DNA from: a virus
IMG/VR virus record: IMGVR_UViG_3300006927_002996
Location: 1-31,407 of that record
Strand: one strand, 5' to 3'
Length of the DNA: 31,407 bases
Shown here: positions 1 through 31,407 of the stretch, piece after piece
How the letters are laid out: every line of letters starts with the position of its first letter
Numbering within the stretch: the stretch's first letter is position 1
The notes under the pieces: model-generated
Databases searched by the model: none
Told to the model about the DNA's origin: nothing
What the model saw: the letters and a program-made list of their open reading frames with translations, nothing else
Made by a program: the position numbers and the translations under genes

Positions 1-47
1 GCGGAAATACAAAGACTGTTACACTAGTTGATTTTAGCGCATCCTAG
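1..47 (+). CDS. C-terminal tail of an upstream gene (uncertain)
   Basis: The frame beginning at base 3 stays open for 14 codons (GNTKTVTLVDFSAS) and stops with TAG at 45-47. The Thr/Val/Ser-rich composition would fit the end of a phage structural protein, but with so few residues this is a guess. A second frame ending at 29-31 is also possible. The 30 bases after 47 hold nothing I can identify before the tmRNA promoter. Confidence 0.3.
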   Translation, partial: GNTKTVTLVDFSAS

Positions 48-76
48 GTCGTTATCCATCACCAAATTTTCTTATT

Positions 77-105
77 TTGAATACTACTTATTATTATGCT
101 ATAAT
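77..105 (+). promoter_or_regulatory. Sigma70-type promoter of the tmRNA gene
   Basis: TTGAAT at 77-82 and TATAAT at 100-105 are separated by exactly 17 nt, and the -10 is preceded by TGC, giving a partly extended -10 element. Transcription would start near 112-117, which is at or just before the mature 5' end of the tmRNA at 117. This implies use of host RNA polymerase. Confidence 0.8.
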
Positions 106-116
106 TAAAAAACTAT

Positions 117-564
117 GGGGGTGTAAAGGTATCGACAGGGTAAGGATAATAATACGTGCAAGGCTGTGTGAGTAGGCACAGTAAAACTACTCAAAACTAT
201 AAATGCCAACGATAACGTTGAAATAGACGATTTCGCGATTGCCGCTTAATCTTCCCGGGTTTCCGATGACCTGGTTACCAAATATCGGATTTACACATAC
301 ACACAAGGAGAAATATTATGAGTAATAAAGAATCAGGATACGGAATTAGAGCAGATTTGCTCACGCTTGCAAGGGACATTCTCTCTGAGAATTTTCATAG
401 CAGGCTTGAATCCGCTGATGATAAGTCGTCTGTGGATGGTTTCACCACGGAAGACGTAGTTCGAGAAGCCGAAAAGCTTTACACTTTTGTTGTAAATCGC
501 TAACCTTGTAAATCGCGTATTATTTGAGATGTTCTGGACGCGGGTTCAACTCCCGCCACCTCCA
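117..564 (+). ncRNA. ssrA: tmRNA (transfer-messenger RNA) containing an embedded protein gene
   Basis: tmRNA rescues stalled ribosomes: its tRNA-like part is charged with Ala and its mRNA part adds a degradation tag. The ends form a 7-bp acceptor stem (GGGGGTG 117-123 with CACCTCC 557-563, one G-U pair), discriminator A564, and a T-arm GCGGG/CCCGC (540-544/552-556) with loop TTCAACT. CCA is not encoded. Helix P2 pairs 148-156 with 516-524 (9 bp) and 159-163 with 504-508. Pseudoknot 1 is CTGTG 164-168/CACAG 177-181 plus GAGTAG 170-175/CTACTC 187-192. The tag frame starts at GCC 205 and reads ANDNVEIDDFAIAA, stop 247-249. Pseudoknot 2 is 255-260/269-274 plus 262-267/284-289. Where pseudoknots 3 and 4 normally lie there is instead a 61-codon gene (318-503). 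Total length of 448 nt exceeds the usual 350-400. The gene is not circularly permuted. Confidence 0.93.
318..503 (+). CDS. Small protein encoded inside the tmRNA
   Basis: This 61-residue protein starts at ATG 318, eight bases after a strong ribosome binding site (AAGGAG, 304-309). It lies wholly between tmRNA pseudoknot 2 and the 3' strand of tmRNA helix P2, and its stop codon (501-503) abuts that strand at 504. It is hydrophilic and charged, predicted mostly helical (DLLTLARDILSENF near residues 13-26; EDVVREAEKLYTFV near residues 45-58), with no signal peptide or membrane segment. I cannot assign a function; it looks like the small conserved helical proteins seen in marine T4-like phages, but that is memory, not a search. 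It is presumably translated from the tmRNA precursor made by the promoter at 77-105. Whether it regulates or depends on tmRNA processing is unknown. Confidence 0.75.
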   Translation: MSNKESGYGIRADLLTLARDILSENFHSRLESADDKSSVDGFTTEDVVREAEKLYTFVVNR

Positions 565-570
565 AATCCA

Positions 571-598
571 CCCAAAACTTTGGGCGTTTCCACCTTTT
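571..598 (+). terminator. Possible intrinsic terminator after the tmRNA
   Basis: CCCAA (571-575) and TTGGG (580-584) can form a 5-bp hairpin with a 4-base loop, extendable to CCCAAA/TTTGGG. T-rich sequence follows, but it is interrupted (cgtttccaccttttaa), so it would be weak. Its place directly after the tmRNA supports the call. Confidence 0.4.
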
Positions 599-631
599 AA
601 ATACTATTTAATATAGATAAAGGAGGTGGAG

Positions 632-1186
632 ATGTCCAAAGTCAATTTGGTTTGCGCTGTATGTAGTAAGCGATTTCTAAGAGACAAGAAAGAATATAAT
701 AGAAGTCAAAAATTTGGAAGGCCATGTTATTGTTCGCGAACATGTTCTGGAAAAGCAAATCAAAAAAGCTTAGGAGAACATCTTGGAGTAGGCAAGCCAG
801 AGTTTTTAACGACAAGAAAGCCAGATGAATATACTCCTTTTAGGTATTTTTTGAGATCTATAAAGAGAAGAGAATATCTAAAAGGCAAAAGTGATATTGA
901 TTTAAAATATCTAAAATATCTTTGGGAGAAGCAGGGAGGAATATGTCCGTTTACTGGGTGGAAGCTTTTATTGCCGGAAGGATCTTCTGTGAGAAAAGAC
1001 AGATCTGTTTATCGTGCTTCGCTTGACCGTATTGACAACTCAAAGGGATACACAAGGGGAAACCTTCGCTATGTATCAATTATGGCCAACTATTGTAGAA
1101 ACGAGTTTTCAGATGAAGAGGTAAAATTGTTCTGTGAAGCAGTGACAAGTTCTAAAAAGGTCAACACTTGGAGCCAAGTGGAGTAA
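632..1186 (+). CDS. HNH homing-type endonuclease
   Basis: A 184-residue protein. Start at ATG 632 is favoured by AGGAGG at 621-626 with 5-nt spacing; an upstream GTG at 626 overlaps that site. The N-terminal 40 residues hold a zinc-binding cysteine set (CAVC near residues 8-11, then CYCSRTC), a DNA-binding knuckle. After a linker, the C-terminal half has the HNH fold pattern: GGICPFTG, then LDRIDNSKGYTRGN, then a late Asn in SIMANYCRN. Free-standing HNH endonucleases of this design are common mobile genes in marine phages and cut a specific DNA site so that the gene is copied into it. It lies 67 nt after the tmRNA 3' end, and a second copy of that 3' end lies at 1558, which suggests the tmRNA gene was the target. 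Confidence 0.85.
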   Translation: MSKVNLVCAVCSKRFLRDKKEYNRSQKFGRPCYCSRTCSGKANQKSLGEHLGVGKPEFLTTRKPDEYTPFRYFLRSIKRREYLKGKSDIDLKYLKYLWEKQGGICPFTGWKLLLPEGSSVRKDRSVYRASLDRIDNSKGYTRGNLRYVSIMANYCRNEFSDEEVKLFCEAVTSSKKVNTWSQVE

Positions 1187-1206
1187 GTTTTATCCGAGAC
1201 AAAAGG

Positions 1207-1235
1207 TTGACATTTACTTCTAAATGGAGTATAAT
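1207..1235 (+). promoter_or_regulatory. Perfect-consensus sigma70 promoter
   Basis: TTGACA at 1207-1212 and TATAAT at 1230-1235 with a 17-nt spacer match the bacterial consensus exactly. Transcription should begin near 1242, upstream of the 93-residue gene starting at 1277. This argues for strong early expression by the host polymerase, independent of the HNH gene upstream. Confidence 0.85.
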
Positions 1236-1276
1236 TGTCTCATTTGAATCCTCGCCAAACAAAGAAGGAGAAGAAA

Positions 1277-1558
1277 GTGACTAACATGTTTGACCCATAC
1301 AAGTATCCAAACTGTATCGATCTAGACGTAAAGTGCGAACACGAGTTCCTGACAATTCGAGAAAACTATTCACGAACGGATTGGGTTCCAGAGGCGTATC
1401 ACGGACAGAAGGGAAAGGTGATCAAATCAGTATTTCCAAAGGCGTTCATTACGGGATCGGCATCATTCCTCTTAGAATTTGAGAACGAGGAGAGGATGTG
1501 GATATCAAGCCTATCAGTTCAGGAATACATGTTTCCGTGGGAGAAAAAAAGAAAATGA
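1277..1558 (+). CDS. Small protein of unknown function in the HNH cassette
   Basis: A 93-residue protein. I take GTG 1277 as the start because AAGGAG (1265-1270) lies 6 nt before it and the promoter at 1207-1235 would start transcripts near 1242. ATG 1286 is an alternative; starts further upstream would overlap the -10 box. The protein is polar, rich in Glu and aromatics, with the segment GQKGKVIKSVFP followed by SASFLLEFENEERMW, reminiscent of a small beta-barrel (KOW- or SH3-like) fold. No catalytic motif is visible. Its TGA stop at 1556-1558 runs into the repeated tmRNA 3' end, so it fills the distal half of the cassette. A gene with its own consensus promoter beside an HNH nuclease could be a host-takeover or anti-defence factor, but that is inference. 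Confidence 0.75.
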   Translation: MTNMFDPYKYPNCIDLDVKCEHEFLTIRENYSRTDWVPEAYHGQKGKVIKSVFPKAFITGSASFLLEFENEERMWISSLSVQEYMFPWEKKRK

Positions 1559-1576
1559 CTCCCGCCACCTCCACCA
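1558..1576 (+). repeat. Second copy of the tmRNA 3' end
   Basis: Bases 1558-1573 repeat the tmRNA 3' end at 549-564 exactly for 16 nt (actcccgccacctcca), covering the 3' half of the T-arm and the acceptor strand. Unlike the first copy it is followed by an encoded CCA (1574-1576). No 5' tRNA half accompanies it, so it is a remnant and not a working RNA gene. This is the pattern left when an element enters an RNA gene and supplies its own replacement 3' end. Confidence 0.7.
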
Positions 1577-1615
1577 ACTTTTCTTTTTTTTCTCTTGTTG
1601 AGACCTATTTAAAGT

Positions 1616-2002
1616 ATGAAACTTATAATGGAAAACTTTAGAAAGTTTATTAATGAAACGGCTGAAATGCCAGCTAAACTATATCATGCAACATATGAAC
1701 ACCTCCTTTCATCAATTCAGACTGATGGTCTTGGCGGTGATAGAGACATCCAATGGGATGATTCACAACGAGGGGTTGTATATTTGGCTACAGATCCATA
1801 TGTTGCAGAGTCGTATGCGGAGACAGCCGAGGCATACGAAGAAAACGAAGATTATGAAATAATTATTTTGGAAATAGATACATCATATTTAGACCAAAGC
1901 CTGTTTCAGATAGATCGCAACGTAATCGGCAATGATGGCGATACCGTGGAATACCACGGCGTTGTACCCCCATCGGCTGTTAAAATTATGGGGTCTTTAT
2001 AA
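1616..2002 (+). CDS. Probable ADP-ribosyltransferase-fold internal head protein
   Basis: 128 residues. Residues 1-14 (MKLIMENFRKFINE) form the leader shared by the five genes here, read as a capsid-targeting sequence cut after Glu14. The rest resembles small ADP-ribosyltransferase / KptA-like folds: LYHATY (22-27) with the His expected to contact NAD, an Ile-x6-Gly-Leu element (34-39), GVVYLATDPYVAESYA (53-68), the strand IIILEID (82-88), and YHGVVPPSAV (113-122) at the C-terminus. T4 packages an ADP-ribosyltransferase (Alt) in its head by the same sort of leader and delivers it with the DNA, so an analogous role on host proteins or nucleic acid is attractive. Substrate unknown; distant KptA- or DarT-like activity is possible. 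It has no good ribosome binding site. Confidence 0.65.
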   Translation: MKLIMENFRKFINETAEMPAKLYHATYEHLLSSIQTDGLGGDRDIQWDDSQRGVVYLATDPYVAESYAETAEAYEENEDYEIIILEIDTSYLDQSLFQIDRNVIGNDGDTVEYHGVVPPSAVKIMGSL

Positions 2003-2286
2003 TGAAACTGATAATGGAAAATTGGAGAAGAACCGTTCTAGAGTTTAATACCGAAACGAAATTAGAAGCAGAAAGCGGAAAAGTTGTACTGAAAACACCA
2101 GATGGTGAATTTTCGATGTCGCCAGAGGAGCTTATGAATATGAAGTCACCTGACTGGGATGATAGTGTGATCGAGATCGAGACACCTGATATGGGGGGCC
2201 GCTCTGTTGATCTGCCGAAGGAGGTTGTTGCAAAATTCTTAAAAAAGCATGGCCTTGCTGAATTTCATAACTTTAAAACTAATTAA
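2002..2286 (+). CDS. Leader-bearing small protein, probable internal head protein
   Basis: 94 residues starting with MKLIMENWRRTVLE, the second copy of the shared leader; cleavage after Glu14 would release an 80-residue acidic protein. The start codon overlaps the upstream stop (TAATG at 2000-2004), so the two genes are translationally coupled. The mature part has beta-rich segments (KVVLKTPDGEFSMS; DSVIEIETPDMGGRSVDL) and ends with a helix (KEVVAKFLKKHGL). I recognise no family. Its stop is followed at once by a tRNA/tmRNA 3'-end-like remnant at 2287. Confidence 0.7.
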   Translation: MKLIMENWRRTVLEFNTETKLEAESGKVVLKTPDGEFSMSPEELMNMKSPDWDDSVIEIETPDMGGRSVDLPKEVVAKFLKKHGLAEFHNFKTN

Positions 2287-2313
2287 GGTTCGACTCCCGC
2301 CCCCACCACCACC
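2287..2313 (+). repeat. Third tRNA/tmRNA 3'-end remnant
   Basis: The sequence ggttcgactcccgc followed by cccaccacca looks like the 3' half of a T-arm, an acceptor strand and an encoded CCA. It is related to, but not identical with, the tmRNA 3' end at 542-564. No cloverleaf can be built from the upstream sequence, which codes for protein. Like the copies at 542-564 and 1558-1576 it is followed by T-rich sequence and a CTATTTAA motif. Confidence 0.55.
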
Positions 2314-2341
2314 TTTTCTCTTTTTGGAGACTATTTAATAT

Positions 2342-2971
2342 ATGAAACTCATAATGGAAAATTGGAGAAGCTTTTTAACCGAGGGCATCGCAACAGATCC
2401 TCGTATCCAAACAGCCATAGATAATCTTTTCGAAATGAGAAAGTTGGGAATCCACCTACAGCAATTCAATGAGGACGTTACAGTAAAATATATTCACCTC
2501 GAAGGAAGGGAGCGGGGATTTATATCTCCGGTTGAAGGATATATTAATATTGAAAAAAGAAAATACTATGCTGGACAATGTTTAGACGGCTGGACAGTAG
2601 AAAGGGCATTTGTTGAAAAAGGTTGGGGTCCGCTATTATACGAGATCGCGATTGAATGGGCATCCAGAAACGGCGGAGGATTAACTCCTGACAGGCAGTC
2701 AGTTTCCGATGATGCAAAAAAGGTTTGGTATAAATATGAATCTAGATCGGACATAATAAAAACACAACTTGATGCCCGTAAGGATGACGGATTAAAACAA
2801 CTGACACCAGATGATCCGTCTGACGATTGCAACCAATATATGTCCGTTCAAGATGTATATCCAGATGATTGGACGACTTCTCCATTATCTAAAATGTACA
2901 GCAAAAATAATCTAGAAGTAATAACACATTTGTTAATATCAAAGAAATTAATATTTAATGATAAGAGGTAA
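2342..2971 (+). CDS. GNAT-like acetyltransferase with capsid-targeting leader
   Basis: 209 residues. Residues 1-14, MKLIMENWRSFLTE, are the shared leader with a predicted cut before Gly15. The centre (about residues 75-150) resembles a phage GNAT group: DGWTVERAFVEKGWGPLLYEIAIEW, with the glycine-rich loop expected to bind acetyl-CoA, then LTPDRQSVSDDAKKVWYKY and an LD-containing helix. In a packaged form it could acetylate host proteins on entry, but no substrate can be inferred. Residues 160-209 have no recognised fold. ATG 2342 is fixed by the leader; the GGAG at 2326-2329 is unusually far from the start (12 nt). Confidence 0.65.
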   Translation: MKLIMENWRSFLTEGIATDPRIQTAIDNLFEMRKLGIHLQQFNEDVTVKYIHLEGRERGFISPVEGYINIEKRKYYAGQCLDGWTVERAFVEKGWGPLLYEIAIEWASRNGGGLTPDRQSVSDDAKKVWYKYESRSDIIKTQLDARKDDGLKQLTPDDPSDDCNQYMSVQDVYPDDWTTSPLSKMYSKNNLEVITHLLISKKLIFNDKR

Positions 2972-2977
2972 TATATT

Positions 2978-3643
2978 ATGAAACTCATAATGGAAAACTG
3001 GCGACATCACTTAAAAGAACAAGGCGATTCTTTTAAATGCCCTCACGGAATGTTCGTTTCTGTAATGCTGCCACCCACTAAGCGTGAAATTGTTATACTG
3101 CCAACTAATAACGAAGGTCCGACTGCTTTTTACAGAAGCACCGGATCCGGAACTGCAGGAAGAAATACAGAAGATATGTGGTTACCTATGGGTGGAGTTG
3201 GACAACATAATGGCGATCCTTGGATCATAAAACTACCTTCTAGTCACCCACAAGCGAAAGGCTCTAAATTCCCCAAAGAAGAATCAGAGTTTTGGAAAAT
3301 TGGAAAGGAACTGGCTCGCTGTTACGAAAGAAGCCCGTTCAAGTCCAAGGATTGGACAGGATATCTTACAAAATTTGAACTCCCTTCCTATGAACAGGTG
3401 GAGGAATACGCAGGTATTTTCCGAATTACTTATGGCGCAATGATTGTCAACCACTGGTTGAATAGTAAGGGTGCGCTAAAAACAGATTGGCAGTCTGGAG
3501 GGATATACGGGTCTGTTAACCATCCGGTATCTGGGGTGGAAAAAGGCTCTGGATATACCACTGACCTCGCAGGGTTAACTGTAAGAGATATTCACAGTAT
3601 GGTATGGAAAAATTCGCAAGAACAAGGCACACACAACATATGA
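2978..3643 (+). CDS. Leader-bearing protein of unknown function
   Basis: 221 residues beginning MKLIMENWRHHLKE, with predicted prohead cleavage before Gln15. Behind the leader is a Cys-Pro-His-Gly (about 20-23), a beta-rich region, and GRNTEDMWLPMGGVG. A helical half follows, containing the segment GKELARCYERSPF. The region YEQVEEYAGIFRITYGAMIVNHWLNS looks like a helical core. No signal peptide or transmembrane segment. I recognise no family; by context it is another packaged protein. It starts 7 nt after the GNAT gene and its stop overlaps the next start (ATGA, 3640-3643). Confidence 0.7.
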   Translation: MKLIMENWRHHLKEQGDSFKCPHGMFVSVMLPPTKREIVILPTNNEGPTAFYRSTGSGTAGRNTEDMWLPMGGVGQHNGDPWIIKLPSSHPQAKGSKFPKEESEFWKIGKELARCYERSPFKSKDWTGYLTKFELPSYEQVEEYAGIFRITYGAMIVNHWLNSKGALKTDWQSGGIYGSVNHPVSGVEKGSGYTTDLAGLTVRDIHSMVWKNSQEQGTHNI

Positions 3644-4194
3644 AACTAATAATTGAAAATTGGAGGTCCTTTTTGGAAGAAGCAAGAATCCCCTTGCCAA
3701 AACTGACACCACCAGACCCTCTCCCCAAACCAATCCCCGGACGTCCAGATATGCCTGGCAGAAAACCGTCACACCAAAGCGACCATCCAGAACAAAGTGG
3801 CAAGCCAAAGACAGTGAAAATAGACGTTGACCCCGAAAACCCAGATATTACAAGGGCACTTGAAATCGCAGATTCTGATTTGCCAGTAAGAAGGTTAAAG
3901 GGCGTAGAAGAATTGCTTGACATATTCAAAGAAGTACCTGAGAATAATCAATTGGCTCTATTTCAAACAGTGGGTTCCGTAATTGAAAAAGTAGAAAGCG
4001 ACCCCGGAATTATTATATCTCCGAGATTACAATCTAAAATAGATGATTTTAAGAGACTGAAAAAAGAAAGAGATGATTTAGAATCTTCTCCAACAGTGGC
4101 TCAGTATGCAAATACTCTGGACATGACGGAAACAATAGAAAATTTAGAATCAATATTGGAATCAATCTTAGGTGGAAAAGATCTTATAAAATAA
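3640..4194 (+). CDS. Proline-rich leader-bearing internal protein
   Basis: 184 residues. I place the start at ATG 3640, which overlaps the upstream TGA, because this gives the leader MKLIIENWRSFLEE and not a 12-residue extension from 3604. After predicted cleavage at Glu14 comes a proline-rich, probably unstructured stretch (about 18-50, repeats of PLPK and PGRP), then an acidic alpha-helical region (about 65-184) with likely coiled coil (KIDDFKRLKKERDDLE; ETIENLESILESIL). The middle (DITRALEIADSDLPVRRLKGVEELLDIFKEVPE) reads like a dimerisation helix. No enzyme motif is visible, so a scaffold-like or DNA-associated core protein is plausible. It is the last of the five leader genes. Confidence 0.7.
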   Translation: MKLIIENWRSFLEEARIPLPKLTPPDPLPKPIPGRPDMPGRKPSHQSDHPEQSGKPKTVKIDVDPENPDITRALEIADSDLPVRRLKGVEELLDIFKEVPENNQLALFQTVGSVIEKVESDPGIIISPRLQSKIDDFKRLKKERDDLESSPTVAQYANTLDMTETIENLESILESILGGKDLIK

Positions 4195-4223
4195 ACTACT
4201 TATAATTAAGAGAGGGTCCCTCT

Positions 4224-5639
4224 ATGTCCAAAAAGAAAGTTCAATTAAGTGATATAAATTGGGGTAATGCACAAACTGGATCTTTAGCCGGTCAAGAAAG
4301 TCATTTAGGTCTTAGCAGAGAAGGGATGATCATATTATCATCTGTGGGCGGATCTAGCATTACTACACCGGCATCCAGCACAGATAATGCAATAGTTAGA
4401 TTTAGCGGCACTGGTGGTTCGACTATTCAAGATTCTTCAGCAACGATAAGTGATGCTGGAATACTTTCTGCGTCCGCAATGACAGTAAGTAGTATTACAG
4501 TTGGTGCTTTATCTGGATCTGGTTTGATAAGAGGACACGCCCTTAGCGGTTCAAGTGTAAAGGGGCATCTTGTTTCAGGATCTAGTGCCACGTTTCATGA
4601 AGCAATAATAACTAGATTAAGCGCAAGTTCTATACACATTGGAACAAATGATGCAGGCGCAGATAGACAAATAACATTTGGAGATACCGGCACCAGCAAA
4701 ACGGTCATAGGCGTTGATAACAGCTTAAACGAATTTGTTATTTATCGTAATAAATCGTTAATTCCAAGCTCGCTGCCATCTGCCGGTCCCGACTTCACTA
4801 TCCAAAGTAGCGAAGTTAACATAGGTAACGGCAACGCTTTGAGAATCGGTGGTGAAGCTTCAGCAACAGATGGAACAGATAGAATCATCAGTTTCAATCA
4901 CGCTACCGCACCAACTTATATGGGCATAGATGATTCTCAGGATGCTTTTGTAATTTCGATTGGAGGAGCTTTTGCTTCTACAAACGCATTCGAGCTTCAC
5001 ACGTCTGGTGAGATACAACTTGGAAAAGGTAAGCTCCAAGTAGATGGCACTGGCGGCGGCTATACCAACGGGACTTATGGTGGGACTAACACACTAGGAC
5101 TTTTCCATGATGCAAGTGATGGTAACAACGGCATAATGATAACTAGGGTCGATCACTCAACAAGTGACGGCGATTTGCTGGGAGGCATCGGCTTTGATTC
5201 GACGGATTGGAAATCACCGAGTAGTATTTTGGAGGCATCAGCATTTATTGCAGCATATGCTGCAGAAGCTCATGGTGCTGAAGACAAGGGCGGTGATTTA
5301 GTATTTGGCACTTCGATGATTAATGATGACGATGATACTGCTTCTCATGAATGGATGAGAATAACTCACGAAGGAAGGGTTGGAATTGGTGTCTCTGGTT
5401 CTTCTGCGGGTACACCCGATAATAGGTTACATGTGTCTAGTCCAAATGGAACTGGAAAATCGACTATGAAGCTAGAACAACTAGACCCAGAAGAACCGTT
5501 TATTCATTTTTCAGGCAGTACAGCAAGTGACCAAACAAAGAGTCTTTCGACAGATACGTCCGTTGGAGCGTTGACTGGTCATGTTAGAGTTAGCATTAAT
5601 GGAACCGATTATTGGATTCCTTATTATGCCGCTAATTAA
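4224..5639 (+). CDS. Tail-fibre-like structural protein
   Basis: 471 residues, Ser/Thr/Gly-rich, without membrane segments. The region STDNAIVRFSGTGGSTIQDS (about residues 52-71) is the kind of segment seen in many phage tail fibres and adhesins, joining a virion-binding N-terminus to repetitive beta structure. Two repeats of the form IGVDxSxxxFVI occur (about 158-170 and 231-243). The C-terminal part has RVGIGVSG and RLHVSS, typical of trimeric fibre shafts, but no intramolecular chaperone domain is evident. It probably binds the host surface or decorates the virion. Short ATG-linked ribosome binding site (gagaggg, 4210-4216). Confidence 0.7.
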   Translation: MSKKKVQLSDINWGNAQTGSLAGQESHLGLSREGMIILSSVGGSSITTPASSTDNAIVRFSGTGGSTIQDSSATISDAGILSASAMTVSSITVGALSGSGLIRGHALSGSSVKGHLVSGSSATFHEAIITRLSASSIHIGTNDAGADRQITFGDTGTSKTVIGVDNSLNEFVIYRNKSLIPSSLPSAGPDFTIQSSEVNIGNGNALRIGGEASATDGTDRIISFNHATAPTYMGIDDSQDAFVISIGGAFASTNAFELHTSGEIQLGKGKLQVDGTGGGYTNGTYGGTNTLGLFHDASDGNNGIMITRVDHSTSDGDLLGGIGFDSTDWKSPSSILEASAFIAAYAAEAHGAEDKGGDLVFGTSMINDDDDTASHEWMRITHEGRVGIGVSGSSAGTPDNRLHVSSPNGTGKSTMKLEQLDPEEPFIHFSGSTASDQTKSLSTDTSVGALTGHVRVSINGTDYWIPYYAAN

Positions 5640-5656
5640 ATTAGGAGAATATAAAA

Positions 5657-6487
5657 ATGAAAGTATGGATTCACGAAAAAGGACACAAAGGGCAGGAAGT
5701 TAGAAGAATACAAAAATCAATCGGAGGTTTAGTTGTAGACGGCGATTATGGAAAAAAGACAGTACAGGCAGTAAAAGACTATCAGTCTGATAACTCTTTG
5801 TCAGTAGATGGCAGAGTTGGTCCTGAGACTAGAACATCTTTGGGAATAGAAATTTATCCAGGTATTGATGTTAGCCATCACCAAGGTATGATTGATTGGG
5901 ACACTGTAAAAACAACAGGGTTAGCGGATTTCTGTTGGGTAAAAGCGACAGAGGGAAACACTTATCTAGATCCGAAGGCGAAGAGAAACATATCGGAGTG
6001 CCGACGAGTGGGTATACCGGTTGGTGCCTATCATTTCGCCCGGCCGGATCTTCATTTGGACCCTTATAAAGAGGTTAAAAATTTTGCCAAACATTGCCCT
6101 ACAGATGTGGGAGATTTAAGACCAGTTTTGGACTTTGAAAGAAACGGAGACCACGATGCCGCGTCTATCCACAATTGGGTAGTTGAGTTTTTAAAAGAAA
6201 TAGAAAAGGAAACAGGCATACGTCCAGTGATTTATACTGGAGGGAACATGGTCAAATATGGATTAAATAAGAACACTTCAATTTTAGATACGTATACATT
6301 GTGGCACGCTGCTTATAGTAGAAAATCTAGAGTAACCGGAATAAAAAAGGATAGATTAGGGTCTTGGAAAGAGTGGAGAGTTTGGCAATGGACAGGGTAT
6401 GAACAGATTGACGGAGTATCTGGCGATATTGATAGAAATTGGCTCGTCGGCGGACAATCTGGCTTTGATGAAATTTTAATTAAATAA
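5657..6487 (+). CDS. Endolysin: peptidoglycan-binding domain plus GH25 lysozyme
   Basis: 276 residues. Residues 1-65 form a PG_binding_1 domain (KGQEVRRIQ, VDGDYGKKTVQAVKDYQ, LSVDGRVGPETRTSLG). Residues 68-276 form a GH25 (Chalaropsis-type) lysozyme: GIDVSHHQG with Asp71, KATEG (96-100), GAYHFARP (123-130), and the catalytic pair Asp159-x-Glu161 in VLDFE, ending with VWQWTGY and a GVSGDIDRNW segment. It hydrolyses the glycan strands of peptidoglycan at lysis or, since it follows a fibre gene, possibly during entry. No signal peptide, so it would need a holin or virion delivery; no holin is apparent nearby. Good ribosome binding site (aggag, 5642-5646). Confidence 0.92.
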   Translation: MKVWIHEKGHKGQEVRRIQKSIGGLVVDGDYGKKTVQAVKDYQSDNSLSVDGRVGPETRTSLGIEIYPGIDVSHHQGMIDWDTVKTTGLADFCWVKATEGNTYLDPKAKRNISECRRVGIPVGAYHFARPDLHLDPYKEVKNFAKHCPTDVGDLRPVLDFERNGDHDAASIHNWVVEFLKEIEKETGIRPVIYTGGNMVKYGLNKNTSILDTYTLWHAAYSRKSRVTGIKKDRLGSWKEWRVWQWTGYEQIDGVSGDIDRNWLVGGQSGFDEILIK

Positions 6488-6492
6488 AGTTC

Positions 6493-6521
6493 TTGACTTA
6501 ATTAATTTATGATGGTATTAT
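6493..6521 (+). promoter_or_regulatory. Sigma70-type promoter
   Basis: TTGACT at 6493-6498 and TATTAT at 6516-6521, spaced 17 nt, lie in the gap after the endolysin. Transcription would begin near 6528, 13 nt before the start of the 56-residue gene, and would continue into tilS. Confidence 0.7.
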
Positions 6522-6540
6522 TACGTTTGAGGTAATAAAA

Positions 6541-6711
6541 ATGTCTAATTACGTAATTACTTTTTATAATAGAGAGAAAAAAGAATGGAGGTCTCAAGAC
6601 GTTATGAGAATGACTTTTTCTGAGGCTGTGATGTTTGCAAGCAAGCAAAAAAATAACATGGGATTTGATTGGGAGATTTCTTGTGTGGCGAAAACAAACA
6701 AGGATAAATAA
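6541..6711 (+). CDS. Small protein of unknown function
   Basis: A 56-residue open frame starting at ATG 6541 after gaggtaat (6530-6537), ending TAA 6709-6711. Sequence features: MSNYVITFYNREKKEW, then SQDVMRMTFSEAVMFASKQ and a hydrophilic C-terminus; it looks like a small soluble alpha/beta protein. A good promoter lies directly upstream, which supports it being real. It is followed by tilS after 28 nt. No family recognised. Confidence 0.65.
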   Translation: MSNYVITFYNREKKEWRSQDVMRMTFSEAVMFASKQKNNMGFDWEISCVAKTNKDK

Positions 6712-6739
6712 GCTAATTTAATGAGCGGAAGTGTTATAA

Positions 6740-7354
6740 ATGATTCGTATTATAGGCAAAATACCTCCAAAAGTGACCGTTGCGTGTTCTGGAGGAGTCG
6801 ACTCAATGTCGGTAGTGCGCTTTCTTTTGAATGGGAAAAGAAAGGTGCGGCTTGCTTATTTTAATCACGATACCTCCCACTCAAAAGAATCAGAACACTT
6901 TGTTAGAAGCTTTGCAGCAAAAAATAAACTAATATTAACAGTTGGGAGAGTTAAAGGAATAAAGGAAAGGTCTTCTTCTTTAGAAGAATTCTGGAGAAAA
7001 GAAAGATATAATTTTCTAGACTCATTGAATGAGAGGAATGTTATAACATGCCATCATTTAGATGATGTTGTTGAGACATGGTTGTTTAGTTCTTTTCACG
7101 GTAATCCAAAAATGATACCATACAAAAGAGGGGACAGGATCTATAGACCATTCCTTATGACTGAAAAGAAGGAAATACTAAATTATGCGGAAAGACAAGA
7201 TGTTGAGTGGATCGAAGACCCGTCGAATCGTATGACAAAAAATATAATGAGAAACCACATTAGGCATAATGTCATGCCGGAAGTGTTAAAAGTAAATCCT
7301 GGCATAAGAAAGACAATTCGTAAAAAATTAATTGAAATTTATAAAGATTATTGA
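6740..7354 (+). CDS. tilS: tRNA(Ile)-lysidine synthase, minimal form
   Basis: TilS uses ATP to attach lysine to C34 of the CAU anticodon of tRNA-Ile2, changing it from reading AUG (Met) to AUA (Ile). This 204-residue protein has the PP-loop SGGVDS (17-22), the downstream NHD (42-44), HHLDD (105-109), YRPFL (135-139), EDPSN (159-163) and RNHIRHNVMP (171-180), all characteristic of TilS. It ends just after the catalytic N-terminal domain; bacterial TilS proteins are commonly 300-430 residues and add C-terminal domains, so this is a core-only version. It is followed after 16 nt by a CAU-anticodon tRNA with matching determinants, an enzyme-substrate pair. Of 17 Ile codons in this gene, 9 are AUA by my count. 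Other PP-loop families are unlikely given the motif set. Confidence 0.92.
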   Translation: MIRIIGKIPPKVTVACSGGVDSMSVVRFLLNGKRKVRLAYFNHDTSHSKESEHFVRSFAAKNKLILTVGRVKGIKERSSSLEEFWRKERYNFLDSLNERNVITCHHLDDVVETWLFSSFHGNPKMIPYKRGDRIYRPFLMTEKKEILNYAERQDVEWIEDPSNRMTKNIMRNHIRHNVMPEVLKVNPGIRKTIRKKLIEIYKDY

Positions 7355-7361
7355 GTATAAT
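7332..7361 (+). promoter_or_regulatory. Sigma70-type promoter of the tRNA gene
   Basis: TTGAAA at 7332-7337 and TATAAT at 7356-7361 have an 18-nt spacer. The predicted start (about 7368-7371) falls on the 5' end of the tRNA at 7371. The -35 lies inside the end of tilS, so the tRNA can be made independently as well as by readthrough. Confidence 0.6.
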
Positions 7362-7370
7362 GATAAATAC

Positions 7371-7444
7371 GGGCCTCTAGCTCAATAGGTTAGAGCATCC
7401 GGCTCATAACCGGCAGGTTCTCGGTTCAAGTCCGAGGTGGCCCA
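7371..7444 (+). tRNA. tRNA-Ile2 (CAU anticodon, TilS substrate)
   Basis: A full cloverleaf can be drawn: acceptor GGGCCTC/GTGGCCC with a T-T mismatch at 6-67, D-arm GCTC/GAGC with loop AATAGGTTA, anticodon loop CTCATAA, T-arm CTCGG/CCGAG with loop TTCAAGT, and discriminator A7444. CCA is not encoded. Position 27-43 is also unpaired (T-C). Anticodon CAT fits Met or Ile2. C4-G69 and C5-G68 are the pairs known to favour TilS in E. coli, whereas tRNA-Met carries U4-A69 and A5-U68, and tilS lies immediately upstream. I therefore call Ile2; elongator Met is the alternative. Confidence 0.88.
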
Positions 7445-7461
7445 CTAAAATAGGAGAAACG

Positions 7462-8091
7462 ATGAGAAGTTATCAATGGGGTCTAGAAGAAGAAAAGGGA
7501 GAAGTCATAAAGAAGGTTTCTTCGCCGAAGGAAAATAACGACAGCGATGACTTTAATGTTGTCGAATATTCAGGAAATAATATTTTCTTTTATTCTTCTG
7601 TCAATCGTCCGAAGATATTAAAGTTAAATAAGGCGATAACAAATTTGGGGAATAATTTAGCAACTCGTGCGTTTGTATATCAATCAGAAAAAGCAGATTC
7701 TATAAGGCTCCACATCAACAGTTATGGTGGTAGTGTTTTTGCTGGATTATCTGCCGTTGATTACATATTGACATCGAAAGTTCCTGTAGAAACGATCATT
7801 GAAGGGTGCGCAGCAAGTGCCGCAACTCTAATAAGTGTCGTAGGCAGTAAAAGATATATGCATCGTAACGCATGTATGCTAGTACATCAGTTGTCCGGAC
7901 ACTTATGGGGCAAGTTTCAGGATATGCAAGATGACATGCAGAATTCTGAAATGTTAATGAAAAAGATAAAAAATATTTATAGACAATACACTAAGATACC
8001 AGAAGAAAAGATGGATGAAATTTTAAAACATGATATATGGTGGGATTCAGAACAATGTTTAGAATACGGTCTTATAGACGAGATTATTTAG
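7462..8091 (+). CDS. ClpP-like serine protease
   Basis: 209 residues with the ClpP/crotonase-type fold: INSYGGSVFAGLSAVDYI (85-102), the nucleophile Ser119 in GCAASAATLI, His142 in MLVHQLSG, and Asp191 in HDIWW followed by LEYGLIDEII. The triad is complete, so it should be active. The N-terminal 35 residues are extra and hydrophilic. ClpP homologues are frequent in marine T4-like phages; proposed roles are head maturation or altered host proteolysis with ClpX. No capsid gene is nearby, which makes a head-maturation role less obvious here. Start ATG 7462 has a good site (aggag, 7452-7456). It begins 17 nt after the tRNA. Confidence 0.88.
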   Translation: MRSYQWGLEEEKGEVIKKVSSPKENNDSDDFNVVEYSGNNIFFYSSVNRPKILKLNKAITNLGNNLATRAFVYQSEKADSIRLHINSYGGSVFAGLSAVDYILTSKVPVETIIEGCAASAATLISVVGSKRYMHRNACMLVHQLSGHLWGKFQDMQDDMQNSEMLMKKIKNIYRQYTKIPEEKMDEILKHDIWWDSEQCLEYGLIDEII

Positions 8092-8108
8092 AACGAGGAA
8101 AAGCATAA

Positions 8109-8297
8109 ATGCCTATTTATAGATATAAGTGTACGAATTGCGAACATGAGTTTGAATCTTTACAGACAATGAAGGAGGAGCCTTTAAGAAAGTGTATTAA
8201 GTGTTTACACGACGATACTCTGGAGAAATGCATAAGTATTACAAGCTTTCGCTTGTTGGGAAAAGGATGGTTTAAAGATGACTACAATAAAAAATAG
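8109..8297 (+). CDS. FmdB-like zinc ribbon protein
   Basis: 62 residues starting MPIYRYKCTNCEHEFE, the hallmark of FmdB-type putative regulatory zinc ribbons, with CTNC (8-11) and a second pair CIKC (29-32), followed by a basic, aromatic tail (FRLLGKGWFKDDYNKK). Such proteins bind one zinc; their role is unclear, often assumed to be DNA or protein binding. It follows the ClpP-like gene by 17 nt and its 3' end overlaps the next gene by 20 nt. Confidence 0.82.
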   Translation: MPIYRYKCTNCEHEFESLQTMKEEPLRKCIKCLHDDTLEKCISITSFRLLGKGWFKDDYNKK

Positions 8298-8589
8298 ATC
8301 GATAACTTCTAGCGAATCATTAAAATTCTTAAAAGAAAAGCTTAGTGATTTAAAATACCTAGGGGTTAAGTGGGACAATCACAAGAAGACTCCCAGAACG
8401 AGGGACACATATCAAGTAACTATAGACAAAATTTCTGACGCTGCCATCGGGCGTTTAATCGAAAGTGATCATGTAAAAGACGTTTATTATAATCCATCTA
8501 TGGCACCTCAAGGATCGGGATATGGAATAAATCTTAGATATCGCCTGTATGTGTGTTACGAAAAGATTCCAATTAAAGGTATAAAATAA
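8278..8589 (+). CDS. Protein of unknown function
   Basis: 103 residues. ATG 8278 lies inside the 3' end of the zinc ribbon gene, and GGATGG (8264-8269) can serve as ribosome binding site. N-terminal helix (SSESLKFLKEKLSDLKYL), then a mixed region with basic residues (DNHKKTPRTRDTYQVTI) and a beta-like C-terminus (GYGINLRYRLYVCYE). No membrane segment, no catalytic motif. The coupled arrangement indicates expression with the zinc ribbon protein. I recognise no family. Confidence 0.65.
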   Translation: MTTIKNRSITSSESLKFLKEKLSDLKYLGVKWDNHKKTPRTRDTYQVTIDKISDAAIGRLIESDHVKDVYYNPSMAPQGSGYGINLRYRLYVCYEKIPIKGIK

Positions 8590-8590
8590 T

Positions 8591-8758
8591 ATGAAAGATA
8601 GAAGAAAAAGAATTGAGTTTCTTAAAATTGAAATAGAGAAATTAGAATTAGAAATTACCAATGCAGAAAGTTTTGGTAAAATGCACTTTGCGTCTAGGTT
8701 GCGCCTCATTCAAGAAAGAAAAAATAACATTTTAAATTCTTGGATTTTAAATTCCTAA
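8591..8758 (+). CDS. Very small basic helical protein
   Basis: A 55-residue frame from ATG 8591, two bases after the preceding stop, ending TAA 8756-8758. Residues 1-24 (MKDRRKRIEFLKIEIEKLEL) are strongly helical with a heptad-like pattern, followed by a basic stretch (SRLRLIQERKNN). It could be a small coiled-coil or nucleic-acid-binding protein. It converges with the minus-strand protease gene, overlapping it by 4 nt, and no terminator is evident between them. Too short for certainty. Confidence 0.55.
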   Translation: MKDRRKRIEFLKIEIEKLELEITNAESFGKMHFASRLRLIQERKNNILNSWILNS

Positions 8759-9552
8759 AGATCCATTTTTAAAAATTTTTTAAATCCTTTATTTATAAAG
8801 TCTGCCGTTGCTTTATAACTAGAAGATAGTGTAACAATGTTAAACCTTGGATGCGTTGCAAAAAGAATTCCAATCAATCTCATTTGGCTATTAAAAATAC
8901 CACTTCCGGAGCTGCCGCCGACAGCTGGTAACGTGACCATTGCATTATCTGATTCTGGTATTGGACCGCTATATCTTCCTTCAAATATGGGCATTGTTGG
9001 AGGATGAAAGATACCGGCCGGTGCCGAAAGGGCGAATACTTTATCTCCAACTTTTGGACCGGTTGTTGCAAGTAAGACACCTTTAGTATACAATCCTTTT
9101 GAGAACAGGAGACACAGATCTCTTTTATTCCCAACACCGTTAACTGAATATATAACTTTAGCACTTCTTAATTCATTATATATATTCCTAACGTGCATTG
9201 AGATTTGGTATTTTTTAATCTCTGCAGCTGCAGCGGCACTTAAAGAAGATTGGCAAACGTGCCCGGCAGTAAGCAGCAGGGATCCCTTTCTAGCTATCCC
9301 TATAGAAACGCCCGATCCAGCTGAGACAAAAGAGTCTCCTTTTTTGCATATAGTGTTGGTTTTTTTTCGACATTCTAAAACTTTTAGAGTTTTGTAAATT
9401 TTAACAAAAGCTTTTGTAGGAACAGCGACATGTCCAATTGTCTCTGTTTGAATTGTGGTTTCTTTATCTGTCGCATATCTCTCTATGAGGTCCTGTGATC
9501 CCCCACAAGATAAAAATAATATGGGGATCAACAACATCAGTCTATTTCGCAT
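8755..9552 (-). CDS. Trypsin-like serine protease with lipoprotein signal
   Basis: 265 residues, the only minus-strand gene in the window. The N-terminus MRNRLMLLIPILFLSCGG is a lipoprotein signal, with Cys16 as the lipidation site (LFLSC; Phe at -3 is slightly off consensus). The mature part is a chymotrypsin-fold protease: SAGSGVSIG, His98 in LTAGHVC, Asp145 in KRDLCLL and Ser215 in GGSSGSGIF, with LIGILFAT following as in Peptidase S1/S7 domains. It should be tethered in the host envelope and cut periplasmic or surface proteins, for example receptors (superinfection exclusion) or cell-wall factors. The strand switch suggests independent control or recent acquisition, as for a moron gene. 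Ribosome binding site aggag lies just upstream on the minus strand (9559-9563). Confidence 0.85.
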   Translation of the reverse strand: MRNRLMLLIPILFLSCGGSQDLIERYATDKETTIQTETIGHVAVPTKAFVKIYKTLKVLECRKKTNTICKKGDSFVSAGSGVSIGIARKGSLLLTAGHVCQSSLSAAAAAEIKKYQISMHVRNIYNELRSAKVIYSVNGVGNKRDLCLLFSKGLYTKGVLLATTGPKVGDKVFALSAPAGIFHPPTMPIFEGRYSGPIPESDNAMVTLPAVGGSSGSGIFNSQMRLIGILFATHPRFNIVTLSSSYKATADFINKGFKKFLKMDL

Positions 9553-9572
9553 ATTGTCTCCTATATATTAAG

Positions 9573-9580
9573 TATAAATA
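9573..9580 (+). promoter_or_regulatory. T4-type late promoter motif (candidate)
   Basis: TATAAATA, identical to the T4 late promoter core, lies in the divergent gap 37 nt before the start at 9617 and would read rightward. It is a single 8-base match in AT-rich sequence, so chance occurrence is quite possible. Confidence 0.4.
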
Positions 9581-9616
9581 AAAGAATATTTTTTTTTAAT
9601 TAAAAAGGAAAACACA

Positions 9617-9847
9617 ATGAAAGAGTACGCTATAGCTGTTATTTTAATGTCATCGCCCCCGGTGGTGAGCAATACGAACGAACAACTCGTCTTAGACGGC
9701 AAGAATCAAGAGTCAGTTGTTTCAAAATATATGAAGCCAATATCTTCGTATCAAAAAATCAACCCAGGAAAAAGAAGTCAAAGTGCCGCGTTTTCTAACT
9801 TTACTTACACTACTCTCCCTACTAGTTGGGTAAAAGTTAAGAGATAG
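9617..9847 (+). CDS. Small protein of unknown function, possibly secreted or membrane-anchored
   Basis: 76 residues. ATG 9617 follows aaagga (9604-9609). The first 17 residues (MKEYAIAVILMSSPPVV) are mildly hydrophobic and could form a weak signal or anchor; the rest is polar and Ser/Lys-rich with a basic end (WVKVKR). No motif recognised. It sits between the divergent protease gene and phoH. Confidence 0.5.
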   Translation: MKEYAIAVILMSSPPVVSNTNEQLVLDGKNQESVVSKYMKPISSYQKINPGKRSQSAAFSNFTYTTLPTSWVKVKR

Positions 9848-9861
9848 CATATTTATTATAG

Positions 9862-11205
9862 GTGGAAGTGAGCAAAGATAAATTGTCAAAAACATACGTC
9901 CTCGATACTAATGTATACCTAACAGATTCTAAATCTCTAGAATCATTTGGAGAAGATAACATCATTATCCCGCTCAAGGTGCTGGACGAAGTGGATAAGC
10001 ATAAAAAACGTCAAGACCCCGTCGGCGTCCATGCTAGAAATATAATAAGAAAATTAGACAAACTTAGGGAACACGGCAATCTCCACCAGGGTGTAAAAAT
10101 AGGAGATGGAAAGGGAATAGTGTTTGCAAAAAGTTATGATCCATTCGCTCTTCCTGATGACCTAGATTTAGAAAATGCAGATAATCAAATAATTGCAACA
10201 GCACTTTCGGAAAAAAACAATAATCCCGACAGAGATATAATTGTAGTTTCCCGCGATATTAATATGAGAGTTAAGTGTGACTCTTTGGGGCTGGAGTGCG
10301 AAGATTATAATATAGAACAGGTAGTGGAGGATATAAGTGGGTTATATACAGGGTTTAAAACGCACCTAGTGGATGACCAAATAATAGACAATGTTTATAA
10401 TGACAACCCAGTATATCTTGACGAAGATGAAATAAAGGTTAACCCTAATCAGTTTGTGATGTTGGTGTCTAGTTCTAACGAGAAAAAAACTGCTCTGGTA
10501 AGATTTCTATCTTATGAACAGCCACTTAAGAAAGTTAGAACATTTACAAAAGGAAAAGTATGGGGACTTAAGCCCAGAAATAAGGAGCAATCTTTTGCTC
10601 TAGATTTATTGATGGACCCGCAAGTTCCAGTGGTATCTTTAATAGGCAAAGCGGGGTCAGGCAAAACTTTGTTGGCACTAGCATCTGCTTTGCACCAAAC
10701 GTTCGGGGAGGTGGCTAACGACCGCATGTATAATAGAATTGTTGTTACTAAGCCCGTCGAGCCAGTAGGCAAGGATATCGGATTTTTGCCTGGCACAATG
10801 GAGGAGAAAATGATGCCATGGCTGGCTCCAATACAAGATAATTTACAATTTCTTTTCGGAAATGATAAAATGACTCTAGAGATGCACATGGAAGAGGGTC
10901 GCATCGAGGTTGAAGCCATGACTTATATAAGGGGCAGGTCGATTTCAAATGCTTTCATCATAATAGACGAAGCTCAGAATATGAATCGTCATGAAATCAA
11001 GACTGTTTTGACAAGAGTGGGAGAGGGAACAAAAATAATTTTAACAGGAGATATAGAACAGATCGATAATGTCTATATTGACGGAACAAACAATGGACTC
11101 TCGTACATCGTGGAAAAATTTAAAGATCAAGATATTGCTGGACACATAACCCTGTTTAAGGGAGAAAGGTCCAAAGTTGCAACTGTAGCAGCTAAACTAT
11201 TATAA
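9862..11205 (+). CDS. phoH: PIN-PhoH fusion ATPase/ribonuclease
   Basis: 447 residues. Residues 10-150 are a PIN domain: TYVLDTNVYL with the metal-binding Asp, PLKVLDEVDKHK, and the late acidic pair around DADNQIIATAL-like (DLENADNQIIATA) and VVSRDINMRVK. Residues 230-447 are a PhoH ATPase with Walker A GKAGSGKT (about 262-269) and Walker B FIIIDEAQN (about 366-374), then LTGDIEQID. This architecture (PhoH2) is reported in bacteria to have RNA helicase and RNase activity. PhoH proteins are a common gene of marine phages, though phosphate control is not shown here. The start is uncertain: GTG 9862 gives the longest form, GTG 9868 is nearly as good, and TTG 9883 is possible; AGGTGG at 9860-9865 does not decide it. 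Confidence 0.9.
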   Translation: MEVSKDKLSKTYVLDTNVYLTDSKSLESFGEDNIIIPLKVLDEVDKHKKRQDPVGVHARNIIRKLDKLREHGNLHQGVKIGDGKGIVFAKSYDPFALPDDLDLENADNQIIATALSEKNNNPDRDIIVVSRDINMRVKCDSLGLECEDYNIEQVVEDISGLYTGFKTHLVDDQIIDNVYNDNPVYLDEDEIKVNPNQFVMLVSSSNEKKTALVRFLSYEQPLKKVRTFTKGKVWGLKPRNKEQSFALDLLMDPQVPVVSLIGKAGSGKTLLALASALHQTFGEVANDRMYNRIVVTKPVEPVGKDIGFLPGTMEEKMMPWLAPIQDNLQFLFGNDKMTLEMHMEEGRIEVEAMTYIRGRSISNAFIIIDEAQNMNRHEIKTVLTRVGEGTKIILTGDIEQIDNVYIDGTNNGLSYIVEKFKDQDIAGHITLFKGERSKVATVAAKLL

Positions 11206-11218
11206 CAAAGGAGTTAAA

Positions 11219-11533
11219 ATGAAAGTTGAGTTTACAGATAACAGTGAGTTAGAAGAAGGTGGAACCATCAAGGAAAATGTAGAACCGACCACCGAAATGA
11301 AAAGTTGGATGGTCAACTATGTTGGAGAAAAGACCAATCCGGAAGATGATCAAGTAACGGTTGAAATGATCGTAGAAACCATGGCAAAAGAATTTCCAGA
11401 ATTTCTTATGGCCATCGCAGAAGAAAATTGGATAAGAGGATATCATCAGGCACTTGAAGATGTCACGGAAGGAGAGAGATTGCAGAGAGAGTCATCTTTG
11501 GTCTCCTCCGACAAAGAGGAAGAAGTTGATTGA
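11219..11533 (+). CDS. Acidic protein of unknown function
   Basis: 104 residues, strongly acidic (many Glu and Asp). ATG 11219 follows AAGGAG (11208-11213). The N-terminal 40 residues look disordered; the middle (DDQVTVEMIVETMAKEFPEFLMAIAEENWIRGYHQALEDV) is likely a helical domain. The end is disordered and acidic. It follows phoH by 13 nt and overlaps the next gene. No family recognised. Confidence 0.7.
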   Translation: MKVEFTDNSELEEGGTIKENVEPTTEMKSWMVNYVGEKTNPEDDQVTVEMIVETMAKEFPEFLMAIAEENWIRGYHQALEDVTEGERLQRESSLVSSDKEEEVD

Positions 11534-12227
11534 AAACTACATAAAGGAAACTAATAAAAAATCCAGACAAGCATCGGGAGAAGATCAGTTTGGGTCTATT
11601 CAAGTAATAATGAAAGATCATTTTAGTACAAGAAATATTGATCTAGATGTTGTTCTTGGTGAAGTATCTAGCAAGGTCCCTCCTGCGTATCTGGAGTATA
11701 TTGATTATATTATGATTGGACACTTTGAAGAGTTAACTAAAAAAAGTGTCAATGCGGCTTATATGGACGGAGCGATATATGTCACCAATGAACAAGATGA
11801 TGAGAGCGACATGATAGATGACCTTGTTCATGAAATCGCCCACGCCGCCGAGGAAAACAACTTTATAGAGATATATTCTGATGGTAACTTGGAATCGGAG
11901 TTTTTGTCCAAGAGGGAGAGATTATATCACTTGTTAGAATCGGAAAAGGACTTAGATATAGAATATCAAGATTTTAAAAATCCCGAATATTCTAAAGAAT
12001 TTGATGAGGTGCTGTTTTATCAAATTGGATACCCACTTCTAGCCGCGATAAGTGTTAATCTTTTTTATTCTCCATATGCGGCAACTTCCCTGAGAGAATA
12101 CTTCGCCAGTGGGTTCGAGACTTTTTACAACAAAAAAGATTTTAATAGATTAGCATCTATTAGTCCGATTTTGTTTGACAAACTAGAAAAATTAAACTAT
12201 AATAAGGAGAAAGAATATGGAATTTAA
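11526..12227 (+). CDS. HExxH zinc metalloprotease-like protein
   Basis: About 233 residues from TTG 11526. I prefer this start because it follows aaagagga (11513-11520) with a normal spacing and overlaps the upstream stop by 8 nt; ATG 11460 and TTG 11454 in the same frame would add a basic stretch that looks like out-of-frame sequence. The zincin motif HEIAH is at residues 102-106 (LVHEIAHAAEE), with AAYMDGAIYVTNE before it, typical of gluzincin-like minimal metalloproteases. A third ligand could be a Glu further on (for example LREYFASGFETF, resembling the ExxxxF element of anthrax-toxin-lethal-factor-like families). No signal peptide, so it acts inside the cell. Target unknown. Confidence 0.75.
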   Translation: MIENYIKETNKKSRQASGEDQFGSIQVIMKDHFSTRNIDLDVVLGEVSSKVPPAYLEYIDYIMIGHFEELTKKSVNAAYMDGAIYVTNEQDDESDMIDDLVHEIAHAAEENNFIEIYSDGNLESEFLSKRERLYHLLESEKDLDIEYQDFKNPEYSKEFDEVLFYQIGYPLLAAISVNLFYSPYAATSLREYFASGFETFYNKKDFNRLASISPILFDKLEKLNYNKEKEYGI

Positions 12228-12576
12228 GATAATTGAAAATACTTTGAATAGAGTAAAAGTATCGGTTAAAATAATAAAGAGATCGTTAGCTGTAGATCCA
12301 AACACACACGTCGATACACAAGACGTTGCAGACTTCCTCAAGAGGGAGGGTGTAGACTTTGCCAATTGCATTGGGGAAACGGTGTTGGATAATTATAGTG
12401 ACAATCCAAAGTTGGAAGGTGAGTGGGTTTTCAACAAGAATGTGCAAGTCCCCACTCAAAAGAAAAGGAAGACAAATGTCCCAGTTGCAACAGGCACAAC
12501 AAAGAGAAGAAGAAAGCCTAAAACAAAGACCGAACCTCAAAAAAATCAGCTTCTCAGAACTGAAAATATGGAATGA
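12217..12576 (+). CDS. Protein of unknown function with basic tail
   Basis: 119 residues. ATG 12217 overlaps the metalloprotease stop by 11 nt and follows AAGGAG (12203-12208). The first 85 residues are mixed helical (RVKVSVKIIKRSLAVDP; VADFLKREGVDFANCIGETVLDN); the last 30 are Lys/Arg-rich (KKRKTNVPV, TTKRRRKPKTKT), which suggests nucleic-acid binding. The final 101 nt also encode the start of the nuclease gene in another frame, so the basic tail evolves under a double constraint. No family recognised. Confidence 0.65.
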   Translation: MEFKIIENTLNRVKVSVKIIKRSLAVDPNTHVDTQDVADFLKREGVDFANCIGETVLDNYSDNPKLEGEWVFNKNVQVPTQKKRKTNVPVATGTTKRRRKPKTKTEPQKNQLLRTENME

Positions 12577-13300
12577 GTGTCCATTCAAACATAAGTTAAT
12601 TTATCTAGATGGGATAAAGAAGTTTAAGGGCAATGAATACACTGCATTTGGCACCGCCATTCATCACGTTTGCGAATTAAAAGTACAAGATTCCACTATC
12701 AACGGTGAAGACTCTTTTAAGAAAAAATTCGTAGAAGAAATTAAAAATCTAGAATTAGAAGAAATTAATAAAAAATTAGTTGTAGAAATGGTAGAACAAG
12801 GAAAGAACTTAGTAAAATATATTCTTCCCGAGCTAGAGAGAACCTTCGAAAAATACGAAGTGGTCTCGGTGGAGGAGCAAATTTTTGAAGGGATTACCGA
12901 GTTTGAAACAGATTTTAATTTTAAAGGATTCATTGATCTGGTAATTAAGACACCAGACGACAGATATCATGTAATAGATTGGAAAACGTGCTCTTGGGGT
13001 TGGGACGCGCAAAGGAAATCGGAAAAGATGACAGTATATCAATTGAGCTTTTACAAGAATTATTTTTGTAAAAAACACAATATCGATCCGGATAATGTAG
13101 ATACCTATTTTGCCCTTTTGAAGAGGACAGCTAAAAAAAACAACGCTGAAATATTCAAGGTCACGAATGGCAAAAAGAGGGTAGCAAACGCCGTAGACTT
13201 ATTATATCGAGCATTAACACATATTAATAGTAAAAATTACATTAAAAATAAGCTATCATGTAAAAGATGTGAATTCTATAAATCTTCTCACTGCCCATAA
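12476..13300 (+). CDS. PD-(D/E)XK nuclease of the RecB/Cas4 type with Fe-S cysteines
   Basis: 274 residues from ATG 12476, chosen because AAAGGAAG (12462-12470) precedes it and the family-typical SxSELKxWxxCP start follows at residues 25-36. Motifs: Cys35 in ECPFKHK, GTAIHH (59-64), Asp154 in FIDLV, VIDWKT (167-171) as the D-x-K active site, Gln189 in YQLSFY (motif QxxxY-like), and C-terminal Cys262, Cys265 and Cys273. The Cys set (one near the start, three at the end) matches the 4Fe-4S arrangement of AddB, Dna2 and Cas4 nucleases. It probably processes DNA ends during phage recombination or degrades host DNA. It is a stand-alone nuclease with no helicase domain. Overlaps the upstream gene by 101 nt. 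Confidence 0.87.
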   Translation: MSQLQQAQQREEESLKQRPNLKKISFSELKIWNECPFKHKLIYLDGIKKFKGNEYTAFGTAIHHVCELKVQDSTINGEDSFKKKFVEEIKNLELEEINKKLVVEMVEQGKNLVKYILPELERTFEKYEVVSVEEQIFEGITEFETDFNFKGFIDLVIKTPDDRYHVIDWKTCSWGWDAQRKSEKMTVYQLSFYKNYFCKKHNIDPDNVDTYFALLKRTAKKNNAEIFKVTNGKKRVANAVDLLYRALTHINSKNYIKNKLSCKRCEFYKSSHCP

Positions 13301-13311
13301 AGGAAACAACT

Positions 13312-14577
13312 ATGAAAAAAATTAAAGTCTTTATTATTTCAGACAGTCCACTTGCCCCTTCCGGGGTAGCTGGACAAACAAGATATATGATCGAGGGTTT
13401 GTTGCAAACTGGTAGGTTTAAATTTGTTTGTTTCGGCGGTGCAATAAAGCATGCTGATTACAAACCAATTACAACGGAAGAATATGGCGATGACTGGGTG
13501 ATACACCCTATTGACGGATACGGCAATCAAGAGTCAGTTAGAACGCTATTGCAACAAGAAAAGCCAGATATAATGTGGATTATGACGGACCCGCGCTTTT
13601 GGCCATGGCTGTGGGAGATTGAGAACGAAGTAAGATCTGTCGTCCCGCTTGTATATTATCACGTATGGGATAACTTTCCTGCTCCAAAATTTAACAGAGA
13701 CTTTTACATGTCTAATGATTTAATAGCTACGATAAGTAAGCTAACAGACGAGATCGTTGCCGAAGTAGCACCAGAGGTGCAAAGACTTAGGATTCCTCAC
13801 ACAACCAACGTACATGTATTCAAGAGATTACCCGATGAAGAAATAAAAGATTTTAGAAGAAAAAACAAATTAGCATATAAGAAAAACGGAGATCCAAAGA
13901 CACTCTTCTTTTGGAACAATAGAAATGCCAGAAGAAAGCAGTCCGGCACTGTTCTTTGGTGGTTCTCTGAATTCCTAGAAAAGGTTGGAAAAGATAATGC
14001 CGCTATCATCATGCATACAGAACCAAAAGATCCAAATGGTCAAGATTTGGAGGCTATCATTGCGGAGACAAATATGGTTGATGGTCAGGCATTATTATCT
14101 GTTAACAAGCTCACCTTGAGTGATCTTGCAATGCTCTACAACGTTTGTGATTGCACAATTAATATTTCAGATGCTGAAGGCTTTGGGCTGGCAACGCTGG
14201 AGTCTTTATCCTGTGAAACTCCGATAATTGTTAACATGACAGGAGGTCTCCAGGAGCAAGTCACAGACGGTGAAAATTGGTTTGGAATAGGGCTCGAACC
14301 AAAATCTAAATCAATTATAGGGTCTCAGCAAGTGCCCTATATTTACGAGGATAGAATTTCTAAAGAAGATTTTATAAATGCTTTAGAAAAAATCTACAAC
14401 ATGACAGAGGAAGACAGAAGAGCATTGGGCGCAGCTGGCCGTCAACATGTGTTAAATAATTATGGATTTGACAGCTATATTGATACTTGGGACGAAACTT
14501 TAACAAGAATCCATGAAGAGGGCGGCTCGTGGGAAACTAGGAAACATAAAGCTTGGGATATGGTGGAAATAAAATGA
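13312..14577 (+). CDS. Glycosyltransferase, GT4-like (GT-B fold)
   Basis: 421 residues. The N-terminus MKKIKVFIISDSPLAPSGVAGQTRYMIEGL is the donor-independent Rossmann start with a Gly-rich loop. The C-terminal half carries the GT4 sugar-nucleotide site: FFWNNRNARRKQSG, then ISDAEGFGLATLESLSCETPIIV with the E-x7-E signature (Glu about 287 and 295). No membrane segment, so it is cytoplasmic or peripheral. Donor and acceptor unknown. It opens the glycan cluster, 11 nt after the nuclease stop, with aaagga as ribosome binding site; its own stop overlaps the next start (ATGA). Confidence 0.87.
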   Translation: MKKIKVFIISDSPLAPSGVAGQTRYMIEGLLQTGRFKFVCFGGAIKHADYKPITTEEYGDDWVIHPIDGYGNQESVRTLLQQEKPDIMWIMTDPRFWPWLWEIENEVRSVVPLVYYHVWDNFPAPKFNRDFYMSNDLIATISKLTDEIVAEVAPEVQRLRIPHTTNVHVFKRLPDEEIKDFRRKNKLAYKKNGDPKTLFFWNNRNARRKQSGTVLWWFSEFLEKVGKDNAAIIMHTEPKDPNGQDLEAIIAETNMVDGQALLSVNKLTLSDLAMLYNVCDCTINISDAEGFGLATLESLSCETPIIVNMTGGLQEQVTDGENWFGIGLEPKSKSIIGSQQVPYIYEDRISKEDFINALEKIYNMTEEDRRALGAAGRQHVLNNYGFDSYIDTWDETLTRIHEEGGSWETRKHKAWDMVEIK

Positions 14578-16670
14578 AGTATAAAGTTATTGTAGAAGGA
14601 CCGGCACTAACACAATCCGGATATGGGGAACATACGAGGTTAGTATTGAGATCATTGCGTGCGAGAGAAGATCTTTTAGATGTCTACCTGTCTCCCTTAA
14701 ATTGGGGAACCACTTCGTGGATTCTAGGAAATTCAGAAGAGAGGGAGTGGATGTCCACTTTACAACAAAAGCTGGAAGCCCTTCCAGAAAATGAAAGAAA
14801 ATTTGATTTTCACATAAGGGTTGGGATTCCAAACGAGTTTAATAGACTGGCACCGTATGCTGTTACGGTCACTGCTGGTATCGAAACAACAAAGGTTGCT
14901 CCCAAGTGGATTGAAAAAAGTCATGAAATGGACAGGCTAGTTGTTCCTTCCGAATTTGCTAAGTGGGTTTTTGAAAATACAAAGTACGAAGTCCAAGATG
15001 AGAATGGAACAAAGACTCTTTTAGGGTGTGGGTCTCCTGTGGATGTTGTGCCTTATCCAGTAGGGAGTCTGGAAAAAGATGAGAATTTTAAGTTAGACCT
15101 AGAAACAGACTTTAACTATCTTATGGTGGCACAGTGGTCAATTAGGAAAAATCTTGAGAACACTTTAAGATGGTTTATCGAAGAATTCAAGAATGAAGAC
15201 GTTGGATTGGTTATAAAAACAAACACTGCTAAGAATAGTTATATGGACAAGTCCTTTACTAAGAAAAAGTTAGAAATGTTTTTGGGCCAAAAGGAATTTC
15301 GAGATCGAAAATGCAGAATATATTTTTTGCACGGAGATATGACCCGCGAAGAACTCAATTCCTTGTACACCCATCCAAAGATCAAGGCAATAATCAGTGC
15401 AACTCACGGCGAAGGTTTTGGGCTACCCTTATTCGAAGCGGCTTGTAACGGACTTCCTGTCCTTGCTACTGGATGGAGCGGTCATTTAGATTTTCTTTAT
15501 GCTCCTGTAAAAACAAAGGGGAAGGGCGGCAAGCCGAAGAAAAAAGCCCTTTTCGCGAGAGTTGATTATGTTTTAGCACCTGTGCAAAAAGAAGCCATCT
15601 GGAAGGACATACTTCCCGAAGGATCTATGTGGTCTTACCCCAATAAAGTTGATTTTAAGAAAAAACTCCGAGCACTTCACACCAACAATGGGGTATATGT
15701 GTCCTGGGCTAAAAAACTTAAAACACATATACTTAAGAATTATTCGGAAGAAGAGGTGCTGAAAAATATGTTGGCGGCTGTAATCCCCCAAACCATATTA
15801 AACCCACCAGAATATGTTTATGTTAGTGACGCCTTCGCAGGACAATATCAAGGCGGTGCTGAAATGAGCTTGCAAACCATAATTGAGAATTCTCCATCTA
15901 AGCAGATCGGAGCGATAAACTCTAATCTCTTGAATGAGAAGCTCATTTCAGATAATAAAAAAGCAAAATGGATTTTTGGTAATATCGCGAATATGTCTCC
16001 TGAAATTTTTGAGTTGATTCAAAAACATGAGATTGAATATTCATTTATTGAATTTGATTATAAATTTTGCAAACATCGCAATCCTCTTTTATACGAGATG
16101 GTTGAAGGCGAAAAGTGCGACTATGGTGAAACGGAACAGGGTGGAAGGATAAAAAGATTTGTTGAAAATGCTAAATCTATATTTTTCATGTCAGAAAAAC
16201 AGAAACAAATTTATCTTGAATCGATAAACATTGCCGATTCCGGAAAGGTGCATGTTTTGTCCTCGTTGTTTGGAAAAGAGTTCTTCGAGGTTGTGGAATC
16301 TTTCAGAGAACAAGCAAAGGGAAGAAAGAAGGGCAATTGGGTGGTTTTGGGATCCGATAGTTGGGTCAAGGGTGCTCAAGAGTCTGAAGAGTGGTGTAAG
16401 AAAAACAATCTAGAATACGAAGTATTGTGGGGATTAAAACCGATACAATTTCTAGAAAAGTTGGCTCTATCTAAGGGCGTGTGTTTCAAGCCAGGAGGAT
16501 TAGACACGTGTCCTAGATTTATAATTGAGGCAAAGTTGCTAGGGTGTGAACTGGAATTAAATGAGAACGTTCAACACCGCGAAGAAGAATGGTTTAACAA
16601 AGATCATGAGGAAATCGTAGAATATCTCAAATCTAGACCGTCTTATTTTTGGGAGAACGCATTTTGTTAA
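14574..16670 (+). CDS. Large two-part glycosyltransferase
   Basis: 698 residues from ATG 14574, which overlaps the upstream TGA. Residues 1-410 form a GT4-type unit: GPALTQSGYGEHTRLVLRSL at the start and HGEGFGLPLFEAACNGLPVLATGWSG (about 280-305), with the E-x7-E signature. From about residue 415 a second module begins afresh (YVYVSDAFAGQYQGGAEMSL), has a Rossmann-like start and ends with KGVCFKPGGLDTCPRFIIEAKLLGCELELN, which resembles a GT-B donor-binding end with an RFIIEAKLLG helix. It is thus likely a tandem fusion of two GT-B enzymes or one GT-B with an accessory domain. A fusion could add two sugars in sequence. No membrane segments. Confidence 0.82.
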   Translation: MKYKVIVEGPALTQSGYGEHTRLVLRSLRAREDLLDVYLSPLNWGTTSWILGNSEEREWMSTLQQKLEALPENERKFDFHIRVGIPNEFNRLAPYAVTVTAGIETTKVAPKWIEKSHEMDRLVVPSEFAKWVFENTKYEVQDENGTKTLLGCGSPVDVVPYPVGSLEKDENFKLDLETDFNYLMVAQWSIRKNLENTLRWFIEEFKNEDVGLVIKTNTAKNSYMDKSFTKKKLEMFLGQKEFRDRKCRIYFLHGDMTREELNSLYTHPKIKAIISATHGEGFGLPLFEAACNGLPVLATGWSGHLDFLYAPVKTKGKGGKPKKKALFARVDYVLAPVQKEAIWKDILPEGSMWSYPNKVDFKKKLRALHTNNGVYVSWAKKLKTHILKNYSEEEVLKNMLAAVIPQTILNPPEYVYVSDAFAGQYQGGAEMSLQTIIENSPSKQIGAINSNLLNEKLISDNKKAKWIFGNIANMSPEIFELIQKHEIEYSFIEFDYKFCKHRNPLLYEMVEGEKCDYGETEQGGRIKRFVENAKSIFFMSEKQKQIYLESINIADSGKVHVLSSLFGKEFFEVVESFREQAKGRKKGNWVVLGSDSWVKGAQESEEWCKKNNLEYEVLWGLKPIQFLEKLALSKGVCFKPGGLDTCPRFIIEAKLLGCELELNENVQHREEEWFNKDHEEIVEYLKSRPSYFWENAFC

Positions 16671-17461
16671 ACGAAGAAGAATGTTTGATAGAAAATCACT
16701 TCACCATAGTAATACTTTCCTATAACAATGAGAAGTGGATTGAAAAAAATGTAAATTCTGCTATTAAGCAAGAATATGATAAATTTGATATTCGGTTTAT
16801 AAATGATGCGTCAATTGATAAAACGGGCAAATTAGCAGAGAAGTTATTTAAAGAGTGGAGAGCAGGACCAAATGAAGATAGAAAGTTGTCCGTTGTGCAT
16901 AACACTGATAATACTCGTGCCCTCCCTAATCTTGTCTCTGCAGTCAATTGCGCCCGTCCAGACTCCATTATAGTGGCTCTGGATGGTGATGATTGGTTGG
17001 CAAATAGATATGTGTTACAACATCTCAATGAGGTGTATCAAGATCCAAATGCTTGGATTACTGCTGGCTCTTACATCGAAAGCGTCGGCGGGACGGTGGT
17101 TAGACCACGAGTGACAGATGATTATTGGACGGGGAATATACGCCACAAGGAGTGGACCTTTTCTCACTTGAGAACATTTAGAAAAGAGCTTTTTATGAGC
17201 ATCAAAGAGGAAGACATGAAAGATACCGATGGCAATTTTTATAAGTTCACTTGGGATAGAGTTATAATGTACCCAATGATTGAGATGGCCGGACCCAAAC
17301 ATTTTAAACCGGTAGACAAAATAACATATGTTTATAATCGAGATAATCCATTAGCTGTTGATAAGGTCCATCGAACCGATCAGCTTCGAATTGAAGCAGA
17401 ACTAAAAGCAAAACAACCTTATGATAGATTAGAGGAACTTCCAATAAGTGACTACCTCTAA
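16664..17461 (+). CDS. Glycosyltransferase family 2
   Basis: About 265 residues with a GT-A fold: FTIVILSYNNEKWIEKNVNSA, then FINDASIDKTGKLAEKL, and the metal-binding DxD in IIVALDGDDWL. The start is probably TTG 16664, which follows GGGAGA (16651-16656) at 7 nt and overlaps the upstream stop; TTG 16649 is the alternative. It transfers an activated sugar in the cytoplasm; no membrane helices. The C-terminal half (RHKEWTFSHLRTFRKELF, then FTWDRVIMYPMIEMAG) is typical of phage and bacterial GT2 enzymes of surface glycans. It overlaps the following gene by 14 nt. Confidence 0.88.
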   Translation: MLNEEECLIENHFTIVILSYNNEKWIEKNVNSAIKQEYDKFDIRFINDASIDKTGKLAEKLFKEWRAGPNEDRKLSVVHNTDNTRALPNLVSAVNCARPDSIIVALDGDDWLANRYVLQHLNEVYQDPNAWITAGSYIESVGGTVVRPRVTDDYWTGNIRHKEWTFSHLRTFRKELFMSIKEEDMKDTDGNFYKFTWDRVIMYPMIEMAGPKHFKPVDKITYVYNRDNPLAVDKVHRTDQLRIEAELKAKQPYDRLEELPISDYL

Positions 17462-18419
17462 AAAATTCAATATTTTAATGTGCTCCCGCCCTGGAGGAGA
17501 TCGCGGACCTGGTCTCACTTTTAGTCATCATGTCGATGCCCTAAATCAAGACAAATTAGAAAGATTTAATGTGGAAGAGATCTGGAATCTTAAGCAGGGT
17601 GACGATATTAGCCAGTTCGATGTATTCTGGTTTTATGCTAAAGGATTCAATCCAACTTTATATTTTAATTTAAAACAAAACTTCCCTAATAAGAAGTTTG
17701 TTTTTGGACCAAATGTTCTCTTAGATTACCCAGACATAGGCGCAGCAGATGAGTGGGATCAGTGGTTTGTGAGAGAGGTCGCGTTTGACTTGTATATCGA
17801 TCAAGTTGAGTTTTACAACAATCATGTTAAGAAGTTTTTGAGAAAAGACTTGGTTCATAAAGCTGATTATCTAGATAAGTGTGTAACCTTTGATATAGAC
17901 CCAGAGATTATAAACAACAAGAACATAGAATATGATTGTCTTGTTTACTCCAAAAGAAGAAGGTACGATGACAACTATTTCGATTTTCACGAAGGCATAA
18001 TAGATCTTCTAGAAGAAAACGATTTATCTTATATTGAATTAACTTATGGCAGCTATAAGCGAGAAGAGTATTTTGATGCGCTCTTGAAGTCCAAGTGTTG
18101 CATTAACTTAAGTCTAGACGAGTGCCCAGGCATCGCAACATATGAGGCGATGTTTTTAGATGTTCCAGTAATTGGTTCTCCGCATAATACTCCGAGTATA
18201 TTTGACCAAAACTTTTGGGTACACGATACAGATAGAATGACAGAAAAGTATCTTAAGAGAAAAGACGGATCTGCTATCCCTTATATTGAGAAAGTAAAAG
18301 AATTCTTGAATGGTGACCTTAAGCCGTCAATCTCTCCGAGAGAATATATTCTCAAGCATGCTGGTTATGAGCGATATGCAAATGACGCTTATGATTTAAT
18401 GATTAAATATTGTGGGTGA
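17448..18419 (+). CDS. GT-B glycosyltransferase-like protein
   Basis: 323 residues from GTG 17448, overlapping the upstream gene. The start FNILMCSRPGGDRGPGLTFSHHV is a GT-B-type loop. The C-terminal half has KCCINLSLDECPGIATYEAMFLDVPVIGSPHNTPS (about 228-262), the counterpart of the GT4 donor site with E-x7-E-like spacing. No signal or membrane segment. Sequence is too divergent to assign donor or acceptor. An internal ATG at 17478 is a less likely start. Confidence 0.72.
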   Translation: MTTSKKFNILMCSRPGGDRGPGLTFSHHVDALNQDKLERFNVEEIWNLKQGDDISQFDVFWFYAKGFNPTLYFNLKQNFPNKKFVFGPNVLLDYPDIGAADEWDQWFVREVAFDLYIDQVEFYNNHVKKFLRKDLVHKADYLDKCVTFDIDPEIINNKNIEYDCLVYSKRRRYDDNYFDFHEGIIDLLEENDLSYIELTYGSYKREEYFDALLKSKCCINLSLDECPGIATYEAMFLDVPVIGSPHNTPSIFDQNFWVHDTDRMTEKYLKRKDGSAIPYIEKVKEFLNGDLKPSISPREYILKHAGYERYANDAYDLMIKYCG

Positions 18420-18425
18420 AATGAA

Positions 18426-19259
18426 GTGGGTTTAGGTGGGTATCTAGCATGGACAGCAGTCGCCAGAGAGGTGGCAAACAAGCTCTCTGAGGGACTTAAA
18501 GTGTTACCCTGTGAGGGTGATGGCAAAAACGTTAATAAACTGCTTAGAAGTCCAGTATTCGAGAATAACCCCTATATTTACAAAAATGGAGACGGTGACG
18601 AGGCATTTCCTCTGTTTTTAAACAATCCTCAAGCAAATTATTGCAAGAATGACACACCAATTAAGGCTTATCATAGGGGCGACAAACACATAATAGAACA
18701 GATGTGTGAATTTTATGGCATTGAAAACCCCGAACTTAGGTGTGAATTATACTTTACAAACGCTGAAAAAGAAAGAGTGAACAAGCTTTTAGAGGGATTG
18801 GAGTCGAAATTCATTACTATAGAACCGTATTCAAAGATGAACTACACCAAAAACAGGTCCTACCCACTGGAAAACTGGCAAAACATAGTAGAAGCCTTAA
18901 AGGATAAGGTTCAAATAGTCCAACTAGGGACACACGCCGGACCTTTGTTGAAAAACGTTGTAGATTATAGAGGATTGACATCGTTTAGAGAGGCAACGAT
19001 ATTAATTGGCCATTCCGAGTTGTTCTTGAGTACAGAGGGAGGGCTAGTACATGCTGCAACCGCCGTAGACACACCTTCCGTGGTAATAATAACTGGATAC
19101 CAGGACGAAAGAATGGTAGCATATCCCCAAAACATTAATATCAATATTGCAAATCACGGACCTTGTGGGCTTAAGGTAGAATGCCCTGAGTGTGTAGAAG
19201 ACGCATCTAATCATGATGAAAAAGAAATTATTGACAAAGTACTAGAGTTTCTGCTATAA
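18426..19259 (+). CDS. Heptosyltransferase-like glycosyltransferase (GT9)
   Basis: 277 residues from GTG 18426 (the nearby ATG at 18421 is followed by a stop). GT9 signs: GLGGYLAWTAVAREVANKL at the N-terminus, FITIEPYSKMNYTKNRSYPLENWQNIVEAL (the donor-side motif), VQLGTH, VDYRGLTSFREATILIGHSELFLSTEGGLVHAATAVDTPSVVI (the classic acceptor/donor GGxxHxAxAxxxP element). GT9 enzymes use ADP-heptose in LPS inner-core synthesis. It lies directly before heptose kinase and adenylyltransferase genes, which supports a heptose donor. Other ADP- or UDP-sugars cannot be ruled out. Confidence 0.83.
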   Translation: MGLGGYLAWTAVAREVANKLSEGLKVLPCEGDGKNVNKLLRSPVFENNPYIYKNGDGDEAFPLFLNNPQANYCKNDTPIKAYHRGDKHIIEQMCEFYGIENPELRCELYFTNAEKERVNKLLEGLESKFITIEPYSKMNYTKNRSYPLENWQNIVEALKDKVQIVQLGTHAGPLLKNVVDYRGLTSFREATILIGHSELFLSTEGGLVHAATAVDTPSVVIITGYQDERMVAYPQNININIANHGPCGLKVECPECVEDASNHDEKEIIDKVLEFLL

Positions 19260-19266
19260 TTCGCTT

Positions 19267-19665
19267 ATGGCTAAAAAAACAATATTTACCAATGGGTGTT
19301 TTGATATACTTCACCGTGGCCACATCGAGCTTCTAAAGTTTTGCAAATCGTATGGTCGTGTTATCGTGGGTCTTAATAGTGACAAAAGTGTGCGAAAATT
19401 AAAGGGACCTTCCCGTCCTGTCTTCTCGGAAAACGATAGAAAATTTATGTTGGAGTCCTGCAAATACGTGGACAAGGTGCACGTCTTTGAAGAAGACACT
19501 CCCATTAACTTGATTAGTAAGCTAAAGCCGGATATAATTGTGAAAGGTGGAGATTATGAAGAAGAGGATGTCGTCGGAAAAGACGTATGTGAATCTGTTA
19601 TAATCTTTAATTATTTAGATGGATATTCAACAACTGAAATCATTCAAAATATTAGTGATAGGTGA
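19267..19665 (+). CDS. hldC: D-glycero-beta-D-manno-heptose-1-phosphate adenylyltransferase-like
   Basis: 132 residues of the nucleotidyltransferase (HIGH) superfamily: TIFTNGCFDILHRGHIELL with the HxGH element, then VGLNSDKSVRKLKGPSRPV and IIVKGGDYEEEDVVG (the ISTTxI-like end is STTEII). This is the C-terminal half of HldE as a stand-alone enzyme, making ADP-heptose from heptose-1-phosphate. Glycerol-3-phosphate cytidylyltransferases look similar, but the KGGDY and GYSTTEII segments match the heptose group better. The next gene, overlapping by 47 nt, is the matching kinase. Confidence 0.85.
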   Translation: MAKKTIFTNGCFDILHRGHIELLKFCKSYGRVIVGLNSDKSVRKLKGPSRPVFSENDRKFMLESCKYVDKVHVFEEDTPINLISKLKPDIIVKGGDYEEEDVVGKDVCESVIIFNYLDGYSTTEIIQNISDR

Positions 19666-20404
19666 TTCCTGTACGGATGTATATAACTACGGTACGTGCA
19701 ATAGGATAAGTCCAGAAGCACCCGTCCCGATATTAAAGACAACCTATGTAGAAGAAAAGCCTGGGATGGCTTTGAATGTTCAGAAGAATTTAGAAGCTTT
19801 TGGGCATGAATCTATGATATTAACAAATTCCGAAGTTATAAGAAAAGAAAGGTATGTAGATCAGAAGACGATGCAACACCTCTTAAGAGTCGACATCGGA
19901 GAAGAATCACCTCTCCAACCAATGGACAAAAGACTTATTAGAACAATCAAAGATTCCGGGTTTAAATATGATTGTGTTGTAGTCTCGGATTATGATAAGG
20001 GATTTATATGCAGTGATAATTGCGAAGACATAATAAGTGCCTTGAGAGATGAAGATACTGTTGTTTTTGTTGACTCGAAGAAACAGGACCTGTCTTGTTA
20101 TCAAGAGTGCATAATAAAGCTGAATGAATTTGAATATGCAAATATTGAAAAGGAACCATTCAACTCAGAAGTAATAGTGACTTTAGGGTCTCAGGGTGCC
20201 AGATGGAGAGATCAGGATTTCCCAACAGAACCGGTTAATGTATTCGATGTTTGTGGAGCGGGAGACACGTTTATGGCAGCGTTTGTCACTGCTTACATGT
20301 CTACTTTTTCTTTTCCAGAATCTATCAAATTTGCGAATAAGTGTGCAAGACTATCAGTTAAAAAGTTTGGTAATTATGTGGTATCATTAGAGGACTTGAG
20401 ATGA
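19619..20404 (+). CDS. hldA: Heptose-7-phosphate kinase-like (PfkB family)
   Basis: 261 residues of the ribokinase/PfkB fold, matching the N-terminal kinase half of HldE: ILVIGDSCTDVYNYGTCNRISPEAPVPI (residues 11-38), YVEEKPGMALNVQKNLEAFG, VVVSDYDKGF, IVTLGSQGARW, and the catalytic GAGDTFMAAFVTA with the invariant Asp. It would phosphorylate D-glycero-D-manno-heptose-7-phosphate at C1. At 261 residues it is shorter than the usual ~310-residue kinase domain. ATG 19619 lies inside the upstream gene, so translation is coupled. Split genes for the two HldE activities are known (HldA/HldC). Confidence 0.86.
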   Translation: MDIQQLKSFKILVIGDSCTDVYNYGTCNRISPEAPVPILKTTYVEEKPGMALNVQKNLEAFGHESMILTNSEVIRKERYVDQKTMQHLLRVDIGEESPLQPMDKRLIRTIKDSGFKYDCVVVSDYDKGFICSDNCEDIISALRDEDTVVFVDSKKQDLSCYQECIIKLNEFEYANIEKEPFNSEVIVTLGSQGARWRDQDFPTEPVNVFDVCGAGDTFMAAFVTAYMSTFSFPESIKFANKCARLSVKKFGNYVVSLEDLR

Positions 20405-20721
20405 TTTATGTTTTTGATATCGATAATACAATTTGCGAGACTGTAAACAGCGATTATAAAAACAGTATACCTATAAAAGAAAGAATTGATTCAATAAATG
20501 AGTTATACGAAAATGGTCATACAATAATATTTAATACGGCTAGAGGAATGGGAAGAACTAGAGATAATATTTTACTTGTTTACGAGATGTTTTTCGAGAT
20601 GACAAAAAACCAGCTGGATAGTTGGGGAGTTAAATATGATAAGTTATTTATGGGTAAGCCATCGGGCGATATTTATGTTGATGACAAGGGCATAAAAGAT
20701 GACAGATTCTTCAAAATATAA
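20401..20721 (+). CDS. Small HAD-family phosphatase
   Basis: 106 residues. HAD motif I is FDIDNTIC (4-11) with the nucleophile and acid/base Asp pair; motif II is IIFNTARG; the end carries IYVDDKGIKDD (motif IV acidic residues). It lacks a large cap domain. Similar small HAD proteins occur in capsule and LPS clusters. In position between heptose kinase and other sugar genes it may supply the GmhB step (heptose-1,7-bisphosphate phosphatase), but its sequence is shorter than GmhB (~180 residues), so this is inference. Its start overlaps the kinase stop (ATGA) and its end overlaps the cupin gene by 23 nt. Confidence 0.75.
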   Translation: MIYVFDIDNTICETVNSDYKNSIPIKERIDSINELYENGHTIIFNTARGMGRTRDNILLVYEMFFEMTKNQLDSWGVKYDKLFMGKPSGDIYVDDKGIKDDRFFKI

Positions 20722-21064
20722 ACCAAAATATGTCCCAAAAGGATGGGGGCACGAGCTTTGGATAGTAAATAAAGAAGAATATTGTGGGAAACTGTTGTTT
20801 ATAAAGAAAGACAAGAAATGTTCGTGGCACTTTCACAGGTTGAAGGACGAAGTGTTTTATTTGCAATCTGGAAAGTTGTTGGTAAGATATTCAGACAAGG
20901 GAGATATTAACGAGTGTAAAACGTTGATTATGAATCCGGGAGACTCTTTTCATGTTTACAGGCTTCTGAAACATCAAATGGAGGCTCTGGAGGACTCGGA
21001 GTTGTTTGAGTTCTCTACACAACATTTTGATAGCGATTCACATAGGATTATAAAAGGTGATTAA
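20699..21064 (+). CDS. Cupin-domain sugar-phosphate isomerase-like protein
   Basis: 121 residues forming a single cupin barrel similar to the C-terminal domain of type II mannose-6-phosphate isomerases: VPKGWGHELWIVN, CSWHFHRLKDEVFYLQSGKLLVRY (metal-binding His-x-His, Glu), MNPGDSFHVYRLLKHQMEAL (second metal-binding His). As a one-domain version it may isomerise or epimerise a sugar phosphate or act as a sugar-nucleotide 3,5-epimerase-like enzyme. It is embedded in the heptose module. Confidence 0.78.
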   Translation: MTDSSKYKPKYVPKGWGHELWIVNKEEYCGKLLFIKKDKKCSWHFHRLKDEVFYLQSGKLLVRYSDKGDINECKTLIMNPGDSFHVYRLLKHQMEALEDSELFEFSTQHFDSDSHRIIKGD

Positions 21065-22693
21065 ATGAAAGTAGCGAGTGCTTGGTCGGGACACGACTGT
21101 TCGTTTTGCATATTGGACAATGGCCATCCAGTTGTCCATGCAGAATATGAAAGATATATAAGAGAAAAGGAGCCAGCCGGTGATGGAGTTCAATTTATGT
21201 TCGATGAATACAAAGCTCATCGAGATATTAAATATTTTGCGACCAATTATTCTTTTTCTAAGTTAGAGAATCATCCAGAGTCTCTTAGCAAACTTAAAGG
21301 AATATTAAAGCAAAATGGAGGAGAGATATATGTCGTAGGGCACCACCAAGCTCATGCAGCAAACGCATTCTTTTCTAGCAACCATGATAAAGCCTTGATT
21401 TTTACAATGGATGGTGGCGGCTTTGAAACAGAAGACGGATTTATCACGGCTTTTACAGTCTGGGAAGGAAAAGATAACAAGATAAAGCCTGTGCATGTTT
21501 TCCCAATCCGAGATGTTAACATCGGTGGTGTTTGGACCCGCGTGACACGTTATGTCTTCGGACTGCAGTCGGGTTGGCCAACCGGGCATCAAGCCGGAAC
21601 GGTGATGGCGATGGCTTGCATGGGAGATAGTAAAAAATATTTTAAAGACTTTGACAAGATGTTGAGATCAGACTCAGCCGCCGCCTGCTTTAAACCCCAC
21701 ACCCAACCAAGAGGTGCCAATGTTGGAACGGACCCCAAGCACCCATATCTTTGGAAGTGGACCGAAATAGCACAAAGAGGCGAGCAAGAACAATTTGACC
21801 TAGCTGCAGGTCTTCAATCGGCTACAGAGGTGTACATGAGGGAAATAATAAAGATGTTTGTCGATAATCATCCGAATATTGAAAATCTGTGCTTTGCAGG
21901 CGGTGTTTCGTTAAACTCGGTAGTAATGGGCAAAATGTTAGACTGGTTTCCAGGCAAGAACATATATGTAACACCAACCCCTCATGATGGCGGTTTAACT
22001 CTGGGGGCAGCACAGCTTGTGTGGCACCACACTCTTGAGAACCCAAGAATCTTATGGAAGGATAACTTCACACCTTATTTGGGATGCGACCATTCAGATC
22101 TTGTTGAGAAGACTATCAACAACAGAAAAGAGGAAATAGAGTCTGTAAAAGTAACAGACGAAGAGGTCATAAGCCTTTTGGATCAGCAAAAGATTGTTGC
22201 CGTCTTTGGCGGCGGTTCGGAATCAGGACGCCGCGCTTTGGGGAATCGTAGTATTCTGGCGGATCCTAGAAGCAAGGATATGAAAGAGATTATTAATGAA
22301 AAGGTGAAGCATCGTCAATGGTTCCGACCATTTGCGCCCTCCATCTTGAGGGAAGAGGTTAGCAATTGGTTCGAAAAAGACAAGGACAGTCCATATATGA
22401 GCTTTGTGCTTCAGTTTAAAGAAGAAAAGCAAAAAGAGGTTCCAGCAGTTGTTCATTTTAATGGATCTGCGAGACTTCAGACTGTCACTGAGAACGATAA
22501 CGAGTGGTATTATAACTTTATAAAAAAATGGCACGCTAAGAGCGGTGTCCCAATTCTACTTAATACGAGTTTTAACGATAGAGAACCGATCTGTGAAACC
22601 CCGGAACATGCAATAAACTGCTTTCTAGGGACAGAGATAGATTATCTCTATTTTTATGAGCAAGGTCTCTTGGTTAAAAGGAGAAATAAATGA
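21065..22693 (+). CDS. Carbamoyltransferase (NodU/CmcH family)
   Basis: 542 residues, near the usual 550-600. It begins MKVASAWSGHDCSFCILDNG, and has VVGHHQAHAANAFFSS (about 91-105; catalytic His), LIFTMDGGGFE, GHQAGTVMAMACMG, LCFAGGVSLNSVVMGKML, TPHDGGLTLGAAQLV and, in the C-terminal domain, GGGSESGRRALGNRSILADPRS and REPICETPEHAI. NodU-type enzymes use carbamoyl phosphate and ATP to carbamoylate a hydroxyl, often of a sugar. In this cluster the target would be the glycan. Good ATG with the upstream TAA adjacent. Confidence 0.92.
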   Translation: MKVASAWSGHDCSFCILDNGHPVVHAEYERYIREKEPAGDGVQFMFDEYKAHRDIKYFATNYSFSKLENHPESLSKLKGILKQNGGEIYVVGHHQAHAANAFFSSNHDKALIFTMDGGGFETEDGFITAFTVWEGKDNKIKPVHVFPIRDVNIGGVWTRVTRYVFGLQSGWPTGHQAGTVMAMACMGDSKKYFKDFDKMLRSDSAAACFKPHTQPRGANVGTDPKHPYLWKWTEIAQRGEQEQFDLAAGLQSATEVYMREIIKMFVDNHPNIENLCFAGGVSLNSVVMGKMLDWFPGKNIYVTPTPHDGGLTLGAAQLVWHHTLENPRILWKDNFTPYLGCDHSDLVEKTINNRKEEIESVKVTDEEVISLLDQQKIVAVFGGGSESGRRALGNRSILADPRSKDMKEIINEKVKHRQWFRPFAPSILREEVSNWFEKDKDSPYMSFVLQFKEEKQKEVPAVVHFNGSARLQTVTENDNEWYYNFIKKWHAKSGVPILLNTSFNDREPICETPEHAINCFLGTEIDYLYFYEQGLLVKRRNK

Positions 22694-23637
22694 AAATTCT
22701 AGTAACTGGTGTCCTTGGCGTGATAGGGAGCAAGTTAGAAGAAATCTTGAAGATAAGGGGTCATCAAGTATTCGGTGTTGACCTTTATCACACAGATCGA
22801 ACTTATGGTCACGGAATGGGCAAAGTAAAAGATGACGATTATTTCCGCTGTGACATCGGAGAATTCCGACAGATAGAGCAAGTAATCGAATATGTAAAAC
22901 CAGATCTGGTGTATAACTGCGCGGCAGAGTTTGGACGATGGAATGGCGAAAACTTTTATGAAAAGGTTTGGAAGTCCAATGTTATCGGAATGAAGCACAT
23001 TGTTAGACTCCAAGAAAAGCACGGGTTTAAACTGGTTCATTGTTCTTCTTCAGAGGTCTACGGTGATTACGAAGGCATCATGTACGAAGACGTTCTAAAT
23101 CAAACTCCAATTATTCAAATGAATGATTATGCGATGAGTAAAAGAGTGAACGAGATGCAGGTTCACAACTCTCGTTCCCAATTCGGCACAGAAACAGTGT
23201 TGGTAAGGTTCTTCAACACTTATGGTCCCGGGGAATGGTATCATCCATTCAGAAGTGTTAACTGTCTTTTTACATATAATCTTTTGCATGGAAAGCCGAT
23301 TACCGTGTTTAAGGGTCACTCTAGAACCAGCACCTACATATATGATAGTGTTCGGACCTTAGCGAATATTGCTGATAATTTTATAGATGGCCAAACTTAT
23401 AATATTGCTTCAGATCAGGAGCACACCATTGAGTTGTTGGCACAGACTTTGGTGAAGTACACAAAAGCAGACCCTTCTTTGGTTGATTATCGAGAACATA
23501 ATGAAATTTTGACAACAAAGCACAAGCACGTTGACGCATCAAAGTCTGTCAGAGACCTGGACCACAAAAACACTGTCACTCTTGAAGAGGGGGTGTGGGA
23601 GACGGTTCAATGGATGAAAGAGCATTATAGATTATGA
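22690..23637 (+). CDS. NAD-dependent epimerase/dehydratase (extended SDR)
   Basis: 315 residues: Rossmann start MKILVTGVLGVIGSKLEEIL with the TGxxGxxG loop, acidic VDLYH ending strand 2, CAAEFG, the catalytic Ser/Tyr/Lys set in HCSSSEVYG and YAMSK, VLVRFFNTYGPGE and an end with TYIYDSV. This is the fold of sugar-nucleotide 4-epimerases, 4,6-dehydratases and UDP-glucuronate decarboxylases. With the heptose genes nearby, the HldD role (6-epimerisation of ADP-heptose) is thinkable, though the core motifs fit the wider group. Starts ATGA with the upstream gene and overlaps the next. Confidence 0.88.
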   Translation: MKILVTGVLGVIGSKLEEILKIRGHQVFGVDLYHTDRTYGHGMGKVKDDDYFRCDIGEFRQIEQVIEYVKPDLVYNCAAEFGRWNGENFYEKVWKSNVIGMKHIVRLQEKHGFKLVHCSSSEVYGDYEGIMYEDVLNQTPIIQMNDYAMSKRVNEMQVHNSRSQFGTETVLVRFFNTYGPGEWYHPFRSVNCLFTYNLLHGKPITVFKGHSRTSTYIYDSVRTLANIADNFIDGQTYNIASDQEHTIELLAQTLVKYTKADPSLVDYREHNEILTTKHKHVDASKSVRDLDHKNTVTLEEGVWETVQWMKEHYRL

Positions 23638-24191
23638 TCTGGAATGAGATTGTTTGCTTAGGCGATTCGATAACTTACGGAGCCAGAGATGAATATGCTC
23701 GTTCTCCAACTATTGAACTGTCGAAAATAATGAAAGAGAAGACGGGAGAGGTTTACATTTGCCACAATTATGGAATAAGTGGAGAGACAAGCGTTGATTT
23801 ACTCAAGAGGACCTGGAGAGCCTGCTCTTCACACAAGGTTGCAAATATTGCATTTATTATGATCGGCACGAATGACACTCAGAAGGCAATACCTCCGGAA
23901 ATTTATGAAGACAACTTGCGTCAAATAATTGACATATGTAAAATACACGGCATGCATATTATAATATCAACTCTCCCAAGACTTGGGATGACTCCGCTCT
24001 ATTATAAAAATTCTTACTTGACTAAATCATACAACGATGTTATAATGAGCCTATCTACTGAACTTAATCTCGACGTTTGTGACATGTCCGGCATTGAGGA
24101 GCATTATGTAGACGGCGTCCACTTCACAAATGCTGGGCACAAGGAAATAGCAAATAGATGGGCAAACAAAATCCTGACATCTCAAACCTAA
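23634..24191 (+). CDS. SGNH/GDSL hydrolase
   Basis: 185 residues. Block I is IVCLGDSITYG (catalytic Ser in GDS), block II Gly in YGISGET, block III FIMIGTNDTQ, and block V DGVHFTNAGHKEIA with the Asp-x-x-His pair. All four catalytic positions are there. Such enzymes remove or transfer acyl groups, for example O-acetyl groups of sugars. It has no signal peptide, so it acts in the cytoplasm on a precursor. Starts with ATGA overlap and overlaps the formyltransferase by 34 nt. Confidence 0.85.
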   Translation: MIWNEIVCLGDSITYGARDEYARSPTIELSKIMKEKTGEVYICHNYGISGETSVDLLKRTWRACSSHKVANIAFIMIGTNDTQKAIPPEIYEDNLRQIIDICKIHGMHIIISTLPRLGMTPLYYKNSYLTKSYNDVIMSLSTELNLDVCDMSGIEEHYVDGVHFTNAGHKEIANRWANKILTSQT

Positions 24192-25114
24192 AGACGCTCG
24201 TAATAGGGTGCACTCCTCTAGCAAGAAAAGTTATTAATTGTTTAAAAGAAATTTCTGACATAGTTGGGATAATTGGATTAAATGATACCGAGGGTCGCAA
24301 GAAATCAAATTATGATAGTTTGGGAGACTTCGAAAACACTTTTGATATGCTTTGGACTGGGGATATAAACGCAACAGGAGACTGGATAAAAGAAAGAAAC
24401 CCAGATGTGGTGATTCAATGCGGATGGTCACAAATATTCAAACCTCATATATTAAAAATCCCAAAAAAATATTGTTTAGGAATCCATCCGTCTCCACTAC
24501 CAGAAGGCAGAGGTGCTGCAGTCATTAACTGGAAAATAATTGAAAGTGATGGAAAGCCGGTTGAGTGGGGGAATAGTCTTTTTGTGATGGAGCCCAAAAC
24601 GGATACCGGAGCCGTGCTGGACTTCGAACCATTTACGATAGAGGTGCGAGATGATGTTAGAACAGCATATCAAAAAGTTGATCTGACAGCTTTAAAAATG
24701 ATTCGTAGAACAATACCTATGATTGCGGCAGGCGAAGAAGAATTAAAACACCAAGATGATTCTAGAGTTACAAGATACTATAAAAGAACGCCAAAAGATG
24801 GTAAGATAAGTTTATCTTGGTCTGCTATAAAAATTAGAGATTATGTGAGAGCATTGGCTTCTCCATATCCTGGTGCATATATTGAAACAAGGTGGGGAAA
24901 AATAATTTTATGGAATGTTTCTATAGATTCTTGCAAAATTCACGGACCTCCTGGTTTGATATATCGGGTAGTAAAAGGAAGGGGACTCCTGGTCAAGGTT
25001 GCTGGATTTTTATGTGTATGGATGGAACGAATAACAGTAAACGGTGCCGAACGCTGGGCTGACGAATGGGCTATAGAGTCAGGCATAAAAGAAGGAGAAG
25101 CCTTAATTGATTAA
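24158..25114 (+). CDS. Formyltransferase (methionyl-tRNA formyltransferase fold), probably sugar N-formyltransferase
   Basis: 318 residues. The core is VVIQCGWSQIFKPHILKIP, GIHPSPLPEGRGAAVINWKII with the catalytic His, and FVMEPKTDTGAVLDFEPF with the catalytic Asp. It would use N10-formyltetrahydrofolate to formylate an amino sugar. The usual Asn two residues before the His (N-x-H in E. coli Fmt) is a Gly here (LGIH), a variant that I associate with some sugar formyltransferases but have not checked. C-terminal residues 215-318 look like an Fmt-type or OB-like domain (SLSWSAIKIRDYVRALASPYPGA). Ends overlapping the next gene. Confidence 0.83.
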   Translation: MGKQNPDISNLKTLVIGCTPLARKVINCLKEISDIVGIIGLNDTEGRKKSNYDSLGDFENTFDMLWTGDINATGDWIKERNPDVVIQCGWSQIFKPHILKIPKKYCLGIHPSPLPEGRGAAVINWKIIESDGKPVEWGNSLFVMEPKTDTGAVLDFEPFTIEVRDDVRTAYQKVDLTALKMIRRTIPMIAAGEEELKHQDDSRVTRYYKRTPKDGKISLSWSAIKIRDYVRALASPYPGAYIETRWGKIILWNVSIDSCKIHGPPGLIYRVVKGRGLLVKVAGFLCVWMERITVNGAERWADEWAIESGIKEGEALID

Positions 25115-26195
25115 AAATATTGTACATGTTGTGGGTGCAAGACCAAATTTTATTAAAGCCGCACCAGTAATTCATAATATAAAGGAAAAGGTGCCAGAGG
25201 TTAGACAAATCCTTATTCACACTGGTCAGCATTATGACAAAAATTTATCAGATGTGTTTTTTAGCGCATTGCGGATGCCAAAGCCGGACATCAATCTTAA
25301 GGTCGGTTCTTCAAAAATGCACGGGAAACAAGTCGCGGATGTAATAGTTGGCATTGAAAAGTATTTGGTGAATAAAAAAGTAGACCTTTTAGTGGTGTAC
25401 GGCGATGTCAATTCGACTCTCGGAGCAACTTTGGCAGCGGTGAAAATGGGTATTAAAGTCGCACATGTTGAATCTGGCTTGCGCAGCCGCGACAGATCAA
25501 TGCCGGAAGAAATAAATAGAATGATCGTGGACAGAATATCAGATTATCACTTTGTTACGGAAAGGGACGCAGTTCACAACCTTCTCAGCGAAGGTATAAA
25601 TCGTCATTCAATATTCTTTGTAGGAAACACTATGATTGATTCTTTATACGGTGTTCTTGGTAAACTACCGGAATCTTCTGAAAAGGAAGATTATATCCTA
25701 GCAACACTTCACAGACCATCAAATGTTGATAATGAACCCGGACTTCGAAAAATATTAGATATATGTAAATCAGTTGGCAAGAAGGTGATATTTCCGATGC
25801 ATCCGCGAACGAAGAACAATTTTGGAAAATTTGGATTGTTGGAAGAGGCACTAAAGGTTCCAAATCTTGAAATCATAGACCCTGTTGGGTATTTCGAATT
25901 TGTGTCTTTGATGAAAAACAGTTTTGCAGTATTGACAGATTCCGGCGGCGTACAAGAAGAGACAACTGCGTTGTCTGTCCCGTGCCTAACTTTAAGAAAT
26001 AATACCGAGAGACCTTCAACAATTGAGGAAGGAACAAACCAATTGGTAGACTCTGTAGAAGAAGTCACTTCAGCGGTTTTAGGTATCGAAAAGGAAGAGA
26101 ATAAGGAACGTTCCAAGCCAGAGAAGTGGGACGGCCAATCAGGAAAGAGAATATCTCAAGTTATAAAACAAATATTTGAAAGAAAGGAGAATTAG
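25107..26195 (+). CDS. wecB: UDP-N-acetylglucosamine 2-epimerase
   Basis: 362 residues, close to the usual 370-380. Signature segments: VVGARPNFIKAAPVI (8-22), LIHTGQHYDKNLSD, VVYGDVNSTLGATLAA, HVESGLRSRDRSMPEEINRM with catalytic acid residues, FPMHPRT, and SFAVLTDSGGVQEETTAL (UDP-binding). It makes UDP-ManNAc (or, in hydrolysing forms, ManNAc), a precursor of ManNAc-containing glycans and of nonulosonic acids. Start is TTG 25107 inside the formyltransferase end, with aaggagaag (25091-25099) as ribosome binding site. Confidence 0.92.
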   Translation: MIKNIVHVVGARPNFIKAAPVIHNIKEKVPEVRQILIHTGQHYDKNLSDVFFSALRMPKPDINLKVGSSKMHGKQVADVIVGIEKYLVNKKVDLLVVYGDVNSTLGATLAAVKMGIKVAHVESGLRSRDRSMPEEINRMIVDRISDYHFVTERDAVHNLLSEGINRHSIFFVGNTMIDSLYGVLGKLPESSEKEDYILATLHRPSNVDNEPGLRKILDICKSVGKKVIFPMHPRTKNNFGKFGLLEEALKVPNLEIIDPVGYFEFVSLMKNSFAVLTDSGGVQEETTALSVPCLTLRNNTERPSTIEEGTNQLVDSVEEVTSAVLGIEKEENKERSKPEKWDGQSGKRISQVIKQIFERKEN

Positions 26196-26197
26196 TT

Positions 26198-26917
26198 ATG
26201 GCTTATTGGGGGTACTACGATTTTATAGTAGACTATATCAAAGGCAAAGAGGAATCATCAGTGATAGAAATTGGGGTGGACAAGGGTCAAACTTTCATTC
26301 CTCTTCTTAGTTTTATGAGCAAACATTGCGAGAAATTTGAATTAATAGGAGTAGACGTTTTACGTCGTGATGAACTTGCTGTCCAATGTGAGCAAATGGC
26401 GAAAGACCTTACAGAGGCTCAGAATGTAGTCTTTTACGAGGAATCTAGTTTGGTTGTCCTACCAAAATTTATCGAACATTTGAAAGAAAATGCACCGGAA
26501 CAACAAGGGTTGTTTGACATAATGTTGATAGATGGTGATCATAACTACTATACAGTAAAAAAGGAGATGGAATGCGTTCCAGATCTTCTCAAACCTGGCG
26601 GGTTTGTCGTTTTTGATGATTACTCAAATAAGTGGGGAACTGAGGACGAGTACTTCGCAGATTTTAAAGAATATGAAAACAATGAATTTGTTACCCAAAG
26701 AGAAGGAACTGAACACTCAGATAAAAAAGGCACCAAACCTGCCATTGACGAATTTTTAGAGAATAACCCGGAATGGGTATCGACCGACGCTGTTTGTCCT
26801 GGCAGAGAGCCAATTCTCATATATAGATCCGGCGAATTAAACTTTTATAACCCGACCACTGGCGAAGCCATCGACATAAACGAAATAGAAGCTGAGAATC
26901 CCGAGGAGGAAGGCTGA
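26198..26917 (+). CDS. Class I SAM-dependent methyltransferase
   Basis: 239 residues. SAM motif I is SVIEIGVDKGQTFIPLL (20-36), strand 2 ends with GVDVLRRDEL, and IMLIDGDHNYYTVKKEMECVPDLLKPGGFVVFDDY (106-140) has the Methyltransf_24-type motif with metal-associated Asp and His. The C-terminal 40 residues are acidic. It probably O-methylates a sugar hydroxyl of the glycan. Two nt separate it from the upstream stop, and AAGGAG (26184-26189) precedes it. Confidence 0.85.
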   Translation: MAYWGYYDFIVDYIKGKEESSVIEIGVDKGQTFIPLLSFMSKHCEKFELIGVDVLRRDELAVQCEQMAKDLTEAQNVVFYEESSLVVLPKFIEHLKENAPEQQGLFDIMLIDGDHNYYTVKKEMECVPDLLKPGGFVVFDDYSNKWGTEDEYFADFKEYENNEFVTQREGTEHSDKKGTKPAIDEFLENNPEWVSTDAVCPGREPILIYRSGELNFYNPTTGEAIDINEIEAENPEEEG

Positions 26918-26918
26918 T

Positions 26919-27860
26919 ATGTCGGAAACAATGCCAAAAGTAACCTTTGCATTTATTAATTGTAATAGGTTACATTATTTGAGGAGTTGCTTGGAATCGT
27001 TCTTGCAGTGCACCGAAGATTACACAAATAAGGAAATTATAGTTGTTGACAATGCATCTACAGAAGACGGCACAGATGAATATTTAGAAGACTTGAGGGA
27101 GAGGGGGTTTCGAGTTTTTAGACAGAAGCAAAGAGACCCATCAAACGAGTATGCAAAGGCACTAAATATTGTATCTGAAAATGCAACTGGCAAATATATT
27201 GCCCCTATTCCGGCAGATTTTCAATTTATCATCAAGGGTGGTTGGTTAAAAGAATATGTTGATTTTTTTGAAAACTACGAAGACACTACTGGGTGTATCT
27301 CTTTCGACGCTCAGAGAAGGGTTAGGAACGCGTCAGGTACATACTCAAATGCCCTGGGTAGTAGTGATTTTAAATTCCTGTATCACTATAATCGAAATCC
27401 CGTAATGGGCGCAATGAATTGTATGGTCACAAAGAAGTTGTTAGATTTGATTTATCCTTGGGATGTAGACAATTTGTCTCACGAGGGTGGTGAAGATTCC
27501 GAGACAAAGATGTTGAAAAAAGCAGAAAGATTATTGAGAGAAAATTCAATGACTGTCTTTTATAGTGCCCCGATAATCCCTGTTTCGGTTGGCATCTTCA
27601 ACGAAAAGGGAGAGAACGCAAGAATCAGAGGAATGACTAGATACGGTGATTATTGGGCCCCACCCGGTGATGATGAGAAAATAAAGTATTATAAGATCCA
27701 TGAATATCAAGAATTGTTGGAAAAACACAAGAATAACGAAATTCCAGTGTCCATAGAGGATGTTTCCGAGGCCCTGGGTTGGAATTTGCCAATAGACTCT
27801 CAAGGCAATTGGATAAAACCAGAAAATCCACAAAACGTTAATGGTGTTCCAGTTTGTTGA
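26919..27860 (+). CDS. Glycosyltransferase family 2
   Basis: 313 residues with a GT-A fold: VTFAFINCNRLHYLRSCLESFL, EIIVVDNASTEDGTDEYL (Asp for nucleotide binding) and the position of the metal DxD at IAPIPADFQF, where the motif is degenerate (PAD). A substrate-side segment GGEDSETKMLKKAERL follows. The C-terminal 60 residues (after GDYWAPPGDDEK) look like an extension. ATG 26919 follows gaggaagg (26903-26913) by a short gap. The unusual DxD makes the metal ligand uncertain. Confidence 0.85.
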   Translation: MSETMPKVTFAFINCNRLHYLRSCLESFLQCTEDYTNKEIIVVDNASTEDGTDEYLEDLRERGFRVFRQKQRDPSNEYAKALNIVSENATGKYIAPIPADFQFIIKGGWLKEYVDFFENYEDTTGCISFDAQRRVRNASGTYSNALGSSDFKFLYHYNRNPVMGAMNCMVTKKLLDLIYPWDVDNLSHEGGEDSETKMLKKAERLLRENSMTVFYSAPIIPVSVGIFNEKGENARIRGMTRYGDYWAPPGDDEKIKYYKIHEYQELLEKHKNNEIPVSIEDVSEALGWNLPIDSQGNWIKPENPQNVNGVPVC

Positions 27861-27871
27861 TATCCACGCCT

Positions 27872-28777
27872 ATGAAGATTCTGATTAATAGACAAGTAGT
27901 GAATGGCCCATGGGGAGGGGGGAATAAATTTGTTAAAGCTTTTTATGAAATCGGTACAAGCCGGGGTCACAAGATAACGAATACTTTTGAGGATAATATA
28001 GATTTAATATTCTTACAAGACCCTCGGCCAAGCGCAAAAGTTGGAATAGGGATCAATGAAGCGATTCATTATCGTAAATTTTGCAAAAATACAAAACTAG
28101 TACAAAGAATTAATGAATGCGATGCTAGAAAGAATACTGACTTTATGGATGCTCTTTTATTATCTTGTAGTGAGTGGCTAGACTATACTGTGTTCGTGTC
28201 CAATTGGATGCAAAACTATCATTTAACAAAAGGGTGGAAATGCAAAAATTACTCAGCCATTTACAACGGTGTAGATCTGGACATATTTCAAAAACGAGAA
28301 AAAATTAATAATGGCAAAATTAACATCGTAACTCATCATTGGTCGGATAATTTTATGAAAGGTTTCGATTTTTACAATGAGATAGACAAGTTTGTAGGTG
28401 AAAATGAAAACTTTACTTTCACCTATATTGGTAGAGAGATAGGGACCTTTAAGAACACCAAGGTTGTGCCGCCAATTTTCGGAGAAGAGCTAGGAAAAGA
28501 ACTTGGAAAATATGATTTATATATTAGTGCATCTCGATTCGACCCTGGACCGAACCATATACTAGAAAGCTTAGCTTGTAAAATACCAACTTATGTGCAC
28601 GCCGAAGGCGGCGGCTGTATTGAATTTGCAGGAGAGGACATGGTCTTTAAAGATATAGAAGAGTTGTTGTCGATAATTACTTCGAAAAAATATAAACAAA
28701 ATAAGATGCAACCAACAGATTGGGAGTCTTGTCTGAACCAATACTTTGATTTATTTGAAAAGGATTTAACTAAATGA
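27872..28777 (+). CDS. Glycosyltransferase, GT4-like
   Basis: 301 residues from ATG 27872; upstream in-frame starts overlap the previous gene by codons that look non-coding. N-terminus KILINRQVVNGPWGGGNKFVKAF is the GT-B glycine-rich loop, the centre has VFVSNWMQNYH and IYNGVDLDIFQKRE (a hinge motif common in GT4), and the C-terminal donor site is SRFDPGPNHILESLACKIPTYVHAEGG. Unusually, no clear ribosome binding site precedes it, so coupling to the upstream gene is likely. Its TGA overlaps the ATG of a 26-codon remnant. Confidence 0.84.
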   Translation: MKILINRQVVNGPWGGGNKFVKAFYEIGTSRGHKITNTFEDNIDLIFLQDPRPSAKVGIGINEAIHYRKFCKNTKLVQRINECDARKNTDFMDALLLSCSEWLDYTVFVSNWMQNYHLTKGWKCKNYSAIYNGVDLDIFQKREKINNGKINIVTHHWSDNFMKGFDFYNEIDKFVGENENFTFTYIGREIGTFKNTKVVPPIFGEELGKELGKYDLYISASRFDPGPNHILESLACKIPTYVHAEGGGCIEFAGEDMVFKDIEELLSIITSKKYKQNKMQPTDWESCLNQYFDLFEKDLTK

Positions 28778-28854
28778 ACAAATTTAAGTTTTCTGCACTA
28801 ATAACAGCCAGTGGCGGTATCGGATCACGCCTCATTTTACACAAAATACATTAA
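28774..28854 (+). pseudogene. Truncated copy of the sulfotransferase N-terminus
   Basis: A 26-codon frame (ATG 28774, TAA 28852-28854) reads MNKFKFSALITASGGIGSRL and so on, closely matching residues 1-24 of the following gene (MKPKIAALITASGGIGSHL). The 5'-phosphosulfate loop SGGIGS is intact but nothing follows. Third codon positions differ at most aligned codons, so it is not a fresh duplication. It is either an eroded second gene or a retained short peptide. Confidence 0.65.
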
Positions 28855-28875
28855 GATTATAGAGGGGACTATAGG

Positions 28876-29793
28876 GTGAAACCAAAGATAGCAGCATTAA
28901 TAACGGCATCCGGCGGCATAGGGTCTCATCTTGTTTTGCACAAATTGCAAGGGCACAAGAATTTAGTTACTCTTACTGAGGGTGCCTTCCGCAGCCAGGG
29001 CGGATCAACTAAGGGTGATTTAAAGAGATATTTGTCTCAAGGTGAGATGCCTTCATTCCGAGACGAACAATTGTTTCCTATAAAGAAAATCAATTCTCAA
29101 GAAAGTAAGTGGATTATCCTCAACAAGCCACCACTCAAAATGATAAATTACCATAGAACTTTTCATCCGGATATTCCCATATTGTACATTTTCAGAAATC
29201 CTGTTTCTTTTTACTATACTTGGATAAAGAAATGGAAAGAATATGGAGAAAGAAGATATGGTAAGACAGTTTCGGATGACAGGGTGTTTGAGTGGTTTAA
29301 GAATACATTCATGTCTTCGCTATTTGAATTGGCTCAAACGTTTAGATCGGGAACAGATCATATAATAAGTTTTGAACATTTTTTCAACGATATTGATTTC
29401 GAACTAGAAAGAATCTTTAAATGTTTGGATGTCCCTGTTGTAAAAAATGAGGATTTGAAAGTTCTAGATAAATGCAATGTTTGTGGGACTGAAAAAGTAA
29501 TAAGAAAAGAAGTACACGTCCGCGGCGAAAGATTCGAAGAGGTCTTATGTTGCCATCGACATGGCCCGTGTTTGGGCCCAGGAGAATACAATTATATTAG
29601 GAAAGAAGACTCTTCCTTTTTGAACAAGTGGAAAGTAAAACCTGATCAGGCTGAAGTGTGCAAGAAATTTTCCTCACTGTTTGGCGATGGTTTGATAAAA
29701 TACTATTTGGAAGAGGGTTATTTGGAAGACAAAGACCGAAAGATCTTCGATAAGTTAATCCAAGAGTTCCTAGAAGGGTTGAGACGTGAGTGA
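28876..29793 (+). CDS. Sulfotransferase-like protein with cysteine-rich insert
   Basis: 305 residues from GTG 28876, supported by gagggg at 28862-28867. Residues 7-20 (ALITASGGIGSHLV) hold the 5'-phosphosulfate loop, and RNPVSFYYTWIKKW (107-120) matches the 3'-phosphate-binding Arg region of PAPS-dependent sulfotransferases. Between them is KPPLKMINYHRTFHPD. An insert at 200-232 has C200-x2-C203, then C225, C226, H227, H229 and C232, probably a zinc knuckle. It would transfer sulfate from PAPS to a sugar of the glycan. The next gene starts inside its end. Confidence 0.78.
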   Translation: MKPKIAALITASGGIGSHLVLHKLQGHKNLVTLTEGAFRSQGGSTKGDLKRYLSQGEMPSFRDEQLFPIKKINSQESKWIILNKPPLKMINYHRTFHPDIPILYIFRNPVSFYYTWIKKWKEYGERRYGKTVSDDRVFEWFKNTFMSSLFELAQTFRSGTDHIISFEHFFNDIDFELERIFKCLDVPVVKNEDLKVLDKCNVCGTEKVIRKEVHVRGERFEEVLCCHRHGPCLGPGEYNYIRKEDSSFLNKWKVKPDQAEVCKKFSSLFGDGLIKYYLEEGYLEDKDRKIFDKLIQEFLEGLRRE

Positions 29794-30808
29794 GATTGGA
29801 TTCATTCTCAGGGAGATGACCCATCTTAGGTATTGGATGCCTCTCGTGCTGGAAGGCAACAACAGGGGGTTGAAATCTGTCTTTTATATTGCATCTTCAC
29901 AGAAATATAATTGTCCACTTCTCTATATGGATAAAATAAAAGATTTGGCCAAAAAGCACAACATTGAAATCAGACCATTCGGAGAGGCTAAGAAATGTAC
30001 AGGAGTTTTATTTTCCAGCGAAAACAGATGGGGGATCGAAATTCTAAAAAAAACTCCTAGTACAAAAAAAGTTGTATGCACTTATCAGACAGATTTTGTA
30101 GAAAGTTATAACAACTTTTATAAAGAAGTGGCAGACTATATTCTTATGCCTAGCGAGTTTTGTGCAAAATATTATAGATGTACTGAAGGGAATAACCTTT
30201 ATCTCGGTATTCCGAAATATGATGCTTCTTTCACCGAAGAAGAGGCACTTAAAAACAACAAACTACAAGATACAAACAATGTTCTTTTGGTCTGGCCAAA
30301 AAATAGAGATTTGGGCAGAATCAACATGGAGAAACTCTTGAAATTCTTGCTGAAATCAGGATTCAGAGTTTTGGCTAAAACCAGAGGCAAAGACCCTATT
30401 CCAAGAAAACACAAAGAGATGCTAAAGAAAAATGGTGGTCGCCACCTAGAAGATCGATCATGGTTTCCTCACACTACACAAGAACTTTTAGAAACCTCTA
30501 AGCTTGTCATTAATTTTGGATCAACCACTATAGAAGAATGTGTGATGCACAATGTTCCGCTTATAAACTTTGATATTAAGCCGAGCGTGAGAAACGGAAA
30601 CAAAAAGAAGTTTAGGGTGACGCATGATTACTTGTACAATTATAATTATTGCATTCAGTTGAAAACTGATTTTACCGAAGGACAACTCCAAGCGGCCATT
30701 AAATATTTAACATCTGCAGACCTTAAGGAAGAATTCAGGAAGGCGAGACAGAATCACCTTTTTGATCATAAAGATTCTTGCAAAAGAATACTTGATGTGT
30801 TATTATAA
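29786..30808 (+). CDS. GT-B transferase-like protein (CDP-glycerol/UDP-sugar type)
   Basis: 340 residues from GTG 29786, overlapping the upstream stop. The N-terminal half has a Rossmann-like start (EIGFILREMTHLRYWMPLV) and VVCTYQTDFVESYNNFYKEVADYILMPSEF; the C-terminal half has NNVLLVWPKNRDLGRINMEKLL and then LVINFGSTTIEECVMHNVPLINFDI, a GT-B donor site resembling GlcNAc 2-epimerase-like or CDP-glycerol transferase enzymes. No membrane segment. The donor cannot be named. Confidence 0.7.
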   Translation: MSEIGFILREMTHLRYWMPLVLEGNNRGLKSVFYIASSQKYNCPLLYMDKIKDLAKKHNIEIRPFGEAKKCTGVLFSSENRWGIEILKKTPSTKKVVCTYQTDFVESYNNFYKEVADYILMPSEFCAKYYRCTEGNNLYLGIPKYDASFTEEEALKNNKLQDTNNVLLVWPKNRDLGRINMEKLLKFLLKSGFRVLAKTRGKDPIPRKHKEMLKKNGGRHLEDRSWFPHTTQELLETSKLVINFGSTTIEECVMHNVPLINFDIKPSVRNGNKKKFRVTHDYLYNYNYCIQLKTDFTEGQLQAAIKYLTSADLKEEFRKARQNHLFDHKDSCKRILDVLL

Positions 30809-30814
30809 AACGTT

Positions 30815-31407
30815 ATGATAGAAGGACTCATGATAGGACTGGCAGATATGGTCGAAGCCAAAAAACCCAAAGTTGTTGCAATAATCCCCGCTCGCGGCGG
30901 TTCGAAAAGACTAGAGCGTAAAAACATATATCCTATTTGGGGCAAGCCAATGTTATATTGGGCAATCAAGGCAGCAAAGGAAAGTGAACATATTACTGAT
31001 GTGTGGGTCACCACTGAAGACGAAGAGATAAAAAATATCGCACTAGAGTGTGGTGCCAAGGTTCATGATAGGGATCCGAGGCATGCACAAGATCACGTAT
31101 ACAAGATGGAAGCCATCAGAGATGCAGCTAGCTTTATAGAGAGAAAGCACTTCAAGCCAGAGATTGTTGTGTCCCTTCAGGCAAACTCCCCAGAAATTAC
31201 AGGAGAAACGCTAGATAACGCCATTGAGGCATTCATTATTAACGATAGAAATGAGTTGATGAGTGTTGATGGCGAGTTGATGATGAACGCGGCATTTAGA
31301 ATAATGAAGAATTGGTATGTTTATCAGAGGGACTTGAGTACGAAAACTGGAGCATTTATTTGTGATGTTCACGATGTTCATACAATTGAAGATGTTAAAT
31401 TTATAGA
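30815..31407 (+). CDS. CMP-sugar synthetase (acylneuraminate cytidylyltransferase-like), cut by the window end
   Basis: The frame runs without a stop from ATG 30815 to the right edge (197 codons visible). ATG 30830 and ATG 30848 are alternative starts; the conserved part begins at VVAIIPARGGSKRLERKNI, the CTP-binding loop of NeuA/KdsB-type enzymes, followed by GKPMLYWAIKAA and VWVTTEDEEI, then VSLQANSPEITGETLDNAI. Such enzymes activate nonulosonic acids or related sugars with CMP. Together with the UDP-GlcNAc 2-epimerase upstream it suggests a nonulosonic acid pathway whose synthase (NeuB-like) may lie beyond the window. Confidence 0.86.
   Translation, partial: MIEGLMIGLADMVEAKKPKVVAIIPARGGSKRLERKNIYPIWGKPMLYWAIKAAKESEHITDVWVTTEDEEIKNIALECGAKVHDRDPRHAQDHVYKMEAIRDAASFIERKHFKPEIVVSLQANSPEITGETLDNAIEAFIINDRNELMSVDGELMMNAAFRIMKNWYVYQRDLSTKTGAFICDVHDVHTIEDVKFI

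Follow-up and report, generated by a model that had tools for sequence, protein, structure and literature searches.

The DNA analysed here (the window) is the full 31,407-nt stretch of the record IMGVR_UViG_3300006927_002996, positions 1-31,407. All the sequences with which we compared it are metagenomic contigs, and the phages belong to a marine family. The window carries a tmRNA gene and, between the second pseudoknot (PK2) and the 3' strand of the P2 helix, a complete small protein gene. The locus comprises the following features:

77-105, + strand: sigma-70-like promoter, TTGAAT-17-TATAAT with extended TG (10 of 12 matches; consensus match only)
117-564, + strand: tmRNA gene, 448 nt, from the first G to the discriminator A (RF00023 and orthologues)
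117-123, + strand: 5' strand of the acceptor stem (P1), pairing with 557-563 (sequence, pairing, covariation)
136-163, + strand: 5' strand of P2, pairing as 136-142/530-536, 148-157/515-524 and 158-163/504-509 (pairing and covariation)
164-193, + strand: PK1, helices 164-168/177-181 and 169-174/188-193 (pairing and covariation)
205-249, + strand: tag frame ANDNVEIDDFAIAA, then TAA (sequence; relatives have ANDDVEIFEDFALAA and similar tags)
255-289, + strand: PK2, helices 255-260/269-274 and 262-267/284-289 (read directly from the sequence)
290-317, + strand: CA-rich leader and Shine-Dalgarno motif AAGGAG (305-310) of the nested gene (sequence; leaders of free-standing homologues)
318-503, + strand: nested protein gene, 61 codons plus TAA, predicted two-helix protein (ORF, homologues)
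490-516, + strand: 11-nt direct repeat TTGTAAATCGC, at 490-500 (end of the ORF) and 506-516 (P2 3' strand)
504-536, + strand: 3' strand of P2, with loop TTGTAAATCGC (alignment of relatives)
540-564, + strand: T-arm 540-544/552-556 with loop TTCAACT, acceptor 3' strand 557-563 and discriminator A564 (sequence, pairing, covariation)

A cmscan search matched the tmRNA model RF00023 end to end over 117-565 (114.3 bits, E 3e-44, gathering score 47, model positions 1-374), and this single hit spans the insert, linking the 5' and 3' parts of the molecule as a preliminary description of this DNA had supposed. Its reading of the acceptor stem, P2, two pseudoknots and tag as intact held as well: all 46 tested pairs of P1, P2 (23 pairs), PK1 and the T-arm form in the window, and PK2 can be read in the sequence. 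In an alignment of 16 sequences (the window and 15 relatives), 99.3% of the cells pair, against 38-52% in controls with the partners slid by 1-3 columns, and nine pairs show two-sided changes. In the minimum free energy structure of the complete 448-nt RNA, P1, P2 and the T-arm are all closed around the insert (z -3.4). The acceptor stem carries G119-U561 (G3-U70) and A564 (A73), the alanine identity element; the T-arm is canonical, with five pairs and the uninterrupted loop TTCAACT, and the gene does not encode CCA. PK1 precedes a short, stop-terminated tag, ANDNVEIDDFAIAA, and PK2 is retained in relatives with other letters. Alanylation, SmpB binding and tagging are putative activities of this tmRNA. 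The candidate promoter ends 11 nt upstream of the tmRNA 5' end. ARAGORN did not report the window tmRNA, which may be a reason why such nested genes go unannotated. Bacterial genomes yielded no exact pattern match for a host tmRNA of the same type.

The nested ORF lies immediately against the tmRNA structure, its TAA (501-503) abutting the P2 strand 504-509, as had been described. The gene and its own ribosome binding site were also recognised correctly, except that the Shine-Dalgarno motif occupies 305-310, not 304-309. This ORF is not a chance reading frame, since it has dozens of homologues and since the Shine-Dalgarno-preceded ORFs in the tmRNAs surveyed come from only one family: among 72 distinct phage tmRNAs whose ends are intact, 8 carry such an ORF with a length of 40 codons or more, in every case a member of the nested-ORF family. 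The 72 tmRNAs were collected partly through searches for this very family, so that the count speaks for specificity and not for frequency. The window protein is 36-54% identical to free-standing members of the family, in which the CA-rich leader with its Shine-Dalgarno motif recurs and is similar ahead of the free-standing homologues. Among 80 family loci, 46 adjoin SSB and/or RecA/UvsX genes, nine are nested in tmRNA, 20 are elsewhere, and five lie downstream of a separate, ordinary tmRNA, at a distance between 67 and about 170 nt in L233, L258, L266 and L267 and of about 0.8 kb in L254. This last arrangement is a possible intermediate towards nesting. The usual neighbourhood of SSB and UvsX suggests a role of the nested protein in DNA replication or recombination. 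The family had no match in Pfam or PHROGs, and direct tblastn found it in no isolate phage; its distant member L294 has a 41% match to a hypothetical protein found in PA5oct/Paride-like Pseudomonas phages. The predicted fold consists of two helices (mean pLDDT 71) and had no match in the PDB.

The related genome G001 contains a single copy of the family, the nested one; its SSB-UvsX interval holds other genes and no family ORF. This interval appears to be a slot for variable cargo. In G001 it holds an unidentified gene and a DNA methyltransferase, in G015 an FKBP-like protein, in G008 a different large unidentified gene and in other phages a small ORF of the nested family, whereas in G007 it is empty. 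An intergenic hairpin element, CCGCAGGGAGGCACGGG...CAGGTGCCTC, recurs near SSB/UvsX (G001:10815-10850, L002-L009, L212, L213, L291 and L293) and is absent from the window.

What the insert replaced could be seen in insert-less relatives, gathered by scanning viral contigs for a T-arm together with lineage-specific 5' and 3' patterns. The 15 complete insert-less orthologues measure 286-308 nt, with ~60 nt at the insert site, and have the order PK1-tag-PK2, an AU-rich linker, in most of them a compact third pseudoknot (for example, UGGC/GCCA with GUCUAG/CUAGAC, the second helix of which covaries), and then GACTAACCTTGTGAAYGACG. The window retains everything through PK2 and everything from CTAACCTTGT onward, and the conserved TAA serves its nested ORF as stop codon. 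The gene had been placed where pseudoknots 3 and 4 would stand; it is indeed a replacement, of a segment that in most relatives comprises a linker and one knot. Four of the insert-less relatives, compared over their genomes, match 87 to 128 of the 184 G001 proteins. In the closest, G015 (128/184 proteins, median 60% identity), the syntenic locus carries the tmRNA that has no insert.

The same insert occurs in the tmRNA (96.7 bits) of L001, the 190 kb contig IMGVR_UViG_3300025122_000005, which represents the same phage species as the window (99.7% over 29 kb), and the fragment L007 carries the 3' junction. The window and L001 ORFs differ by one nonsynonymous and no synonymous change, a comparison of only two alleles and one difference. 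The T-loop of L001 is abnormal, reading AGTCGGAG instead of the TTCRACT type (L001:3223-3251, equivalent to G001:81391-81419), so that its T-arm is not canonical. Apart from additional changes, this stretch resembles the relatives' T-arm in reverse complement, and it looks like a hairpin inversion or an assembly error. The tmRNA of the L001 allele may accordingly be dead or misassembled, and tmRNA function may not be retained in every nested allele.

The nested form is not confined to the lineage of the window (clade A). We found it in nine contigs of a second lineage of family-level-distant phages (clade B: L243, L275, L278, L279, L280, L284, L285, L299 and L300, the last one cut within the ORF), a positive outcome of the check proposed earlier, whether homologues also sit inside tmRNA genes. 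The clade-B tmRNA differs from that of the window (its tag is ANDNVALTLAA), and its insert is a 63-69-codon member of the same protein family at the same position. The clade-B phage G020 has 42 proteins in common with G001, and in both phages the genes surrounding the tmRNA follow one order. The clade-B ORF is under purifying selection, with six synonymous and no nonsynonymous changes within one allele (L280 versus L275/L278) and dN/dS of 0.17-0.22 between L243 and the L278 group. Every complete clade-B allele keeps the tag, G3-U70, PK1, P2 and the T-arm; the T-stems differ (GCGGG/CCCGC versus TGCGG/CCGCA), and both pair. In L284, a sigma-70 promoter matching TTGACA-18-TATAAT at 12/12 positions lies inside the tmRNA, upstream of the ORF leader, and L285 is identical there; given this internal promoter, the ORF of at least these two contigs is probably expressed apart from the tmRNA, on a separate mRNA.

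Allele replacement is visible within clade B, where L299 and L278 have flanks that are 98.5-100% identical around ORFs with 61% nucleotide identity; a diverged ORF inside nearly identical flanks implies that the ORF is exchanged as a cassette. Exchange also reaches across the clades. The gene downstream of the tmRNA in the window (1270-1555) is 97.9% identical over 286 nt in the clade-B contig L296, showing that clades A and B exchange DNA at the tmRNA locus. The P2 loop of the window, TTGTAAATCGC, resembles that of clade B (TTGTATATCGC) and is unlike that of insert-less clade A (TTGTGAAYGAC), and its PK2 also resembles clade B. These similarities favour the view that a PK2-ORF-P2 cassette moved into a clade-A tmRNA, and we regard this as the likeliest origin of the window allele. 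An AU test did not reject a single origin of the nested ORFs (p 0.165, with a poorly resolved ORF tree), and one capture spread by recombination and two captures are both compatible with the data.

Other observations concern the surroundings of the tmRNA. Four alleles (window, L208, L210 and L205) have the D-loop variant GTAAAGGTATCGAC in common, and three of the four have an alternative T-arm. An HNH/endonuclease VII-like gene lies directly 3' of the tmRNA in the window (635-1186), L208 and, by its start, L210, and L205 has a remnant-like stretch of such a gene. With these shared variants beside the HNH gene, it looks as if a homing element had been rewriting the tmRNA ends. There are also partial tmRNA copies, one covering the first ~46 nt and preceding a tail-fibre-like gene (G001:79701-79749) and one of the tmRNA 3' end, downstream of the HNH region (window 1561-1577). 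Further along the window, consecutive and otherwise different ORFs (at 1616, 2002, 2342, 2978 and 3604) share the N-terminus MKLIMENWR, with the variant MKLIIENWR among them and an internal position in the ORF at 3604; L008 has a similar series starting with MKITKRQLR. By analogy, this shared N-terminus is reminiscent of a capsid-targeting sequence. At 6740-7445, a TilS-like gene is followed directly by a tRNA with a CAT anticodon, which may be a tRNA-Ile2 accompanied by the enzyme that modifies it; a ClpP-like protease gene comes next, at 7462.

A 2025 census of 97,179 unique tmRNA sequences recognised three gene forms, standard, group-I-intron and permuted, and the only protein genes reported inside tmRNA encode homing endonucleases and lie in group I introns of the T-loop (PMC11915505). 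The nested form is none of the three, and we found no precedent in the open-access literature for a protein gene in the tmRNA pseudoknot domain, in keeping with the initial impression that no such tmRNA had been described. With the standard one-piece tmRNA (RF00023), the window shares the acceptor stem with G3-U70, the D-domain, P2, PK1, the tag and its stop, PK2, the T-arm and the gene order; it differs in that the last pseudoknot segment is replaced by a Shine-Dalgarno motif and a protein gene, and its mature RNA would measure ~450 nt versus 286-308 nt in the insert-less orthologues. The intron form also has a protein gene inside the tmRNA gene, in some cases for a LAGLIDADG homing endonuclease, but there it lies in a self-splicing intron in the T-loop (PMC11915505), whereas in the window it lies in the pseudoknot domain. 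We also considered whether the insert might contain a group I intron or another RNA element and rejected the idea, as Rfam gave no hit of this kind over 60-640 at E<=1 and the T-loop is continuous. The permuted two-piece tmRNA (RF04321), also present in marine phages such as Melnitz (PMC9004378), shares a coding part that ends after PK2; we rejected this assignment too, since the window has the standard order with no acceptor piece at the 5' side, and the partial hits to RF04321 correspond to shared domains. Outside tmRNA, SgrS/SgrT is a dual-function bacterial RNA (PMC4021124). Like the window locus, it combines a functional RNA structure with the coding sequence of a small protein, whereas the window RNA is a tmRNA, already tRNA and mRNA in one, and its two frames would have different initiation modes.

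From the anatomy, recurrence, conservation and allele replacement observed, we consider it fairly probable that the locus is a functional phage tmRNA gene whose last-pseudoknot segment has given way to a complete small protein gene, giving two products from one locus. The promoter at 77-105 would most likely drive one primary transcript. Some molecules would fold across the insert, with P1, P2, PK1, PK2 and the T-arm closing, have their ends trimmed and act as tmRNA; on others, ribosomes would enter at the CA-rich leader, which is unstructured, and synthesise the 61-aa protein. We infer that one RNA serves both roles, and no molecule could play both at once, since a ribosome that terminates at 501-503 would sit on the 3' strand of P2. 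The abnormal T-loop of L001, the lack of an encoded CCA in the window and the internal promoter of L284/L285 speak against this reading. Such a design is tolerable, since E. coli tmRNA can do without its last three pseudoknots in vitro, in line with the preliminary description, which called them replaceable, and since the coding piece of natural two-piece tmRNAs typically ends after PK2 (PMC3985003). More tentatively, this would be a fourth form of tmRNA gene, and the single RNA would combine a tRNA-like part, a tag message and an independently initiated gene, with inner translation and trans-translation in competition, thereby coupling an allelically diversified protein to ribosome rescue. 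The insert and its flanks act as a cassette that related phages exchange at the tmRNA locus by recombination.

The same anatomy could also yield a two-piece tmRNA if RNases removed the insert after folding, or if its mRNA were translated and degraded, leaving a PK1-tag-PK2 coding piece and an acceptor piece joined by P2 and the acceptor stem, an option already raised in the preliminary description. The break would match the natural two-piece site, where the coding piece ends after PK2 (PMC3985003), and a P2 of 23 pairs is long enough to hold the pieces together; the gene order, however, is standard, whereas natural two-piece tmRNAs come from permuted genes, and we identified no processing signal, so that we find this route rather unlikely. 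It is unlikely, too, that the main role of the tmRNA locus is to anchor recombination, its conserved flanks allowing phages to exchange small cassettes while the nested alleles lose their rescue function. The diverged ORF alleles within near-identical flanks, the exchange of 3' ends and downstream genes seen with L296, the damaged T-loop of L001 and the partial tmRNA copies at G001:79701 and window 1561 are what it would predict, but the retention of the tag, G3-U70, PK1, P2 and the T-arm in every complete clade-B allele and the pairing of the swapped T-stems argue against it. Finally, as the contigs are metagenomic throughout, an assembly chimera might have fused a tmRNA with an unrelated gene. 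We deem this highly improbable, given that both junctions occur in the window and L001 and the 3' junction in L007 too, and that the clade-B junctions were found independently in contigs from several datasets.

A protein gene lodged in the pseudoknot domain, present in two clades and under selection in one of the two, would represent a new form of tmRNA. It would provide a natural experiment on how much of the tmRNA can be spared and a natural case of an mRNA gene inside a structural RNA, and the locus would exemplify how phages exchange variable cassettes at a conserved RNA gene.
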